From positions 62,001 to 126,000 of the forward strand of contig NZ_JACJQG010000006.1 of the NCBI RefSeq assembly GCF_014696435.1: 64,000 nt of DNA. The letters are read 5' to 3'. This document shows positions 1-64,000 of this stretch, piece by piece. Within the stretch, counting starts at the first letter, position 1. The number at the start of each line of letters is the position of its first letter. Source of the DNA: Calothrix anomala FACHB-343. GTDB lineage: Bacteria > Cyanobacteriota > Cyanobacteriia > Cyanobacteriales > Nostocaceae. Under the pieces are notes generated by a model, which was not told where the DNA came from, made no database searches, and was given only the letters and a program-made list of their open reading frames with translations. Position numbers and translations under genes: made by a program.

Positions 1-956
1 TCTGTTACTAACTGTGATAAAGGAGGCGAATCAATAGCAGCAATTTCTTGTTGATTATTGCCACCATTAAATACTAAAGTTTGTCCTAAACTAATTTTTT
101 CTGTTGCTAAAATTGTCCGGAAGCGCCGCAAAAAATAATAATTGGGATCGACTACAGGTAAGGTAACTAAATAAGGTTGAGAATTTTCTGTTAGCTGTCC
201 TTGAATACGCAGAACTGTACCTGTTAAATCGCGAGTAACATCAATATAATTGGTTTGATTTTTGCTCACAGTTGTTGACTGATTAACAATCCGCCAGCGT
301 CTTTCCTCATTGCTATCAGTCCAGGCTATTTGTAAGGGTTTACCTAAAGCTTGTGGTGTAAGTTTAAAGCTAAAAATATTTTCATTTAAAATAAAACTAC
401 TAACAGGTGCGCCATAATCTGATTGCACATCTTCCCATTGCCAAGTAGGGTTAACTATATCTCCTTGAATATAGCTATCATCAGCAATCAATTGCTGAAT
501 TTGGGTAATACCTTTTTGTCTTAATTGTTTTGCTAAGGCTTGCAATTGAGTATCACCTAAACTGGGATCTCCTCTACCCACAACACGCAAGACTCCATTA
601 GAATTTTGATAAATAGAGGTGCGGATGCGAAAGTTTGCACCTAACTCTTGTAATGCGGCAGCAGTGGTCAGTAATTTTGTATTAGAAGCTGGTGTAAAGT
701 ATTTTTGAGCATCTCGACTGTAGAGAGTTTGTCCAGATGACAAAGGTTGAATTAAGATTCCCCAGCGCACGCGATTAAATGAGGGGCGATTGATGATAGT
801 CTCTATAGAATTTCCCAGTTGTGCGGGACAAATTTGTTTTGTGGTGGTAGTTGGTGGTGCTGGTGTGGGGGTTTGGGCTTTAGTTGGTTGCTGGGTAATA
901 CCTAGTTGGGTAGTGAGAAGCAGTAGCGTTAAGCCAATGGTAGATTTTTGAGTCAT
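1..956 (-). CDS. dacB: D-alanyl-D-alanine carboxypeptidase/endopeptidase (PBP4, peptidase S13), C-terminus off window
   Basis: Minus-strand gene starting with ATG at 956 and running off the left edge, so about 318 N-terminal residues are visible. An N-terminal hydrophobic signal (about residues 5-20) ending near a KAQ site, then a Pro/Thr-rich linker, points to export to the periplasm. The S-x-x-K acylation motif of serine peptidases is visible as SNTK (residues 91-94, in FTPASNTKLLTTAA), followed by the GRGDPSLGD-type segment typical of family S13. Enzymes of this family trim or cleave peptidoglycan cross-links. The SxN and KTG motifs lie outside or beyond what I could place. The family is confident; whether it acts mainly as carboxypeptidase or endopeptidase cannot be told. 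Confidence 0.85.
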   Translation of the reverse strand, partial: MTQKSTIGLTLLLLTTQLGITQQPTKAQTPTPAPPTTTTKQICPAQLGNSIETIINRPSFNRVRWGILIQPLSSGQTLYSRDAQKYFTPASNTKLLTTAAALQELGANFRIRTSIYQNSNGVLRVVGRGDPSLGDTQLQALAKQLRQKGITQIQQLIADDSYIQGDIVNPTWQWEDVQSDYGAPVSSFILNENIFSFKLTPQALGKPLQIAWTDSNEERRWRIVNQSTTVSKNQTNYIDVTRDLTGTVLRIQGQLTENSQPYLVTLPVVDPNYYFLRRFRTILATEKISLGQTLVFNGGNNQQEIAAIDSPPLSQLVT

Positions 957-1172
957 TCAATATTGCTGAAAAATATTTTTTGATAATAATACCAATTCAA
1001 ATTATCTTGGCAATACATCAATGATTCGTTAGGGTATAACAATGTTCCCTAACTATCTCTCATCTTCTTTTTGCAGATTCAGATAAATTAAAAGTGCATT
1101 TTTGAAGATTTTAGTTTTCCATGCCAGAGACATAAAAAATAATTTTTATTAAAATTAACAGTCAAATAAAAA

Positions 1173-1333
1173 GGGAGCATCCCAAATGTGCAAAAACGCC
1201 CTCACCCTATAAGGGTGGGGCTAGAAATACGAAGCCTGCCTTCGTAGGCTATCAAACTTTTAGCCTGCAAAGGCAGGCTTTGTTGGTATAGCAATACCCT
1301 AGAAGGGTATTGCGTCAAAATTGGGATGCTCCC
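1173..1333. mobile_element. MITE-like element, 13-bp terminal inverted repeats, 8-bp flanking direct repeat
   Basis: The ends are GGGAGCATCCCAA (1173-1185) and its exact reverse complement (1321-1333). Outside both ends lies AATAAAAA (1165-1172 and 1334-1341), an 8-bp direct repeat that looks like a target-site duplication, although its A-richness weakens that. Inside are three further hairpins: around CCCTCACCC..GGGTGGGG, around GCCTGC..GCAGGC, and CAATACCC..GGGTATTG. No coding capacity. The rest of the 509-bp gap between the two flanking genes shows nothing else recognisable. Confidence 0.7.
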
Positions 1334-1465
1334 AATAAAAAGCTCATAATAGCGCTGATAACGCCATCATGAGCCTGTTTTTGATTCTGCAAGTTTTATA
1401 TATAATGGTTTGTCCCCATCTCAGGTAACCCAGCTTTCAAGAGGGAACTTTTTGCACCAAAAAAA

Positions 1466-1936
1466 TTAATCTTCGTAATCGTATTCTTCGTCATCATCTT
1501 CGCCAAAGATGTGGTCTATAATCTGTTGTGCGCGGCGGTTGGAAATATTTAAGGCGTCTTGCAGTTCAGAGACATATTCCTGTTCGCCTTCGGGTACTTC
1601 ACCATCAATCCCTACTACTAAAAGGGCGGTAATATAAGCGGCTTCTCGATATTCTTCATCGGGTAAGGAAGCGATCGCTAGTTCAATGACTTCTTCTGGA
1701 TTTTCTTCTTCTAACAAATCGTACACTTTTTCTGTTAGTTCATCAAAGTCTTTCTCTGAGAAGTCTTCAAACTGGGAAATCCCAGCTAGCATTTCACTCA
1801 AAGCAAATTCTTCGGTTCTGCTGACACCTTCATCATCCGAAGCAGCAGAAAACAATCCAATAACGGCGATGGCTACTTCTGGTTCTAAGACAACGGAACT
1901 GTTGCTTCCTCTATTGGGAAATTTACGTTGAAACAT
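1466..1936 (-). CDS. TerB-like helical protein with acidic tail
   Basis: 156 aa, strongly acidic, no signal peptide or membrane segment. The region from about residue 18 to 145 is all-helical with acidic residues at spaced positions (for example FSAASDDEGVSRTE and VVGIDGEVPEGE), which is the pattern of the tellurite-resistance TerB / DjlA N-terminal domain, often metal binding. The last eleven residues are almost all Asp, Glu or Tyr. Monocistronic in appearance: the neighbours are about 350 bp and 510 bp away. The TerB assignment rests on pattern recognition; the cellular role is unknown and tellurite resistance should not be assumed. Confidence 0.55.
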   Translation of the reverse strand: MFQRKFPNRGSNSSVVLEPEVAIAVIGLFSAASDDEGVSRTEEFALSEMLAGISQFEDFSEKDFDELTEKVYDLLEEENPEEVIELAIASLPDEEYREAAYITALLVVGIDGEVPEGEQEYVSELQDALNISNRRAQQIIDHIFGEDDDEEYDYED

Positions 1937-2288
1937 AATTATCCTTTAAAATTTCTGCGATCGTTGGGAATAGCTATCTTTTGTCCTGACATCTAGGATT
2001 CCCAAAAAAATCACCAAATGCACACCATAACAATTCAAAATTCAAAATTCAAAATTCAAAATTAAGAAAGTGAGACTCAGCATAGGTTGTAGAGTTAGAA
2101 TCTGTATCAAATTTTTCGTCATTAGTGGTAGATGTATTGTAAATGTTTATACTAATTCCCATAAAAAAACGCAGAGGATACAATCCCCTGCTTAGAAAGA
2201 TATTTGTTTGTCAAACAAATGACCAATGAAAATTGTACCGACGCGATTAATCGCGTTTCTAACAACTGACTATTGATTATTGACCACC
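1937..2288. repeat. Intergenic gap with heptameric repeats and two palindromes
   Basis: Between ilvB and the TerB-like gene. It holds four to five copies of the 7-mer ATTCAAA (2033-2063), a perfect palindrome ATTTGTTTGTCAAACAAAT (2202-2220), and the dispersed palindrome ACGCGATTAATCGCGT (2241-2256), which recurs at least four more times in this window. Heptameric short tandem repeats are a known hallmark of heterocystous cyanobacteria. The 2202-2220 palindrome lies 69 bp downstream of the ilvB stop and could be a transcription end or an operator; this is not resolvable by eye. Confidence 0.6.
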
Positions 2289-4190
2289 CTAAAGTTTATT
2301 ACCACATTCAGAACAGAAGTTATGAGTGGGCTGGTTTTTAGTGCCGCAGTGGTTGCAATACAATGGTTCGACAGCAGTTTTTGGCGCTTGCTTGGGTAAG
2401 CCAATCATTTGAGCGTTGCTCTTACCAGGGGCTACCATTGGATAGCAGTTTTCATCTCTGGTAACGCGCACATCGACAACTACCGGGCCATTGTGTGCTA
2501 GCATTTGGGCGATCGCATCAGCGAGTTCTTCGCGCTTGCTAATCACCATGCCTTTAATACCATAGGCTTTGGTCAACAACTCAATATCCGGCATTCCCAC
2601 TTCCATGTTGGAACAGGAATAACGCTCGCCATAAAAGGCTTGCTGCCACTGGCGTACCATTCCCTGCCAGCCGTTGTTGAGAATGACAGTCTTGACATTT
2701 AAGCCATATTGTGCTAAAGTCCCCAATTCTTGCAAACACATTTGGAAACTAGCGTCGCCACTGATACAGATAACTTCTTCATCGGGGAAGGCTGCTTTTG
2801 CACCCATAGCGGCGGGTACGCCAAAACCCATAGTGCCTAGACCAGCGCTAGAAATCCAGCGACGGGGGCCATTCTTGAGGAATTGTGCTGCCCACATTTG
2901 ATGCTGACCGACATCTGTGGTGTAGAAAGCGTTGGGTGCTTGGCGACCGATTTCGACAATTACCTCTTGGGGTGAGATGCTGTCTGGGTGTTGCGGCACG
3001 ATTAAGGGGTATTCGTCCCGCCAACGGTTAATTAAGGTTAACCATTCTTGGTTTTGGTTGGGTTTCGCCTTGATACCTGCTTGCTTGCAGCGACGTAACA
3101 AGTCAACTACAACATTGCGGACATCACCCACGATGGGCACATCTGGGATGCGGTTTTTACCAACTTCGGCGGGGTCGATATCGATGTGAATGACTTTCGC
3201 TTTGGAAGCAAATTCATCTAATTTGCCGGTGACGCGGTCATCAAATCTCGCGCCGACACAGATTAACAAGTCGCAATCTGTCACCGCAAAGTTAGCGTAG
3301 GCTGTACCATGCATCCCCAACATACCCAAGGCGAGAGGATGATGTTCGTCAAAAGCACCAATCCCCATGAGGGTGGTGGTGACGGGAATGCTAAATAATT
3401 CTGCTAGTTCTTTAATTTCTTCGTGGGCACCAGCCGCGATCGCACCGCCACCGACATACAATAATGGTCGGTTACTTTCGCGAATTAATTGAATAGCGGC
3501 GTTAATTTGCCGGGGGTTACCCTTTACTGTCGGACGATAGCCACGTAATTTTACAGAACCTGGTTCTATAGGTACATAGTCAAATTCTTCTAAAGCTACA
3601 TCTTTGGGCACATCAATTAAAACCGGGCCGGGGCGTCCGGTGCTGGCGATGTGGAAAGCTTCGGCGACAATCCGCGCCATATCTTTCGGGTCGCGCACTA
3701 CATAAGAGTGTTTAACTACTGGTAGGGTAATCCCATAAATATCCGTTTCTTGGAATGCATCCGTACCAATTGCCGCCCGTGGTACTTGTCCTGTAACCAC
3801 AATCATGGGGATTGAGTCCATGTAGGCGGTGGCGATACCTGTTACCAAGTTCGTCGCCCCTGGGCCGGAAGTCCCAAAGCAAACTCCTACCTTACCTGTA
3901 GCGCGGGCATAGCCATCGGCTGCATGGGAAGCACCTTGTTCGTGACGCACGAGAATGTGCTTAATAGTACCAGTTGCTTCCACTTTGTAAAGGTCATCGT
4001 AAATCGGCAGAATAGCTCCGCCGGGATAACCAAAAATATACTCAACACCGTGGCGCTGGAGGCTGTCTAGGAGAGCAAAACCGCCGGATGCCCTGGTAGG
4101 GGTTACCGAGACGGCTGGAATGCTGGTATTAGACTGGGCAGGATTCTCGGTCTGGGGGGGACTGATTCGGGTTGGCGATCGCACTGTCAA
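2289..4190 (-). CDS. ilvB: Acetolactate synthase large subunit with C-terminal zinc ribbon
   Basis: 633 aa. Catalyses the thiamine-diphosphate-dependent condensation of two pyruvates, or pyruvate with 2-ketobutyrate, at the head of valine, leucine and isoleucine synthesis. The order of domains is standard: N-terminal ThDP pyrimidine domain ([31 protein letters not shown]), central domain, and C-terminal ThDP-binding domain with [15 protein letters not shown] and a matching NN about 27 residues on. An approximately 35-residue N-terminal extension is Pro/Ser/Thr-rich. Odd feature: after the usual end, an approximately 30-residue tail carries [16 protein letters not shown], a CxxC-x10-CxxC zinc ribbon (about residues 611-633). 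The small regulatory subunit gene is not adjacent. Confidence 0.95.
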
Positions 4191-4439
4191 ACCTCTGACA
4201 ATAGCTAAGTTAATGCATGGATTCTGTAATTAAGATTTCATTTTAATGTAAAACTTTAATAAAATCTGTACATCAATATCTATTTTTTATATCAGCTAAG
4301 ACTATACAACTAGAATTGGATTTTTGCATACAAGACTTAATTGTTGATTTATTCGGCTTTCTGAGTTTTTTTCTCCAACAGTCAACAGTCAACAGTCATC
4401 GCTCAACAGTGAATAGCCAATAGTCAATTACTGCATCAA

Positions 4440-5702
4440 TTAAATGACATCTTGTAATACTCGGCGGGTATTTTTCCAAGCCCAAACACCGACAGTCGCA
4501 ACTATGAGACTCATGGCTATAAGTACAGTCCGCAAACCTAAAAAGTCGGTTAATGGCCCGGTAATTGCCAAGGGTAAAGATAGCGCAATATTTACGGCAT
4601 GATTTTGAAAACCAAACACTTTACCATGCATATTGGGAGGTGCTTGTTGTTGAATTAGAGTTTGCATAGGTACGCCAATAAAAGCCGCACCGACACCTAA
4701 TAATGCACAAAGTCCTAGTGCGAGTAATAAGTTGTGAGTGAAGGTAAACACCCCTAACACCAGCGCCATCAGCATAAATCCGATTAAGGGTAAGGGCTTG
4801 CCATGCAATTTGACACTCCAATGACCTAAAATTCCGGCACCTAATACCATACCTACGCCAGCAGCTGCTAAGAAAAAGCCAAATTGTTTTTCTTTTAAAC
4901 CAAAGTCTTCCGCTAATCTAATTGTCAGTACTGTTAAAGCTGCAAACACGCAATACAAAGTTACTAGTTGCAGCATAGCATTGACGACTAAACGATTTTT
5001 CTTGAGATAGCGCAAACTTTCTGTTAATTCTGCCCAAGGCTTACCTTTATCCTGCTGCGTTCCTGGGGCTTTATCCTCGCTCATGGTAATCGGCTGCATC
5101 ATGGCAGCTGATAGGAAATATAATCCGGTAACAATTATTTCCTGTCCGTACTGTTCTCCTAAGAAGTCTTTTGACAAACTCAAAATCGGCTCTCCCACAG
5201 CGAAGCCCACTATTAAAGCACCCATCATCGTGCTACTAAACAAGGCATTGGCTGCCATTAAATTCTCTGGGCGCACTAATAGAGGAATAGCAGCTTGTTC
5301 GGCTGGGGCAAAAAATTGCGTTACCGTAGAAATCGCAAATACAAGTATTAATAAAAACAAAAATTCCCGTGGTAAAAACGGAATGGCTAAAGTTAATAAA
5401 CCACGTACTACATCTGAGCCAACCATAATTAGCTTTTTCGGCCACAGGTCAACAAAGATACCTCCTGCCGAACCGAAAAGAATCGCCGGTATGGTAAACA
5501 CTACCATGAGCGTGGAGTGCATTGAGCTTTCTGCCAAGCCGGGAAGGGGCGGGTAGTTTTCTAGCAGGGCAATCATCAATACGAAGAATACCTTATCTGC
5601 TAACTGGGAAACCAGTTGCCCAATCCACAGGAGCATAAAATTACGGTTTTTGAGCAGTGCGCCAAACCCGTTATTAACAGCAGCAGGTTCTGTTGGAAAC
5701 AT
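4440..5702 (-). CDS. MFS transporter (MFS_3 / EntS-like)
   Basis: 420 aa, about twelve predicted membrane segments. The N-terminal half has the MFS pattern FMLLWIGQLVSQLADKVFFV and GGIFVDLWPKKLIM between segments 2 and 3, as in the MFS_3 group of exporters (EntS, macrolide-type). Inner-membrane efflux is the likely role; the substrate cannot be read from sequence. It stands alone: ilvB lies 250 bp downstream on the same strand, and a G-rich repeat (5724-5779) lies directly upstream of the start. A spurious overlapping frame on the opposite strand was ignored. Confidence 0.8.
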   Translation of the reverse strand: MFPTEPAAVNNGFGALLKNRNFMLLWIGQLVSQLADKVFFVLMIALLENYPPLPGLAESSMHSTLMVVFTIPAILFGSAGGIFVDLWPKKLIMVGSDVVRGLLTLAIPFLPREFLFLLILVFAISTVTQFFAPAEQAAIPLLVRPENLMAANALFSSTMMGALIVGFAVGEPILSLSKDFLGEQYGQEIIVTGLYFLSAAMMQPITMSEDKAPGTQQDKGKPWAELTESLRYLKKNRLVVNAMLQLVTLYCVFAALTVLTIRLAEDFGLKEKQFGFFLAAAGVGMVLGAGILGHWSVKLHGKPLPLIGFMLMALVLGVFTFTHNLLLALGLCALLGVGAAFIGVPMQTLIQQQAPPNMHGKVFGFQNHAVNIALSLPLAITGPLTDFLGLRTVLIAMSLIVATVGVWAWKNTRRVLQDVI

Positions 5703-5723
5703 TTGATACTAAGTAAGAGGTAC

Positions 5724-5779
5724 TGGGGTAGATGGGGCAGGGGTATAGGGCAGGGGCAGGGGGCAGGGGGCAAGGGGAA
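5724..5779. repeat. G-rich low-complexity run
   Basis: A run of GGGGCAGGG-type units directly upstream of the MFS gene. Related runs occur at 25391-25420 and 56452-56512. The spacing of G tracts (four or more tracts of three to five G) would allow a G-quadruplex on the plus strand. Confidence 0.6.
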
Positions 5780-5902
5780 AAAATAATCTTTAAATCTTCC
5801 TTGTCTACCTTGTCCTCCCTTCCCCTATCTCCTTATTTTTATCGCTCTGTGGGCAAAATTTCCCTATATTCTCACTCCTGCTGGACAACTTTATTTTCCG
5901 GA

Positions 5903-6475
5903 CTATTTGCTTTCATACTGCCTTAACAACAGGTGTATGAATTCAGCAGCGCTGATGCGATCGCTTTTGGGGTAAAATTCCTCAGTAGGTTTTACCGCAA
6001 AACCTTGGATGGTTTGGGGCGATCGCCAAATAGATAAATGTTCAACTGCTGGTTGGGCATAAAAGTTATATTTCCCACTACCCAATAAAGACGAACTCCA
6101 ATGGGTGAAATAATCATGGCTCATCCGATGAATGGGAAAATCACCCCATAGTGGCACACCCCATCCATCTATAGCAATAAAAGCTGTGACTTTTCCCCCT
6201 AAAAGTTGCCAAGAATGGGCAGCCAGCATCGCTCCAACTACACCTGCGCTAAAGCTGATGAAGATTACGGGCGATTCTAACTTATCACCCAAGCAATTGT
6301 GTAAAAATTGTAAAATATGCAATGGTGATATTGTTAGTACACCCTGTTGTGGGTAGACTAGTATATTTACTGATTTGTTTGTAGTTAAACTATCAGAATT
6401 TAAATTTAAGCACCCTGAGATAAAACTCTCTGTTAATTCTCGCTCATGCATTCCAGGGCAAATGATGATGTTCAT
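5903..6475 (-). CDS. Conserved cyanobacterial alpha/beta-hydrolase-like protein
   Basis: 190 aa, no signal or membrane segment. Starts MNIIICPGMHERELTESF and contains a nucleophile-elbow-like SFSAG after a strand (VIFISFSAGVVGAM), then an acidic residue (FIAIDGWGVP) and a late histidine, the order seen in alpha/beta hydrolases. The protein is short for the fold, so it may be a minimal or non-catalytic member. Neighbours are unrelated. The function is unknown; a serine hydrolase role is inference from the elbow motif. Confidence 0.5.
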   Translation of the reverse strand: MNIIICPGMHERELTESFISGCLNLNSDSLTTNKSVNILVYPQQGVLTISPLHILQFLHNCLGDKLESPVIFISFSAGVVGAMLAAHSWQLLGGKVTAFIAIDGWGVPLWGDFPIHRMSHDYFTHWSSSLLGSGKYNFYAQPAVEHLSIWRSPQTIQGFAVKPTEEFYPKSDRISAAEFIHLLLRQYESK

Positions 6476-6936
6476 CTTTTTTCAATCTCTGGTTCAGAGC
6501 TAGCGTTTAGCAATGCTAAACCTTTACTGGTTATCAATGCAACATTAATATTTTAAGCAATTACAACGTCTTTAGACAAATTTAGCTGATTACAGCTTTG
6601 CATAAAATCGTTTTTAACGCAGAGGCGCGCCAAGGTAAACGCAAAGGTGTGCGGAGGATTGGCTAGTAATTAAGGAAATGCTGTACTAGCATCTAATCCC
6701 TAGCCCCTGTTTTCCACTTAACTTCCCAGATATCTATACTAATTAATTGATTTAAGTATATTTAGGTAAATTTTTCTGTCTAGATCCTCACGATAGAGGT
6801 GCGAAAATCAATACCCCGTTATGATATCTGTAGTTATCCTATCCCCCAGGATGGGATTTTATTTTACTCAGCTGGGAAATAATCAAGTTATTTCTTTGAT
6901 ACTTCTCTACATTCTGGTTATATTGAGGAACTCACT
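6476..6936. other. Divergent intergenic region
   Basis: Separates two divergent genes. Around 6615-6660 is a degenerate ACGCAGAGG / ACGCAAAGG phrase that recurs in other gaps of the window. A GAGG ribosome-binding site sits at 6925-6928, eight bases before the GTG start of the next gene. I see no RNA gene or clear operator. Confidence 0.4.
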
Positions 6937-8055
6937 GTGGTAGCGACGCCGGAAAAAGTACAACATACCCATGAGCAATCATCACGTCAAGACCGAGTAG
7001 CCGTATTATTGATGGGCTACGGCGAAGTCGAAAGCTACGAAGATTTCGCTAACTATAATGAACAGGCTTTAAATCTACTGACAGCAAAATTTGCACCAGT
7101 CCCGACTTGGATTTACCCACCTTTAGCCAAGCTGTTGGCATTATTTGACCGTCATGAGTGGGGACACACGCATCATGATTTTATCTCCCCGCATAACGCT
7201 ATCTTTGAACAGCAACGCGCTGGAATTGAGAAGAATTTACAAGCCAAGTGGGGTGAAGGCGTTCAAGTTTTCAAGGCTTTTAACTTCTGCGCGCCTTTTT
7301 TACCGAAACAAGTTTTAGCAGAGATTAAAACTCAAGGCTTTGACAAAATCTTAATTTATCCCCTACTAGTGGTTGATTCTATCTTTACTAGCGGGATTGC
7401 GATTGAGCAGGTAAATAATGCGTTAGCTGAGTTGGCTGATGGTGATGAACATTGGGTTAAAGGAATGCGTTACATTCCTTCTTTCTACAACGAGCCAGCC
7501 TATATTGATTTGATGGCGCATTTGGTAGAGGAAAAGATTAATGCTGATTTAGCAGCTACTTATCTACCTTCGCAAATCGGGATTGTGCTGATGAATCACG
7601 GTTGTCCCCATAAGGCGAAGGGTTTCACTTCTGGAATTAGCGAAAGTGAAGCGCTGTATGAATTGGTAAGGGAGAAGTTGATTAATCGCTATCCTTTAAT
7701 TTCTGTGGGTTGGCTGAACCATGACACTCCCCTAATTGAATGGACGCTACCTAATGCGGAGCAAGCAGCTAATAACTTGATTCAATTGGGTGCAAAAGTG
7801 GTAATCTTTATGCCGATAGGTTTTGCGACGGAAAATCACGAAACTTTATTGGATGTGCACCATATTATTCATGCTGTGGAGAAGAAGCATCCCGGTGTGG
7901 ATTTTGTGCAAATGGCTTGTGTGAATGACTGTCCTGAGTTTTTGGCGATGGTTGCACAATGGGCTGATGAGCATATTAGCGCGTTGCGGGCTGAGGAAGG
8001 TGTGGCGGTTAATCCTCACTTGGATGGACATCATCATCACCATCATCATCATTAA
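6937..8055 (+). CDS. Ferrochelatase-family (class II chelatase) protein with native His8 C-terminus
   Basis: 372 aa, GTG start supported by GAGG eight bases upstream. The C-terminal half matches the HemH pattern: VLMNHGCP (His221) aligns with the catalytic SAHGVP segment, and MPIGFATENHETLLDVHH (Glu302) aligns with the PIGFVSDHIETLYEID segment, so both metal-insertion residues are kept. The N-terminal half (VLLMGYGEVESYEDF) replaces the usual LLLNLGGP. Unlike typical cyanobacterial HemH it has no C-terminal chlorophyll-binding CAB-type helix. Instead it ends in LDG followed by eight histidines, coded by mixed CAT/CAC codons. It probably inserts or handles a divalent metal; iron, nickel or cobalt cannot be told apart. 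It is likely a paralogue of the housekeeping ferrochelatase. Confidence 0.7.
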   Translation: MVATPEKVQHTHEQSSRQDRVAVLLMGYGEVESYEDFANYNEQALNLLTAKFAPVPTWIYPPLAKLLALFDRHEWGHTHHDFISPHNAIFEQQRAGIEKNLQAKWGEGVQVFKAFNFCAPFLPKQVLAEIKTQGFDKILIYPLLVVDSIFTSGIAIEQVNNALAELADGDEHWVKGMRYIPSFYNEPAYIDLMAHLVEEKINADLAATYLPSQIGIVLMNHGCPHKAKGFTSGISESEALYELVREKLINRYPLISVGWLNHDTPLIEWTLPNAEQAANNLIQLGAKVVIFMPIGFATENHETLLDVHHIIHAVEKKHPGVDFVQMACVNDCPEFLAMVAQWADEHISALRAEEGVAVNPHLDGHHHHHHHH

Positions 8056-8207
8056 GGGGGAGTTTTAAACGCATTTTAAACGCAAAGGTACGCTAAGTCA
8101 GCGCAGAGGAACGCAAAGGATGTTGATTTGCGTTCTTCTTTGCGTGGTGGACACTTTGCTGAAGTTGGGATTTCAACGATGCAAGTGTTTTCTTAATATT
8201 TGAGATT

Positions 8208-8897
8208 TTATGGAAGTTCGCCAAACTGTTCTCGGTACCGAGAGAGTAGGGATTCTAGTTCTGCGGCACGTTGGCGTTCTTGTTCTGCTTGTATTTCAGC
8301 CTGGATACGTTTATCAGTTTCTTGTTTGAGTGCTGCAATTAATTCATCATTTACCAACAATTTTTCGCCATTATCTAACCGATAAAAGCCAATTAGTTTT
8401 CCTTCTACAGCGAGGCGGAGTTGTAAGATTTGGCTGCAATTATCGGTGATTGGTTCATAAATATCTCCGCGCAAACGATACCCTTGTAATTGTTGTTCAA
8501 TCCATTCACCTTTGGGGTCGAATAACCAATATTCTTCTACTTCTAAGCTTTCATAGAGATTTTTCTTAGTGGTTTTATCTTCTTCTTGAGTTCCTTTTGA
8601 GGTGATTTCAAAAATTACTTTTGGTACTTGTTTTTCTTCCCAAATTTTGTAGTTGTCTCTTCCCCCTGGTTCAATGTCATAAATTACCATGACATCAGGT
8701 GCAACTCTTAATTTGGGAAAGCCTTGGGCGTAATATAAGAATTGATTAGCTAGAACTGTGGCGCGACGACCTTGTAGATATTGTCTAAGTACTTCTAGGG
8801 TGGTTAAAAGTGCATACAAATGGTCGTAAGTTTCAGCCACAGGTTCTCCATCGCTGCTGGGATAAATAATTTCTGATTTGGGAATAGCGCTAGTCAT
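8208..8897 (-). CDS. Uma2-family (DUF820) putative restriction endonuclease-like protein
   Basis: About 229 aa from the ATG at 8897; a longer frame starts at 8939, but MTSAIPKSEIIYPSSDGEP is the usual Uma2 beginning. The PD-(D/E)xK nuclease core is visible as APDVMVIYD, then VIFEITSKGTQEEDKTTKKNLYE and VEEYWLFDP. The last about 55 residues form a Glu/Arg/Gln-rich coiled coil (ALKQETDKRIQAEIQAEQERQ). Uma2 proteins are hugely expanded in cyanobacteria and their substrates are unknown. One of three copies in this window (also at 20651 and 35950). Confidence 0.85.
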   Translation of the reverse strand: MTSAIPKSEIIYPSSDGEPVAETYDHLYALLTTLEVLRQYLQGRRATVLANQFLYYAQGFPKLRVAPDVMVIYDIEPGGRDNYKIWEEKQVPKVIFEITSKGTQEEDKTTKKNLYESLEVEEYWLFDPKGEWIEQQLQGYRLRGDIYEPITDNCSQILQLRLAVEGKLIGFYRLDNGEKLLVNDELIAALKQETDKRIQAEIQAEQERQRAAELESLLSRYREQFGELP

Positions 8898-9030
8898 AAC
8901 ACATTTAAGCAGGTCGGCGTAATTAAATATAACTGGCAAGGGCTGTCATTAGTCATTAGTCATTGGTAAGGGTTTCAAGGCAATTTACAGTGCTTAATAT
9001 AGTTATGTTTATTTCCACTGACTTACTTAT

Positions 9031-9177
9031 ATATACCAATCCTAGATCATTTGTAAAATTTACCAATTCTCAATTTTTTCTCTTATCCTTGGCGTACTTG
9101 GCGTCTTCTCTGCGAGACGCTGCGCGAAGGCGGTTCATTAAAAAAATATATTTACAACTCAGATAGGATTGCTATAT
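9031..9177. mobile_element. MITE-like element, copy A (carries a 21-bp insertion)
   Basis: Imperfect terminal inverted repeats ATATACCAATCCT (9031) and AGGATTGCTATAT (ending 9177). Nearly identical along its length to 31548-31677, but with 21 extra bases at 9108-9128 (CTCTGCGAGACGCTGCGCGA plus A). No coding capacity. It fills most of the gap between the Uma2 gene and tamB. Confidence 0.75.
9108..9128. repeat. 21-bp small dispersed repeat inserted in MITE copy A
   Basis: Absent from the otherwise matching copy at 31548-31677, where CGTCTT joins GGCGGTTC directly. A 20/21 match in reverse orientation is at 19280-19300, again between CGTCTT and CGGTTC when read on the minus strand. Very small mobile repeats of this size class have been described from Nostoc. 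Confidence 0.65.
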
Positions 9178-9212
9178 GTGTAAATAAATAATATTTTAGC
9201 AAGAATGACGAA

Positions 9213-12200
9213 TTAAAATCTGCTTTCATACTCAACTACAGCGCGTCCTTCATCGCCTAAATTAGTAGCCGCACGTACACGCACTTCATCATTTAAACGA
9301 TAAATTACGTTGTAAAGTAAGGGTTCGTTACTTGCAAATACTCGCGATAAAGATAAAGAGAAATTTTGGGAGATATCAAATACGCCTTCTGCGGCTAAAC
9401 CAAGAACAGAAACATTGGTATTTCTATTAGTTACCAGCGTGGGAAATAGGCGCAATTCACTTAAGCCAATGGTTTCACCGATTTGGCTGACAGTTCCTTG
9501 TAAGTTGGAAAATATTGCGGAACCGGCGATGTTAATTAGTCCTAAACCTGTATCGCCTTGTTGTAAAGTATTAAGGAACGAGCCGCCTAGTAAAGCGACG
9601 ATTTCACCGCGACTACGGCGAGGTTCGCTAGTTAATACGAGGTTTCTCGATAATTGACTTGCTGGGCCTTTGGCGATCGCTTGAATGCGGACAGTATTTA
9701 AGGTACCAAAGTCAATGGCGGAAATATCTTGAATTTCGCTAGATATGCGTGAGGTTCGTCCTAAGGTGCGTGTTGCTTCGGGAACAATGGCGATTAGGCG
9801 CACATCTAAGGTGGGGTCAAATCCTCGACTGGGGGTAAATGTTGCGGTTTGATCGTAACCACGGGCTAAGGTAAATTGGGTGGTGAATAAGTTGATTTGA
9901 CCTCTTCGCAGACTTACTGTTCCTTGGGGACGGAGTTTAGCTAAGGTTCCGTTGAGTGTAATGTCTCCTTGGGCGACGAAGCTGAATAGAGGTTGACGGG
10001 TAACGCGGATATCGTCGGCTAGGATTAGTTGTAAGTTAGCAAATTCTACAAGAATTCTCTGTGTATTTACGGGTGTGGCTGTTGTGGCAGGATTCGTATT
10101 AGTGGCTGTTTGCGGGGATGTTATGGTGATTTCGGGAGAATTGGCTGTTGGTGTGGTGGTATTATTTATAGCAGTTGTGTTTCCGAGTAAGACTTCGCCA
10201 TTGTTTAGCTCAATTGTACCGCCTAGTCTGGGTGCCAAGGCTGTGCCTGTGATGACTGCATTACCACTAACTCCGCCTTGATATAGGTTTTGAAAGTTCA
10301 ATTGCAAGTTATTTATCGCCACGGTGAGGGGGTTACTGGCTGCTTGTTGTTGGGCGTTTTGTGTGGCGAAAATGGGGAGAATTCCTGTGGCTGTTAATTG
10401 TCCGCGACTGTATTGGGCTTGGAGATTATCGACAATTAAGCGATCGCCTGCAAATTGCGCTGTGCCTGTAACATTAGTTAGGGGTTCTGTCAGGCTTTGG
10501 ACGTTGAGTGTGGCATTATTAATTGTGGCAATGCCTGTAGTGCTTGGTTGCTTGAAGGTTCCCTGAATTTGGACGTTGACTTGTCCTTGTCCATCTACCC
10601 ATTTGACTTGATTATTTAATAAGTTTAATAATGCCAAGCCTTCATTTTGTACGTTAGCTTGAATGCTAATACTATTATCTGGCTCAGTAGAAGCAAAAGG
10701 TAATGGAGCCGGAATACTCCCGTTAATTTGAATGGGTTCTGTACCCGTAACTAAAACATTACTGCCAAAATTTAGCCGCGCATTATTATAGTTGTAAGCA
10801 ACTTGGGCTGATTGAATAGATTGATTATTTAAGCTACCATCTACTAACGCTAATTCTCCCACGGCTTGGGGATTATTTAAACTCCCACTAAGGGTTGCAT
10901 TAGCATTGATATTTCCGGCAATATCTACAGGTAATTGGGGAAAGAAAGGTTTAATATCTGCTAGGGCTAAATTTTGGACTTGCGCCTGTCCTGAAAGAGA
11001 TTGCTGGCTTAATTGTCCGGTAAAAGCTAGGAGGGAATTATTAAAATTGACTTGCAGAGGTTGTAGAGTTAAATTCCCGTTTTCATAATTACCGCTAGCA
11101 ATAAGTTGATTAATTTTATAATTACCCCAAACCCAATCATTACCTGTAAAATTAAACCCAATATTGAATCCAGAGCGCAAACTACCAGTTACGCCTAATC
11201 TACCGCTAATGATTCCTTGTAATTCTTCTAAAGTGGGAATGCGCCGCGATGCTTGTTGTTGAGTTCTAGTTTGGTTGACTTGGGTTTGAATTTTCGAGAT
11301 AAAATTGATTTGTCCTAATAAATCTGTATTGGGTAAACTAACTGGCTGAGTTTGCAAGGCTTCTGCACCAGCTAAGTTTGGCGGTTTTAAGCCAGTACGA
11401 ATATCTGTAAAATTGTATATATTTAGAGTTTGCAGTAAATTTTCAATTCTGGCTTGGTTAAAGCTAACTTCAAACTGTAAGGGATTATTACCTGTGGTGG
11501 GTAAGTTTCCACTGAGTAAATAACGGGTGTCGCCTTGGACTAGTTCGCCATTCGTTAAACTGAATGTGCCTTTACCATAACTGATATTTCCGCGAAATTC
11601 ATCAGCTTGAATTCTGCCTATTCTTGGTTGAGCTACGGCGACATTCCCCAGTAAACTATAATCATTGAGGTTAACTGTTAAATTACCGGATAACTGTCCG
11701 TTAATTGTGCCTAAATTGGTATTGGCAGGAATGAAGCTTTTAGCTAAAGATATGGGAAAATCTTGGACGTTGACTGCAAGATTATCGCCAACCGTGCGTC
11801 CTGTCGCAATTGTGGAATCTCGTCTAATATTAAATGCAGTGGGACGATTATTTGCGCCTAAAGAAACAGCAATTTGGTCTTGGGTTCCAGCAACTTGAAA
11901 TTGCGTTCCTTGTCCCTGCTGATACCTGACATTTCCTGTTAAGACTGGATCGAATGCTAACCCATTGACTGCTAAATTTTCTAAGCGAATATTTCCATTA
12001 GCAATTGGCTGCGTTGGCGTACCGGAAACTTGTCCGTTAAAATCTACCCTTCCCGCTAAAGCAACATTTCCCGGAAGCTTAAACGGTAGAGTTTGCAAAT
12101 TATAATTTTGTGCTTGGACATTGAGATTTAAGCCGGTAATTTGGGTAGTGGGTTGCAATGCCACAGCAATATTACCACTTGCCCTTAAACCGGGTGCGGT

Positions 12201-14456
12201 GGCTTGGAGTATTTGCAGGTTGCTGCCATTCCATTGAAATTGAGCTGTTAAAGGTTGGGTGAGTGCGGCTAAACCTTGGGAAAGCCTGACAGTACCCCCA
12301 GCTGCAATGTTTTGTGGTTGGAAGGAAGCTGTCGTTCCCACAGCTTGAACGTCACCATTTAACCTGCCGCGCAAATTTTGTGATAAATTATTCAATTGAA
12401 GCTGGGAAATAGTGGCTGTAGCTCCCCAGTTACCATTATTCAACTGAATATTTCTAACATTAACGCTTCCCCTCGCTAAACTTAACCGCGCTTCGCCAGC
12501 AGCTTGAATGTTAGCTAAAGCGAAAGAATTGGTATTACCGGAAATTTTTAAGTTACTATTAACAATCTGTCCTTGAATATTCTTGGCAAATTGATTGAGT
12601 TGAATGCGCGAAGCATTGGCGACAGCTTGCCAAAGACCATTATTCAGGCGAATATTATTGAGATTAACTCTACCACCAGCGACATTTAAATTCGCTTGTC
12701 CCGAAGCTTGAATGTTAGGAAGTTGGAAGGATTTTGTTGTTCCTGCTAAGTTGAATTCACCGTTTAACGTACCTTGAAATTGTGGCGGTAAAGTTGCATT
12801 CGGGTTGTCGGGATTGCTGGTAGCTTGAGCTAGACTCTGGAGGGGAACTTGGGAGGCATCAACTACAGCTTGCCAGCGATCGCCTTTTAGTTGTCCTGTA
12901 GCTGCAACTGTACCCCCGGCTACACGCAAAGCTGTATTCCGAATTTGAACGATTCCTTTGTTAATCGCTAATTCGACTTTACCGGGATAAGTAGCCATCG
13001 GTGCTTGGATTTGCACCAGGGTTTGCAAATTAGCGAGAGTTCCCGACACTTGGGTATTGGCGGAGACTGTGCCAATGCGAATATTAGGTAAATTAACATT
13101 GTACGTTTGCGCGATCGCATCTCCTGGTAAATTAGTAGCTTGTACATTTACCGCGACTCTTCCCTGTTTTCCTAAGCTAACTCTTCCCTTACCAGTAATT
13201 TTTCCCCCTTGGGTTGGGGTAGCTTGAATTTGCGAAATCACAATTTCCTGGGGTGTTCCTTGAAATTGCGTGGTAATATTCTCAAAGCTGACACGGTCAA
13301 TTACAGCAGGTTTAATCGTACTCACCGCACCCGTAATTACAGGTTTTCTGATTGCACCTTGCAACTTGATATTTGCTGTCCAATCCCCAGTTGATGTGAT
13401 GGGTAATTTAGCGTTTAAGGTTTGTAAAAGATTCTGGGTAGTGACAGCTTTGACATTAGCTGTCAGATTATAACCAGTTTGCGCATTGATTCCCCCGTTG
13501 ACTTGTACAGGAATGTTACCCAAGTTAGCGCTAAAATTTGCCAGTGCAACCTGCTGATTCTCAAACTGTAATTTACCTGTAGTGTTCGTGATTTTGGTGG
13601 GAAGATTATTAACCTGTGCAACTACTTGATTGATATCAACCGTTCCCAAAACCGTAGTTTGCGACTGATTGCGCGGGATATTCACAGTTACATCACTATT
13701 GATAGTTCCCGCTTGTAAGTTAACAGGTGTCTGCACTAACTGCGATATGTTAGTCGCCAATAAATTAGCAGCACGAATATTTAAAGTTGTTTGTACCGAT
13801 TTGGGAAGTGTTTCTCCCGCAATTTGTACACTACCTCCAGATAGAGCTTGAGTGCTAATATCAAAATTAATGCGTTGATTTTGTTCTAAAAAACGTGCAA
13901 TGCCATTCAATTGATGGAAACCAACGCTAACTCGCTGTTTACCTGGTTGTAGCGATGGCGATAAGACTAAAACGCCATTTTCCAGACTCAGGGTTTCTAA
14001 TTCAGTTTTAATGAAACCAGCATTTTCTTGAGTAGCTGCATTAATTCTTGTAGATACCCAACGCCCTTGTTTATCTTGTTCAATATAGATATCTGGGCGA
14101 ACTAAGGTAACATTGAGCTTTAAAGTCCGGTTAACAACTAACTCCCAAGGATTGAAGCCTACATTTACTGCTTGTGCTACTAATTTATCGGGATCTGTAG
14201 TTGTTGCAGGAACTGATGTAGAACCAAAACGCAGACTATTAGGCGAAAAAGCTTCAACAGCACCTAACTTTACAGGTCTTCCTAGCAATTCTAACAAATT
14301 GCTTTCAATTAACGGTGCTAGCCTTTCATGAATAAAAATATTCGCCCACCAAATACCCCCGACAATTCCAGCAATTAACACCAGTACCAAACCAATGCTG
14401 GTACGGGTTAAGATCAGCAGCCATAACCGTCGATGAGAATCCGGGGAACGTGTCAT
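9213..14456 (-). CDS. tamB: Translocation and assembly module protein TamB (DUF490), AsmA-like
   Basis: 1747 aa. A single N-terminal membrane helix (about residues 14-36) anchors a very long beta-rich protein in the periplasm; the last about 400 residues form the TamB/DUF490 domain (RRGQINLFTTQFTLARGYDQTATF, SRNLVLTSEPRRSRGEIVALLGG). TamB-type proteins bridge inner and outer membrane and act in outer-membrane protein insertion or lipid transport. Residues about 590-760 hold three to four successive approximately 65-residue units of the form ANIQAxGxxxLxxxxGxVNxxNIxLNNGxWxA, consistent with repeating beta-taco strands. Asn/Gln/Thr-rich composition is normal here. No Omp85/TamA gene is adjacent, which is usual in cyanobacteria. 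Confidence 0.9.
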   Translation of the reverse strand: MTRSPDSHRRLWLLILTRTSIGLVLVLIAGIVGGIWWANIFIHERLAPLIESNLLELLGRPVKLGAVEAFSPNSLRFGSTSVPATTTDPDKLVAQAVNVGFNPWELVVNRTLKLNVTLVRPDIYIEQDKQGRWVSTRINAATQENAGFIKTELETLSLENGVLVLSPSLQPGKQRVSVGFHQLNGIARFLEQNQRINFDISTQALSGGSVQIAGETLPKSVQTTLNIRAANLLATNISQLVQTPVNLQAGTINSDVTVNIPRNQSQTTVLGTVDINQVVAQVNNLPTKITNTTGKLQFENQQVALANFSANLGNIPVQVNGGINAQTGYNLTANVKAVTTQNLLQTLNAKLPITSTGDWTANIKLQGAIRKPVITGAVSTIKPAVIDRVSFENITTQFQGTPQEIVISQIQATPTQGGKITGKGRVSLGKQGRVAVNVQATNLPGDAIAQTYNVNLPNIRIGTVSANTQVSGTLANLQTLVQIQAPMATYPGKVELAINKGIVQIRNTALRVAGGTVAATGQLKGDRWQAVVDASQVPLQSLAQATSNPDNPNATLPPQFQGTLNGEFNLAGTTKSFQLPNIQASGQANLNVAGGRVNLNNIRLNNGLWQAVANASRIQLNQFAKNIQGQIVNSNLKISGNTNSFALANIQAAGEARLSLARGSVNVRNIQLNNGNWGATATISQLQLNNLSQNLRGRLNGDVQAVGTTASFQPQNIAAGGTVRLSQGLAALTQPLTAQFQWNGSNLQILQATAPGLRASGNIAVALQPTTQITGLNLNVQAQNYNLQTLPFKLPGNVALAGRVDFNGQVSGTPTQPIANGNIRLENLAVNGLAFDPVLTGNVRYQQGQGTQFQVAGTQDQIAVSLGANNRPTAFNIRRDSTIATGRTVGDNLAVNVQDFPISLAKSFIPANTNLGTINGQLSGNLTVNLNDYSLLGNVAVAQPRIGRIQADEFRGNISYGKGTFSLTNGELVQGDTRYLLSGNLPTTGNNPLQFEVSFNQARIENLLQTLNIYNFTDIRTGLKPPNLAGAEALQTQPVSLPNTDLLGQINFISKIQTQVNQTRTQQQASRRIPTLEELQGIISGRLGVTGSLRSGFNIGFNFTGNDWVWGNYKINQLIASGNYENGNLTLQPLQVNFNNSLLAFTGQLSQQSLSGQAQVQNLALADIKPFFPQLPVDIAGNINANATLSGSLNNPQAVGELALVDGSLNNQSIQSAQVAYNYNNARLNFGSNVLVTGTEPIQINGSIPAPLPFASTEPDNSISIQANVQNEGLALLNLLNNQVKWVDGQGQVNVQIQGTFKQPSTTGIATINNATLNVQSLTEPLTNVTGTAQFAGDRLIVDNLQAQYSRGQLTATGILPIFATQNAQQQAASNPLTVAINNLQLNFQNLYQGGVSGNAVITGTALAPRLGGTIELNNGEVLLGNTTAINNTTTPTANSPEITITSPQTATNTNPATTATPVNTQRILVEFANLQLILADDIRVTRQPLFSFVAQGDITLNGTLAKLRPQGTVSLRRGQINLFTTQFTLARGYDQTATFTPSRGFDPTLDVRLIAIVPEATRTLGRTSRISSEIQDISAIDFGTLNTVRIQAIAKGPASQLSRNLVLTSEPRRSRGEIVALLGGSFLNTLQQGDTGLGLINIAGSAIFSNLQGTVSQIGETIGLSELRLFPTLVTNRNTNVSVLGLAAEGVFDISQNFSLSLSRVFASNEPLLYNVIYRLNDEVRVRAATNLGDEGRAVVEYESRF

Positions 14457-14609
14457 CTTATTTGTACGAGAAGCAGGCGGAATGCTTCTTAAATGCTTCT
14501 ATGCATAGAGTCTACCTTTATTAGACTGCCTGAAAATGCGAATTCTAAAATCATCTCTGTGGTAGATTGCAAAAATGCAATCTACTTAAATGAGATGACT
14601 GAAAGACTT
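14457..14609. other. Upstream region of tamB
   Basis: About 150 bp between the tamB start and the IS-like remnant; presumably carries the tamB promoter. No clear motif recognised. Confidence 0.3.
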
Positions 14610-14985
14610 ATTGACATCCTCACCGACCTAAAGGCGCGGTGATTCCTAAATCTCACGATTTAGGTTTCTGTTTCATAGCAACTGCCTCCACCCACAAGGA
14701 GTTTTGGTCTGATGTTCGCTCCACAGACTATCCCCGCAAGCCCTGCGGTTCTCATGTATCGAAATCTCAAACAGAAATTTCTGATCTATTTTTGATTCCA
14801 GGGTTGGACTGTCCATTGCCCCTTCCTCTTTTCCCGGTCTACCGATTTTTCTTCCCCGTTGCGAAGTCTCGCCAACTTTGGTGTTAGGGTTTATGTCTCC
14901 ATCGTCGCGGGTGGGTCATTGACCATCTCTATTTTACCACCCTCTATGTAAAGCCGTCCTTGAAGGACGGGGTTTCTACCCATTT
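14610..14985 (-). mobile_element. Decayed IS200/IS605-type element (tnpB end plus terminal hairpins)
   Basis: One end (14954-14970) is the perfect hairpin CCGTCCTTGAAGGACGG beside GGGTTTCTACCCA, the other (about 14612-14665) has GACATCCTCACCGACC..GGCGCGGTGATTCCT and a second small hairpin (AAATC..GATTT). This combination is characteristic of the ends of cyanobacterial IS605/IS1341-type (TnpB) elements. Between them only a short tnpB-like 3-prime part survives, so the element is non-autonomous. Exact boundaries are estimated. Confidence 0.55.
14673..14915 (-). pseudogene. Remnant of tnpB 3-prime end (transposon-associated RNA-guided nuclease family)
   Basis: 81 open codons on the minus strand ending in TGA, with TGA also directly upstream and no start codon. 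The translated text begins PTRDDGDINPNTKVGET and ends ENRRACGDSLWSEH..CGWRQLL, a short Cys/Gly-rich carboxy end like that of cyanobacterial TnpB proteins, which continues straight into the transposon end. The nuclease core and zinc finger are gone. The assignment is by context and composition, not by alignment. Confidence 0.4.
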
Positions 14986-14989
14986 TTCT

Positions 14990-15235
14990 GATGAGACAAC
15001 TATAAGGTTTATAGGACTTACGCACGAAACCTCTCAAACTCTTATTCCTCTGTGGACTCTGCGTCCTCTGCGGTTCATTTTTCCGTTAACTTTGCGTAAG
15101 TCCTAGCTTAATGAGACAACTTTAAGACTCAATGAGACAAATATAAGACTTAATGGCACAACTATAAGACTTAATGAGACAAATATAAGACTTAATGGCA
15201 CAACTATAAGACTTAATGGCACAACTATAGGAATC
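14990..15235. repeat. 21-bp tandem repeat array, interrupted by a small element
   Basis: Six adjacent 21-bp units fill 15110-15235 (starts at 15110, 15131, 15152, 15173, 15194, 15215). Two alternating versions occur: AATGAGACAAATATAAGACTT and AATGGCACAACTATAAGACTT. One more unit lies at 14990-15011, separated by the inverted-repeat element 15012-15105. No unique spacers, so this is not CRISPR. Non-coding in all frames of any length. The unit resembles the directly repeated transposase-binding sites at the ends of Mu/Tn7-like elements, which is inference only. Confidence 0.75.
15012..15105. mobile_element. TAGGACTTACGCA element, copy 1 (inside the 21-bp array)
   Basis: Perfect 13-bp terminal inverted repeats TAGGACTTACGCA (15012-15024) and TGCGTAAGTCCTA (15093-15105). 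Flanked by GTTTA and GCTTA, a probable 5-bp target duplication with one change. A second copy with the same ends and a different interior is at 45616-45757. Confidence 0.75.
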
Positions 15236-15378
15236 ATATTTGATTTCTGAAAAACACGTAGGGTGTGTTACCGCGAAGCGTAACGCACCGTTTTTTAAGG
15301 GTTTGGTGCGTTAGACTGAAGTCATAACGCACCCTACAAGTACCTAATTTTATTCAAAATTCAAACCGGATTCCTATA
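15226..15378. mobile_element. TATAGGAATC element with a nested inverted repeat
   Basis: 10-bp inverted ends TATAGGAATC (15226-15235) and GATTCCTATA (15369-15378); read as TA-flanked, this would fit an IS630-like TA target duplication. Inside sits a second inverted repeat, GTAGGGTGTGTTA (15258-15270) and TAACGCACCCTAC (15325-15337), a phrase common in cyanobacterial intergenic DNA. It begins within the last 21-bp unit, and a further partial unit (AAGACTTAATG) follows the right end, so it too entered the array. Confidence 0.65.
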
Positions 15379-15449
15379 TTAAGACTTAATGTTAAGTGAT
15401 ATTGCCTGATTGTCAGGACTTTTGCATGAAACTTATCATACTTTGAATT

Positions 15450-15580
15450 ACATCTATTTTCAGGTAAATAGACCACGCTGTAGGGAACATCGACAATCTT
15501 TTGGTACATACAATAATTTTACTGGTGCCGTGCCCTTACTACTACGACAGATGTGGTTCAAATATGTGAAAACTGCTGTA
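15450..15580. mobile_element. About 125-bp dispersed element, copy 1
   Basis: Imperfect inverted ends (ACATCTATTTTCAGGTAAAT and the reverse complement of TATGTGAAAACTGCTGT) around a conserved core GACAATCTTTTGGTACATAC. Other copies are at 48529-48650 (opposite orientation) and 55716-55839. No coding capacity. Confidence 0.7.
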
Positions 15581-15789
15581 ATGTTACCTGTTTCTGTCCC
15601 TAGTCCCTAACCTCTACTTTAATAACTTTTGCAAAGAGCGGTTAATTTAAGTATTTTTATGGTTGTTATATGTAAAATTTATAGATGAGCATGGTAAGTG
15701 GGTTAAAACCATGTTGAATTTTTGAGTTTGCTAAATTTCTCGATGATTTGACGATTTCACCATTTCGCCAACTGGGGATGATTGATATT

Positions 15790-16260
15790 ATGCCTAATTC
15801 ATCGTTTATAGCTTCCAACCAGAAAAATGCTGCAACCAAGCGGGATGTGAAGCAAGTTCCGTTTGTGGAGTTATTCAATCATCGCGTACAGGGAGTAGTT
15901 TCTAGTGGTTCTGATATTGAAAGAGTGTATGTATCTTTTTTTGAAGCCGGAACCCTAGATTATTATTGTAGTACCAATAATAATCGCCCTTGTGGGGGTT
16001 TAAGCGGCTATCCCTGCAAACATTTGCAAGCTGTGATGAAAGAAGCGATCGCAGCTTACGGTATTGACCAAGTAATTAATTATCTTAAAGTTCCCGGCGA
16101 CCCCAGTCAAATTACTTCCCTGAACGACATCATCAACCGTCGCGGTACAGTCAAAAAAGAACCAGCCAGCGAAGTTTTCAGCCGTTTCTTAAATTACCTC
16201 CGCTACCTCGAATTACAAACCGCTAACTCTCCCCTCCCCGAAATGAGTTGGTTTGTGTGA
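15790..16260 (+). CDS. SWIM-like zinc-finger protein of a MoxR/vWA cluster
   Basis: About 156 aa from the ATG at 15790; TTG 15748 and ATG 15778 are in frame but give residues unlike the rest. The middle holds YYCSTNNNRPCGGLSGYPCKHLQ-type spacing, that is C-x7-C-x7-C-x-H, a SWIM-like zinc finger whose first pair is wider than the canonical CxC. A helical C-terminal half follows (FSRFLNYLRYLELQ). SWIM fingers bind nucleic acid or protein. It is the first gene of a plus-strand series with a vWA protein, a MoxR ATPase and a DUF5682-like protein; SWIM proteins are recurrent partners in such clusters. Confidence 0.6.
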   Translation: MPNSSFIASNQKNAATKRDVKQVPFVELFNHRVQGVVSSGSDIERVYVSFFEAGTLDYYCSTNNNRPCGGLSGYPCKHLQAVMKEAIAAYGIDQVINYLKVPGDPSQITSLNDIINRRGTVKKEPASEVFSRFLNYLRYLELQTANSPLPEMSWFV

Positions 16261-16354
16261 TTGTCATTTGTCATTTGTCATTTGTCATTTGTCGCACGCA
16301 ACAGTTACAGAGATTTAATTTTGAATTTTGAATTTTGAATTTTGAATTGTAAAC
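16261..16354. repeat. Heptameric short tandem repeats between cluster genes
   Basis: Two adjacent heptamer tracts: TCATTTG units (about 16262-16293) and ATTTTGA units (about 16319-16346). They separate the SWIM-like gene from the next one, so the two may not be tightly co-translated. Confidence 0.7.
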
Positions 16355-17743
16355 ATGGCTTTCCCCGGCGCATTGCATCAAATCAGCGACAGCAATCAAG
16401 AAATATTCGAGTTGATTGCGAGTTTAGATGAGTGTTTTATTACTGGTTTTGCGAATTTAGATGAGCAACATTTACAAACTTTACAAGCTGTAGAGCGTGT
16501 ATTTACTGGCACGCCTTTACAATTATCTTTAGCGGAATCTACTCAGGCGATTAGCACAAATGAGTTTGTCGATAAGCATTTTGCGGTGTTGGCGACTGTC
16601 CGCGCGGCAATTCAAGGAGCGTTATTTGATACATTACAATCTCAAGTTAGGAGTTTGTTAGGACGCGCAGCTATAGCTGAAGTAGAACAGAAACATGAAG
16701 CTGAAGAACCGCCGAATAATGTCAAAGTCTTGTTAGCTAGTGTACGTCACTGGTTAATGGAAATTGCTTTAGTCGGTTATGCACGTTTAGATATCGCCAC
16801 TTTGGTTCCGTTTTTAGGGACACTGGAACAAATCCAAGCGGAACCTTTATTAGTTAGACAAGCTGCTTTACTGACTGGCTATTTTAATGAATTGATGCGC
16901 AATCTTCCCGTCGCTGATAGTGCAGCAATTCCTAAATATCGTTGGGTTGATTTGTGGACTCAGGCGATGTTAGGCACTGTACGCCCAGCTATTTTACCCA
17001 AATCACAGCCAATATCGGGAAATTTAGAAATTTTAGGTTTAGATTTACGCCAACATGCCAATTTAGTTAGTTTTACAGCCTACGGGTTACTAAATGCAAA
17101 CAATCAAACTCAACTGGTGCGAATTACCCAATCAGCTTACAAAGTAGATGCAATAAATAACGAGCAAATTTGGCTGTTATTTACCAATGCAGCTTTGTTA
17201 TTCGATGCTTTCGCCCAAAATCGCGTCTTGAAAATCACAGATGTACCCTTGCTACCTACTGGAGATTTATTGTGGCAAGGTCAAGGCGAACTTGGTGAAA
17301 ATTATAACTTGATGAAACGGGCGGCGGAATTTTTTGCTGAGAATACAGGGAATAGCTTGATTTATTCTACAGTTGCCGCGAGCGATCGCCATCCCATCCA
17401 AATCGCGGAACCGATATATCTCAGTAATTATCAAGTTGTGAAAAATGACGAGAATATTGTTTTAAGTTGGGGTGATGCGGGAGAACTCAGCATTGCTAAT
17501 GAACGTATCAGCAGTTTATCAGAATTAAATTTAGACATAATCGCCAAATCTCAGCAAATCTTCGGCTTATTACGCTTTGATGCGGGTAAATGGTCAGTGC
17601 AACCTTTAGCAGTAGCAGTGAAAAACAAAATCACATCTACCGGACAAACCGCAGCGTCAGTCATTGCGAAAAAAGATTCCATCAAAAATAGCGTTGTGGG
17701 AATTTTACAAGAACGTTCTAGCAGACTACTGCGTAAGGGTTGA
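16355..17743 (+). CDS. Uncharacterised helical protein of the MoxR/vWA cluster
   Basis: 462 aa, ATG start, no signal peptide or membrane segment. The N-terminal two thirds are rich in Leu and Ala and predicted helical (LASVRHWLMEIALVGYARLDIATLVPFLGTLEQ), the C-terminal third more beta-like (ILSWGDAGELSIANERISSLSELN) with a basic end. I see no catalytic motif. Its position, between the SWIM protein and the vWA protein, is where related clusters in other bacteria carry a DUF5691-type helical-repeat protein; that equivalence is positional and unproven. Stop codon TGA at 17741-17743 overlaps the ribosome-binding site of the next gene, implying co-translation. Confidence 0.6.
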   Translation: MAFPGALHQISDSNQEIFELIASLDECFITGFANLDEQHLQTLQAVERVFTGTPLQLSLAESTQAISTNEFVDKHFAVLATVRAAIQGALFDTLQSQVRSLLGRAAIAEVEQKHEAEEPPNNVKVLLASVRHWLMEIALVGYARLDIATLVPFLGTLEQIQAEPLLVRQAALLTGYFNELMRNLPVADSAAIPKYRWVDLWTQAMLGTVRPAILPKSQPISGNLEILGLDLRQHANLVSFTAYGLLNANNQTQLVRITQSAYKVDAINNEQIWLLFTNAALLFDAFAQNRVLKITDVPLLPTGDLLWQGQGELGENYNLMKRAAEFFAENTGNSLIYSTVAASDRHPIQIAEPIYLSNYQVVKNDENIVLSWGDAGELSIANERISSLSELNLDIIAKSQQIFGLLRFDAGKWSVQPLAVAVKNKITSTGQTAASVIAKKDSIKNSVVGILQERSSRLLRKG

Positions 17744-17751
17744 GGAAAATC

Positions 17752-19179
17752 ATGGATACAGAACAAATTGCTCAACGCCGTCAAGTTGTATACTGGCGCT
17801 TGCTAACGAGTATGTTTGGCTTTAGCGAACAGGGTGCAAATTTTGAACACATGGCGACGGAAGTTGTCAGCGAGTTAAATTTACCCCAATTAATCCTCGA
17901 CCCTAATATTAGTATTGAAAACTTACTGCATCGTTATCCAGAATTAGAAGCAGATTTTAATAATCCCATAATTCCCCAAGACGACGCAACGCCGGAAGCT
18001 GAAACCGCTACCCTACGTCGAGGCTTAGTTTTCTCCAAATTACTCCTAAATGCTTTCGGCCCCAACACCCAAACCGGAGTTGTCACCGCACAACAATACG
18101 CCCAATGGCTGAAAGATGTCGGCTTTTTAGAAAAAGCCTTAGGATGTCCCCCAGGAAGTTTACGCGGACAAGGGCCAGGAATGGGGAAAAATCCCGGACA
18201 GCAAAATCAAGGACAAGGTAGCAGTCAAAGTGGTGGTATGGGTGCGGGTTTGGGTACTGGTGGCGGTTTCACCGTTACCGAAGAACAACTACGCGCCACT
18301 CTCAAAGCCTTAGAAGGCGAATTAATTCACCGCATGGCTTTACACGAAGTCCTCAAAGATGACAGATTAGCCAGTCAACTTACGCCATCAATGGCTTTGG
18401 TGGAACAGTTATTACGGGAAAAAGCCAATTTATCAGGAAATGCGCTGAAAAATGCTAAACGGTTAATTCAGGAATATGTAGACGAACTCGCGCAAGTTTT
18501 GCGGTTACAAGTCGCGCAAGCTGTCGCTGGAAAAATTGATTATTCAGTTCCACCAAAACGGATATTTCGCAACTTAGATTTAAAGCGGACAATTTGGAAG
18601 AATTTAACTAATTGGAATCCCGAAGAACAGAGATTATTTGTTGATAGATTGTATTACCACCATACAGCCAAGAAAAAAACACCAACTCGCATGATTGTAG
18701 TTGTTGACCAATCAGGTTCAATGGTGGATGCGATGGTGCAATGTACAATTCTCGCGTCAATTTTCGCCGGACTTCCGAATGTGGATGTACATTTATTGGC
18801 GTTTGATACGCAAGTAATTGATTTAACAGCTTGGGTACATGACCCCTTTGAGGTTTTATTACGGACTCAATTAGGTGGGGGAACACATATTTATGCGGCG
18901 TTAGTAGAAGCTGCACAAAAGATTTTAGAACCAAATAATACGGCGATGGTGTTAATTTCTGATTTTTATGAAGGTGGTAGCGACCAAGTTTTATTCGACT
19001 ATATTAAATCGTTGAAGGAGTCGGGATTGCATTTTATTCCCGTGGGTGCGGTGACGAGTTCGGGATATTTCAGCGTGAATCAATGGTTCAGGGATAAGTT
19101 GAAGGAGTTAGGTATGCCGATTTTAACAGGGAGTCCGAAAAAGTTAATTCAGGAGTTAAAAAAGGTGATTGTAACTTAA
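17752..19179 (+). CDS. vWA (von Willebrand factor A) domain protein, MIDAS intact
   Basis: 475 aa from ATG 17752, preceded by TGAGGA six bases upstream; an in-frame start at 17740 lacks this. An N-terminal helical part (1-135) is followed by a Gly/Gln-rich flexible linker (about 138-172), a second helical part, and a C-terminal vWA domain. The metal-ion-dependent adhesion site is complete: DQSGS (Asp319, Ser321, Ser323), Thr378 in GGGTHI, Asp404 in ISDFYEGG. vWA proteins paired with MoxR ATPases act as substrate adaptors (as ViaA does for RavA). The overall layout, helical N-part then vWA at the C-end, matches the ViaA/CoxE type. Confidence 0.85.
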   Translation: MDTEQIAQRRQVVYWRLLTSMFGFSEQGANFEHMATEVVSELNLPQLILDPNISIENLLHRYPELEADFNNPIIPQDDATPEAETATLRRGLVFSKLLLNAFGPNTQTGVVTAQQYAQWLKDVGFLEKALGCPPGSLRGQGPGMGKNPGQQNQGQGSSQSGGMGAGLGTGGGFTVTEEQLRATLKALEGELIHRMALHEVLKDDRLASQLTPSMALVEQLLREKANLSGNALKNAKRLIQEYVDELAQVLRLQVAQAVAGKIDYSVPPKRIFRNLDLKRTIWKNLTNWNPEEQRLFVDRLYYHHTAKKKTPTRMIVVVDQSGSMVDAMVQCTILASIFAGLPNVDVHLLAFDTQVIDLTAWVHDPFEVLLRTQLGGGTHIYAALVEAAQKILEPNNTAMVLISDFYEGGSDQVLFDYIKSLKESGLHFIPVGAVTSSGYFSVNQWFRDKLKELGMPILTGSPKKLIQELKKVIVT

Positions 19180-19367
19180 AGATATTTATTTGGTAGCACA
19201 CAATTCCTTCTCATTCTTCTTCTTTGTGACCTTTGCGCCTTCGCGGTTCGTTAAAAAAGATTTATAACAACGAACCGCGTTCGCGAAGCGTCTCGCAGAG
19301 AAGACGCGAAGAACGCGAAGGGAAGAGAGTTTAAGAGAGATTTTACATTAATTATTAGGAGATAAAA
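19180..19367. repeat. Intergenic repeats with a second 21-bp dispersed repeat
   Basis: Between the vWA and MoxR genes. It contains facing CGCGGTTCGTT / AACGAACCGCG phrases (19240-19280) and, at 19280-19300, a reverse-orientation 20/21 match of the small repeat at 9108-9128. An AGGAG site (about 19357) precedes the MoxR start. Confidence 0.6.
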
Positions 19368-20522
19368 ATGGCAAGGGCTAAGAGTAATAATACAAGTAGC
19401 GAAACGAAAGATAATACTGTGATGCTGCGCCAACCGGCGGAAATGAAATATGCAGAAGAATTGGAATATTTAGCCTCAATTGATAAAGGTACAAAGCCGT
19501 TTTCTTGGCGACTGTCGCCGCAAATGGTGCGGACTTTTGTATTGGGAAGTACGCCATCGCAAAAGTTAGATAGGCAAATTGAGCAGAAATGGTATGGCGA
19601 TAGTGCGATCGCCGAACGTGCTATTGTCACTTTAGCCTCTGACCGTGGTTTACTGTTAATTGGCGACCCCGGTACAGGTAAAAGCTGGTTAGCTGAGTTA
19701 CTAGCGGCGGCGATTTCTGGTAATTCTACTTATGTAGTCCAAGGAACTGCGGGAACGACAGAAGACCAAATTAAATATTCTTGGAACGTGGCGATGGTAA
19801 TTGCATCTGGTCAATCCCGCGATTCTTTGATACCCTCACCCATTATGACAGCCATGCATAGCGGCGCAATGGGTCGGTTTGAGGAATTGACGCGCTGTAC
19901 TTCTGATGTCCAAGATGCACTGATATCCATACTGAGCGAAAAGTATATTTCAATTCCCGAATTAAAAACAGATAACGTAGCTTTTGCGCAACCCGGATTT
20001 AATGTCATCGCTACAGCCAACAGCCGCGACAGGGGTGTGAATGAACTTTCTTCAGCCTTAAAACGGCGGTTTAATTTCGTACATATGCCGGTGGTGACGA
20101 ATAAGAAACAAGAAAAAGAAATTATCCTTTTCCGCACCAAGGAATTAATGAACCGTCACGGTTTTGAAGTCGATGTTCCGCCAACATTATTAGATGTATT
20201 ATTGCAGACCTTTGCCGATTTGCGCGAAACCAGCGCCGCCGCTAGTTCTGATGACCAGCGTTTAGAATCGGCGCTTTCCACAGCCGAACAAATCGGTGTG
20301 TTAGAAGATGCGATTTTACACAGCAGGTATTTTGGTGCGACTAATTTAGAAGCGGGTACATTAGCCAAATCATTAGTCGGTACTTTAGTACGTCGTCAAC
20401 CAGAAGATATTTCCGTGATGAATCAATTTTGGCACGCCGTTGTGGAGAAGCGCAGTCAAGAACAAAAAGGTGAATGGGAAGCCTTTCTCGAAGGTGGAAA
20501 ACAAGCGATGGGGTTATTTTAA
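19368..20522 (+). CDS. MoxR-type AAA+ ATPase
   Basis: 384 aa, AGGAG ribosome-binding site. Walker A is GDPGTGKS (residues 99-106). Sensor 1 is IATANSRDRGVNELSSALKRRFNF, including the SALKRRF arginine region (about 215-236). The usual Walker B ADEINR-type motif appears as GRFEELTR (169-176), so the aspartate is replaced by glutamate while the catalytic glutamate is kept. MoxR proteins form hexameric chaperone-like machines that remodel protein complexes together with a vWA partner, here the preceding gene. ATP hydrolysis is plausible but the altered Walker B deserves a check. Confidence 0.9.
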   Translation: MARAKSNNTSSETKDNTVMLRQPAEMKYAEELEYLASIDKGTKPFSWRLSPQMVRTFVLGSTPSQKLDRQIEQKWYGDSAIAERAIVTLASDRGLLLIGDPGTGKSWLAELLAAAISGNSTYVVQGTAGTTEDQIKYSWNVAMVIASGQSRDSLIPSPIMTAMHSGAMGRFEELTRCTSDVQDALISILSEKYISIPELKTDNVAFAQPGFNVIATANSRDRGVNELSSALKRRFNFVHMPVVTNKKQEKEIILFRTKELMNRHGFEVDVPPTLLDVLLQTFADLRETSAAASSDDQRLESALSTAEQIGVLEDAILHSRYFGATNLEAGTLAKSLVGTLVRRQPEDISVMNQFWHAVVEKRSQEQKGEWEAFLEGGKQAMGLF

Positions 20523-20650
20523 GCATTACGCAAGAACTCTCTATAACTCTCTTTCCTTCGTGTCCTTCGCGCCTTCGTGGTTCGTTTTCTCTTTTATCTC
20601 ACGCAGAGACGCAGAGGCGCAGAGAGGAACGTAAAAGTGATACGAGTACC

Positions 20651-21193
20651 TCAATCAAATTCTACAGGCCATAAATCGGAAACTGCTACTTCCCAACCTG
20701 GAAGCAATTCCGGAACCGTGAGTACATCACCATTGTGCAGTACTATTACTTCTTTTCCCACATTGTAAACTTCCACCACTTGTTCATCAGGATTCAACAA
20801 AATTCCGACTGTAGTTCCCAAACTCAGAAATTCTTGAATCTTCGCTCTAATATCCTCTAAATTATCGCTGGGGGACTTGACTTCAACAATTAAATCAGGA
20901 GCCAATTGAGCAAAAGTTTTGGGACTGCGACGCAAACGTTCAGCTAAGACAAACGAAGCATCTGGTGCGCGCAAATCTGAGTTTGGCAATCTAAAACCAG
21001 CGCTAGAAGCTGTTATTCGTCCTAACTTACGCGGTTTTACCCAGTTGTATAACTGAGACACCATCGTAGCAGCAACTTCATCTGATTCGTATCCTGATGG
21101 ACTCATGACAATAACATTACCTTTAACTAATTCCATGCGGTAGTCGGGGTACTGTTGCTGCATTTTCTCTAAATCTTCAACTGTCAGTGACAT
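20651..21193 (-). CDS. Uma2-family putative nuclease, antisense inside the MoxR cluster
   Basis: About 180 aa from ATG 21193, which has GGAGG four bases upstream; the longer frame to 21259 lacks this. The nuclease core reads DLRAPDASFVLAERL, DLIVEVKSPSDNLEDIRAKIQEFL and a following VYNVGKEVIVL strand, the pattern of PD-(D/E)xK Uma2 proteins. It lies on the opposite strand between the MoxR gene and the DUF5682-like gene, both on plus, so it was probably inserted into an existing cluster rather than being an original member. Confidence 0.85.
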   Translation of the reverse strand: MSLTVEDLEKMQQQYPDYRMELVKGNVIVMSPSGYESDEVAATMVSQLYNWVKPRKLGRITASSAGFRLPNSDLRAPDASFVLAERLRRSPKTFAQLAPDLIVEVKSPSDNLEDIRAKIQEFLSLGTTVGILLNPDEQVVEVYNVGKEVIVLHNGDVLTVPELLPGWEVAVSDLWPVEFD

Positions 21194-21321
21194 AAAGCCT
21201 CCGATTCTGACATGGGTTGTATTTATATTATGGAGAATCCAGAACACGCCTACCCACAAATGACAAATGACAATTGTACAGACAAGGGTTCATCGCATCT
21301 CTAATGACTAATTAATAAACT

Positions 21322-24135
21322 ATGGTTACTCTCCCAACTGCATTCAACGCACTCCAAGAACAACTCCTCAACGCTGCGGAAAAATTCGCTACCGATGCAC
21401 AACCATTAAGCGAAATGCTAACCGCTTTAATACAAGACGTAGAAAAAGCCAGCAGCGAACCCCTCGAAATCTTCCCCGTCTGTCACCACTCCCCATCCTC
21501 TGCTTTACAGATGGTGCGACGTTTAAGGGAAAAACCGCCGAAAGTCATCTACTTGGAACTGTGCGAAGACTTACAAAACACCGTGGAAAATCTCCGCCAT
21601 TGTAAATTACCCGTCGCTTTACAAGCCTTCGCTGCCGAATCTGAGCATTTTTCGCCCAAAATCATGCCGTTGAGTGTGGTTGCACCCATCACCGAAGCTT
21701 CCGCAGAATATCAAGCGATCGCATTTGCGCTACAAAATCCCCAAACTCAGCTAGTATTTGTTGATAGAGCGGTGGATTTTGTCTTCCAATGGGAACCCCC
21801 TGATACTAAACTGGCTGAAGAATCAGAGGAACCCGCCAGCGATGAAGCAAAAATGCATGGTTCGGCGGTTGGTGTAGAAGTAGGTAGTCTCGTCCCTACT
21901 TTCGACCAATTTTTAAGCTTTTTACTCCGCAACTCCAATACCCGCCACTTTTCGGAATGGTGGGATGAATATGTAGAAACCGCAATTATTGGCGCAGACT
22001 ACGAAACCTACCGCCAAGTCATGTTCCTCATCGGTAGCTTAATGCGCCGCTTAGGAACCCGCAACAAAGATATCGAAATCGACCGTCAGCGCGAACGCTA
22101 TATGTGGACTTCCATGAAAAAACACATGGCGACGCATAATATTGCACCATCGGAAGCTATCTATATATGTGGTGCAGCACACTCAGCTAGCGATGTAGAA
22201 GAATACAGCGTTACTAATAATAATATCTGGGAAATTCCGGAACGCACTCAAACCAAATGGTTATACGGTTTAATTCCTTCCAGTTTTGCGGCTATCGAAT
22301 ACCAATTTCATCACCCAGCAGGTACGGTATCGCTAGCGGAAGCAACTTGGAAAAAGAATCTCAAGGTTACGGGATTAAAGGGATTTTCACTCAATAAAGA
22401 AGAGAAAGCCACTAAAACCAAACCAAGTCCTGTTACAGCGACAAATTCCAACCTCACCGCCTTTTTAACTCGTCCCCCAGAACTAGCCGTAGCTGACACA
22501 GAACAATTATTGCAATGGTGCGCTGATATTGTCGGATTGGCGCGGAAAAATGCCTATTTAGCGAGTACAGCAGACTCTATCGCCATTTATCAAACCTCAA
22601 TGCTGCTAGCTGGGATGCGGAACCGAATGCACCCCACGCCTTACGATTTCCAAGATGCAGCTATTACCTGCTTAGAAAAAGACCGCACTCCCAAAAAACG
22701 TAATATTTACCAACTTTGCCAAATTTTACTCGGAGGCGATCGCATTGGTACGGTTGGTTACGCTTCTTTACCTCCCCTAGCGCAAGATGTATATGACAGA
22801 CTTCAACCTCTGGGAGTCAACCTACTTGCACAAACCAACCAACGCGCCTTAATGGATTTCAAGCAGCAACCGGAACTTTTACCCTGTTCTGATGTGCTGT
22901 GGCGATTGCATTATTTGTTGAGTGATACGATTGTCAAGCCAATTATAGGCGATCGCAGTCTTGGTTCCAAGCCTATTCAAGAATCTTGGGAAATTCGCAT
23001 CGGTAAATACCAACGCCATCTAATTATGCTCGGTTATGAAGGTGTCAGCATCGAGCAAGTTTTAGAACAGCGCCTCAAACAAACAGCTTTCTCTCCCCAA
23101 GCCAAAACCAGCGATGTTCTCAAAGCCACGGAAGATAGTATTTTATACGCGCGTAGCCTCCGCTTAACGCAAGAACTCGGAGAACATGCGATTTCTCTCC
23201 TCAAACAAGAAACAGGTGTCAGCGACGCACCCCAAGTATTTGAGCGAGTCCGCAGGTTAGTACATTATTACCGCGCCACACCCACAGCCTTACCGCAATG
23301 GATAGAAAGTTTTGTTACTACAGGCTACGGACATTACGCCACCTTACTACCCCAAGCCTTTGCTGATAGAGGAACTACCCCTGAACAAATCGCCGGGATG
23401 TTGAATTTTATTTTCACCCTGGAAAGTTTAGCGTTATCTCTTGGTTGTAACCGCAGTCAATTATTAATCGGTGTTAAACAATCCAGCCAAGGTTTAGATG
23501 ACCCAGCCAAAATCGGTTTATTATGGACAACTGAATGGTTACTAACATTAAGAAAATTAGAAGAAATTCGGGAATTCTTCAATGATGTGATTAACAATGA
23601 AATGTTAATTAAATCTTTCCCCGAATACCTAAATGGGTTTATTTTATCTTTAACCTTTGCACCGAGAATTAGTAAATTTGTCGTCGAACTTCTGAGTAAA
23701 TTATTCGCCACCGTTCCCGATAAAATTTTATTACCTTGGTTACCAAGCCTAATTCTTAAACTGCGACCCCATGCGCAAATTCTCCAAGGATTAATCAAAG
23801 AAGCCTCAAGTAATTTCCCGAAGAATTTAGCTGGCTTTAATAACTGGATTCCTGCATGGTCAAAGCCGCAACCTGAGATGCAAAAGCAGGTTCAGCTAGT
23901 TGAGGCTGCACCCACACTCAGCAAAAGTGAGTTAAGAATTAGAGAATTTCTATTTAATTCACCAGCTACAACTAATGCGTTAGCCAAATTATTAGGTATT
24001 GAAAATTTGAGTTGGGAAGAGAATTTAGAAACTCCTCAAACTCCCAGCCATAATTTATCTGAATCAGAATCAAAAATTCAACAATTAATCTCTACCCATC
24101 CAGCAACCTTAAACTACTTTGCTACCCTATTATAA
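21322..24135 (+). CDS. DUF5682-like large protein of the MoxR/vWA cluster
   Basis: 937 aa, no signal peptide. The N-terminal part begins with PVCHHSPSSALQMVRRL (from about residue 52) followed by KVIYLELCEDL, matching the GVRHHSPAC..LVEGP opening of DUF5682; IYICGAAHSASDV (about 282) is a second conserved patch with a histidine. This resembles the TraB/ChaN-like fold in its Gly-x-x-His arrangement, but that is inference. Residues about 350-900 are predicted helical repeats. The last about 60 residues contain two short similar blocks (SELRIREFLFNSPATTNALAKLLG and SESKIQQLISTHPATLNYFATLL). It is a recurrent partner of vWA and MoxR proteins; activity unknown. Confidence 0.7.
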   Translation: MVTLPTAFNALQEQLLNAAEKFATDAQPLSEMLTALIQDVEKASSEPLEIFPVCHHSPSSALQMVRRLREKPPKVIYLELCEDLQNTVENLRHCKLPVALQAFAAESEHFSPKIMPLSVVAPITEASAEYQAIAFALQNPQTQLVFVDRAVDFVFQWEPPDTKLAEESEEPASDEAKMHGSAVGVEVGSLVPTFDQFLSFLLRNSNTRHFSEWWDEYVETAIIGADYETYRQVMFLIGSLMRRLGTRNKDIEIDRQRERYMWTSMKKHMATHNIAPSEAIYICGAAHSASDVEEYSVTNNNIWEIPERTQTKWLYGLIPSSFAAIEYQFHHPAGTVSLAEATWKKNLKVTGLKGFSLNKEEKATKTKPSPVTATNSNLTAFLTRPPELAVADTEQLLQWCADIVGLARKNAYLASTADSIAIYQTSMLLAGMRNRMHPTPYDFQDAAITCLEKDRTPKKRNIYQLCQILLGGDRIGTVGYASLPPLAQDVYDRLQPLGVNLLAQTNQRALMDFKQQPELLPCSDVLWRLHYLLSDTIVKPIIGDRSLGSKPIQESWEIRIGKYQRHLIMLGYEGVSIEQVLEQRLKQTAFSPQAKTSDVLKATEDSILYARSLRLTQELGEHAISLLKQETGVSDAPQVFERVRRLVHYYRATPTALPQWIESFVTTGYGHYATLLPQAFADRGTTPEQIAGMLNFIFTLESLALSLGCNRSQLLIGVKQSSQGLDDPAKIGLLWTTEWLLTLRKLEEIREFFNDVINNEMLIKSFPEYLNGFILSLTFAPRISKFVVELLSKLFATVPDKILLPWLPSLILKLRPHAQILQGLIKEASSNFPKNLAGFNNWIPAWSKPQPEMQKQVQLVEAAPTLSKSELRIREFLFNSPATTNALAKLLGIENLSWEENLETPQTPSHNLSESESKIQQLISTHPATLNYFATLL

Positions 24136-24221
24136 TTTCTGACAAATGACCAATAACCAAAACCTAGAGGTTAGGAAAACCCACCTGTATCAACTTAAGC
24201 TAAAAACCTTTCTCTATCTCG

Positions 24222-24326
24222 TTTCCAGCCTCTGGCTGGAAATGCATATTGCGAGGCTCTGCCTCGAAAGCTGATAAATTGAGGCGGCAGCCCACAGATA
24301 ATCGCTCCCACGCAGAGCATGGGAGC
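24222..24326. repeat. Cluster of three hairpins (REP-like)
   Basis: Perfect inverted repeats TTTCCAGCCTCTGGCTGGAA (24222), CGAGGCTCTGCCTCG (24252-24266) and GCTCCCA..TGGGAGC (24304-24326), an assembly often seen between cyanobacterial genes. It lies downstream of the DUF5682-like gene and could end transcription from both sides. Confidence 0.65.
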
Positions 24327-24389
24327 CAGTTAGGATCAGGGTTTTGCGTTAAGTTGACAGCAATGGGGGAAACCCCACCCCTACGGTAT

Positions 24390-24803
24390 TTAAAAATCTT
24401 CCAAACCCAATGTAAGAAATCGTTCAATTACGGGATCTGTTTCTAATTTTAATTCTTTACTTGAATCTGATTCGGCAACTTCAATAGGTTGCTCAATCTT
24501 TTGCTCAATTTTCTGTTCAATCTGTTGTTCAATTGGTTGATAAATTGGTTCTATCGGCTGTGGTGCTTGTTCAACTACAGCAACAACAGGTGAAGCAGGT
24601 TGTGGTGATGGCGATCGCTTTGACTTTTTACCTGGGGATTTTAACTTAGTTTGGGTAATTTGTGTTGTCGCACCCAGTCCCATCATTGCACCAGCAACCG
24701 TGTACATTGCATTCTGATTTAAGTATTGTACGCCCAAATATCCGACGGCGATCGCAGATACTGTGGCGGAGATGCTTCCCATGATGATTTGCTGCTGTTT
24801 CAA
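24390..24803 (-). CDS. Small membrane-anchored protein with charged repetitive tail
   Basis: 137 aa. Two short hydrophobic segments at the N-terminus (about residues 8-27 and 31-50) are followed by a basic stretch (KLKSPGKKSKRSPSP) and a Pro/Gln/Glu-rich region with the repeat IEQKIEQ/PIEQQIEQ. Such architecture suggests a membrane anchor with a flexible cytoplasmic tail. No known domain recognised. Monocistronic; long empty gap upstream. Confidence 0.5.
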   Translation of the reverse strand: MKQQQIIMGSISATVSAIAVGYLGVQYLNQNAMYTVAGAMMGLGATTQITQTKLKSPGKKSKRSPSPQPASPVVAVVEQAPQPIEPIYQPIEQQIEQKIEQKIEQPIEVAESDSSKELKLETDPVIERFLTLGLEDF

Positions 24804-25686
24804 CTGTTTATCCTTGATTTAGTTGGTAGTTTATACGTATTAAGCTCCTGACTTTAATGTAGCGTTAATTACGGCTTGGTCTATTAAATCGCCACCTAAA
24901 TGACAGGTCATCCCAGCAGTTAAGTAGACTTAATACACCAAGTCTAGCTAGGCTGATTTTAGAACACTCTTGTAAACCAAGAGCAGTTAGAGCTTCTGAG
25001 ATTTAGCTCAACTCCTCAATAGCCTAATATACTGATAAAGGTCAACCTTTTGCTACATATTGTTAGAGATAATACAGATACCGCATTTACTCCAAGTTTG
25101 CAAGTAACTTTAAACACAAGATGCTCAATTGTTCAATTTAGCGCTGATTAGGAGATCAGGTCAATATTCAGCAGGTATGATAACCAATGGCAATCATACC
25201 TCATTCACGGAAATGCGATCGCATCTTGAAAATGACTAAATCCACTTATACAGTCTAAATAATTTGGTAAACAAGTTATGAAACAAGCATTCCGCTAGTT
25301 AAATACAAAAGATAAATATTGATAGTAAAGAAAACTCTATGATGCAATTAGGGACTTCCAATTAAAAAAATAACCAATCGCTATGCAGGCAGAGGGGCAG
25401 GGGGCAGGGAGCAGGGGGAGTAAAGAAAAATCTGCTTAAATAAATTGAGTAATTTATTCTCTGGAAGTCCCTTACCTAACAACTAATTCATAACTCATTC
25501 TCTGCGTACCTCCGCGCTTACCTTTGCGCACCTTTGCGTTTAAATTTTCATCCTCAATTATTGCTGTGTAGTTTCGCACTAGAATTTAGGTTTGACAGAT
25601 ACAAATTATGCAACATCACCCCCAGTTTTGCTAGGAGTGACATTACAAGCCTAGAATCAGCCATTGAAAATTGTCTAAAATCTGCC
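24804..25686. other. Long intergenic gap
   Basis: 883 bp with no convincing gene on either strand. It contains the inverted-repeat element at 25351-25471 and, around 25505-25545, the CGC-ACCTTTGCG phrase common to other gaps. I see no tRNA-like or CRISPR structure. An unrecognised small RNA in 24840-25340 cannot be excluded. Confidence 0.4.
25351..25471. mobile_element. GGGACTTCCA inverted-repeat element with G-rich core
   Basis: Perfect 10-bp ends GGGACTTCCA (25351-25360) and TGGAAGTCCC (25462-25471), flanked on both sides by TTA (25348-25350, 25472-25474), a possible 3-bp duplication. The interior carries a G-rich run (25391-25420) related to those at 5724 and 56452. Non-coding. Confidence 0.65.
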
Positions 25687-26241
25687 TTAGCTAAAGATTT
25701 TCGCCAAACTACTCAAGCGTTCGTAAACTGGAATTAAGCGATCGCCTTCTATTTCCACAGTAGAGGTGGGATAATGACGAATAGCCCCCAGCAAAGTTAC
25801 TTCCCCATTTTGGTTAATAGATGTGCCTAAAGCAGTTTGCAGTGCTTGTGCATTTAATTCCTGTTCTGGAGGATGAACTACCTCACCAATTTGATTAACT
25901 AAAACGGGCCCAGCCCAGCTAGAAAGTAAGTTATTTAAAAAAGCGCGGTCGGCTTTTATCCCGGCTGTTAACGCTTGACGGGCTAATGCAGGATTTTGTT
26001 GAGAGGCTTGTAAATAAGCCCTTAGTGTAGGCGTAGTTTTACCAGTTTCGACAAATTGATTTAATTCGCTGACAGAAATAGCACCTTGAAAATTACCATA
26101 CTTTAAAATAACTTGTTCAGCCGCATCAGCATTAGGACTGAAGAATAAAACACTAGCCCCGACACCTAAAGCTATTGTTTGTCCGATTAATTTAGTAAAT
26201 AGTCCTTTGCTGAATTGATGAAAAAATTGAAAAATCTGCAT
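25687..26241 (-). CDS. DUF1400 domain protein, exported
   Basis: About 184 aa from ATG 26241, which has AGGAAG upstream (the frame extends to 26283). A signal sequence or anchor (about residues 10-40, ending at ADA|AEQ) precedes QVILKYGNFQGAISVSELNQFVETGKTTPTLRAYL, the typical opening of the cyanobacterial DUF1400 domain. In larger proteins this domain precedes an alpha/beta hydrolase; here the hydrolase part is absent, so this is a stand-alone DUF1400 protein. Role unknown, probably periplasmic. Confidence 0.65.
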   Translation of the reverse strand: MQIFQFFHQFSKGLFTKLIGQTIALGVGASVLFFSPNADAAEQVILKYGNFQGAISVSELNQFVETGKTTPTLRAYLQASQQNPALARQALTAGIKADRAFLNNLLSSWAGPVLVNQIGEVVHPPEQELNAQALQTALGTSINQNGEVTLLGAIRHYPTSTVEIEGDRLIPVYERLSSLAKIFS

Positions 26242-26460
26242 TTTATCGAACTTCCTACTATTGTAGAGCATAGAGAAACACAAAAAATCAGCCCTAGTTC
26301 TTCATGCTAATTTGTGCAGAGAAAAGTACAATCTGACTATGGGTTGATTCAGGTGTTGATTATGGGAACGGATGAGCGCGATCGCAGATTTTAACGAACT
26401 CAAGTATAATTCATAAGCAACAGTTCAATCAGCCACATTTTTTTATAAGGCTTAATTTTC

Positions 26461-26664
26461 ATGTCTGAGAATTTTCCCTTCTCTAATTTTCAAGAACTAC
26501 AACAATGGCATCAGGGAATCAAAGATGCTAACCGCAATAATATTTTTTGTCATTGTCGTAACTGCAGTTATGAATGGATGGATTCTACATTTGATGCTAC
26601 TTGTAGTCAATGTCATAGCCAAGATGTTGAAACTATTTCATCTTGGCAATTTCCCGATGATTAA
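26461..26664 (+). CDS. Small zinc-ribbon protein
   Basis: 67 aa. Contains FCHCRNCSYEW and CSQCHSQD, i.e. two CxxC pairs about 17 residues apart, a zinc ribbon like those of nucleic-acid-binding or HypA-type proteins. Its TAA stop directly abuts the next ATG (26665), so the two are surely co-translated. Function unknown; the pairing with an HD hydrolase suggests a shared regulatory role. Confidence 0.65.
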   Translation: MSENFPFSNFQELQQWHQGIKDANRNNIFCHCRNCSYEWMDSTFDATCSQCHSQDVETISSWQFPDD

Positions 26665-27246
26665 ATGAGAGACTTATTTTATATGATACAAAATTGGTCG
26701 CAAGAAACTTATATTAAAGCTTATAAATTTGCTGCACAAGCACACCAAGGGCAGAAAATTCCTGGTTCTGAAATACCTTACATCATGCATTTAAGTTTTG
26801 TAAGCATGGAAGTAATTGCTGCCCTAAATGAAAATAAAGAATATGATGGCAATTTAGCAATTCAATGTGCAATTTTGCATGACACCATTGAAGATACAAA
26901 TATAACTTATGAGCAAATCAAGACAGAATTTGGTGCAGCAGTTGCTAACGGTGTCCTTGCCTTAACTAAAGATAAGAGTCTAGACAAACACTTACAAATG
27001 GCGGATAGTTTGCAAAGAATTCAACAACAACCACAAGAAATTTGGATGGTGAAATTGGCAGATAGAATTAGTAATCTCCAACCACCACCTTATTATTGGA
27101 CTAGAGAAAAGATTACCAAATATCGAGAAGAAGCGATTCAAATTCACGACGCTTTAAAAGATGCAAGTAATTTTTTAGCTTCACGCCTAGCCAATAAAAT
27201 CGAAAATTATCAATCCTTTACTACCCACCCCACAAATGACAAATGA
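26665..27246 (+). CDS. HD-domain protein, small alarmone hydrolase-like (Mesh1/SpoT hydrolase type)
   Basis: 193 aa (alternative start ATG 26683). The order of motifs matches RelA/SpoT-type hydrolase domains: AAQAHQGQ, PYIMHLSFV, ILHDTIEDT (HD at 72-73, ED at 76-77) and VKLADRISNL. There is no synthetase or TGS domain, so it would be a stand-alone (p)ppGpp or NADPH hydrolase of the Mesh1 kind. Translationally coupled to the upstream zinc-ribbon gene. HD hydrolases of this subtype use manganese. Substrate is inferred from the family, not shown. Confidence 0.75.
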   Translation: MRDLFYMIQNWSQETYIKAYKFAAQAHQGQKIPGSEIPYIMHLSFVSMEVIAALNENKEYDGNLAIQCAILHDTIEDTNITYEQIKTEFGAAVANGVLALTKDKSLDKHLQMADSLQRIQQQPQEIWMVKLADRISNLQPPPYYWTREKITKYREEAIQIHDALKDASNFLASRLANKIENYQSFTTHPTNDK

Positions 27247-27262
27247 CAAATGACCAATGACA
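27230..27262. repeat. Heptameric short tandem repeat
   Basis: AATGACA units covering the end of the HD-domain gene and the gap to the next gene. Confidence 0.6.
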
Positions 27263-27264
27263 AA

Positions 27265-27462
27265 TTACGAATTATCAACTATTTGCCCGACATCATAAGT
27301 TTTACCTTCTACCGTGACGCGATCGCCTGATACTAATTTTCTCCCTCGTCGCGTTTCCAAGACACCATTAACTTTGACAGCACCATCAAGAATCAGCCAT
27401 TTTGCTTGTCCTCCAGTTGGCGCTATTCCTACTAATTTTAAAAACTGATCGAGTTTAATCAT
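27265..27462 (-). CDS. S4-domain RNA-binding protein (YbcJ/YaaA type)
   Basis: 65 aa, essentially one S4 domain: LDQFLKLVGIAPTGGQAKWLILDGAVKVNGVLETRRGRKLVSGDRV. Such small proteins bind structured RNA, often ribosomal. Convergent with the HD-domain gene. The family is clear, the precise RNA target is not. Confidence 0.85.
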   Translation of the reverse strand: MIKLDQFLKLVGIAPTGGQAKWLILDGAVKVNGVLETRRGRKLVSGDRVTVEGKTYDVGQIVDNS

Positions 27463-27675
27463 CTGCTATTTACTTCAGCTAATTTAGCCCATGTAATGAA
27501 AAATTTACTTTTAAATTACTCAGGTTTCAGATACTAGTATCATACATCCTTCTTATAGAAACATGCTGTACGAAATTACTTTTAACTCCGCTCATCCTAT
27601 TGACTCTTAAAAAAGACTACGTAAAATAATACGTATAGGCATCTGAGAGCATCTCAAATTATGCTAAAGGGAGCT

Positions 27676-28158
27676 ATGGACAGTATTTATTCAGATGAAC
27701 TGATTACAGCAACTGAGTTAAATCGCCAACCAGGACGTGTTTTGGATAAAGCATTACAGCATCCAGTGACAATTACTCGTAACGATCAGTCTTTTGCTTT
27801 ACTACGGCGTGAAAATGTAGCCGCCTTTGTGAAAGCGGCTCAACGTAGTAAGGAAATTGTTGAGCTTTTAAGTACGGCTTTCCGTTTATTACTCAAGCAA
27901 AAAATTGTCCCTGAACATCCTTATAGTTGGCTTTTAGTATTTGATGCAGATGAATTAAATGAATTGATTGATGAAGTAACACAAGCTTATCGTTTAGTCG
28001 ATTTAGATGAACAAGCTTGGAATGAGTTAGAGTCACTGATTCACGAATGGCATGAGAGTGCTTTAGCAATATCTAATCCAGAATTAAGAGCAGCTTTTAC
28101 GGAAAATTCAGATGAAGAAATAGCATTATCTCCAACTGAAATTAACAAAATTGCTTGA
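27676..28158 (+). CDS. Phd/YefM-like antitoxin with long C-terminal extension
   Basis: About 160 aa from ATG 27676 (frame open to 27661; AAAGGGAGC precedes). The N-terminal 50 residues fit the Phd/YefM DNA-binding fold: ELITATELNRQPGRVLDKALQHPVTITRNDQSFALLRRENVAAF. The remaining about 110 residues are helical and acidic, much longer than classical antitoxins (about 80-90 aa in total), and may wrap the toxin. Followed after 10 bp by a RelE-like gene, as expected for a type II pair. Phd proteins repress their own promoter. Confidence 0.7.
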   Translation: MDSIYSDELITATELNRQPGRVLDKALQHPVTITRNDQSFALLRRENVAAFVKAAQRSKEIVELLSTAFRLLLKQKIVPEHPYSWLLVFDADELNELIDEVTQAYRLVDLDEQAWNELESLIHEWHESALAISNPELRAAFTENSDEEIALSPTEINKIA

Positions 28159-28168
28159 GTTTTTTTAT

Positions 28169-28597
28169 ATGTCAGAGCATCTTCCCGACGAAAGTATAGA
28201 AAATATAGAGCCGCCAGAGGTAAAGTTGACGGTTCCTCAATTATCTGATGCAACTTCTGCGATATCTGAGACATTAGAAAAGCTAGAGATACCTGAGGCT
28301 CCAGAAATTGAAAAAACTTGGTTAGTAGTAGCTAAAAATCGTCGAATTCTACGAGATTGGGAAGCATTGATGCAACGACATCCTGAAAATACTCACCGTT
28401 GTTATCGCGATTTATGTACAGCACCGACAACTAGACAACCAGGGCGCGTTTTCCCCTTAAAAGGAAAAAAGTATCAAGGTGTGTGGGAATATGAAGTAAC
28501 AAAGGGAGATAGAGTATTTGATGTTCCTGATGAAGAGCAGATGAAAGTAGTTGTGTTTTACGCTGGTAAACACATTCAACCTGCACCAACACCCTAA
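28169..28597 (+). CDS. RelE/ParE-like toxin candidate with acidic N-terminal extension
   Basis: About 142 aa from ATG 28169 (TTG 28151 would overlap the antitoxin). The first about 55 residues are acidic and low complexity (DESIENIEPPEVKLTVP, ISETLEKLEIPEAPEIE). The rest reads as a RelE-type fold: VVAKNRRILRDWEALMQRHPE, KGKKYQGVWEYEVTKGDRVFDVPDEEQMKVVVFYAGKH. RelE toxins cleave mRNA at the ribosome; the family assignment is from pattern and pairing with the Phd gene. Confidence 0.6.
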   Translation: MSEHLPDESIENIEPPEVKLTVPQLSDATSAISETLEKLEIPEAPEIEKTWLVVAKNRRILRDWEALMQRHPENTHRCYRDLCTAPTTRQPGRVFPLKGKKYQGVWEYEVTKGDRVFDVPDEEQMKVVVFYAGKHIQPAPTP

Positions 28598-28675
28598 ATT
28601 TTTCCAAACTCGCCAAAGCCTGCAAAATGTTTTCATTAGGCTTACAGCTAGTTTTGCAATCTGCTGCGAGCTAAC

Positions 28676-30424
28676 TTATCTTTGTTCGCTTTGGCGATGA
28701 TTAGCAGCTTGTAATAACAACGATTCGGCAAAAGCGATCGCATCTGTGGCTGATTTCCCGCCAGCTAATTGCGCTAATTCCTCCCGGCGAGTGGTTAAAT
28801 TATCCAAGGCTGTCACCCGCACCACAGTACGCTGTTCGCTGCTACCGTTGTTAGTTTTATTACCTTTACCTTGATTGATAATTTGCTTATCAACGCGAAA
28901 ATGCCTATCTGCCATTGCTGCTACTAAGGGTTGGTGAGTAACACACAATACCTGAGAACGCTGGCTGAGTTGGTGTAATTTTTCTGCGATCGCTTGTGCT
29001 ACCCTCCCAGAAACACCTACATCAATTTCATCAAATACCATTGTCCCCGCAGCATCGGCTTGGGATACACAAGCTTTCAACGCCAGTAAAAAGCGGCTCA
29101 TTTCCCCACCAGAAGCAATTTCGCTTAAAGGTTGGAGAGGTTCCCCAGGGTTAGGACTAAACATAAAGGTAATTTTGTCTGCACCGGTGGCGGTTGGGGT
29201 AGTCGGGACAATATCTACTTTAAATTGCACCTTTTCCATCGCTAGGGGTTTGAGTTCCGCGATTAACCGCGATTCTAAACTGTTAGCGGCTGTGCGGCGC
29301 AATTGGGTTAATTTATGGCAAGCTTGGGTGAGTTTGGCTAAAGTTGCTTGTTCTTGCTGTTCTAAACTTTCTATAGATTGTTCGCTATCGTTCAGTTCAG
29401 CTAATTCGCCTTGAATTTTTTGATAATAGGCGATCGCTTCTTGTAACGTCGGCCCGTATTTCCGGCAAATCTGTTTTAATTCCCTGATTCTTTCTTCTAC
29501 TTCCTCTAACCTTTGAGGATCTGCTTCTAAATCTTCGCCATAAGCATTAATTTGTCTGGCGACTTCCATTAACGTAGCTTGCGCATCCCGTACCAAATCT
29601 AACAGGGGTTGCAGTTGGGTATCGTATTCCACCATATCAATTAAGGTGGCTTCGCTATCTCCCAATAAATCGGCGGCGGCTGGGGCTTCGCTGTCGTTTT
29701 GATACAAAGCCTGATAGACTTTGTAGCTCATCTGTTGTAAATCAACAACGTGATTTAGCCGTTCTCGTTCTTGTAATAGCTGTTCTAATTCGTTGGGATC
29801 GTTGAGGTTAACTGCTCCCAACTCCTGCACTTGATAGGTAAGTAAATCTAACTGTTGTAAACGTTCTCGTTCTGATGTCCGGCGTTTTTCTAATGCCAGA
29901 TGTGCTTGTTGATACGCAGTATACACAACAGCGATCGCCTGACGCTGCTGCATTAAAGCATCACCACCATGTAAATCTAACCAATCCCGGACTTGAGAAG
30001 CTTGTCCGACTTGCACAGTTTGTCCTTGGGCGGTAATTTCAACTAAGCGATCGCGCAATCCCACCATCATCTGACGATTTACCAACACCCCATTGACTCG
30101 CGATCGACTGCGGACATTACTAGTAGTTGCAGAAATTTCCCGACTAATTACTACAGAGTTTTCGTCTATCGAATCAATTTCTTGTTCGCTTAACCAACTA
30201 GCTAAAGTCCCATTAGATTTAAAGGTAGCTTCCACCATCGCCCGACTGGTTCCAGTGCGAATTACCCTACTAGATACCTTACCGCCCAGGGCGGCATCAA
30301 TCGCATCCAAGATAATCGATTTTCCCGCACCGGTTTCACCTGTTAAGACATTCAGTCCAGTACCAAATTCTAATTCTAATTGGTCAATTAAGGCAAAATT
30401 TTCAATTCGCAGGCAAAGCAACAT
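28676..30424 (-). CDS. recN: DNA repair protein RecN
   Basis: About 582 aa from ATG 30424 (MLLCLRIENFALIDQLELEFG is the family start; the frame runs on to 30466). SMC-like ATPase that organises broken DNA ends in recombinational repair. Walker A LTGETGAGKSIILDAIDAAL near the N-terminus, a long coiled-coil middle, the ABC signature ASGGEMSRFLLALK, and Walker B TMVFDEIDVGVSGRVAQ near the C-terminus. Normal length. Convergent with the RelE-like gene; mtnP is divergent upstream. Confidence 0.95.
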   Translation of the reverse strand: MLLCLRIENFALIDQLELEFGTGLNVLTGETGAGKSIILDAIDAALGGKVSSRVIRTGTSRAMVEATFKSNGTLASWLSEQEIDSIDENSVVISREISATTSNVRSRSRVNGVLVNRQMMVGLRDRLVEITAQGQTVQVGQASQVRDWLDLHGGDALMQQRQAIAVVYTAYQQAHLALEKRRTSERERLQQLDLLTYQVQELGAVNLNDPNELEQLLQERERLNHVVDLQQMSYKVYQALYQNDSEAPAAADLLGDSEATLIDMVEYDTQLQPLLDLVRDAQATLMEVARQINAYGEDLEADPQRLEEVEERIRELKQICRKYGPTLQEAIAYYQKIQGELAELNDSEQSIESLEQQEQATLAKLTQACHKLTQLRRTAANSLESRLIAELKPLAMEKVQFKVDIVPTTPTATGADKITFMFSPNPGEPLQPLSEIASGGEMSRFLLALKACVSQADAAGTMVFDEIDVGVSGRVAQAIAEKLHQLSQRSQVLCVTHQPLVAAMADRHFRVDKQIINQGKGNKTNNGSSEQRTVVRVTALDNLTTRREELAQLAGGKSATDAIAFAESLLLQAANHRQSEQR

Positions 30425-30668
30425 CAAGCCACATTCTCCATCTAGGCAGATGCCGAATACTTCCAATTTTCAGGACTTTAGGCATGAGCATTTAGCAACC
30501 AGCTTAAGCCACTACACAAGAGGTAGCAGCCCCATTTTACTCTAATAAACTGTCTAAGATTTGACAACCGCTCTGTACAATTTCCCCATATTTTTTTAGT
30601 TGGAACTCCCTGAACTCTCTGGAGATTCCGGTAAAATAACTTGGCACCCTTGGAAGGAGTGAGGAATT

Positions 30669-31541
30669 ATGGCAGAAGTGAAAATTGGCATTATAGGTGG
30701 AAGTGGTTTATACAAGATGGATGCACTCAAAGATATTGAGGAAGTGCATATAGATACGCCTTTTGGCTCGCCTTCTGATGCTTTAATCCTGGGTACATTA
30801 AATGATACTAGAGTAGCATTTCTAGCTCGTCACGGTCGCAATCATACTTTGTTACCTTCAGAATTGCCATTTCGCGCCAATATCTATGCAATGAAGAAAT
30901 TGGGTGTAGAGTATTTAATTTCTGCTAGCGCGGTGGGTTCGTTGAAAGCCGAAGCCAAACCCTTAGATATGGTGGTACCAGATCAATTTATTGATAGAAC
31001 CAAAAATCGCGTATCAACGTTTTTTGGTGAAGGAATTGTCGCTCATATTGCTTTTGGCGATCCAATTTGTCAAAATTTGGCTGGTGTAGTTGCAGATGCG
31101 ATCGCATCTTTAAATTTACCAGAAGTTACCCTGCATCGCGGTGGTACTTATGTATGCATGGAAGGGCCTGCATTTTCTACGAAAGCAGAGTCAAATCTTT
31201 ATCGCAGTTGGGGTGCAACAATCATCGGTATGACAAATTTACCAGAAGCCAAGTTAGCTAGGGAAGCAGAAATTGCCTATGCAACTTTAGCATTAGTAAC
31301 CGATTATGATTGTTGGCATCCAGATCATGATAGCGTCACAGTAGAAATGGTTATTGGTAATTTACAGCGTAATGCGGTGAATGCTCAAAAAGTCATTCAA
31401 GAAACTGTGCGCCGTTTGAGCGAAAATCCCCCTGCTAGCGATGCACATTCAGCTTTAAAATATGCAATTCTCACACAGTTGGATAAAGCACCCGCAGCGA
31501 CGAAGGAAAAGTTGAGTTTATTACTACAAAAATATTTGTAG
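30669..31541 (+). CDS. mtnP: S-methyl-5'-thioadenosine phosphorylase
   Basis: 290 aa with a strong GGAAGGAG site. Cleaves methylthioadenosine to adenine and methylthioribose-1-phosphate in the methionine salvage pathway. Typical motifs: [54 protein letters not shown], and [18 protein letters not shown]. Directly followed by a MITE-like element. Confidence 0.95.
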
Positions 31542-31547
31542 ATAGAT

Positions 31548-31677
31548 ATATATAGCGATCCTAAATCATTTGTGAAATTTACCTATTCTCAGTTTTCTCT
31601 CTTATCCTTGGCGTACTTGGCGTCTTGGCGGTTCATTAAAAAAATATTTTCACATCTCAAATAGGATGGCTATATAT
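31548..31677. mobile_element. MITE-like element, copy B (without the 21-bp insertion)
   Basis: 17-bp inverted ends with two mismatches, ATATATAGCGATCCTAA (31548) and ATAGGATGGCTATATAT (ending 31677). It matches 9031-9177 along its length, but lacks the 21-bp insertion. It starts seven bases after the mtnP stop. Confidence 0.75.
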
Positions 31678-31742
31678 GAGATTTTAATCAGGCGTTTTCA
31701 TAAATTAAAATTTTTGCTATCTTTGCCTGATTATTCATCTCA

Positions 31743-32360
31743 TCAATCCCAATCAGTAGTATCTCGAAACGAATACCACTTACCAGACAAGTGAAAAGTC
31801 TGGTAATTTCTTGTGCCAAAAGGACTTCCTTTTGAATTGGGTTGATAAACAAAACCATAGGAAATAATGTCAAATATCCAACGGCTGGAATAGACGCGAA
31901 AGTACACGCCACCTCGGGAATCGGCTGCATATTCATCAACATGATACAAACCAAGATGTCGATTCAATTTCATGTCGCCAACGCCAGAAACTGGAGCCTG
32001 CACAAGCATTTGCTCAAATGCTGGTTGTGATAATTTAAAAGCTAAACGACAGGTAATATTAAATTCAATGAGAATATAAGAAACAAGCAATATTGCCACT
32101 ATCATTCCTAAACCTTGCCAGGGAATTCTCACATTGGGAAATTTGTTGATGAGTTGCTTTAAATTGCCGTTTGGTGCTAGAAGTATTAAGATTAACAATA
32201 ATATAATCCCCAAAGTTATAACTATTGGTATTGCAAAGAAAAATAGCAAAAAGGGGACAAAAGATAAATCATCTAGCGCACCTGGATAAATACTAGTAGC
32301 AAGAACTAATCCACAAACAGCTATAGTTGTAAAATAGACAATATTGCCCAATAATTTCAT
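31743..32360 (-). CDS. Membrane protein of unknown function
   Basis: 205 aa with three hydrophobic segments in the first half (about residues 5-27, 35-62, 80-103) and a soluble C-terminal half rich in Tyr and Arg (ADSRGGVYFRVYSSRWIFD). I do not recognise the family; it looks like a conserved cyanobacterial hypothetical. 60 bp from the next minus-strand gene, without an obvious operon link. Confidence 0.5.
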   Translation of the reverse strand: MKLLGNIVYFTTIAVCGLVLATSIYPGALDDLSFVPFLLFFFAIPIVITLGIILLLILILLAPNGNLKQLINKFPNVRIPWQGLGMIVAILLVSYILIEFNITCRLAFKLSQPAFEQMLVQAPVSGVGDMKLNRHLGLYHVDEYAADSRGGVYFRVYSSRWIFDIISYGFVYQPNSKGSPFGTRNYQTFHLSGKWYSFRDTTDWD

Positions 32361-32420
32361 TTATTTGTCGCAACTCATAATCTACAGTAGTCTACACAAC
32401 TAAGTGGCGGTATTCCTTGT

Positions 32421-34529
32421 TCATGCGACTTGAAAATTAAAGCTGAGAGTAGCCCAATGATTAACATCTAACACGTAGGAATCAGCTGCTGTACCGTTGA
32501 TTTCAGTTTTGACGGGACTAGCGTTATGTAAATCCTGTAAGATGGCTTTGGCTACTTCTAAGGGGTTTAATAAGGGGCCGATTGGTTGTTGATCTGTGGT
32601 GCTATTTTTAGCAGTTTCTAAGGTAGTCAGGGTTTCGCTGAAGGGATGGGTGCTAAAAATGAGTTGGTGTTCAGCTTCATAAGCTGGGCCAGGAATCACC
32701 CAACCAGAATTAGTAGCGCTTTGTGGAAGTATAATTGTTTCGCCGGGAGCGATGACTATTTGTTTAACTAGGGGTTTTGTAGTTACATTGTTGGCTTCTG
32801 GGGGAGTTTGCCAAGGATAAAAGGCGATCGCATTTCGGTTATTTTTCAATCCCACAAGTATAAAATACAATGGGCGATCGCCTAAATTTTGCAGGCGATA
32901 CTGCATTTTACTCCCAATTGGCACAATCGCCGTGCTAATTGTTTTGTTTGTTGCCGTTTCCCCAGCAAAGCTACGCATAGTTTCTCGTTGCATCACTAGG
33001 CGCGGTGATAAGCTGTTAATAATCTCTAGGCTGGCTTTGATTGCCAAGCGAGAAGAACCTTCATTTTCCGTAAGTCGCCATAACTTAGCGGCTAACAAAG
33101 TCGGTAATTTTGGCGCTAATCTTTGAACTGCAACTTTTACCGCTTCCCCCATGTCCCCAGGATTGTTGAAAATTGCCTCACCACCTAGAGAAAATAAACT
33201 GTAGCGCGTGGGAATAGGTAAGAGTTTACTAAACAAATAATCAGCCGATTGTTCTCCCCCTACCACCGTGGAAACATGGGAAATTGTGGCAAAGGCGCTA
33301 GTTGCGTCTACTCGTTCAATTCTTTCTAATGCTGTATCTAGGGCAACGATTAAATTAATGTTGCGGGGGAAAATTCTCACTGCTTCTTGGACTAGTTGCC
33401 CAATTTTCACCTCAGTATTATTATTGATAGTGGAAAATTGTGCTTTGGCTGTTAACCCAGTACGCGATCGCAATATTAGCTGTTCTCCACTCACCAAGCT
33501 AAACCGAGAGTTAACCCCGTAATGTTCCAATACTTGCGGTGGTATTCCCCCTAACCATAAACTCACGCTTTTACCGTCGTCTTCTTTGGCGATAATCGCT
33601 CCTTCGCCGCCAATAGGGCTATCAGGCAGCAAATTATCACCGATCACAGGATTTTTCTTGCTGGTAATTAACCCTGGCTGCTGCTTGCTTCCTAACTTAC
33701 CTATAGAACTTTCCACTTGTCCAAGACTAACTTGAATTGTCTTGCTGGGGGTGGCTTCCCATAAATATTGAGTTAAAGCGTAGGTAAATAACCCCGCACT
33801 AAAACCAGATAACAGCAATTCCCTAGCTGATTGCTGAGGATCTACCGTTGCTGTTAATAGCAGGGGTGGGGTAAGTTCCTCCTTACTCCCGCTATTTTTC
33901 GCCTTCAGTTGTTGGAGAAATTCTAATTCGGCTGTGGCTAACTTCCCATCCTCAACTTCGGGACGGGCGCGAATTCCCAACCCTGTCCCAATTGTGGGAG
34001 CATGGTAACTAGTATCTAATACGGCGGTGACACGATCTGTAGAAAGCGATCGCAATAATAATAATAGAGTTTCTTCTAATAAATAATTGACATTTTTGCT
34101 ATTCTCTGCATCTGCTGCTATCAAGGCATTTTGTACAGTGTCGGTTGCTGATTGAATGCGCGTTCCATAACCGCTAAAGTGAAAGACTACAACATCCCCA
34201 GCCTTAACTTGCTCGCCGAGATGTTCTAAAAAAGCGGCTTCGATAAATTCTCGGCTAGCTTGTTCTTCGGTCAACGTCAAAATATTAGCAGATGGGAAAC
34301 CAAAGCGGTGGATTAACAGTTCTTTTTGCAGTTCCACATCAGTTAAGCAACCGCTCAGTTTAGGATTTTGCGCGTATTGATTAATTCCTATTAATAGAGC
34401 AAATTTACGCAGACTGGGTTGTGCTAAAGCTTGGTGATAGCGATTTCCCCAAGAAAACCACTCGGCCTCAGTTATACCCAAAACTGCGAGTATTGAACCA
34501 ATTCGTTGTAAAAAACTCCGACGTTTCAT
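32421..34529 (-). CDS. Caspase-fold protein lacking both catalytic residues (pseudo-orthocaspase) with DUF4384-like C-part
   Basis: 702 aa. N-terminal twin-arginine signal (KRRSFLQRIG). The caspase-like (C14) domain spans about residues 40-270: FALLIGINQYAQNPKLSGCLTDV, VVVFHFSGYGTR, VTAVLDTSYHAP. In active orthocaspases the histidine sits in SGHG and the cysteine in DSC; here they are Tyr121 (SGYG) and Ser174 (DTS), the YS form known among cyanobacterial pseudo-orthocaspases. The C-terminal part (about 510-660) resembles DUF4384 (MQYRLQNLGDRPLYFILVGL, IVIAPGETIILP). Likely a non-proteolytic exported protein; role unknown. Not a frameshifted or otherwise broken gene. Confidence 0.8.
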   Translation of the reverse strand: MKRRSFLQRIGSILAVLGITEAEWFSWGNRYHQALAQPSLRKFALLIGINQYAQNPKLSGCLTDVELQKELLIHRFGFPSANILTLTEEQASREFIEAAFLEHLGEQVKAGDVVVFHFSGYGTRIQSATDTVQNALIAADAENSKNVNYLLEETLLLLLRSLSTDRVTAVLDTSYHAPTIGTGLGIRARPEVEDGKLATAELEFLQQLKAKNSGSKEELTPPLLLTATVDPQQSARELLLSGFSAGLFTYALTQYLWEATPSKTIQVSLGQVESSIGKLGSKQQPGLITSKKNPVIGDNLLPDSPIGGEGAIIAKEDDGKSVSLWLGGIPPQVLEHYGVNSRFSLVSGEQLILRSRTGLTAKAQFSTINNNTEVKIGQLVQEAVRIFPRNINLIVALDTALERIERVDATSAFATISHVSTVVGGEQSADYLFSKLLPIPTRYSLFSLGGEAIFNNPGDMGEAVKVAVQRLAPKLPTLLAAKLWRLTENEGSSRLAIKASLEIINSLSPRLVMQRETMRSFAGETATNKTISTAIVPIGSKMQYRLQNLGDRPLYFILVGLKNNRNAIAFYPWQTPPEANNVTTKPLVKQIVIAPGETIILPQSATNSGWVIPGPAYEAEHQLIFSTHPFSETLTTLETAKNSTTDQQPIGPLLNPLEVAKAILQDLHNASPVKTEINGTAADSYVLDVNHWATLSFNFQVA

Positions 34530-34625
34530 AAATTTGCTATCAGCCCTCAGCCCATCAGCATAACAGCTTAAAGGGCTGAAGCCTGTAGTGTAAAGTAAAG
34601 TGGGTACAATTTCGCTTTATTAGCC

Positions 34626-35804
34626 TTAAACTGGCACTTGTACCTTCATAGCCCTTGCTAATTCCGCCGCTACCTCTGGACGAGAAAATTCTGGAGGAGG
34701 TAATTCACCCCGACGCAGCATTTCTCTCACTTTGGTTCCTGACAGGTGAACTCTTTCTTCTGGCTTGCTGGGGCTAGTTTTAGTAGTCGCCATTTGTTTG
34801 GTGCGCGTACAGTAAAACGCATGTTCAAACTTCATGGGGACAATTCCCAATTCCTGCGGTTCAAACTCATCAAAGATATATTGCGCATCATAAGTGCCGT
34901 AATAGTCACCCACACCCGCATGATCGCGCCCGACAATAAAATGAGTACAACCGTAGTTTTTCCGCACTAAAGCATGGAAAATCGCTTCCCGTGGGCCAGC
35001 ATAACGCATAGCCGCCGGATTAATAGCTAAAATCACCCTATCTAAAGGATAGTAATGTTCCAGCAAAATCTCATAGCAACGCATCCGCACATCAGCTGCG
35101 ATGTCATCTTCTTTTGTCGCCCCGACTAATGGGTGCAAAAATAAACCATCAACAGTTTCTAAAGCGCACTTTTGAATATATTCATGGGCGCGGTGGATGG
35201 GGTTGCGAGTTTGAAACCCAACGATAGTTTTCCAGCCTTTATCTTTGAACATTTGCCGAGATGCGGCAGGATCGATTTGATAGGCGGGAAATTGCGGATG
35301 GGGATTGCGTTGTAATAGCCAGATATCACCTGCGAGATTAATCGGCCCTTGGTTATAGACTACCTGTACTCCAGGATGTTTAGCATCATCAGTGCGATAG
35401 ACATTAACAGCTTCGCGGGTTTTATCGTAGCGATATTTTTGTGTGAGGTGTAAAACGCCAATATATTCGCCGTTGGGATTATCCAGACGAACCAAGCCGC
35501 CTTCTTGGAGAGGGGAAGCGACTTCTTCAGTTACTGACAGTGTAATTGGGATTGACCACACAACACCGTTAGCTAGACGCATTTCGCTAACTACGCGATT
35601 GTAATCTTCCTGGTTCATAAAACCTGTGAGTGGACTAAACCCACCGATCGCAATCATTTCTAAATCGGAAACAGCGCGATCGTCAAGTTGCACTCTGGGT
35701 AAATACTCAGCCTTAGAGAGAAATTCTTCTCTTTGTTCTGGTGTGGCGATGCGATTAACTAACTGTCCACCGTGCGGCGCAATAGCATCTGGATGGTAAC
35801 TCAA
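34626..35804 (-). CDS. sat: Sulfate adenylyltransferase (ATP sulfurylase)
   Basis: 392 aa. Forms adenosine 5'-phosphosulfate from sulfate and ATP, the first step of sulfate assimilation. The nucleotide-binding motif is present as [17 protein letters not shown], with the second signature [41 protein letters not shown]. Length and motifs are those of the homodimeric bacterial/archaeal Sat type. Without a fused kinase domain. No sulfur genes are adjacent. Confidence 0.95.
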
Positions 35805-35949
35805 CGTAATCCCCTCTTCGAGTTAAGGTAATTGTTTCAAACTATGTACTAACTTATCAAAATGGTGACACTCAGAGAAAAAGAGTTTTGAGAATCTTGG
35901 ATAAAGAATTAAGTTACCCTGAAGCTAATGCACCTTACAGCCTAGAATT

Positions 35950-36603
35950 ATGACTGCGGTATCTCCTGTAGTTAAACCTGTTAGCTTGATGCGGCTAGCG
36001 CCTGGTAGCGTTGTGACTATTGATGATGTGACTTGGGAAGAATTTGAGTCCATCTTACAAGAACTAGGACAAAAGCGATCGCTCCGCGTTGCTTACAGCA
36101 ATTCTACTTTAGAAATTATGGTTCCTCTACCTGAACACGAAAAGCCAAAAGACTTAATTTCTGATATTGTCAAACTTTTACTTAAGAAGCTAGGAAAAAG
36201 ATATGAACCTTTTGGTTCAACTACATTTAAGCGGGAAAATTCAGCTGGAGTAGAACCAGATGCTTGCTTCTATATTGAGAATTACCAACCCATGATTGGT
36301 AAACGCAGACTAGAACCAAACGATCCGCCTCCTGATTTAGCGATTGAAACAGATGTCACCTCAAAAACAACTCTTGATGCTTACGAAGCGATCGCTGTTC
36401 CTCAATTATGGATTTACAATGGCAAAAAGCTCTCTATTTATCTGCTCACAGATGGGCGTTATATTCAATCTGATAATAGTCCCACCTTTCCGAATATACC
36501 TTTAACTCAGATGATTCCCGCTACAATAGAACGGGCTTGGCAAGTAGGAATTGTGCAGGCTTTAGAAGAGTTTGAGCAAGAAATAAACTCAAATTATTTT
36601 TGA
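35950..36603 (+). CDS. Uma2-family putative nuclease
   Basis: 217 aa. The core residues are VEPDACFYIENY, DLAIETDVTSKTTLDAYEAIAVPQLWIYNGKKLSIYLL, which fit the PD-(D/E)xK Uma2 pattern. Third Uma2 gene in the window. Its stop is one base before the next ATG, so it is co-transcribed with the following hypothetical gene. Substrate unknown. Confidence 0.85.
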   Translation: MTAVSPVVKPVSLMRLAPGSVVTIDDVTWEEFESILQELGQKRSLRVAYSNSTLEIMVPLPEHEKPKDLISDIVKLLLKKLGKRYEPFGSTTFKRENSAGVEPDACFYIENYQPMIGKRRLEPNDPPPDLAIETDVTSKTTLDAYEAIAVPQLWIYNGKKLSIYLLTDGRYIQSDNSPTFPNIPLTQMIPATIERAWQVGIVQALEEFEQEINSNYF

Positions 36604-36604
36604 T

Positions 36605-37069
36605 ATGTTTGACCCTTTAGAGTACGCTGATGAAAAATTAGACTCACAACAAGAAAATGAGTTACTTAAGTGGGTTCGTCAACTTGATGATGAGCAGAAA
36701 TTTACCTTTGTTTGGCGCGTGTTAAACGCAAATGATTGGCAAGGATGCAAATTAGTCAAGCGATCGCAACTCAAGCCTATTTTTTTAGAAGTGATTCTGG
36801 AAAAAGGTCTTGTTTACGGTGATGCAAGTTCAGTAGAATGGTGGATTAAAGCTGTTTTACCAGGTTTGGGTCATAGACGAGTACTTGAAATTATCAAATC
36901 TCATATAGATATTGCTCCCTTGTGTGTATATAAAAGCCTGTATTGGCTACCTTGGTTATACCGTAACCAACCAAAAAAACTGCAAAATGACATACTAGCG
37001 ATTATAAGAGAATTCAAGAATAAATACCCAAACTATCAACCCCTTAGAAGTATAGGTACTCATGTTTGA
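36605..37069 (+). CDS. Hypothetical protein coupled to Uma2
   Basis: 154 aa, acidic start (MFDPLEYADEKLDSQQENELL), then Trp-rich helical stretches (VEWWIKAVLPGLGHRR, YKSLYWLPWLYRN). No membrane segment. I do not recognise a family. One base downstream of the Uma2 stop, hence likely translated from the same message. Confidence 0.5.
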   Translation: MFDPLEYADEKLDSQQENELLKWVRQLDDEQKFTFVWRVLNANDWQGCKLVKRSQLKPIFLEVILEKGLVYGDASSVEWWIKAVLPGLGHRRVLEIIKSHIDIAPLCVYKSLYWLPWLYRNQPKKLQNDILAIIREFKNKYPNYQPLRSIGTHV

Positions 37070-37179
37070 AAACATATACAGCATATTTCAGGTAAATGAG
37101 GTACGCGCTTCTTAAAAAGATAGGAAAAAGGTATGAATTTTTTGGGTAAAAAGCAAACATTTATACTGGAAAAATTAAG

Positions 37180-38058
37180 TTGTCATTACTCACAGAAGCT
37201 TTAAATAGAATCTGCAACTGGCTGGAAAAAAATCGTTCTCACGAAATATCATTTTTACAGCTAGGTTTATCTGAGATAGAAATAGAAAAATATCTTGCTG
37301 ATTTTCCCTTTAAACTATCCACAGAAGTCAGAGAGTTATATGAGTGGAAAAATGGTACTATTATCGGCGATGATTTATGGGAATTCTGTTGGGCGTTTGA
37401 ATCTTGGGGTTTTTACCCTCTAGAAGTTGTAATTAGTAGATATCGTGAAAGAATAAAAAGTTATCAAGCTGGAATGTCTATATTATCTTCTTACCTCAAT
37501 AAGTTAGATATTTTTTTTACTGTTGAACCAGAAGATAGAGGTTATGTCTTGATTGATGATAAAACTCAAAACACTTCTCTCGTTGTTTTTGAATCTTGTA
37601 AGGCTGGTACTTGTAGCCCAATCATCAAATATGCAAGTCTCACAAATATGATGCTAACTATATCTGATTGCTATGAAAATGCATATTATAGAAATTCTGA
37701 TGGATACTTAGTTCCAGATAATGAGATAGCTTATCAAATTTGGCGTAAATATAATTCTTATCGAATTACTGAAGTTGCAGTAGAGAAATTGAAAGGGGAA
37801 TTATCTATTGATTTATTAATTGAAGTAGAAGCAGATTTAATTAAAGCTAAACATTCTGTTGCCGTAGAACCTTTGATTAAAATATTAAAAAAACCCTTTT
37901 TTAGCTATGAAGAATTAATACTTAAAGACTTAGCAATTAAAGTTTTAGGCGAAATTGGTGATATCAGAGCTATTGAACCCATTTCTAAAATTAAAGATAC
38001 TGAACTTCTTAAAACTGTAACAATTACCTTACAAAAATTCAGAACAAAGAATTATTAG
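37180..38058 (+). CDS. SMI1/KNR4-like protein with C-terminal HEAT-like repeats
   Basis: 292 aa from TTG 37180 (no upstream ATG in frame; GGAAAAATTAAG precedes). The N-terminal 150 residues resemble the SMI1/KNR4 fold (LSTEVRELYEWKNGT..LWEFCWAFESWGFYPLEVVISRY), a family used as immunity proteins in polymorphic-toxin loci. The C-terminal about 75 residues look like HEAT/PBS-lyase repeats (AVEPLIKILKKPF, DLAIKVLGEIGDIRAIEPISKI). Strongly AT-rich compared with neighbours, a hint of transfer. No toxin gene seen next to it. Confidence 0.55.
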   Translation: MSLLTEALNRICNWLEKNRSHEISFLQLGLSEIEIEKYLADFPFKLSTEVRELYEWKNGTIIGDDLWEFCWAFESWGFYPLEVVISRYRERIKSYQAGMSILSSYLNKLDIFFTVEPEDRGYVLIDDKTQNTSLVVFESCKAGTCSPIIKYASLTNMMLTISDCYENAYYRNSDGYLVPDNEIAYQIWRKYNSYRITEVAVEKLKGELSIDLLIEVEADLIKAKHSVAVEPLIKILKKPFFSYEELILKDLAIKVLGEIGDIRAIEPISKIKDTELLKTVTITLQKFRTKNY

Positions 38059-38240
38059 CAAAAATAGTAAAGCATATACATAATTATTAGAAAATTCTGG
38101 CTTGTTATTTTAGGTACTCATATTTAAAAACCATATATTTTTTAACTTAAAAATCACCCTGTATTTTCAGAAAAAATATTTTTACAAACAAAAAAATACT
38201 ATTATTTTGGTGTAAATTTTTAAATAAAATATAAATATTT

Positions 38241-38639
38241 TCAAATTTTCTGAAGTTGCAAATATTCCAACATTAGCAACCGTAAATAGTCCAAGATTCT
38301 GAGATAATTCTTCATCTGCTCATACTTGCCGTTACTGTTAAAGTAAAATCTTGCAATCTGAGCCACATTAAAAATTCGCATAGATTGTAGATGCGCAATT
38401 GCTTGAGCTTTATTGGTAATTTGTCTTGTAGACTGAATTTGACTGGCGTAACCTCTGAGATTAACTGTTAAAAGTTCAATTTCTTCTAGTAGCGAAAACT
38501 CTTCATCTTCTGGAGGAAACTCAATGATAATTTCTTGTCTTTCGCTAAGTGCATTTTGATAAACATTATTTAACTGGGAAAATAGTTGCAAAATATTTTT
38601 ACAAATTAAATTTTGCTCATTGAAAATTGCATCTGTCAT
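38241..38639 (-). CDS. Hypothetical helical protein
   Basis: 132 aa, all-helical, with an acidic patch (EFPPEDEEFSLLEEIELL) and a leucine-rich end. No family recognised. AT-rich like the preceding plus-strand genes. Placement alone on the minus strand, convergent with the SMI1-like gene. Confidence 0.45.
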   Translation of the reverse strand: MTDAIFNEQNLICKNILQLFSQLNNVYQNALSERQEIIIEFPPEDEEFSLLEEIELLTVNLRGYASQIQSTRQITNKAQAIAHLQSMRIFNVAQIARFYFNSNGKYEQMKNYLRILDYLRLLMLEYLQLQKI

Positions 38640-38721
38640 GTAGCAATCTCAGATAAGTCATGTAAAAAAATTACCCTTGTCTCTCACAAGAGTCAATTTT
38701 ATCCATCAGAAAAACAATACA

Positions 38722-38754
38722 AGATACCCGACTTCTTGAAAAAATCGGGTATCT
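38722..38754 (-). terminator. Hairpin downstream of mnmA
   Basis: Perfect 10-bp stem AGATACCCGA / TCGGGTATCT nine bases past the mnmA stop. The hairpin at 45822-45852 has the same design (CCCGACTT..AAAxTCGGG). The T-rich stretch on the minus strand follows only loosely, so rho-independent termination is probable but not certain. Confidence 0.55.
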
Positions 38755-38762
38755 GATGTTGA

Positions 38763-39818
38763 TTAACTAAATTGTTCGATAATTCCGCCACCTAAGACTT
38801 TATCCCCTTCGTACCATACCGCCGCTTGTCCGGGGGTGATGCTGAACTGGGGTTCATCAAACACCAAACGCACGCGGGAGTTTTCCAGAGGAATCACTGT
38901 GACTGGTGTGGGATGGGAACGATAGCGAATTTGCACTTCTGCATGAATTGGGGTAGAAGGTTCAGCAATCGAAACCCAATTGACGCGATTGACGGTGCAT
39001 TCTGGTTGAGTGGCTTTAGTGCGATCGCCTACAATCACTCTATTATTAACTGCATCTAATTCAATCACATACAAAGGTTCTGCCGCCGCAACTCCTAAGC
39101 CTTTACGTTGCCCAATCGTGTAATGATGGACACCATCATGCTGTCCCAAAACTTTACCTGATGTATCGACAATATCGCCTTTTTTCGGCGCAAGATACTT
39201 ATCGAGAAACGCCCGCATAGAACCGTTGCTTTCTACTAAGCATAAATCTTGGCTTTCTGGCTTATCGGCGGTAGCCAGTCCATATTCTGCAGCGATGCGG
39301 CGGGTGTCGGCTTTTTGCATATTTCCCAGTGGAAATACGGTAGCCGCTAGTAAATCCTGCGACAAATCATAGAGAAAATAAGACTGGTCTTTATTGCGGT
39401 CAACTGCCCTTAACAATTGATAGCGCCCAGTAGCTTCATCATAGTTAATTTTGGCATAGTGACCCGTAGCAATGCGATCGCATCCCAGTTCCTCACGCGC
39501 ATATTGCACCATCGGCCCGAATTTCACCGTTTTATTGCACTGTGAGCAAGGTAGCGGCGTGATCCCCACGCTGTAACCAGCTACTAAATAATCGACAATA
39601 TTTGTCTGAAAGACATCGCGAATATCAACAACTTGATGGGGAATACCCAATTGTTCGCAGATATTTGCCGCGTCGATCATTCCTTCAGAACAGCATTGAC
39701 CTTTACCTTTCATTAGCCAAAGGGTCAAACCAACGACTTCATAGCCTTGATTGTGGAGTATAGCGGCGGCGGTGGAACTGTCAACGCCACCGGAAAGACC
39801 AACGACGACTTTTTTCAT
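38763..39818 (-). CDS. mnmA: tRNA-specific 2-thiouridylase
   Basis: 351 aa. Thiolates uridine 34 of Lys, Glu and Gln tRNAs. PP-loop [13 protein letters not shown] at the N-terminus, catalytic cysteine in [13 protein letters not shown], second cysteine in [12 protein letters not shown], and the C-terminal PTITH-like beta domain. Length normal. Followed by a hairpin terminator. Confidence 0.95.
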
Positions 39819-40272
39819 ATCCTTAAAATATTACTAGGCTAGTGGCTGCTGATAACGCTAATGCTAAACACCAAACGCAAGTTTTGTCGTATTGTTTTGC
39901 AGTATGAAAATATATGCCTTGCAGCCCCATTGTGACGATTGTAGCATATATATCTTCAAAGCCTTGCTATATAAGCACTTCAGGTATATAAGTAGTAATA
40001 ACTAAATTTTAGATTTGAGATTGCGATCGCCAACCATTCTCAATCACAAAATTCTCACCCTCAACCCTCAACAAACGACAACGGAAGGAGAATGACAACT
40101 AAAAATTGTACAGACGCGATTCATCGCGTCTCTGATGTAAACGATTCATCGCGTCTCTGTCTCTGACAACTGCAAAAATTTTCGCCATACCTATGCAATG
40201 CCACTCAGCCCAATAAACACATTCTAAGTTAACACTTATATAGGTGCTACAACAGACTGCTCTATTAGTTCC
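39819..40272. repeat. Intergenic region with dispersed palindromes
   Basis: Divergent promoter region of mnmA and the SPOR-like gene. It holds two adjacent copies of the GCGATTCATCGC palindrome family (40114-40129 and 40141-40154) preceded by TTGTACAGAC. No RNA gene recognised. Confidence 0.55.
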
Positions 40273-41181
40273 TTGAGGAAATTGTTGAGAAATACTGTTA
40301 CTACTATGTCCAGATCAATACCAGACCAATTGTTTACCCTACCCATAGTGCCCTTGTTTATGGGAGGATGCTTGGCGTTGTTACCCGACTCTACCCCAGT
40401 GCAAGCACAAGTTACCAAAGGTGGCTTTTTGTTGGCACAGCGCACGGTAGTCAATAGCTTACCACCACCACCCAGTTTGCCACCAATTCCTTCTAATCAG
40501 CAGCCATTAAATACAGCCAGTCAACCGCCACAAACAGTAATTTGGAAATCATATAATCCAAATTTTCAGTCTCCGCCTCAAGTTAGGGTTAATCAAAATT
40601 ATCAAAATAATCAAAATTTTAGACCTTACCAAACACCTTACCAAACAGTCCAAGCTAATTCCTATACTTGGAGTGCTGAACGCTATATTGTTTACGTCGA
40701 TGGTGGTGATTCCCAACAATTGCAACGTGTACGCCAGTTAGAACGGAGTGCTTATATCAGACATTTCAATGGGCGGCCTGTAATTCAATCAGGCTCATTT
40801 AGCAGACAAGCGAACGCCCAACAAAGAGTTAGAGAATTAGAGTTAAATGGTATTTATGGTGCCCAAATTGTCAGGGCTTCTAGCGGACAACAACAAGTAG
40901 GCTATGGTTATGGTGGGCCTGATTATAGAAATTCCCAACCACAGAGAGTTAGAACTAGTTATTACTATGTAACTATTCCTGCTAGAACACAAGATTTATC
41001 TGCTATTGCTAGCCGCATTCGTCAAAGTTCTGGACGCTATGACATTGTAATTGAAAGGCAGCAACCATTGGGGCCTCATATCGCCGTAGGGCCGTTTGGA
41101 AAGCGCGAAGATGCTGAACGCTGGAATGACTATCTACAAAAATTGGGATATGGTAACGCCAGAGTTTACTACGGTAAGTAA
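40273..41181 (+). CDS. Exported SPOR-like repeat protein
   Basis: 302 aa from TTG 40273; ATG 40306 is equally plausible. A hydrophobic segment (IVPLFMGGCLALLP) followed by VQAQ suggests a cleaved signal. A Pro/Gln/Asn-rich linker leads to two SPOR-like beta-alpha units: RYIVYVDGGDSQQLQRVRQ..RPVIQSGSFSRQANAQQRVRELELNGIYGAQIV and YYVTIPARTQDLSAIASRI..HIAVGPFGKREDAERWNDYLQKLG. SPOR domains bind denuded peptidoglycan. Family assignment is by pattern. Confidence 0.65.
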   Translation: MRKLLRNTVTTMSRSIPDQLFTLPIVPLFMGGCLALLPDSTPVQAQVTKGGFLLAQRTVVNSLPPPPSLPPIPSNQQPLNTASQPPQTVIWKSYNPNFQSPPQVRVNQNYQNNQNFRPYQTPYQTVQANSYTWSAERYIVYVDGGDSQQLQRVRQLERSAYIRHFNGRPVIQSGSFSRQANAQQRVRELELNGIYGAQIVRASSGQQQVGYGYGGPDYRNSQPQRVRTSYYYVTIPARTQDLSAIASRIRQSSGRYDIVIERQQPLGPHIAVGPFGKREDAERWNDYLQKLGYGNARVYYGK

Positions 41182-41217
41182 GTGAAAAAGTTGTGCTTAT
41201 AGCATTGCCCGCAATTC

Positions 41218-41244
41218 GTAGGGGCGGGGTTACCCCGCCCCTAC
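41218..41244. repeat. Perfect GC-rich palindrome between convergent genes
   Basis: GTAGGGGCGGGGT facing ACCCCGCCCCTAC with almost no loop. It lies between the ends of the SPOR-like gene and the SDR gene, and could act as a bidirectional terminator, although no T tract follows. Such units are common in cyanobacterial intergenic DNA. Confidence 0.6.
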
Positions 41245-41321
41245 AAGTTGATATAATTAGTTCCTTGGAGTGTTTTTAGGCATTTAAAAAGCGCGCTCGC
41301 TCAATCGTCTAATTAATCAAA

Positions 41322-42041
41322 TTACAGATTCCAACCACCAGAAACTTCCACAATTTGTCCGGTGATATAATCAGCATCTTTATCTACAAAAAAATTGACA
41401 ACTCTTACCATATCCTCAAAAGTCGCCAATCGTCCGCTAGGGATTTCATTTAAAGGTTGACTTACAGAATTTTCTACCACTCCTGGCGAAACAACGTTGA
41501 CAGTAATTTTGTGTTTGATTAACTCCTTTGCCAGGGCTTTACTGTAGAGAATAATTCCCGTTTTAGCAATTACATAAGGAGTCGCCATCGGACGAGCAAT
41601 TAAATCTTGTGCGCCAGCAAAACCTAAATTAATAATCCGACCCCAACCCATTGCTTTTAAATGCGGTATTGCAACTTGACTAACATAAAATGTCGCATTC
41701 AAGTTGCTATCTAAGATTTCTTGCCACTCTTCGGGTGTAATATCTTCAATTGATTTTTTCAAGTAGTTGCCAACATTATTGACTACTACAGAGAGTCCTC
41801 CCAAGCTTTCGGCGGCGCTATCTACTAAGTTACGTACTTCTTCTGGCTTGGTGATATCGGCTTGTAAGCTAACAGCTTTTACCCCATAGGCGGCGGCTGC
41901 CTGGGTGACTTCGTTTGCCGCTTCTACACTGCGGTTATAATGTACTACAACATCAAAACCTTGACTGGCTAAATCCAGCACAATGGCGCGTCCAATACCT
42001 TTAGCTGCACCAGTTACCAAAGCTTTTTTAAGGCTCACCAT
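41322..42041 (-). CDS. SDR-family oxidoreductase (FabG-like), catalytic serine position altered
   Basis: 239 aa. Cofactor motif TGAAKGIG (10-17) and NNVGNY; the active-site YxxxK is Tyr156-Val-Ile-Ala-Lys160. In FabG-type enzymes the catalytic serine lies 13 residues before the tyrosine; here that position is Gly143 (NLGFAGAQDLIARP) and no nearby serine replaces it. The C-terminal ITGQIVEVSGGW motif is normal. It overlaps the preceding Nudix gene by 14 bp, implying co-translation. Substrate unknown; reduced or altered activity is possible. Confidence 0.8.
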   Translation of the reverse strand: MVSLKKALVTGAAKGIGRAIVLDLASQGFDVVVHYNRSVEAANEVTQAAAAYGVKAVSLQADITKPEEVRNLVDSAAESLGGLSVVVNNVGNYLKKSIEDITPEEWQEILDSNLNATFYVSQVAIPHLKAMGWGRIINLGFAGAQDLIARPMATPYVIAKTGIILYSKALAKELIKHKITVNVVSPGVVENSVSQPLNEIPSGRLATFEDMVRVVNFFVDKDADYITGQIVEVSGGWNL

Positions 42042-42498
42042 TGATCTGCTGTAAATAATTTTCTATGAGGATTTGAGTATAGCTATTTAAAGGATAGTTT
42101 AATGCTGCTTGTGGGCTAACCCATTCCCATTCAACAATTTCTTCATTGGGTATAATGTTAACTACCGCCGATTCTGCGTAGTAATTTAGCATGATAAAGT
42201 GAGCTTCTTTGCAAAATTGAGGGTCTAGCCGTGATTCTTGCAATAACGCCCAGCGAATATTGGTAATATCTAAGCCAACTTCCTCGCGGAATTCACGGAT
42301 GAGAGCAGCTTCTAAAGATTCGCCCCATTCGACTTTACCCCCTGGAATACCCCACAAGCCTCTCCATTTAGTAGTTTTGGCAATGAGAACTCGATCTGAA
42401 TTCGAGTCTTTAACTAAAGCGGCTACGGTGACAACAGGTAGGCGAGCCGGTTCTGTCTGGTTTGAGACTGGCTCTGGAATTGGGATATTGGTAATCAT
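42028..42498 (-). CDS. Nudix hydrolase
   Basis: 156 aa. Complete Nudix box GGKVEWGESLEAALIREFREEVGL. An N-terminal strand VVTVAALVKDSNSDRVLIAKT and WEWVSPQAAL are typical of the MutT-like group that hydrolyses nucleoside diphosphate derivatives. First gene of a two-gene unit with the SDR gene. Exact substrate unknown. Confidence 0.9.
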   Translation of the reverse strand: MITNIPIPEPVSNQTEPARLPVVTVAALVKDSNSDRVLIAKTTKWRGLWGIPGGKVEWGESLEAALIREFREEVGLDITNIRWALLQESRLDPQFCKEAHFIMLNYYAESAVVNIIPNEEIVEWEWVSPQAALNYPLNSYTQILIENYLQQINGEP

Positions 42499-42748
42499 TT
42501 AACTTTAGTTTGTAAAATTGTTCCGATATGGGCTGCTCTTGAAACGATAGTCCTGCATCTTTTCAAGTGAACCATACCTAATGGTATATTGATACGCCTT
42601 CGGTATATTTACGTCATTTTTAACTACTAAGGTACTTAAAATTTTCAGAATTAATATGAAGAATTATATCATGTGCGGATCGTCCCGGACTTTGATTCAT
42701 CATCTCTCAGCTAAAAATTGAGCATTTCACATTCAGGACTTGCCACTT

Positions 42749-44308
42749 ATGACGGATCTTCAAAATCGAGAAGCAGAAATTTCCCAAATTGTAGTTACCG
42801 CAGCACAGATGCGGGAAATTGAAGAGAGGATATTTGCCGCCGGAATGCCTGTAGTAGCTTTAATGGAAAAGGTAGCCGGATTAATTTCCCGTCGTCTAGA
42901 GGCGATGATTCCCCCAGGAAAATCTCGTGTTGGGGTGTTAGTGGGGCCGGGACATAATGGCGGCGATGCTTTAGTTGTAGCGCGGGAATTACATTTTCGC
43001 GGATATGAGGTTTGGATTTACAATCCTTTTAATAAGCTCAAAGAATTAACCGGGAAGCATTTGCAATATGCTCAAAGTTTGGGGATACCCTGCTATCAAG
43101 CAGTTGAGCAGTTACGAGACTGCGATGTCTTGGTTGATGGCTTGTTTGGCTTTGGTTTAGAAAGAAAGCTGAAAGATAAGATTGCAGTTGCTATTAATGA
43201 ATTAAATACCTGGAAACAGCCAATTTTTAGTATAGATTTACCTTCCGGCTTACATACAGATACAGGGGAGGCTTTAGGGACAGCAATTCGCGCTACCCAT
43301 ACATTTTGCTTAGGTTTATGGAAGCTAGCTTTTTTACAGGATCGTGCTTTAGATTATCTTGGTAATGCAGAGTTAATTGATTTTGATATCCCCATCGCGG
43401 ATGTAGAAGCAGTTCTCAAAGATGTAGCAAAATTTACCCGCATTACTACAGCCAAAGCGATCGCAAATCTTCCCCTACCCCGTCGTCCAGTTACCCACAA
43501 ATACAAAGAAGGACATTTACTGCTAGTTTGCGGTTCTCATCGCTACGCTGGGGGAGCAATTTTAACGGCTTTGGGTGCGCGTGCTAGTGGTGTGGGGATG
43601 TTATCAATTGCTGTACCAGAATATCTCAAGCCGATTTTGGTGTCACATTTACCAGAAGCCTTGGTAATTGGCTGTCCAGAAACAGAAACAGGAGCGATCG
43701 CGCATTTACAATTACCAGAGAAAACCGATTTAAGTACCTTTGATGCGATCGCAATTGGCCCTGGTTTAACAATTGATGCCACACCTATTGTGCAACAAGT
43801 TATGGAAAGCAAACGTCCTTTAGTTTTGGATGCTGATGCTTTAAATATCTTGGCACAAATAGGAACCATCTCCACCTTACAAAAACGCCAAGCACCCACA
43901 ATACTTACACCCCATGAAGGGGAATTTAAGCGTTTATTTCCCAATATTCCGGATATACAACAAGATAAAGTCAAAGCTGTGAGTCAAGCAGCTTTACAAA
44001 GTGGGGCGATAGTTTTGTTAAAAGGTGCGAGAACTTTAATTGCTAATGCTCACGGTTCATTGTGGCTAAATCCCAACAGTACCCCAGCTTTAGCACGTGG
44101 TGGTAGCGGCGATGTTTTAACAGGAATAATGGGCGGATTATTAGCACAAGCCATGAAAAAACAAATAGCCATTGAAGAAGTCGTAGCCACTGCTTCTTGG
44201 TGGCATTCTCAAGCAGGAATTATAGCAGCCCAAGAGCGTACAGAATTAGGTGTAGATGCTTTTACTTTGACACAATATTTGATGCAGGCAATAGTTAATT
44301 GTCATTAG
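42749..44308 (+). CDS. nnr: Bifunctional NAD(P)H-hydrate epimerase / ADP-dependent dehydratase
   Basis: About 519 aa from ATG 42749. Repairs damaged NADHX and NADPHX. N-terminal YjeF epimerase domain (VTAAQMREIEERIFAAGMPVVALMEKVAG, VGPGHNGGDALVVARELHFRG) and C-terminal YjeF/Nnr kinase-like dehydratase domain (GSHRYAGGAILTALGARASGVGM, TPHEGEFKRLFP, ARGGSGDVLTGIMGGLLAQ). Full fusion length. Followed by heptamer repeats. Confidence 0.93.
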   Translation: MTDLQNREAEISQIVVTAAQMREIEERIFAAGMPVVALMEKVAGLISRRLEAMIPPGKSRVGVLVGPGHNGGDALVVARELHFRGYEVWIYNPFNKLKELTGKHLQYAQSLGIPCYQAVEQLRDCDVLVDGLFGFGLERKLKDKIAVAINELNTWKQPIFSIDLPSGLHTDTGEALGTAIRATHTFCLGLWKLAFLQDRALDYLGNAELIDFDIPIADVEAVLKDVAKFTRITTAKAIANLPLPRRPVTHKYKEGHLLLVCGSHRYAGGAILTALGARASGVGMLSIAVPEYLKPILVSHLPEALVIGCPETETGAIAHLQLPEKTDLSTFDAIAIGPGLTIDATPIVQQVMESKRPLVLDADALNILAQIGTISTLQKRQAPTILTPHEGEFKRLFPNIPDIQQDKVKAVSQAALQSGAIVLLKGARTLIANAHGSLWLNPNSTPALARGGSGDVLTGIMGGLLAQAMKKQIAIEEVVATASWWHSQAGIIAAQERTELGVDAFTLTQYLMQAIVNCH

Positions 44309-44440
44309 TCATTAGTCATTTGTCATTTGTCATTTGTCATTTGTCATTTGTTAGAGAAGCGATTAATCGCGTCTGTACAATTGTCATTTGTCTCCCTTGT
44401 CCCCCTTGTCTCCCTTGTCCTCCTTGTCCTCCTTCCCTTA
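44303..44440. repeat. Heptamer repeats and GCGATTAATCGC palindrome
   Basis: Tandem TCATTTG units (about 44305-44350), the palindrome GCGATTAATCGC (44359-44370) followed by GTCTGTACAATTG, then pyrimidine-rich CCTTGTCCTC units up to the crtW stop. Confidence 0.7.
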
Positions 44441-45235
44441 TCCTCCTTCTGCCATCTGCCGTCTGCCTTCTGCCTTCTTTCTTTGATAAACTTCAGGAAG
44501 TTGCCACCAAGCTACATGGGGATATTCATGATGTTCTTGGTGGTAACCGAAGTGATAACAAGCAAGAAATGACCAAAAAGTTGGTAATTCTATTGTTTGG
44601 GTGCAATGAGGATAAATGTATCCTGATTTAGGTTCGCGATGGGGTAAATATGTCCCAAAGTAAAATAATTGAATCGAACTTAAAATTGGTGGAATACACC
44701 AAAAAATGATGAGATTTGTCAGGGACAAGTGCAAAGCAAATCTGGCAAAATTAAAGATGATTGTAAAACCGAGTAATTGTTTCCAAGTTGAGTATCCCAT
44801 CATAAAGTGAAGATACCAAAAAAAGCCGCTTTTTCTGTTTTGGTCGTGAAAATCTGGGTCAAGTTCGCTGGCGGGATGTTTATGATGTAACCAATGCTTT
44901 TGTAAAAGCTGTTGATAGGGAAATAAAGCATAAAGTGTTACAGCTATCTTCCCAATTAAATGATTAATTCGCGGATTTTTGCGACAAACTGAGCCATGCA
45001 TAGCATCATGAGCAGTAATAAATAGTCCTGTACTGAGGAATGTTTGCCAAATTAATGCAATTGGTATCAACCAAAGAGGCATTTGCTGATAGTTGATGCT
45101 GAGTAACCAAACTAGACTACCTAGCCAGAGACTAATAATTAACAGAGCTATTACCAAACCGTAAACAGAATCTTGTCTAGTAGCAAAATTTTCAATCTCT
45201 AAATTATAACTGACTGGTTTGTCCCAAATATTCAA
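44438..45235 (-). CDS. crtW: Beta-carotene ketolase, CrtW type
   Basis: 265 aa membrane protein of the fatty-acid-desaturase superfamily; adds 4-keto groups to beta-carotene to give echinenone or canthaxanthin. Histidine clusters HDAMHG, HWLHHKHP and HHEYPH are those of CrtW, and stretches such as IWQTFLSTGLFITAHDAMHG, LSSIQLFYFGTYLPHRE and CYHFGYHQEHHEYP fit cyanobacterial CrtW proteins. The last about 12 residues (KKAEGRRQMAEGG) are translated from intergenic low-complexity repeat, so the original stop was probably lost. Confidence 0.88.
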   Translation of the reverse strand: MNIWDKPVSYNLEIENFATRQDSVYGLVIALLIISLWLGSLVWLLSINYQQMPLWLIPIALIWQTFLSTGLFITAHDAMHGSVCRKNPRINHLIGKIAVTLYALFPYQQLLQKHWLHHKHPASELDPDFHDQNRKSGFFWYLHFMMGYSTWKQLLGFTIIFNFARFALHLSLTNLIIFWCIPPILSSIQLFYFGTYLPHREPKSGYIYPHCTQTIELPTFWSFLACYHFGYHQEHHEYPHVAWWQLPEVYQRKKAEGRRQMAEGG

Positions 45236-45615
45236 GCTGATACCCCTTTATTTGTTCTGCTGATTTAGAAAATTAACTGTAATTCTTAATTAGGGCTTTG
45301 ATTTAGCTCAAAGTTTTGAGTATTATCCTTGATTTTGTGTGAATTAAGCATAGTAATTTCTCGTAAAAATTGGAATTACAAATTAAGAATTAGTAATTAT
45401 TGTATTGCTTTAATTATTTATGTATTTCTATCTTTGGGTGCAGAATTCATCTATTTTTTTTAATTTTTCAAGTTGTTATTATAGGCTGTGCCATCTTTAC
45501 AGCCTATAATTGTGTTTGATGTGTCAGCAATTTTTTACCCAATTCCAGTAGATTCCTCTAGAGTGAGAAATTTACATTTGATAAATACCTAATTTGTATG
45601 ATGCATCAGAAAATC

Positions 45616-45757
45616 TAGGACTTACGCACCGAACAAAAAAACCCTCACCAGGGTGGTCAAAAGTCAAAAGTCAATGGTCAAAATTCAAGTTTTTGGACTA
45701 TGGACTATTGACCATTGACAAAAAGCATGAAAAATATCTGACACTGCGTAAGTCCTA
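45616..45757. mobile_element. TAGGACTTACGCA element, copy 2
   Basis: Perfect 13-bp ends TAGGACTTACGCA (45616-45628) and TGCGTAAGTCCTA (45745-45757) with AAATC on each side (45611-45615, 45758-45762), a clean 5-bp target duplication. The interior differs from copy 1 at 15012-15105 and is largely heptamer-type GTCAAAA repeats and a CCCTCACCAGGGTGG hairpin. Confidence 0.78.
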
Positions 45758-45821
45758 AAATCATACAACTATTGCATCATAAATATCTATAATTGGTACG
45801 TTTTTTGGTGAGTAGAAGCAA

Positions 45822-45852
45822 AATCCCCGACTTTTTGAAAAAGTCGGGGATT
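45822..45852 (-). terminator. Terminator hairpin of the sbtA-sbtB-ecaB operon
   Basis: A near-perfect 15-bp stem (AATCCCCGACTTTTT / AAAAAGTCGGGGATT) 53 bp after the ecaB stop, followed on the minus strand by TTTTGCTTC. Fits an intrinsic terminator. Confidence 0.65.
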
Positions 45853-45904
45853 TAAGCAATCACCAAGCCTCATAACTGATGTGGTTAAGTAGTAAGTTAA
45901 TTTG

Positions 45905-46606
45905 CTAAGTGATGATAGTTACCTTTCCTGTATCCAAATCGTAACGACCGCCGACTATTTTGAGTTTACCGGAGTTGAGGCGATCGCTTAACAGAGGCGA
46001 TCGCTTTAACCGTTCGATTTGATATTGCACATTCGCCACGACAGCGTTATCCACGGCGTCACCTGGCTGATCCTTTACTTTGGCGGCAGCTGGCTTAATT
46101 GCTTTGACAAAGGTACTAATATCGCCAAGTAAGGTTTCATTTTGCACGGCGGCGGTGACTGCTCCACAGCGCTCGTGGCCTAGTACCATCAGTAAGGGTG
46201 AGCCTAGTAAGCTAACTGCATATTCAATACTCCCACGTGCTTCTGGTGTGGCAATATTTCCCGCAATTCTGACATCAAAGATATCGCCAATACCTTGATC
46301 GAACAGAATTTCTGGCGCAACCCGCGAATCTGCACAGCTGAGGATGGTTGCAAATGGATGTTGCGCTTGTGCTACTTCTAGCAACCGCGCTGCTGATTGA
46401 TCTGGGTATTGGGGTTGATGCTGCACAAATCGCTGATTTCCCTCTAGCAGCTTTTGCAATGCAGCATCGGGAGTCAGAGATGGGGGACTTTCTGGGTGTA
46501 ATTCGGCAGCTTGAGCTTGTTTTAAGTGCCAAATTAAATCGCTGGTACTCAGCGTTAAACCAAATACCCCCGTAGCTCCCCATTTTAAAAAGTCACGACG
46601 TTCCAT
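45905..46606 (-). CDS. ecaB: Beta-class carbonic anhydrase, exported (EcaB-like)
   Basis: 233 aa. Interconverts CO2 and bicarbonate. Twin-arginine signal ERRDFLKWG and a hydrophobic stretch put it in the periplasm or thylakoid lumen. Zinc site: Cys91-Ala-Asp93-Ser-Arg95, then His144 and Cys147 in GHERCGAV. Last gene of the sbtA-sbtB-ecaB unit (20 bp after sbtB), so it would supply or recover inorganic carbon around the bicarbonate transporter. Confidence 0.9.
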   Translation of the reverse strand: MERRDFLKWGATGVFGLTLSTSDLIWHLKQAQAAELHPESPPSLTPDAALQKLLEGNQRFVQHQPQYPDQSAARLLEVAQAQHPFATILSCADSRVAPEILFDQGIGDIFDVRIAGNIATPEARGSIEYAVSLLGSPLLMVLGHERCGAVTAAVQNETLLGDISTFVKAIKPAAAKVKDQPGDAVDNAVVANVQYQIERLKRSPLLSDRLNSGKLKIVGGRYDLDTGKVTIIT

Positions 46607-46625
46607 AAATTGTGTTATTAGTCTG

Positions 46626-46937
46626 TTATAATGACGCTACACATTTCATGGAGCGAATCTCCATGACATCGGAAATGTAACAAGTGCCGCCAAATTTGTT
46701 GAGCAATGGGCGAATATTTTCCACCACAGGCTTGAGTTGTTCTGGCATACAAAAGGCGATGATGTAGACATTATCCAGCATGGTCATATCTAAATCTTCC
46801 GTTGTCCCGCGTAATCCTTTACCGGCAACATCGCGAATGACTGCATGACCATGTACGCCTGACTTATCTAAACTATCTAATATTTTGGCAAGTTCAAAAG
46901 AGTTGGCGATAATTTCTATCTTTTTAACTAAATGCAT
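46626..46937 (-). CDS. sbtB: PII-like signalling protein SbtB
   Basis: 103 aa, PII-like ferredoxin fold (IEIIANSFELAKILDSLDKSGVHGHAVIRDVAGKGLRG). SbtB proteins bind adenyl nucleotides including cAMP and c-di-AMP and regulate SbtA. Starts four bases after the sbtA stop. The C-terminus is VMEIRSMKCVASL: the CGPxGC redox loop that ends Synechocystis SbtB is missing, leaving one lone cysteine. A small inverted repeat CATGGAG/CTCCATG (46647-46665) lies in this terminal stretch. Confidence 0.85.
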   Translation of the reverse strand: MHLVKKIEIIANSFELAKILDSLDKSGVHGHAVIRDVAGKGLRGTTEDLDMTMLDNVYIIAFCMPEQLKPVVENIRPLLNKFGGTCYISDVMEIRSMKCVASL

Positions 46938-46941
46938 ATTA

Positions 46942-47916
46942 TTACCTCCAAAATAGGTTAATTCCGTATAGATATAGCGGAATCCCGATAATAATGTTGA
47001 ACGGAAATGTGACTGCTAAGGCTGTAGAAACGTACAAACTAGGATTCGCTTCGGGAACAGTCATCCGCATAGCCGCAGGAACAGCGATGTAAGAGGCGCT
47101 GGCGCATAGTACAGCAAACAGTAACGCATCTCCCTGAGACATACCAATGAATTTGGATATAGTTAAGGCAATACAGGCATTAACTATGGGAATTAGTATG
47201 GCAAATAAAATCAGGAATAGTCCGGTTTTTTGCAAGTCTTTAATTCTTCTGGCGGCTACTAATCCCATATCTAATAAAAAGAAAGTGAGAACGCCATAAA
47301 ATAAACCTTGAGTAAAAGGTTCTAAAACATGCCAACCATGTTCTCCTGTCAACACACCAATTATCAAACTACCAACGAGAAGAAAAACAGAACTATTTAG
47401 AAATGCTTCTTGTAACACTTCTGACCAAGAAAATTCCCGCTTTTCATCTACTGTAAATATATTCACCAGGATGAGTCCAACTATTATGGCTGGGGATTCC
47501 ATGAGAGCCAGTGCTGCTACCATGAAGCCATCAAAACTAATACCAAGCTCAGTTAAAAATGCGCTAGCCGTGATAAAAGTGACTGCACTAATAGAACCAT
47601 AAGTTGCAGCGATTGCCGCAGCATCGTAAGTATCCAGCTTGAGTTTGAGGATGAAAAATGTGTAAATCGGCACAACACAAGCCATCATCATTGCTGCGAA
47701 AAGCGTCAACACAACTTCTTGTGTAATGCCACTTTTGATCAATTCTACTCCGCCTTTAAAGCCGATCGCAAACAGTAAATAAAGCGAGAATAATTTGGGT
47801 ATAGGTGCGGGTATTTCTAAATCAGATTTGACAAAAACCGCAGCCATTCCCAAAAAGAAAAACAGGATGGGCGGATTAAGGATGTTAGATAGAATTAAAC
47901 TACTATCCACCGTCAT
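46942..47916 (-). CDS. sbtA: Sodium-dependent bicarbonate transporter SbtA
   Basis: 324 aa, about ten membrane segments. High-affinity sodium/bicarbonate symporter of the carbon-concentrating mechanism. Typical segments: LFAIGFKGGVELIKSG, AAIAATYGSISAVTFITASAFL and FAVLCASASYIAVPAAMRM, an inverted repeat pair. Shorter than the 374-aa Synechocystis protein, mainly in the central cytoplasmic loop. First gene of the sbtA-sbtB-ecaB operon; low-carbon induction would be expected. Confidence 0.93.
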   Translation of the reverse strand: MTVDSSLILSNILNPPILFFFLGMAAVFVKSDLEIPAPIPKLFSLYLLFAIGFKGGVELIKSGITQEVVLTLFAAMMMACVVPIYTFFILKLKLDTYDAAAIAATYGSISAVTFITASAFLTELGISFDGFMVAALALMESPAIIVGLILVNIFTVDEKREFSWSEVLQEAFLNSSVFLLVGSLIIGVLTGEHGWHVLEPFTQGLFYGVLTFFLLDMGLVAARRIKDLQKTGLFLILFAILIPIVNACIALTISKFIGMSQGDALLFAVLCASASYIAVPAAMRMTVPEANPSLYVSTALAVTFPFNIIIGIPLYLYGINLFWR

Positions 47917-47986
47917 CCCTCCTGATGCTGATAAAACTGAAAATGAAAGAAATTCGGCATCTTCAACAATTGAACGATTGACTCAT

Positions 47987-48016
47987 GATGTATCGTGTAT
48001 TGCTACCATCTGTCAA
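47987..48016 (-). promoter_or_regulatory. Possible sbtA promoter
   Basis: On the minus strand a perfect TTGACA (48011-48016) is followed 17-18 bases later by a weak ATACAT/TACATC box, about 70 bp before the sbtA start. A second TTGACA lies 16 bases farther upstream. The -10 is poor, so this is tentative. Confidence 0.3.
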
Positions 48017-48139
48017 TTGTTTGTCATTTCTTGTCAAATATAAGGTTATATATGATTTGAAAAGTGAGTGCGAGTAAGTGCGATCGCTTTTTTCACAAAT
48101 CTCATGTTTACAATTTAAAATAATTGGAAATATTAATTT

Positions 48140-48475
48140 ATGAAAAAACTTTTATTTTTATGTAGCCAAAATCGACTGCGGAGTCCGACAGCAGAAGTGG
48201 TATTTTCGGAATATGCAGGTATCGAGACAGATTCAGCCGGTTTAGATCGTTATGCAGAAGTACCCGTATCGACAGAAGCAATTGAATGGGCTGATATAAT
48301 TTTTGTCATGGAAAAAACCCATAAACAGAAATTAGCCCAAAATTTTCAGCCTTTTCTCAAAGATAAGCGCGTGATTTGTTTAAATATTCCCGATGAATAT
48401 GAATATATGGAACCAGCTTTAATTAAATTGTTAAAGCAAAAAGTGCTACCTATATTGAAAATTGGCATTGAGTGA
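48140..48475 (+). CDS. Low-molecular-weight protein tyrosine phosphatase-like protein
   Basis: 111 aa, shorter than the usual 150-160. The P-loop CSQNRLRS (C-x5-R-S) is at the N-terminus and DSAGLDRYAEVPVS and ADIIFVMEKTH follow as in LMW-PTP. The late catalytic DP motif is replaced by NIPDEYEYMEP, as in a group of small bacterial relatives. Divergent from sbtA; no operon partner. Confidence 0.8.
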   Translation: MKKLLFLCSQNRLRSPTAEVVFSEYAGIETDSAGLDRYAEVPVSTEAIEWADIIFVMEKTHKQKLAQNFQPFLKDKRVICLNIPDEYEYMEPALIKLLKQKVLPILKIGIE

Positions 48476-48489
48476 GCAGTACATGAATC

Positions 48490-48650
48490 AATTCAAAATT
48501 CAAAATTCAAAATTCAAAATTCAAAATTACAGCAGTTTTCACCTATTTGAACCACATCTGTCGTAGGGGCACGGCACCAGTAAAATTATTGTATGTACCA
48601 AAAGATTATCGGTGCCGTGCCCCTACCAGATGTCATATTCTTGTTTCAAA
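48490..48650. mobile_element. Heptamer repeats and about 125-bp dispersed element, copy 2
   Basis: ATTCAAA heptamers (48490-48527) run directly into ACAGCAGTTTTCACCTATTT (48529), the end of the element also found at 15450-15580 and 55716-55839, here in the opposite orientation. The right end has diverged and instead resembles 59805-59860 (TGCCATGTCCCTAC..AAATTGGTA). Confidence 0.65.
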
Positions 48651-48683
48651 TTGGTAATGACTAATGACTAATGACTAATGACC

Positions 48684-51257
48684 TCAATTGGCAAATTTGG
48701 GAGTTAACTTGAGTTTTGCAGCAGTATTCGCATTCACATTTTCCTGTTCCCAAAGCATGGAATGATATTCAATTTTGCGCCAAGGATCAACCATATCAAT
48801 ATAATGTTTATGAAAGGCATGACCTGATTGTCCGGGAGCATGAATAGCTAAGGAATTATCAAGATTTTTTAAATCTACAATCATTCGCAGGGAAGGAATA
48901 TCTGTCACTTCAAAAGATTTGTTAGCTTTCCAACGATTAGCATTTACTGTTTCCCCATTTCCTCCAGTAGCAAACGCACCACGATTAAATAAAGCCTCAA
49001 TCATCGCCACTCCAGATTTACCTAAAGTCGCGTTACGAAATGTAATACGATGTAAATTTCCCCAGTTCCAAGACTTGGGATCTTTACCTTGAATTTGTTC
49101 TAATTCATATACAGCTGCGGTAAACGCTTGTTGCAGAATGTTGTCGCGATTTTCTACTTGTGGAGTGTTGCGATTGTCCCACCAGCTACTATTTGGCTGT
49201 TTAATAATATTTTTGATGACTTCATACCAGCGATCGCCTCCATCGGGAAAATAATCTTGAGGTAATTGATCGTGAAAGGTATCTGCTAGTAAATGTTTCC
49301 AGAATACCTCAAACAAAGCAGCCGCAGGGGATGACATTTCTAATTGCAGATCCCAATTAATGAGTAATTGTCTTGCTGTTTCTAAATGTGGTTGATTTAG
49401 AGAAATATCTTTCAGTAGTGGGACTAAATTTTGCGCATTCAAATTGCGGTTATCGCCTTGAATCAACTCTACATCTAACAGCGATAAAGGTTGATTTGCC
49501 TGAGCAATCATTTCAACAATTCGCTGGGCGCGATAGCCATAAACCCAGTCGGTAGTAATTAAATAAGGATATTTAGTTTGGACTAAATTGTTAGCACTAG
49601 CAATATAACCTTGAGGCGGGTTAAAACTTTTAGGTAATTGCTCAAAATCAATATAGCCTAGCCATTCATATTCATCAGTCCACCCAGGAACGGGATAACG
49701 CCCGTTACCCTTGGCGCGGATGGGGAATTTACCCGGCATTTGATAGCCTATATTGCCATCAATATCAGCATAAACTAGATTCTGGGCAGGTACATCATAA
49801 TTTTTCGCTGCTGCGCGGAAATCTTGCCAATTTTGCGCTCGATTAAGCAAGGGAATCGCATATCCTAAAGTTGATGGTTCTAAAGCTGTCCAGCGCAAAG
49901 CTACAGCGTATTGTTGCGGAATTTCTATTCCCTGATTTCCTGGTAAATGCTGTAACTTGGGTGAAACATCCGAGAGAATAGGGCCATGTCTGGTGTAGCG
50001 TACTGTTTGCACGATTGCTTGACTTCCGGCAACTTTAATTGTCTCTTTTACTAGTTGCATATCTACCCATTTACCATTTACCTCATATTGGTTGGGGTTA
50101 TTGGGGTTGATTTTCTCAATGTATAAATCCATTACATCTGGTTCAACATTAGTGACACCCCAAGCAATGCGATCGCTATGACCGATAATTACTCCTAGCA
50201 TCCCCGCAAAGGAAAAGCCGGTGACGTTATAAGGACATTCCGCAGTCTTGGTTGTACAATGTAACCCCACCTCATACCAAATCGAAGGCATTTGCACCGC
50301 CAAGTGCGGGTCATTGGCTAAAATGGGCTTACCTGTAGCTGTCAGTTTCCCTGAGATTACCCAATTATTTGAACCTATGCCAATTCCCCGCGAACCGATT
50401 AATTCTTCTACAGCTAACATTGGCTGAGTCAGGGATTGCAAAGCTGGGGTAATTGCGGCTGTTACTTGGGCAATACTTGAGGCAATCAATTCTGTCTCGT
50501 CAAAATTTTTTTCCTCTCCTGTTTGCTTTTTTTGCTCCTCAGGTAAAATCACAGGTAAATCTTGGGGATATGGGGGAAAAAGTTCTTCTACCTGCGCCAA
50601 ATTTAAGGTTTTTAGCAAAATAGTGCGTTCGATTTCCCGCTCAAAATTTCTCCCCAAGTCGTAAGCCATGACTTTACCCCAAGTGAGAGAATGGAGCATT
50701 TGCCAAGGTTCTGGTTTATACCCAGGATTGAGGAATTTCAACACTGCATATTCGAGACTGAGTTTGCTGCCTTGATGCTCTGCTAAATAAGCGTTAACCC
50801 CATCCGCATAAGCTTGCAGATATCCCTTCATCTCTGCATTTACTTGTGCGATTTCTTGCTGCGCTATCCTCGCCCAACCCATTGTCCGCAAATACTTATC
50901 TGTGGCGATTTGGGAAGAACCAAACATTTCTGCAAGTCGTCCAGAACCTATATGTCGCCAAAAGTCCATTTGCCAAAACCGGTCTTGAGCGTGGATGTAT
51001 CCTTGCGCCATAAATAGATCGTGAGAATTGGCTGCGTAAATGTGGGGAACACCCCAGCGATCGCGCTGGACAGTTACCTCAGCTTTTAGTCCTGTAAGTG
51101 CGATCGCGCCATTTTCTACAGGAAAGGATTGACGTACATTATAAGTAATAAATCCTAGTAATAATAGTACCAAGACTAATAGTAAAATTACGAAATTTTT
51201 GATTACTTTCAGCAACCGTAATTTTCTGGTTCTTCTGATCGGCATGGGATGCAGCAT
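48684..51257 (-). CDS. Penicillin acylase-family (acyl-homoserine lactone acylase-like) Ntn hydrolase
   Basis: 857 aa. A membrane anchor (about residues 20-38) precedes the alpha chain (DRWGVPHIYAANSHDLFMAQGYIHAQDRFWQMDFWRH), a spacer, and the autocleavage site GIGIGSNNWV, where Ser296 would become the N-terminal nucleophile of the beta chain. Asn is conserved in SANNLVQTKYPY. Relatives include penicillin G acylase and the Anabaena AHL acylase AiiC. Function in periplasmic amide hydrolysis or quorum-signal degradation is inference; full length, no damage. Confidence 0.88.
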   Translation of the reverse strand: MLHPMPIRRTRKLRLLKVIKNFVILLLVLVLLLLGFITYNVRQSFPVENGAIALTGLKAEVTVQRDRWGVPHIYAANSHDLFMAQGYIHAQDRFWQMDFWRHIGSGRLAEMFGSSQIATDKYLRTMGWARIAQQEIAQVNAEMKGYLQAYADGVNAYLAEHQGSKLSLEYAVLKFLNPGYKPEPWQMLHSLTWGKVMAYDLGRNFEREIERTILLKTLNLAQVEELFPPYPQDLPVILPEEQKKQTGEEKNFDETELIASSIAQVTAAITPALQSLTQPMLAVEELIGSRGIGIGSNNWVISGKLTATGKPILANDPHLAVQMPSIWYEVGLHCTTKTAECPYNVTGFSFAGMLGVIIGHSDRIAWGVTNVEPDVMDLYIEKINPNNPNQYEVNGKWVDMQLVKETIKVAGSQAIVQTVRYTRHGPILSDVSPKLQHLPGNQGIEIPQQYAVALRWTALEPSTLGYAIPLLNRAQNWQDFRAAAKNYDVPAQNLVYADIDGNIGYQMPGKFPIRAKGNGRYPVPGWTDEYEWLGYIDFEQLPKSFNPPQGYIASANNLVQTKYPYLITTDWVYGYRAQRIVEMIAQANQPLSLLDVELIQGDNRNLNAQNLVPLLKDISLNQPHLETARQLLINWDLQLEMSSPAAALFEVFWKHLLADTFHDQLPQDYFPDGGDRWYEVIKNIIKQPNSSWWDNRNTPQVENRDNILQQAFTAAVYELEQIQGKDPKSWNWGNLHRITFRNATLGKSGVAMIEALFNRGAFATGGNGETVNANRWKANKSFEVTDIPSLRMIVDLKNLDNSLAIHAPGQSGHAFHKHYIDMVDPWRKIEYHSMLWEQENVNANTAAKLKLTPKFAN

Positions 51258-51454
51258 TGTTAATCAAATCTCGGATATTGTACTCCTTGAGGCGTGCTTT
51301 TGAGCCAGAACATTAATTTAATTGCCTTATATAATCGACCAATATACAATTTATAAATTTCCAGTTCTTAGTTGATAAGAAAATTAACTCAATATTTTTA
51401 ATTTACTACTCGATTATACCCGTAGTAATCTGCTTTCAGTTGAGGCAATCTTAT

Positions 51455-51790
51455 TTAATGAACCCCAAATTTAGTATATTCTCGAACATAGGGAGGCTGA
51501 AGCCCTAATATAATATCTTCTTTGGCAACACCTTTAGCCATTAACTTATCAGCAATTACTGTATCAGTTTGATTGCGTTGAATCCAAATTTTATCTTTTC
51601 TAATTTCTACATGAAGCAGACAATTATAAATGCGTCGATGTCCTTTCCATCCCAAGTCGATCAATAAATATCTGTCATTTGCTATATCAAATATAGTTTC
51701 AGATTCAATATCTCCCCCTAGAGTTTTTCCTTGAGACTCTTCTGTTAATAATTCCTGAATATATTGGCGGTAATTAGTTAATTTATCCAT
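51455..51790 (-). CDS. xisI: XisI family protein
   Basis: 111 aa. Typical XisI text: MDKLTNYRQYIQELLTEE, DRYLLIDLGWKGHRRIYNCLLHVEIRKDKIWIQRNQTD, MAKGVAKEDIILGLQPP. XisH and XisI are required with XisF for excision of the fdxN element in Anabaena heterocysts, but many cyanobacteria carry extra pairs of unknown role. It overlaps xisH by 13 bp. Confidence 0.9.
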   Translation of the reverse strand: MDKLTNYRQYIQELLTEESQGKTLGGDIESETIFDIANDRYLLIDLGWKGHRRIYNCLLHVEIRKDKIWIQRNQTDTVIADKLMAKGVAKEDIILGLQPPYVREYTKFGVH

Positions 51791-52197
51791 TTGATAATCG
51801 CCTCATTTAATGAATCATAAATTATTAATTTAATTTGATATTTTTTAACAGATGCTTTTGGTAAGTCTCGATAAAAGAAGGATTCATAAGCTTCAATAGG
51901 TACAGCCAAATATAAAATTCGTTCTGGTTCCGTTTCTTCTAATACTAGCCGATAATTCAGAAATTGTCCCAACGCTAGATGAAAATCAAAAATAGCTGAA
52001 TCACTTAAAAAACTTTTGATTTCTACAGCTATTTTTTGTTCAGCTTTTTCTGCTCCTAAAACTTGCTCTGCTCCTAAGTCGATAGAGATTTTATCCTCTT
52101 CACCGAATTCAATACGTAATGGATCGTGAGTAATTACCCATCCCTCTTTTTGTAAGCCTTGTTTGACAGCTTGATGAAATTTATCTCTAGCAGACAT
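51778..52197 (-). CDS. xisH: XisH family protein
   Basis: 139 aa. MSARDKFHQAVKQGLQKEGWVITHDPLRI, KIAVEIKSFLSDSAIFDFHLALGQFLNYR and YDSLNEAIIKWI are hallmarks of XisH, which has an endonuclease-like core (EIK). Co-translated with xisI. No fdxN element or xisF is seen here. Confidence 0.9.
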   Translation of the reverse strand: MSARDKFHQAVKQGLQKEGWVITHDPLRIEFGEEDKISIDLGAEQVLGAEKAEQKIAVEIKSFLSDSAIFDFHLALGQFLNYRLVLEETEPERILYLAVPIEAYESFFYRDLPKASVKKYQIKLIIYDSLNEAIIKWIN

Positions 52198-52506
52198 TGA
52201 TCGTAGCCTGACATTTTCCTAAATTTTAATATTTTTGCGCAAAATCTACCAATAATTAGGTTGAGCATTATCTCAATACCGCCAGAGACGAATTCCCAAA
52301 AGTCGCAGTTTTGGAGAATAGTTATCTTTTAAAATAGAAAAGCTAATCCTAAAGGTACTTTATTGATCGCGCGTAAAACCCCATCTCCTTGTGGATGTGG
52401 ATATAAGCGCGGTTGATGCCTCTAGGTCTTGCCTTTCCCTTGTCTTGGCGGTAACTTCTGAACTATTGTGCAAGTAGATTCAGAGCAGATGGCGGGAGGT
52501 AGAACA
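52198..52506. other. Intergenic region upstream of the RNA methyltransferase
   Basis: 309 bp between divergent genes. Contains ribosome-binding site GGGAGG (52494-52499) of the downstream gene. No repeat or RNA gene recognised. Confidence 0.4.
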
Positions 52507-53235
52507 ATGGGATTAGCTGGATTAAGAATTGTATTAGTCGAGCCAGCTGGCCCCTTAAACCTGGGTGCGATCGCGCGGGTAATGAAAAATTTCGGACTAA
52601 ATCAGCTAATTATCGTCAATCCCCAATGCGATCGCCTGTCACCAGATGCAATGAAAATGGCGGTTCATGCTAAGGAAATTTTAGAATCTGCGGTAGTTGT
52701 GCAGACATTACCGGAGGCTTTGCAAGGATGTGTCAGGATAATAGCCACCACCGGTAGAGTTAGCAGTTGGAAAATTCCTTTAGAAAACCCGCGCACAGCT
52801 TTACCTTGGTTGCTCGAAGAACCAGAAAAACCAGTAGCTTTAATTTTTGGCAGAGAAGACCGAGGATTAAGCAACGAAGAATTAAACTATGCACAGAAGT
52901 TCGTGCAGATTCCCACCCATGAAAGTTATCAATCTTTAAATTTAGCTACGGCTGTGGGTATTTGCTGTTATGAATTAGCACAATTAACAGCGCAGCCAGT
53001 AACTGAGTCTACAACATCCCCAGAACTCGCATCTTGGGATATGGTGGAAGCCTATTATCAACAATTAGAATCTTTACTGCTCAAAATTGGTTATCTTTAT
53101 CCACATACAGCAACTAGCAGGATGGAGAAATTTCGCCAACTATATAACCGTACACAGCTGCAAACAACCGAAGTAGCAATGTTAAGAGGTATTTTGCGGC
53201 AGATAGAATGGGCGATTCTTAATAATCGTCAGTAG
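52507..53235 (+). CDS. SPOUT-class RNA 2'-O-methyltransferase, TrmJ-like
   Basis: About 242 aa from ATG 52507, with GGGAGG seven bases upstream; GTG 52468 and ATG 52489 are in frame but lack such a site. SpoU/TrmJ motifs: VEPAGPLNLGAIARVMKNFGLNQLIIVNP (motif 1), ALIFGREDRGLSNEEL (motif 2), and SLNLATAVGICCYEL (motif 3). Methylates the ribose of tRNA position 32 in TrmJ; rRNA substrates are possible. Gene symbol not assigned since several TrmH-like paralogues exist. Confidence 0.88.
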   Translation: MGLAGLRIVLVEPAGPLNLGAIARVMKNFGLNQLIIVNPQCDRLSPDAMKMAVHAKEILESAVVVQTLPEALQGCVRIIATTGRVSSWKIPLENPRTALPWLLEEPEKPVALIFGREDRGLSNEELNYAQKFVQIPTHESYQSLNLATAVGICCYELAQLTAQPVTESTTSPELASWDMVEAYYQQLESLLLKIGYLYPHTATSRMEKFRQLYNRTQLQTTEVAMLRGILRQIEWAILNNRQ

Positions 53236-53290
53236 AGACGCGATTAATCGCGTCTGTACAATTCCATTAATCGCGTCTGTACAATTGTCA
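53233..53290. repeat. Dispersed GCGATTAATCGC palindrome, one and a half copies
   Basis: ACGCGATTAATCGCGT (53238-53253) followed by CTGTACAATT, then a second ATTAATCGCGTCTGTACAAT. Same family as at 2241, 40114, 44359 and 63591. Confidence 0.65.
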
Positions 53291-53464
53291 GTTGTATTTT
53301 GCTTTGTCTTTGATATTGCGCAATTAAGGAAAGGAACTTACGTTAATATGTACCCATTCACCCTCCCAAAATAGATAATATAGCTTAAACTAAACACAAA
53401 AATGCTACTTACTGGCAAAAAGTGAATTCAATATAAAAGTATTAAAGTACTTGAGGAGTGAGTT

Positions 53465-55156
53465 TTGGGTCGGGAGTCAGCAGGAAAACCATCAAGTGGG
53501 TCACAAGGAGTAGCGGTGTCAGAATCAAGTGACAAACTCAGAGCTTTCTCGCGGCGTCCAACCGGAAACCGCAGCCAACGTCCAAGGCGTAAAGTGCAAA
53601 AAGAGGAAGCAAAGAAAGTCAAAGCGCCTAATCAAAAGCGTGGCGTTGCGAAAGAAACGCAAATTACATATATAACCAAGCCTGTTAATTCTTCCCCAAT
53701 GGCGACTGGGGTATCCAGGTCAAAAAATGCGTCAAAAACTGGACTGGTAATGCCGGCGGCGGTCAAACCCATACCGAGAACAAGGGTAGCAGATCCTCAA
53801 GTACAATCTGGTACTGTGAAGATGAAGACAGTACGGGTAGATCCGCGATCGCCTAGAGGTAGTAGAACTACAGTGCGATCGCGTAAAACACGTTTAAAGC
53901 CAATGGCCAGAACTTTGTTGTACACCATGCGGTTGTTAATTGTGGGAGTTGGTATCGGCGCAATTATGGGGACGCTGCTGTCGGTGTTAGACCCCGCTAC
54001 GCGCATGGCTCCTAATCCATCAGCACCAGCTAATACCAATGTCGGACAATCCCAAAACCAAAATACTCCCAATGGGGGAACGCCTGCAGGATTAAATTTA
54101 TCTCAGGAAAATTTCCAGTTAAAAAGCGCTGTACAAAATCTTGTAGCAGCCAATCCAAATCTCACACCAGGAGTGATGTTAGTAGATTTGGATACAGGTA
54201 GTTATGTAGATATCAATAGCAACGCCAGCTTTCCCGCAGCTAGTACCATTAAAATTCCCATTTTAGTAGCTTTTTTCCAAGATTTGGATGCAGGGAAAAT
54301 CCGCCTTGATGAAATGCTGACGATGGAGCAGCAAGCGATCGCAGGTGGTTCTGGTAATATGCAATACAAGCCAGCCGGAACTAAATTTAATGCTTTAGAA
54401 GTCGTCAGCAAGATGATTACCATCAGCGACAATACAGCTACAAATATATTGATTGCGCGACTGGGAGGTATAGAATCGCTGAATCAACGGTTCCGCAGTT
54501 GGGGTTTAACAACTACAGCTATTCGCAATCCACTTCCAGATTTACAAGGAACAAATACAACTAGTCCCAAGGAATTAGCCACATTAATGGCGATGGTACA
54601 TCAAGGGAATTTGGTGAGTATGCGATCGCGCGATCGCTTGCTGGATATTATGCGCCAAACCCAAAGAGATGAGTTGTTACCATCTGGTTTAGGAGCAGGT
54701 GCTACCATTGCTCACAAAACAGGCGACATCGGCACAATGCTAGCAGATGCAGGTTTAGTTGATATCCCAACAGGCAAACGCTACATAGCCGCAGTGATGA
54801 TCCAAAGACCTAACAACGACTCCCGTGCGCAAAAATTAATTAGTGCCATTTCTCGCACAGCTTATCAACAATTTAGCCAAAATAATCTCGCACCCAATAA
54901 CACAGCACCCAATATACCCACAAGCAATATACCCACAAACAACATACCGACAAGCAATATACCCACAAATACTATGCCGGTAAATACTATGCCCGCAACA
55001 GGTTATCAGTCACCGATGATGGCTCCGACTGTACCTATGAATAGTTACCCACCCCCAGTGATGACTCCTTATCCTAACGGTATGGTCAACCCTATGCCTA
55101 ACACTGTTTACCCATCATCACCAATGATGAACCCCACATATTATCCACCCAGGTAA
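53465..55156 (+). CDS. Class A beta-lactamase-fold serine hydrolase, membrane-anchored, with low-complexity ends
   Basis: 563 aa from TTG 53465 (GAGGAG seven bases upstream). Residues 1-150 are basic and disordered; a membrane helix (about 155-177) anchors it. The catalytic domain (about 215-470) keeps Ser260-Thr-Ile-Lys263, Ser321-Asp-Asn323 and Lys418-Thr-Gly420, the three beta-lactamase/PBP motifs. The Glu166 omega-loop motif is not seen where expected (RNPLPDLQGTN), which argues against true lactamase activity. The C-terminal tail has a 5-residue repeat NIPTS/NIPTN encoded by a 15-bp tandem repeat (about 54910-54990). Probably acts in the cell envelope. Confidence 0.75.
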   Translation: MGRESAGKPSSGSQGVAVSESSDKLRAFSRRPTGNRSQRPRRKVQKEEAKKVKAPNQKRGVAKETQITYITKPVNSSPMATGVSRSKNASKTGLVMPAAVKPIPRTRVADPQVQSGTVKMKTVRVDPRSPRGSRTTVRSRKTRLKPMARTLLYTMRLLIVGVGIGAIMGTLLSVLDPATRMAPNPSAPANTNVGQSQNQNTPNGGTPAGLNLSQENFQLKSAVQNLVAANPNLTPGVMLVDLDTGSYVDINSNASFPAASTIKIPILVAFFQDLDAGKIRLDEMLTMEQQAIAGGSGNMQYKPAGTKFNALEVVSKMITISDNTATNILIARLGGIESLNQRFRSWGLTTTAIRNPLPDLQGTNTTSPKELATLMAMVHQGNLVSMRSRDRLLDIMRQTQRDELLPSGLGAGATIAHKTGDIGTMLADAGLVDIPTGKRYIAAVMIQRPNNDSRAQKLISAISRTAYQQFSQNNLAPNNTAPNIPTSNIPTNNIPTSNIPTNTMPVNTMPATGYQSPMMAPTVPMNSYPPPVMTPYPNGMVNPMPNTVYPSSPMMNPTYYPPR

Positions 55157-55206
55157 TGTTGACTATTGACCATTGACTATTGACCATTGACTATTCACTG
55201 TTGACT
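55157..55206. repeat. Heptameric short tandem repeat
   Basis: TTGACTA / TTGACCA units directly after the serine hydrolase gene. Confidence 0.65.
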
Positions 55207-55335
55207 GTAGGTTAACAGAAAGATAATGAAGTATGAAAAAAAGGATAAGTAATTACCCTCAAGGTTGAAAATGAGAATGGAAAGCTTGATTTTCCATTTT
55301 ATTTTCAATACTTTACATTTCATCCTTCATTTAAC

Positions 55336-55704
55336 ATGGAACCAACTACACCCACAATCGAATTTTTTGCTGGACTTAGTGAAGAACTAAGTAATGTCAG
55401 TTTGCGGCGGGAAGTCCGCACCGGGAAGCGTATTGTTGTGATGTTTTTTGAAAAATTACAAGCCTTAGAAGGGTTTAATAGCTTTACTAAACCGTCTTTA
55501 AATTCCTTACGATTAACTGATGAAGAAGGCGAAATTAATGTGACACCTTCTTCTACGCGCTTCATTTTTGGTGGTGATGAAGGCGATGAACTAAAGAAAG
55601 TTGAATGTAAATTTGAAATTGAGCAAGACGATAGTTGGGAAAGATTTATGCGGTTTATGTATCGCTATGCTGATGCTAATGGGATGGAATATGGCGAACG
55701 TTAA
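55336..55704 (+). CDS. psb28: Photosystem II assembly protein Psb28 family
   Basis: 122 aa. Starts PTIEFFAGLSEELSNVSLRREVRTGKRIVVMFFEKL and includes LRLTDEEGEINVTPSSTRFIFGG and WERFMRFMYRYADANGMEY, the Psb28 pattern. Psb28 binds early photosystem II intermediates during assembly and repair. The divergence from the core Psb28 (DVRLTRS..TATF) suggests the Psb28-2 type. Immediately followed by a dispersed element. Confidence 0.85.
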   Translation: MEPTTPTIEFFAGLSEELSNVSLRREVRTGKRIVVMFFEKLQALEGFNSFTKPSLNSLRLTDEEGEINVTPSSTRFIFGGDEGDELKKVECKFEIEQDDSWERFMRFMYRYADANGMEYGER

Positions 55705-55715
55705 ATTTTGTAGTT

Positions 55716-55839
55716 ACAGCTATTTTCAGGTAAATAGACCATGCTGTAGGGGCACGGCACCGACAATCTTTTGGTACATACAATAATTTTACTGATGTTC
55801 CCTACGATAGATGTGGTTCAAATAGGTGAAAACTGCTGT
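55716..55839. mobile_element. About 125-bp dispersed element, copy 3
   Basis: Ends ACAGCTATTTTCAGGTAAAT (55716) and GGTGAAAACTGCTGT (ending 55839), imperfect inverted repeats over about 40 bp each. The core GACAATCTTTTGGTACATAC is shared with 15450-15580. It begins 11 bases after the psb28 stop. Confidence 0.72.
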
Positions 55840-56041
55840 CAGTTGCGATCGCATAATCACACTCAAACGCTATTAGCAGACACTTGTCACAAAAATTCGT
55901 AATTCGTAATTATCACCTCAGAGATAAATCCCCAGGATTGAATCATAAATTAAGGGGCTTGTACCTAAAATTAATTGATGCATCATTCAGGATTAATTAT
56001 TGAATTGTTAATGATGAATTACGAATTAATATTTATTTGAC

Positions 56042-56380
56042 TTACGAAACTGCAAACTCTGTAAGTTTCCTTTGTTCTAGGGTTCTAAAACCTAACACAA
56101 TCTGCTCTTTAGGAATTCCCGCCGCCACTAAATCTACAGCAACACCATCTTCTGTACCATCATGCTGAATCCAAAGTTTACAATCAACCATGTTAATGTG
56201 TTGCAAATTTCCGTATATACGATAACCATTTTGCCAGCCAGCTTCTACTAAAAGATAGCGATCGCGCTCTCTATCGAAAACTAATTCTATTTCAACATCC
56301 TCATCACTACCTAAAAAATCAGCATAATCTTGCAGGACTTTTTCAATAATGTTTCTGTACTGAGCTTTTAGTGAATCCAT
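56042..56380 (-). CDS. xisI: XisI family protein, second copy
   Basis: 112 aa, intact: MDSLKAQYRNIIEKVLQDY, DRYLLVEAGWQNGYRIYGNLQHINMVDCKLWIQHDGTED, AAGIPKEQIVLGFRTLEQRK. Overlaps by 13 bp an xisH remnant, exactly as in the complete pair at 51455-52197. It has therefore lost its partner and may use the intact XisH in trans or be drifting. Confidence 0.88.
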   Translation of the reverse strand: MDSLKAQYRNIIEKVLQDYADFLGSDEDVEIELVFDRERDRYLLVEAGWQNGYRIYGNLQHINMVDCKLWIQHDGTEDGVAVDLVAAGIPKEQIVLGFRTLEQRKLTEFAVS

Positions 56381-56421
56381 TGGATAATTTCCTCCTTTAA
56401 TGTATCGAAGGTAACCAAGTA
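56368..56421 (-). pseudogene. xisH 3-prime remnant
   Basis: On the minus strand the last 17-18 codons read YLVTFDTLKEEIIQWIH then TAA, equivalent to the end YDSLNEAIIKWIN of the intact XisH. The stop overlaps the xisI start by 13 bp. Upstream of about 56421 the frame becomes unrelated and meets a stop, followed by a G-rich repeat, so the rest of xisH is deleted. Confidence 0.75.
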
Positions 56422-56451
56422 GGTCGGCGTAAATAATTATTGTTGGAATAA

Positions 56452-56512
56452 GGCAGGGGGACTCGGGGCCCCCTTTGGGGATAGGGGGAGAGGGGGCAGG
56501 GAGCAGGGGGAG
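56452..56512. repeat. G-rich low-complexity run
   Basis: Runs of GGGGGCAGGGAGCAGGGGG with an embedded GGGGCCCCC palindrome, related to 5724-5779 and 25391-25420. It lies at the point where the truncated xisH ends. Confidence 0.6.
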
Positions 56513-56657
56513 AAAGAGTTTGAGCCTTATTTACTTTTCTTCACATAGTTTGGTTTTATTGCACCGACTTAGTTAAACGCTGCAACGCGATCGCAGATCT
56601 CGCTTCAAGAAAGATTCCCTACTCTACAATAAAAGCGATCGCTTGTTCAGGGAGATA

Positions 56658-57776
56658 TTATGTTTTCTGATATCGCATTCCTGGAAGCTGAGTAACCAAA
56701 CCCATTAATTCTAACTGTAATAAAGCGCTAGAAACTGAGCCTGTATTCAAGCCAGTTTTTTGCACAATAAAATCAAAAGGTAAGGCATCACAGGCTAAAG
56801 TATCTATTACCTGTTGCAATTCTGGCGCTAAATTTGGCAAAGTTAATTGCTGCGGTGCGGATGATTCTGTAATTACATCTAATTTTGGTATTGCTCCCAG
56901 CATTTTTAACAGTTCATCAAGTTCTTTAAGAATTATGGAAGCGCCTTGACTAATTAATTTTAAACATCCTTGAGATGGTATATCGTCTAATCTTCCAGGT
57001 AATGCATAAACATCTCTACCAAAATCGTTAGCGTAGGTAGCAGTAATTAATGCGCCTGATTTTAAAGGTGCTTCTATGACTAAAATCGCCCGACTCAAAC
57101 CTGCAATAATGCGATTGCGGCGAGGAAAATGACTGCGATCTGGTGGCGTTTTCGCGGGATATTCACTTATTACTAATCCTGAAGTCAAAATCTGTTTGTA
57201 CAAATCTCGATTTTTTGGTGGATAGATGACATCAACACCTGTACCTAAAACTGCGATCGTTCTTCCACCGGCTTTCATCGTGGCTAGGTGACTTTCGGTG
57301 TCAATTCCCTCAGCCATTCCCGAAACTACTGTGAAGCCGTTTTTGGCTAAAGCTGTGCTAATTTGGCGAGTCCAACGGATACCATAATCTGAAGGTTGAC
57401 GAGTCCCCACAATCCCGACTAAAGGTATGTTTCCCAGATTTTCTTGTAATTCTACTTCCCCGCGATAGTACAAACTTGCAGGGGGACTGGGTGTTTCTAA
57501 AAGCAAGCGGGGATAATCTGCGTCTGCTGGCGTCCAAAAATGGGGGTTTTCTGCTTCGTGCTTGAGCAGTAGTTGCTCTGGATTGAGACGCGATCGCTGT
57601 TTTACTACCTTTTCTAATGTCTGCGTCCCAAAACCCTCTACCTGAGCCAATTCCGCCGCCGTAGCTTTCCAAGCTGTCGCCAGCGTACCAAAATGCTGTT
57701 GCAAGCGCCTGAGTAATACAGGGCCAATCCCGGAAATTTCCGCCCAAGCTAACCAATACGCCCGTTCTTCTGCCAT
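56658..57776 (-). CDS. dprA: DNA processing protein DprA
   Basis: 372 aa. Loads RecA on incoming single strands in natural transformation. N-terminal helix-hairpin region, Rossmann-like core (IVGTRQPSDYGIRWTRQ, VVSGMAEGIDTESHLATMKAGGRTIAVLGTGVDVIYPPKNRDLY, FPRRNRIIAGLSRAILVIEAPLKSGALITATYANDFGRDVYALPG) and a C-terminal winged-helix domain (about 300-370). Full length. Confidence 0.95.
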   Translation of the reverse strand: MAEERAYWLAWAEISGIGPVLLRRLQQHFGTLATAWKATAAELAQVEGFGTQTLEKVVKQRSRLNPEQLLLKHEAENPHFWTPADADYPRLLLETPSPPASLYYRGEVELQENLGNIPLVGIVGTRQPSDYGIRWTRQISTALAKNGFTVVSGMAEGIDTESHLATMKAGGRTIAVLGTGVDVIYPPKNRDLYKQILTSGLVISEYPAKTPPDRSHFPRRNRIIAGLSRAILVIEAPLKSGALITATYANDFGRDVYALPGRLDDIPSQGCLKLISQGASIILKELDELLKMLGAIPKLDVITESSAPQQLTLPNLAPELQQVIDTLACDALPFDFIVQKTGLNTGSVSSALLQLELMGLVTQLPGMRYQKT

Positions 57777-57843
57777 TATTCATCCTCACACGCCTTGATT
57801 GAGTATTCCCAATCAGACATGAAGATTTTACCCACAGCAGTAA

Positions 57844-58548
57844 TTAATCCTCAGAACCTGTACTTAAAATGGCGAGAGTCTGCAAATCTGCTACTTCTAA
57901 ATCAGCCTGAGCAACTACTGGTAAACTAGCACCAGCACCTTCTTTACCTGCTCTGCGATTTACCCAAACTGTTGATATTCCTAAAGATTTTGCTGGCACA
58001 ATATCATGATAAATACTGCCAGCTACATGTAATATCTGTTCTTTAGGTAGATTAATTCTCTCTATCGCCACTGTAAAATTATTCAGCGATGGTTTGTAGC
58101 TTTTTACCTGCTCTGCGGTAATAATCCAGTCAAATTCTACTTCTAAATATTCTGCAGAAAAAGCAAAGAGATGATCATCGACATTAGAAATAATTGCCAG
58201 TTTATATTTCTGCTTCAGCACTTTCAACGCCTTAACTGTATCGGGAAACGGTAGCCAATACCGAATCGAATCAGCCAGCGCATATAATTCTTCAGTAGAA
58301 ACAACAAAGTTAAAATGTTCGCCAAATTTCTGAATTACTCTTTTCAGAACTTCCCGATAAGTTAAATATTCTCCTTGCTGAATTTCCGCCTCAAATTTGG
58401 CGAATAATTGCAAAATATTTTCCTCACCTAAGTTATGCCCTTTAGCAGAGAAAATTGGCTTGATTGCTGATAAAATACCACTTTCCCAGTCAATTAGCGT
58501 ACCGTAACAATCGAATGTTAAAACTTGGATTTGGTTAAAGTCAATCAA
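57844..58548 (-). CDS. HAD-family hydrolase (haloacid dehalogenase type II-like)
   Basis: 234 aa. Nucleophile motif TFDCYGTLIDWESG, motif II in AIISNVDDHLF, lysine in VKSYKPSLNNF and acidic end HVAGSIYHDIVPAKSLGISTVWVNR. The type II dehalogenase group has DCYGT and this spacing; many members are phosphatases. 67 bp upstream of dprA in transcription order. Confidence 0.85.
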   Translation of the reverse strand: MIDFNQIQVLTFDCYGTLIDWESGILSAIKPIFSAKGHNLGEENILQLFAKFEAEIQQGEYLTYREVLKRVIQKFGEHFNFVVSTEELYALADSIRYWLPFPDTVKALKVLKQKYKLAIISNVDDHLFAFSAEYLEVEFDWIITAEQVKSYKPSLNNFTVAIERINLPKEQILHVAGSIYHDIVPAKSLGISTVWVNRRAGKEGAGASLPVVAQADLEVADLQTLAILSTGSED

Positions 58549-59118
58549 TTTCTCTACTCCCTACTATTTAATGGGGTTTTAGATTTGACATAGTAAGATT
58601 TGGTAAAAATCTGATTATGGTTTGGTAATATTTATAGTTATAATATTTAGGCGATCGCCTTTAGCAACTAATATTAAGTCTCAACACTTTCACAAAATAT
58701 CTTAACCTAAATTTTTACCAATTTTAACTCAATCTTTGCTAATACTGTCAGTCTTAATAAGAAGATTGTGATGTTAATATGCTAAGATACGGTATTCCGA
58801 TTGGAGTTAAGATGTATTTGTCCCATCACCCCAGAGACAAAATCAAAATTAGAGTTTTTGAAAAAATCAAATCGGATAGCGATAGATAGCAGAAATTAGA
58901 GGAAATTGTGTTGCAGAATTCCCTGAATAATGCTGTGTGAATAAATTTCAGAATCGATGCTTCTCTGGTTTTAGTGAGTAGCATTTTGCTATAGCTACTG
59001 TTCTACCAACTTTCTAAAAGTTTCGTAATTACGAATTGATGTGAGCAGTGTCTACATTTTCAGTATGACATCTGCATTTTCGTTTTGGAGTTTTCTTAAT
59101 TTGATGTGAGGAGTACAA
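58549..59118. other. Intergenic gap before the hydroxylase-like gene
   Basis: 570 bp with no confident gene. It includes a 36-codon open frame (58779-58889) and a 14-bp palindrome TTCGTAATTACGAA (about 59023-59036). GAGGAG precedes the next ATG. Confidence 0.4.
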
Positions 59119-59619
59119 ATGTTAGAGGCGATCGCAGTTGCTTGGTTATTATTGTTTTTTGGTGATTTATTATCAACTTTTGTTTACCACGTTCCCGAGC
59201 ATGTTTTTGGTAGCCTCCACCTAAAAACCCATCATTGTTGGAAGAAAGACTTTCGCCATTATGCAATTTTGACTTTAAATACCCAAGTTTTATTAGATGG
59301 TATTTTGGGTGCTTTACCTTATTTATTAATGGCTTTGATTTTGTGGTCGTTTTCTCCAATTGGCGTGATTTCTGGGCTGATTTTAGGTCAATTGCATGTA
59401 TGGTGGAGACATATTAGTGTTCTGGATTGGAAAACCCCCAAATTTGTCACTATTTTGTGCCAAGTTCTCTTTATTACTACTCCTGAAAGACATTGGTTAC
59501 ACCATCAAAAAACAAACCAAGGTTTCGGAGATATCTTCACATTTTTTGAACAACCTTCACTTGTTTGGATGCGTTGGTTACGTCTACTCAGGCTGCATTT
59601 TCGTTACTCGCGTATCTAG
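59119..59619 (+). CDS. Fatty acid hydroxylase / sterol desaturase-like membrane protein
   Basis: 166 aa with hydrophobic segments at about 1-18, 55-80 and 80-95. Histidine clusters HVPEHVF, HLKTHH, HVWWRH and HWLHHQ follow the spacing of di-iron membrane hydroxylases. Shorter than typical members (about 250 aa), so it may be a minimal form. The stop codon's last base begins a 10-bp direct repeat flanking the next element. Confidence 0.75.
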   Translation: MLEAIAVAWLLLFFGDLLSTFVYHVPEHVFGSLHLKTHHCWKKDFRHYAILTLNTQVLLDGILGALPYLLMALILWSFSPIGVISGLILGQLHVWWRHISVLDWKTPKFVTILCQVLFITTPERHWLHHQKTNQGFGDIFTFFEQPSLVWMRWLRLLRLHFRYSRI

Positions 59620-59628
59620 CAAATAATA

Positions 59629-59764
59629 CAATACGGTTCAGTTAAGGATAATTGTAGGTTTGGTTGAACGAAGTGAAACCCAACAAACCGATGAAAATGT
59701 TGGGTTTCGTTCCTCAACCCAACCTACGCAGCTTAAGGTTTTTGGCGCTAACTGAACTGTATTG
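59629..59764. mobile_element. Inverted-repeat element with 10-bp target duplication
   Basis: 16-bp ends CAATACGGTTCAGTTA (59629-59644) and TAACTGAACTGTATTG (59749-59764) with one mismatch. Flanked by the identical 10-mer GCAAATAATA (59619-59628 and 59765-59774). Interior has the facing GTAGGTTTGGTTG / CAACCCAACCTAC phrase. No coding capacity. Confidence 0.82.
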
Positions 59765-59774
59765 GCAAATAATA

Positions 59775-59974
59775 TTGGCGACATAGCAAATATTGAAGAA
59801 GGACATGGCAGTGCCATGTCCCTACAATCTGTCGTATTCTTTTTAAATTGGTATGAATAAACCGCAGAGGAATAAGAGATTGAGAAATTTTGTGCGTAAT
59901 TCCTAGTAATGAACGCTGGGGTGTTAAAGGCAGAGGACAGGCTTTTGCTTTATGCCCTCTGCTTTTCTGGATAA
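59775..59974. other. Gap before the radical SAM gene
   Basis: Contains GACATGGCAGTGCCATGTC, a perfect hairpin (59802-59820) next to AAATTGGTA as in copy 2 of the 125-bp family. Otherwise nothing recognised. Confidence 0.4.
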
Positions 59975-61564
59975 TTAACTAGCGACAACTTCAGCTTTTT
60001 CTTTCACAGGTACTACATAGGGTGTTTCTGCACCTTGTGCGAGATATTCTGCTAGCTGGCTTTCAATTTGATCGCGGACAATTTGGCGATATTCGAGAAA
60101 ATGTTCGTTATGGGCACAAGCAGAAATATAATGCTCGGCTACTCCTGGGTTATGCTTGATAATGCTAAACAAGTGATGCCAGAATTTCCAACGGGTTTCG
60201 CGTTTAATACCTTGTCGCCAAATTACAATCAATAGTGCTTTGATTACTACCAATTCTGGCCATTTAAATGGTGCTTTCCAACGTGGCGCACCCATCATTA
60301 AAAAGCAGCGATAAGTCCGATCTAAATATTTCACGGGGTCGTATAAAGCACAGAAAGCTTCAATATATTCTCTGGCAATATCTTCTAGAGGACGGGTAGG
60401 TACAAAGTTCATCAAAGTAGTTTGGTTGATGTTCCCGTCTCTGTTTTCCCGTAATCTACCTTCTTTTTTCAGGCGATGCCACAAGGCTGTATTAGGTAGC
60501 GCTTGTAACATAGCGAAGGTAGTAGAAGGAATGGCTGCTTGTTCCGCAAACCGGACAATGCGATCGCCTGCACCTGCTTTTTCCCCATCAAAACCGATGA
60601 TAAACCCAGCCATTGGGCGCAATCCAGCTTTGACGATAGTTTGCACCGCATCAGTCAGGGAACTACGGGTATTTTGAAACTTTTTTGTCAGTTGTAAGCT
60701 ATCTTCATCCGGGGTTTCAATTCCCAAAAATACCGCAGAGAAACCAGAATCAACCATCAACTCCAATAATTCGGGATCTTGGGCTAGATCTACCGAAGCT
60801 TCAGTATCAAAGCGGAAGGGATATTGATGTTCTTCCATCCAGACTTTTAACTCTTTCAGCAACAATTTCACATTGCGCTTGTTACCGATAAAGTTATCGT
60901 CAACCATAAACACGCCCCGTCGCCAACCCAATTCATAAAGGTAATCTAATTCAGCTAACAATTGGGCTGGTGTTTTGGTACGCGGTTTGCGACCATAGAG
61001 AACAATAATGTCACAGAATTCGCATTGGAACGGACAACCGCGCGAAAACTGCACGGACATCATATCGTAAGCATTAAGTTCTAATAAATCAAAGCGGGGT
61101 ACTGGTGTGGTAGTGACATCTGGTTTTTCGCTGGTGCGGAAAGTTCCCGAAGTCTCGCCCCGTTGCACTGCTTCGACAAACATCGGTAAGGTAATTTCCC
61201 CTTCATCGAGGATAAGAAAATCTGCGCCGACATTTTGCAATTCATGGGGTGTAGAGGTGGGATAGGGGCCGCCCACAGCTACTAACTTACCACGCCGCTT
61301 TGCTTCTTGAATTTGGTCGAGTAAGTCCTGTTTCTGGACAATCATGGCGGAGAAAATGACTATATCAGCCCAAGCCCATTCTGCTTCGGTAGCTGGGCGA
61401 ATATTGCGATCCACGAGTTTATATTCCCATTCTTGAGGGAGAATCGCCGCCACTGTGACTAAACCCAAAGGTGGTAACAAAACCTTGCGATCGACTAAGT
61501 CCAAAATTTTTTCGTAAGACCAAAAGGTTTTTGGAAATATTGGATACACCAGCAGGACTCGCAT
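59975..61564 (-). CDS. B12-binding radical SAM protein with DUF4070-like C-terminal domain
   Basis: 529 aa. N-terminal cobalamin-binding-type Rossmann domain (ADIVIFSAMIVQKQD, VAVGGPYPTSTPHEL, LDEGEITLP), radical SAM core with SRGCPFQCEFCDI (CxxxCxxC), VDDNF and FLGIETPDE, then a C-terminal domain rich in Trp and Tyr (DPVKYLDRTYRCFLMMG). The layout is that of B12-binding radical SAM enzymes that methylate or rearrange lipids or tetrapyrroles; HpnP (hopanoid C-2 methylase) has the same layout. Substrate cannot be told from sequence alone. Confidence 0.82.
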   Translation of the reverse strand: MRVLLVYPIFPKTFWSYEKILDLVDRKVLLPPLGLVTVAAILPQEWEYKLVDRNIRPATEAEWAWADIVIFSAMIVQKQDLLDQIQEAKRRGKLVAVGGPYPTSTPHELQNVGADFLILDEGEITLPMFVEAVQRGETSGTFRTSEKPDVTTTPVPRFDLLELNAYDMMSVQFSRGCPFQCEFCDIIVLYGRKPRTKTPAQLLAELDYLYELGWRRGVFMVDDNFIGNKRNVKLLLKELKVWMEEHQYPFRFDTEASVDLAQDPELLELMVDSGFSAVFLGIETPDEDSLQLTKKFQNTRSSLTDAVQTIVKAGLRPMAGFIIGFDGEKAGAGDRIVRFAEQAAIPSTTFAMLQALPNTALWHRLKKEGRLRENRDGNINQTTLMNFVPTRPLEDIAREYIEAFCALYDPVKYLDRTYRCFLMMGAPRWKAPFKWPELVVIKALLIVIWRQGIKRETRWKFWHHLFSIIKHNPGVAEHYISACAHNEHFLEYRQIVRDQIESQLAEYLAQGAETPYVVPVKEKAEVVAS

Positions 61565-61719
61565 ACAGTATCAACCCTCACACTTTGATTGTTATCCCAC
61601 TTTAACGAAAATTAAGACTTCTTGACTTTTTATCTTAGCGGGTTCATCTGTTGAATAAAATTTTTCTTATGCAACGATGCCAAGGCGCAAAGAATAATGC
61701 AGGAATTTATTTTTAAATA

Positions 61720-61770
61720 GGACTGACGCAAGTGTCACAAAAAATGAAAACCCCCTTGGTGTGTCAGTCC
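61720..61770. repeat. Short inverted repeat GGACTGAC
   Basis: GGACTGAC (61720-61727) and GTCAGTCC (61763-61770). Similar in design to, but shorter and more diverged than, the TAGGACTTACGCA elements. Confidence 0.5.
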
Positions 61771-61813
61771 ATTAAATTGAGCTTGAGATTAATTAACTAA
61801 AAAGGCGATCGCT

Positions 61814-62080
61814 TCAAGTAGATAATTTTAGGAGTGCCTCATTAATAATAGTTTGATAGCCAACTCCCTGTTTTTCTGCTTCGGATTTTGCCCAAGCAAT
61901 CACTTTTGGATGTAGCCTAATTGAAACAGATTGATATTTTTCTGTTTCGTTTTTAATTGGTCTTCCACGCCGAGTTGAATTTATGCCAAATTGTTCTTGA
62001 ATAGCTTGTTCCGCAGCTAGTACTTCTTCTGGGCTAATTCTTCTAGCATGAGCAAAAGGAAATTCAACTCTCTTCGGCAT
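61814..62080 (-). CDS. brnA: BrnA-like antitoxin
   Basis: About 88 aa from ATG 62080, with GGGAG upstream. C-terminal ribbon-helix-helix (YQSVSIRLHPKVIAWAKSEAEKQGVGYQTIINEAL) typical of BrnA. Overlaps the toxin gene by 17 bp. BrnA neutralises BrnT and represses the operon. Confidence 0.85.
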   Translation of the reverse strand: MPKRVEFPFAHARRISPEEVLAAEQAIQEQFGINSTRRGRPIKNETEKYQSVSIRLHPKVIAWAKSEAEKQGVGYQTIINEALLKLST

Positions 62081-62339
62081 ATTGTTGACGCTCCCGTTTT
62101 GTTGCAAGTCTGGTACTAATAATTCTAATCGTCTCTTCTCTCATGGTATAAACAACAACTAATAACCGACCTTGGTGAGACTCTCCAATAATCCATTCTC
62201 TCTCTTCTTCAAGAGAATGTTGCGGATCGGGAGCAATTAAAGCCAAAGGATCAGTCCAAACAGTGGCAGCTTCTTCAAAAGAAACTTTGTGTTTTTGTTC
62301 ATTGCGACGTTTTTTGTTCGCATCCCATTCAAAGCGCAT
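62064..62339 (-). CDS. brnT: BrnT-like RNase toxin
   Basis: About 91 aa from ATG 62339 (open from TTG 62357). RFEWDANKKRRNEQKHKVSFEEAATVWTDP, ERWEI-like REWIIGESHQGRLLVVVYTMREETIRIISTRLATKRERQ match the BrnT ribonuclease. Toxin first, antitoxin second, as is usual for BrnTA. Confidence 0.88.
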   Translation of the reverse strand: MRFEWDANKKRRNEQKHKVSFEEAATVWTDPLALIAPDPQHSLEEEREWIIGESHQGRLLVVVYTMREETIRIISTRLATKRERQQYAEES

Positions 62340-62346
62340 ATTTTCA

Positions 62347-62365
62347 GTATATACCAAAAATATAC
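62347..62365. promoter_or_regulatory. Palindrome in the brnT promoter, putative BrnA operator
   Basis: GTATATACCAAAAATATAC, 6-bp inverted arms separated by seven bases, eight bases upstream of the brnT ATG, overlapping a TATACT box on the minus strand. BrnA-type antitoxins bind such sites; binding is not shown. Confidence 0.4.
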
Positions 62366-62438
62366 AGCCAAAAAATAGAGTTTTCTAACCTTTTTTAATT
62401 ACTTGCAAATGAATAAAATTTGAATGCTCATGACTCTT

Positions 62439-63404
62439 TTAAGATTGAACTCCAGCACTTTTCACGCCGCTAATTTTCAACACATCACTCATTGTTACAC
62501 AGTAATTTGGTAGTCCAAAACTGGCGGGATTGATAACTTTATCGTAAGTGAAATGTCGATAATTCATGCAGAATCTATCCCAAGCAGCCATCTGAATGCG
62601 GAAGACAGCAATAATCAAATTTGCTAATGATAGGGATAGAGGAATGCGAAAATATATCTTTTTACCTAGATAAGTACAGACTTGTTCTACTGCTTGGTTG
62701 ACTGTTAATTGTTCTTGACCTAATACAAATCTGCGAGGTTCCCGTTCTGTGGGAGGATTATCTATTAAATAGCGGATTGTGGTGGCTATATCTTTTCCGT
62801 GAATAAAGTGAAAACTGCCATCAGCTTGCAAAAACTTAATTAAATTTACATATTTTGTAACTTCAGGAATCCCAGATGTTACAGCAGAATAGGGCTTGTT
62901 AGCATCGCCGCCTAATACTACAGTAGGAAAAACAGTGGTAATTTTTGGTGCGATCGCTAATTTTGGTAGTTGCTGTAAACACTGATATTTAGAACTGACG
63001 TAATCTGTGCCAATTTCCCCAGCTTCTTTGAGGGGTTGATTGTGGCGATCTAAAACACTGGCGGTAGAAAAATATATTACTTGCTGGCATTTTTCTGGAT
63101 CTAGCAGCTTCAGCAATTCTAGTGTTTTATTAACATTAATATTAAATGTTTCCTCACCGCCCCAAGCTGTCGCTGTTAGCACCGCAGTATCAATTGTTGA
63201 TAGCAAGTCAGCAAACTGGTTAATTTGCAACATATCACCTTGCAATACGGTGATACCAGAACGCCCCTGAGTATTAACTGTTAGCTTGTTTGGATTCCTA
63301 ACTAGTAAATATAATTCGTAATCTGTTTCTTGAATTAAGGCTTCAGCTATGTAGTGACCGATACAACCACTTGCACCAGTCACTAAAATCCGTTTCTGGG
63401 TCAT
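62439..63404 (-). CDS. NAD-dependent epimerase/dehydratase family protein
   Basis: 321 aa, extended SDR. N-terminal GASGCIGHYIAE (NAD(P) site), the catalytic Tyr/Lys as YVSSKYQ, and an FHFIHGKDIATTIRYL segment. This family acts on nucleotide sugars or is used in other redox steps; substrate unknown. No linked sugar genes. Confidence 0.82.
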   Translation of the reverse strand: MTQKRILVTGASGCIGHYIAEALIQETDYELYLLVRNPNKLTVNTQGRSGITVLQGDMLQINQFADLLSTIDTAVLTATAWGGEETFNINVNKTLELLKLLDPEKCQQVIYFSTASVLDRHNQPLKEAGEIGTDYVSSKYQCLQQLPKLAIAPKITTVFPTVVLGGDANKPYSAVTSGIPEVTKYVNLIKFLQADGSFHFIHGKDIATTIRYLIDNPPTEREPRRFVLGQEQLTVNQAVEQVCTYLGKKIYFRIPLSLSLANLIIAVFRIQMAAWDRFCMNYRHFTYDKVINPASFGLPNYCVTMSDVLKISGVKSAGVQS

Positions 63405-63539
63405 AGATAATTTTAAGTTTTATTTATTTAAGTTTATTTATATTAGTTGCTGCTAATGAATTTTTAGTTCCCAATGGAGTTATTAATTAAGGAGTGAATG
63501 AAAAGCATAAATACGTCAATCATCAGTTGTTAATTATCA

Positions 63540-63616
63540 ACTAACAACTGACAACTGACGACTGTACGCGATTAACCGCAGATTGTACAGACGCGATTAA
63601 TCGCGTCTCTAACAAC
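63540..63616. repeat. Dispersed palindromes upstream of the epimerase gene
   Basis: ACAACTG heptamers, a TGTACGCGATTAACCGC variant and a full ACGCGATTAATCGCGT (63591-63606) with flanking TTGTACAG and CTCTAACAACTGAC, matching 2232-2270 closely. Confidence 0.65.
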
Positions 63617-63619
63617 TGA

Positions 63620-64000
63620 CTAAACCAATACATTCAGTTGCTTTGCGGTTTCAAAGAAGAAAGCGACATTTTCTTCTGGAGTTTCTGGTAGTACACCATG
63701 ACCGAGGTTAAGAATATGACCCCAATTACCAGCTTTGCGAACGGTATCGAGAATGCGATCGCGGATAAACGCTTTAGAACCAAATAATACACCAGGGTCA
63801 AGATTTCCCTGTACTTTCACGTGTTTACCCAATCTGGCTCTAGCATCTGCCATATCTACAGCCCAGTCTACAGTCACAACATCTGCACCAGATTTTGCCA
63901 TTCTCTCTAATACACCAGCACTACCGCTAACCAGCAAAATTAACGGTGTATCGGGATGGGTTTGTTTGACTTGTTCAAACACCCGTTTTTGATAGGGAAG
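63620..64000 (-). CDS. hemE: Uroporphyrinogen decarboxylase, C-terminal part (N-terminus off window)
   Basis: About 126 C-terminal residues are visible; the frame continues past the right edge ([17 protein letters not shown]). [34 protein letters not shown] and [27 protein letters not shown] are signature stretches of HemE, which decarboxylates uroporphyrinogen III to coproporphyrinogen III in heme and chlorophyll synthesis. Confidence 0.93.

Follow-up and report, generated by a model that had tools for sequence, protein, structure and literature searches.

A conserved five-gene YehL-type MoxR/vWA module of Calothrix anomala with a putative TIKI-type hydrolase and a probable link to DNA damage

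Five neighboring genes of the cyanobacterium Calothrix anomala FACHB-343 are inherited together and, with modest confidence, are taken here to encode a single ATP-driven complex of the YehL-type branch of DNA-damage- or desiccation-linked MoxR/vWA remodeling systems, equipped with a putative TIKI-type hydrolase. The module represents the cyanobacterial and actinobacterial branch, here called the W type, of the known though uncharacterized YehL-type MoxR family.

Gene content of the locus

All five open reading frames of the original prediction were confirmed on the forward strand of the window, the 64,000-nucleotide stretch of contig NZ_JACJQG010000006.1 that was analyzed. They encode, in order, a small 156-aa SWIM-like zinc-finger protein (15790..16260), a 462-aa protein that is as uncharacterized as predicted, with no Pfam match at E<=1 (16355..17743), a vWA adaptor of 475 aa from its ATG start (17752..19179), a MoxR AAA+ ATPase (19368..20522), and a 937-aa DUF5682 protein (21322..24135). 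Pfam supports the predicted identities of the ATPase (AAA_5, E 4e-38) and of the DUF5682-like protein (PF18934, E 8e-27), and the ATPase carries its Walker A motif at 19662-19685 and the Walker-B region FEELTR within 19872-19895. The vWA protein matches VWA_CoxE (E 5e-35) and has the intact MIDAS claimed for it, in segments at 18706-18720, 18874-18891, and 18955-18978 that hold DQSGS (residues 319-323), the T of GGGTHI (375-380), and the D of ISDFYEGG (402-409), respectively; its low-complexity linker is the Gly/Gln-rich stretch of residues 141-173 (18172-18270). Scans of the core proteins against NCBIfam and sequence searches of the PDB returned nothing informative.

Translational coupling of the 462-aa and vWA genes had also been proposed. 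An overlap in the window requires TTG at 17740 as the vWA start, and the ATG at 17752, 8 nt past the 462-aa stop, was judged the likelier start; the two genes do overlap by 4 nt in both actinobacterial loci measured. A Uma2 gene, recognized from its reading frame and Pfam, lies antisense between MoxR and DUF5682 (20651-21259, reverse strand). It interrupts the module here, is present in 7 of the 11 complete cyanobacterial relatives and absent from the other 4, and was rejected as a module part.

Conservation and co-occurrence of the five genes

The order SWIM / 462 aa / vWA / MoxR / DUF5682 is kept in all 11 complete cyanobacterial loci fetched (a twelfth is cut by a contig end) and in all five actinobacterial plasmid loci. 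Far from co-occurring rarely, the 462-aa protein, the W-type vWA, and DUF5682, which were the three proteins searched in 218 genomes of the window's family, are common to the same 16 genomes and lie there within ~7 kb; in one of these genomes DUF5682 is present as two adjacent pieces. A vWA match was found in 35 family genomes, 19 of which have only distant copies (29-37%) that are not of the W type and were excluded from the 16. Among 146 cyanobacterial genomes, DUF5682 exceeded the cut-off in 8, a count that leaves out one sub-cut-off match (G054), and the YehL-type MoxR occurs in the same 8; the vWA is present in 7 of them and absent only from a 73%-complete genome. Even in three of these 8 genomes, where the parts of the module are scattered, they co-occur. 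Natural fusions join DUF5682 to vWA (L051) and SWIM to DUF5691 (L053).

A chance cluster was rejected on the order kept in both phyla and the shared genome set. Because of the gene order, co-occurrence, overlapping genes, and fusions, a physical complex is likely, as had been suggested. Copies of the wider family were seen in Cyanobacteria, Actinomycetota, Deinococcota, Pseudomonadota, Bacteroidota, and Fusobacteriota.

Relation to E. coli yehLMPQ and other MoxR/vWA systems

By sequence, the MoxR of the window is a member of the YehL subfamily. It is 38% identical to E. coli YehL over 362 aa (E 6e-84) versus only E 0.019 for RavA, these being the two subfamilies compared from a published list of seven (PMC3893208). 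The vWA protein is 31% identical to E. coli YehP over 328 aa (E 6e-52), and DUF5682, which is of the same family as YehM, matches other DUF5682 proteins with a profile probability of 99.9, making the three proteins homologs of YehL, YehP, and YehM as judged from their sequences. In a MoxR tree, the W type falls beside the E. coli YehL type (99/99, root unsure) and the Deinococcus MoxR forms another clade. In the YehL-type relatives fetched, vWA, DUF5682, and SWIM genes adjoin MoxR, an observation made here rather than a published definition of the subfamily, and the window shows the same neighbors, with SWIM below threshold. The earlier recognition of a MoxR-vWA module with extra partners stands, but its membership in the family that includes yehLMPQ and ddrTUVWX had been missed.

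As in the window, a SWIM protein, YehQ, completes the YehL/YehM/YehP set of E. coli, although the order there is MoxR-DUF5682-vWA-SWIM. YehQ is a single chain of 614 aa that carries two CxC..CxH motifs; the window instead has two proteins, a finger of 156 aa and the 462-aa protein. In E. coli, yehI, a DUF4132 gene, adjoins yehL, and the window module is without such a gene. RavA-ViaA, an established remodeler, is likewise a MoxR and vWA pair, but the window was rejected as a member of that system on the RavA comparison and on a ViaA model score of 17.7 bits against a cut-off of 500.

The zinc finger and the 462-aa protein

The predicted SWIM-like finger holds for the zinc site, not for the canonical domain. 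The 156-aa protein scores 11.6 bits against the Pfam SWIM cut-off of 19.6 and has CX7CX7CXH instead of the canonical CxCx(n)CxH; this expanded C-x7-C-x7-C-x-H site lies at 15967-16023, and all four ligands are the same in each of the 17 sequences aligned, among them that of the window. Profile comparison with a canonical SWIM protein gave a weak match, whose E value went from 0.0028 to 0.0084 as sequences were added, and YehQ was not matched (E 0.91).

The 462-aa protein may, on weak profile similarity, be the detached C-terminal half of a YehQ-type protein. It scored 25.8 against the C-terminal part of YehQ, versus 22.9 for the best of 120 permutations and 16.0 for the reversed sequence; against the canonical SWIM protein it scored 22.0, with 2 of 120 permutations higher, one at 21.9, and 17.4 for the reversed sequence. 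Extra sequences lowered both matches. DUF5691 was rejected as its identity (E 0.6). The protein had been described as helical, which applies to the N-terminal half at most, since the AlphaFold model, which is of low confidence (mean pLDDT 43) and unusable as a structure, is rich in beta strands beyond residue ~219.

DUF5682 as a putative hydrolase

Members of the TraB/TIKI superfamily share a pair of GX2H motifs together with a conserved Glu. The TIKI catalytic set comprises two His and two Glu residues (PMC6254334). The N-terminal domain of DUF5682 resembles these enzymes and is predicted to be a TIKI-type hydrolase, perhaps a peptidase. Residues H55, E79, G284, and H287 are conserved in 38 of 38 sequences, and the likeness includes an H...E spacing of 24 residues, a late GAxH, and an RE..M helix; in the window, the corresponding motifs are PVCHH (in 21475-21504), E79 (in 21547-21570), RE..M (22090-22104), and CGAAH (22168-22182). 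The alignment, with a wrong-frame row (L163) left out, scored 33.9 against the TraB profile versus 23.7 for the best of 100 permutations; the match covers a short stretch of 40 columns (E 5e-4, probability 32%), with the two motif regions coming from different runs. Unlike TraB/TIKI proteins, window-type DUF5682 has PVCH for the first GxxH, with the G replaced by P, and a large extra C-terminal region, and no second catalytic Glu was found in it. The Ere family was rejected, with a score of 23.9 and permutations up to 26.0 (alignment rows L175 and L184 were empty and L185 was left out). The AlphaFold model of DUF5682 (mean pLDDT 39) was unusable for fold.

Links to the DNA-damage response

In Deinococcus deserti, ddrTUVWX (Deide_18730-18690) is a five-gene set with SWIM first and a CoxE-like vWA last that belongs to the radiation/desiccation response regulon; for four of its genes, the published list gives radiation induction of >5- to >10-fold, and an RDRM lies upstream in the four listed species having the operon (PMC5552922). 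From its gene number, order, and product names, ddrTUVWX is evidently an operon of the Deinococcus type. The operon of D. taeanensis reads SWIM-DUF5691-MoxR-(small hypothetical)-DUF5682-vWA and has one RDRM-like palindrome, a sequence match, 36 nt before SWIM; no RDRM-like site was found around the SWIM remnant of D. radiophilus. The window and the Deinococcus type share MoxR, vWA, DUF5682, and SWIM parts, but the latter includes DUF5691 and its SWIM protein is ~460 aa long, whereas the W type is without DUF5691, which is absent from the whole genome of the window, and has vWA before MoxR, so the order SWIM-DUF5691-MoxR-DUF5682-vWA is not that of the window. Kinship with E. coli yehLMPQ and with this radiation-induced operon points to survival of DNA damage as a probable function.

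A RecA-NDp-like motif, TTGTCRGTG-N8-TAnnnT, which is the DNA-damage promoter motif of actinobacteria, occurs upstream of all five actinobacterial W operons at a distance of ~67-107 nt from the first gene, in sequence matches of 11, 12, 10, 11, and 12 of 12 positions. Only four sites of at least 11/12 exist on both strands of 96.7 kb of actinobacterial loci, and all are among these five. GAACN4GTTC is absent before the same five operons. No tested damage box was found to recur in the upstream regions of the 12 cyanobacterial copies; cyanobacterial LexA control was rejected on this result. In E. coli, the strict LexA box CTGTN8ACAG is absent before yehF, yehI, and yehL; loose CTG-N10-CAG sites precede yehF (-25 and -422) and yehI (-351). 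In the cyanobacterium of the window, a function in DNA damage, and control by it, would follow from the relatives.

Proposed mechanism and alternative explanations

On the model of MoxR/vWA pairs already studied, a partner would be engaged through the MIDAS by the YehL-type MoxR ring together with its YehP-type vWA adaptor, and ATP would power the remodeling of that partner. DUF5682 (YehM) would be the constant partner, contributing its predicted hydrolase domain, and the zinc-finger and 462-aa proteins may form a targeting or scaffold part that is jointly equivalent to YehQ; the family as a whole would help cells withstand DNA damage, radiation, or desiccation. A bolder version, which is tentative and rather doubtful, is a DNA-damage-inducible 'remodel-and-cut' machine unlike Clp, Lon, and FtsH, in which the MoxR ring and vWA load or gate DUF5682/YehM as a TIKI peptidase and the SWIM-type finger aims it at proteins on damaged DNA; such a machine would be widespread under unrelated damage regulators (IrrE/DdrO and PafBC-type), with E. 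coli yehLMPQ as an unrecognized member.

The original prediction spoke of a conflict or stress system. The stress part is supported by the Deinococcus induction and the actinobacterial motif, and the conflict part is the weaker of the two. An anti-phage or kin-conflict system, in which a MoxR/vWA switch frees a DUF5682 effector on invasion, is unlikely, although induction alone leaves defense possible because phage infection triggers DNA-damage responses too. Such a role would fit the patchy distribution (within the window's family, 8 of 56 genera), broken copies in some genomes, plasmid copies, one of which has a type I restriction system and an integrase as neighbors, and the multicellularity of cyanobacteria and actinomycetes. 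It also has a precedent in the VMAP, iSTAND, FtsH, and beta-propeller ternary systems (PMC7159879), which, like the window, combine a MoxR-vWA core with further partners. Membership in these published systems was nonetheless rejected, as their third components are missing from the window in a Pfam scan at E<=1 (bpMoxR scores 18.1 bits against a cut-off of 27), and the main text of PMC7159879 has neither 'SWIM' nor words beginning 'DUF5'. No PADLOC model identifies the five proteins as a known anti-phage system; MoxR and vWA alone give weak matches, the best at 8e-6 (mad8), and the other three proteins give none. Among 88 flanking ORFs of the 11 cyanobacterial loci, 51 PADLOC families match at E<=1e-10, including Mads (mad2 in 3 ORFs), PtuA, AriA, and LmuB (2 each), and PD-T4-6 and IetS (1 each), but no defense family exceeds 3 of the 88, a count made without a control set, and several matches (kinases, AAA, peptidases) were judged generic. 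The promoters tied to DNA damage in Deinococcus and actinobacterial copies argue against a conflict role, as do the scattered yet retained parts in three cyanobacterial genomes, unlike mobile cassettes. In viral contigs, the best 80 of at least 197 confirmed MoxR relatives are only 26-36% identical, and no relative of the 462-aa protein was confirmed. Separately, a vWA match of 27.5% came from one 14-kb 'phage' record that carries no annotation.

Placement of the vWA in VWA_CoxE and the NorQ/NorD precedent would suit a cofactor-insertion or maturation chaperone resembling CoxD/CoxE or NorQ/NorD, which loads metal into one enzyme with the zinc finger and DUF5682 as accessories, and DUF4132/MolR, the family of yehI, has been linked to molybdate (PMC8533742). 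This role is about as unlikely as the conflict role: molybdate-metabolism genes are given as unchanged in the same source, and no metalloenzyme gene recurs in the annotated loci, to which the survey applies (annotation was sparse or absent in eight of the plasmid loci fetched). Far less probable, and already disfavored, is joint action of MoxR and vWA alone beside neighbors with separate housekeeping roles; the antisense gene before DUF5682 is compatible with it, but the gene order shared by two phyla, the gene overlaps, the exact co-occurrence, and the fusions speak against it.

Implications

A literature search of partial coverage returned no paper with the term DUF5682 and none joining the three gene sets. 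The single ATP-driven complex favored here would join E. coli yehLMPQ, Deinococcus ddrTUVWX, and the cyanobacterial/actinobacterial module, none of which has an assigned function, as one AAA+ system, with survival of DNA damage or desiccation as a testable function and DUF5682 as a testable enzyme. If DUF5682 is indeed a TIKI-type hydrolase, the family would represent a new way of coupling a MoxR ring to hydrolysis.

Gene conservation and co-inheritance

The module at window positions 15790..24135, encoding a 156-aa SWIM-like protein, a 462-aa protein, a vWA protein, a MoxR ATPase, and a DUF5682 protein, recurs as a unit, as originally predicted. Among 12 cyanobacterial loci retrieved by DUF5682 similarity, 11 carry all five genes in one order; the remaining locus, L009, is limited to a 4.9-kb contig on which just a portion of MoxR and DUF5682 is present. 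Among actinobacteria, five replicons keep this order, here called type W (Streptomyces and Embleya two each, Nonomuraea one), with identities of 52-54% for vWA and 48-52% for DUF5682; W junctions overlap by 1-31 nt, vWA/MoxR excepted, in the two actinobacterial loci measured.

Searches of 218 genomes of the window's family with the DUF5682, 462-aa, and vWA proteins matched 19, 17, and 35 genomes, respectively, with 16 of the vWA genomes at ≥77% identity. The predicted co-occurrence was borne out, with DUF5682, the 462-aa protein, and W-type vWA common to an identical 16 of 218 genomes, always on one contig and within ∼7 kb, start to start; in one of them (G218), DUF5682 is in two adjacent pieces. 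Surplus DUF5682 and 462-aa matches come from a copy truncated in G234 and from fragments in G202 and G203; the remaining 19 of the 35 vWA genomes carry distant vWA copies only.

Co-occurrence without adjacency was seen in a panel of 146 cyanobacterial and 14 control genomes, for which raw counts ignore kinship between genomes. DUF5682 was above cut-off in 8/146 cyanobacterial genomes; exactly those eight carry YehL-type MoxR (E≤1e-20), seven carry vWA (E≤1e-10; the exception, G038, is 73% complete), and all except the window's own genome (G000) have DUF5691 above cut-off. The family genes are widely separated on a single chromosome in G002 and G066 and on separate contigs in G118. The 462-aa protein matched G000 only in the 146-genome panel. 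Among controls, DUF5682 was found in 2/14 (E. coli and Deinobacterium chartae) and DUF5691 in 1/14 (D. chartae).

Genes and domains of the window module

The window is C101:62001-126000 of G000 (9.24 Mb), and an ORF check confirmed the predicted coordinates of all five module ORFs. Domain scans assigned MoxR to AAA_5, the vWA protein to VWA_CoxE, and the 937-aa protein to DUF5682 (94 bits), with no domain match for the 462-aa protein; the SWIM call on the 156-aa protein stood in part, the match being present and under the cut-off. Sequence checks recovered the anticipated intact MIDAS and Gly/Gln-rich linker of the vWA protein, and Walker A of MoxR is intact. Walker B is usually D-E, whereas the window MoxR has E-E (FEELTR, within 19872-19895), and both glutamates are invariant in 15/15 aligned YehL-type sequences. 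A Uma2 nuclease-like gene lies antisense between MoxR and DUF5682 (20651-21259) and is considered a passenger because it is found in just 7 of 11 complete relatives (missing from L002, L006, L008, and L010). Visual inspection showed short direct repeats, of tataagacttaatgg type and as gtcattt- and tttgaa-type runs, upstream of the first module gene (15100-15240) and between the first two genes (16260-16350).

Three architectures

Type W has the order SWIM-462-vWA-MoxR-DUF5682. Type D, resembling Deinococcus ddrTUVWX, is SWIM-DUF5691-MoxR-DUF5682-vWA and was seen in cyanobacterial loci L036, L037, and L039, and also in Deinococcus, Nocardia, Nonomuraea, Methylobacterium, Methylosinus, Rhizobium, Hymenobacter (SWIM and DUF5691 fused in one gene), and Fusobacterium, where DUF5691 was not detected at the locus. 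Type Y, DUF4132-MoxR-DUF5682-vWA-SWIM or close variants, occurs in E. coli (yehI-yehQ), Iodobacter, Agrobacterium, Sinorhizobium, and Nonomuraea, and in Streptomyces atratus, where DUF5682 and vWA form a single protein. In a tree of 31 MoxR sequences plus RavA, W, D, and Y each form one group (support 100/100, 99/99, and 99/96), and W joins Y (99/99), with the root unsure because the RavA branch is very long. Cyanobacterial and actinobacterial W MoxR share 72-73% identity, versus 38-44% with types D and Y; on these sequence comparisons, W is therefore a separate MoxR lineage, present across two phyla.

Several individual loci show further variation. Nonomuraea gerenzanensis carries W, D, and Y together on one replicon (L049, L075, L079). 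The vWA gene of a Methylosinus plasmid module is split into three ORFs (L076, 16217-17385), and a SUKH-1 family protein lies between DUF5682 and vWA in a cyanobacterial D operon (L036, 10878-11483). The conjugative E. coli plasmid p11B (L050) carries a chromosome-like stretch from yehI and yehLMPQ homologs through mlrA, close to IS26 and resistance genes.

DUF5682 and the 462-aa protein

W-type and other DUF5682 proteins match across 539 columns (profile comparison, probability 99.9), and H55, E79, G284, and H287 are conserved in 38/38 sequences. The N-terminal domain is predicted to have a TraB/TIKI-like fold. Against a TraB/GumN profile built from proteins of cyanobacterial genomes, it scored 33.9 (E 5e-4, probability 32%), versus a maximum of 23.7 in 100 column permutations, over 40 columns spanning the first His motif and the next strand. 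A second run, with an alignment including one mis-framed row, matched the RE..M / GAxH region at 25.5, versus a maximum of 19.7 in 60 permutations, and the H-to-E spacing is 24 in both DUF5682 and a TraB row. Comparison of DUF5682 with Ere was negative; TraB and Ere themselves were not detected as related (E 0.19), so the sensitivity of profile comparison is low.

By a slight balance of probability, the 462-aa protein represents a detached C-terminus of YehQ, the SWIM protein of type Y. This reading fits because of size (156 + 462 aa versus 614 aa for YehQ), neighboring gene order, the natural split of YehQ in Iodobacter, and the grouping of W with Y. The C-terminal GLLRFDAGKW..QPLAV region aligns to YehQ 516-560 and the helical part to canonical SWIM proteins, both with scores barely over permutations.

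Defense neighborhood and proposed DNA-damage regulation

Across 88 non-overlapping flanking ORFs (≥150 aa) from 11 cyanobacterial loci, no recurrent defense neighbor was seen. At E≤1e-10, 51 PADLOC families match at least one flanking ORF; among the 25 of 51 families listed, each matches at most 3/88, with mad2 at 3/88, mad3, PtuA, LmuB, and AriA at 2/88 each, and PD-T4-6, IetS, mad6, and MkoA at 1/88 each. The top Pfam families are methyltransferases and HD (4/88 each), then TPR and DUF1400 (3/88), and transketolase, MFS, ferritin, SMC/RecN, and nSTAND1 (2/88). These counts cover module flanks only, so a mild enrichment of defense genes there may have gone unseen.

Evidence pointing to possible control by DNA damage comes from types D and W. 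In the table of most radiation-induced genes of D. deserti in PMC5552922, Deide_18730 (SWIM) is induced >10-fold and Deide_18720, Deide_18710 ("conserved protein"), and Deide_18690 (CoxE-like vWA) >5-fold, and Deide_18700 was not found among the genes in that table; the radiation-associated motif RDRM is reported in all four listed species having the operon, of seven compared (PMC5552922). Deinococcus taeanensis has a single RDRM-like palindrome in 21 kb, 36 nt before SWIM. DdrO depletion in D. radiodurans is described as raising the levels of a DUF4132 protein and of another that is WGR/MolR-like (PMC8533742). On the D. radiophilus plasmid pRadio2, the stretch read holds only a SWIM remnant (L187, 9120-9257), with a type I-C CRISPR-Cas locus ∼3 kb away.

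The actinobacterial LexA/RecA-independent damage motif is given as tTGTCRgtg-8nt-TannnT (PMC5656591). Candidate sites lie ∼67-107 nt before the SWIM start in 5/5 actinobacterial W operons, agreeing at 11, 12, 10, 11, and 12 of 12 positions, and are not fully independent because ancestry is partly shared. Both strands of 96.7 kb of these loci hold seven sites at ≥10/12, five being the operon sites, and none at ≥11/12 was found in the window or eight non-actinobacterial loci. Weaker 10/12 sites precede an ATG by 51 nt in the Nocardia D operon and lie at -61 in the Nonomuraea Y locus; a Nonomuraea D site overlies the start codon, and S. atratus has none. No tested box was recurrent upstream of 12 cyanobacterial copies, the only matches being E. 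coli-type patterns far upstream at L008 and L011.

Proposed mechanism

MoxR/vWA pairs such as RavA-ViaA and NorQ/NorD remodel a bound partner, and DUF5682 would be the constant partner here. Gene fusions and overlaps suggest that the module proteins form a single assembly. In the simplest model, DNA damage would induce the operon; targeting of the complex would fall to the zinc-finger and 462-aa proteins, and the MoxR ring would power the action of DUF5682 upon a putative client.
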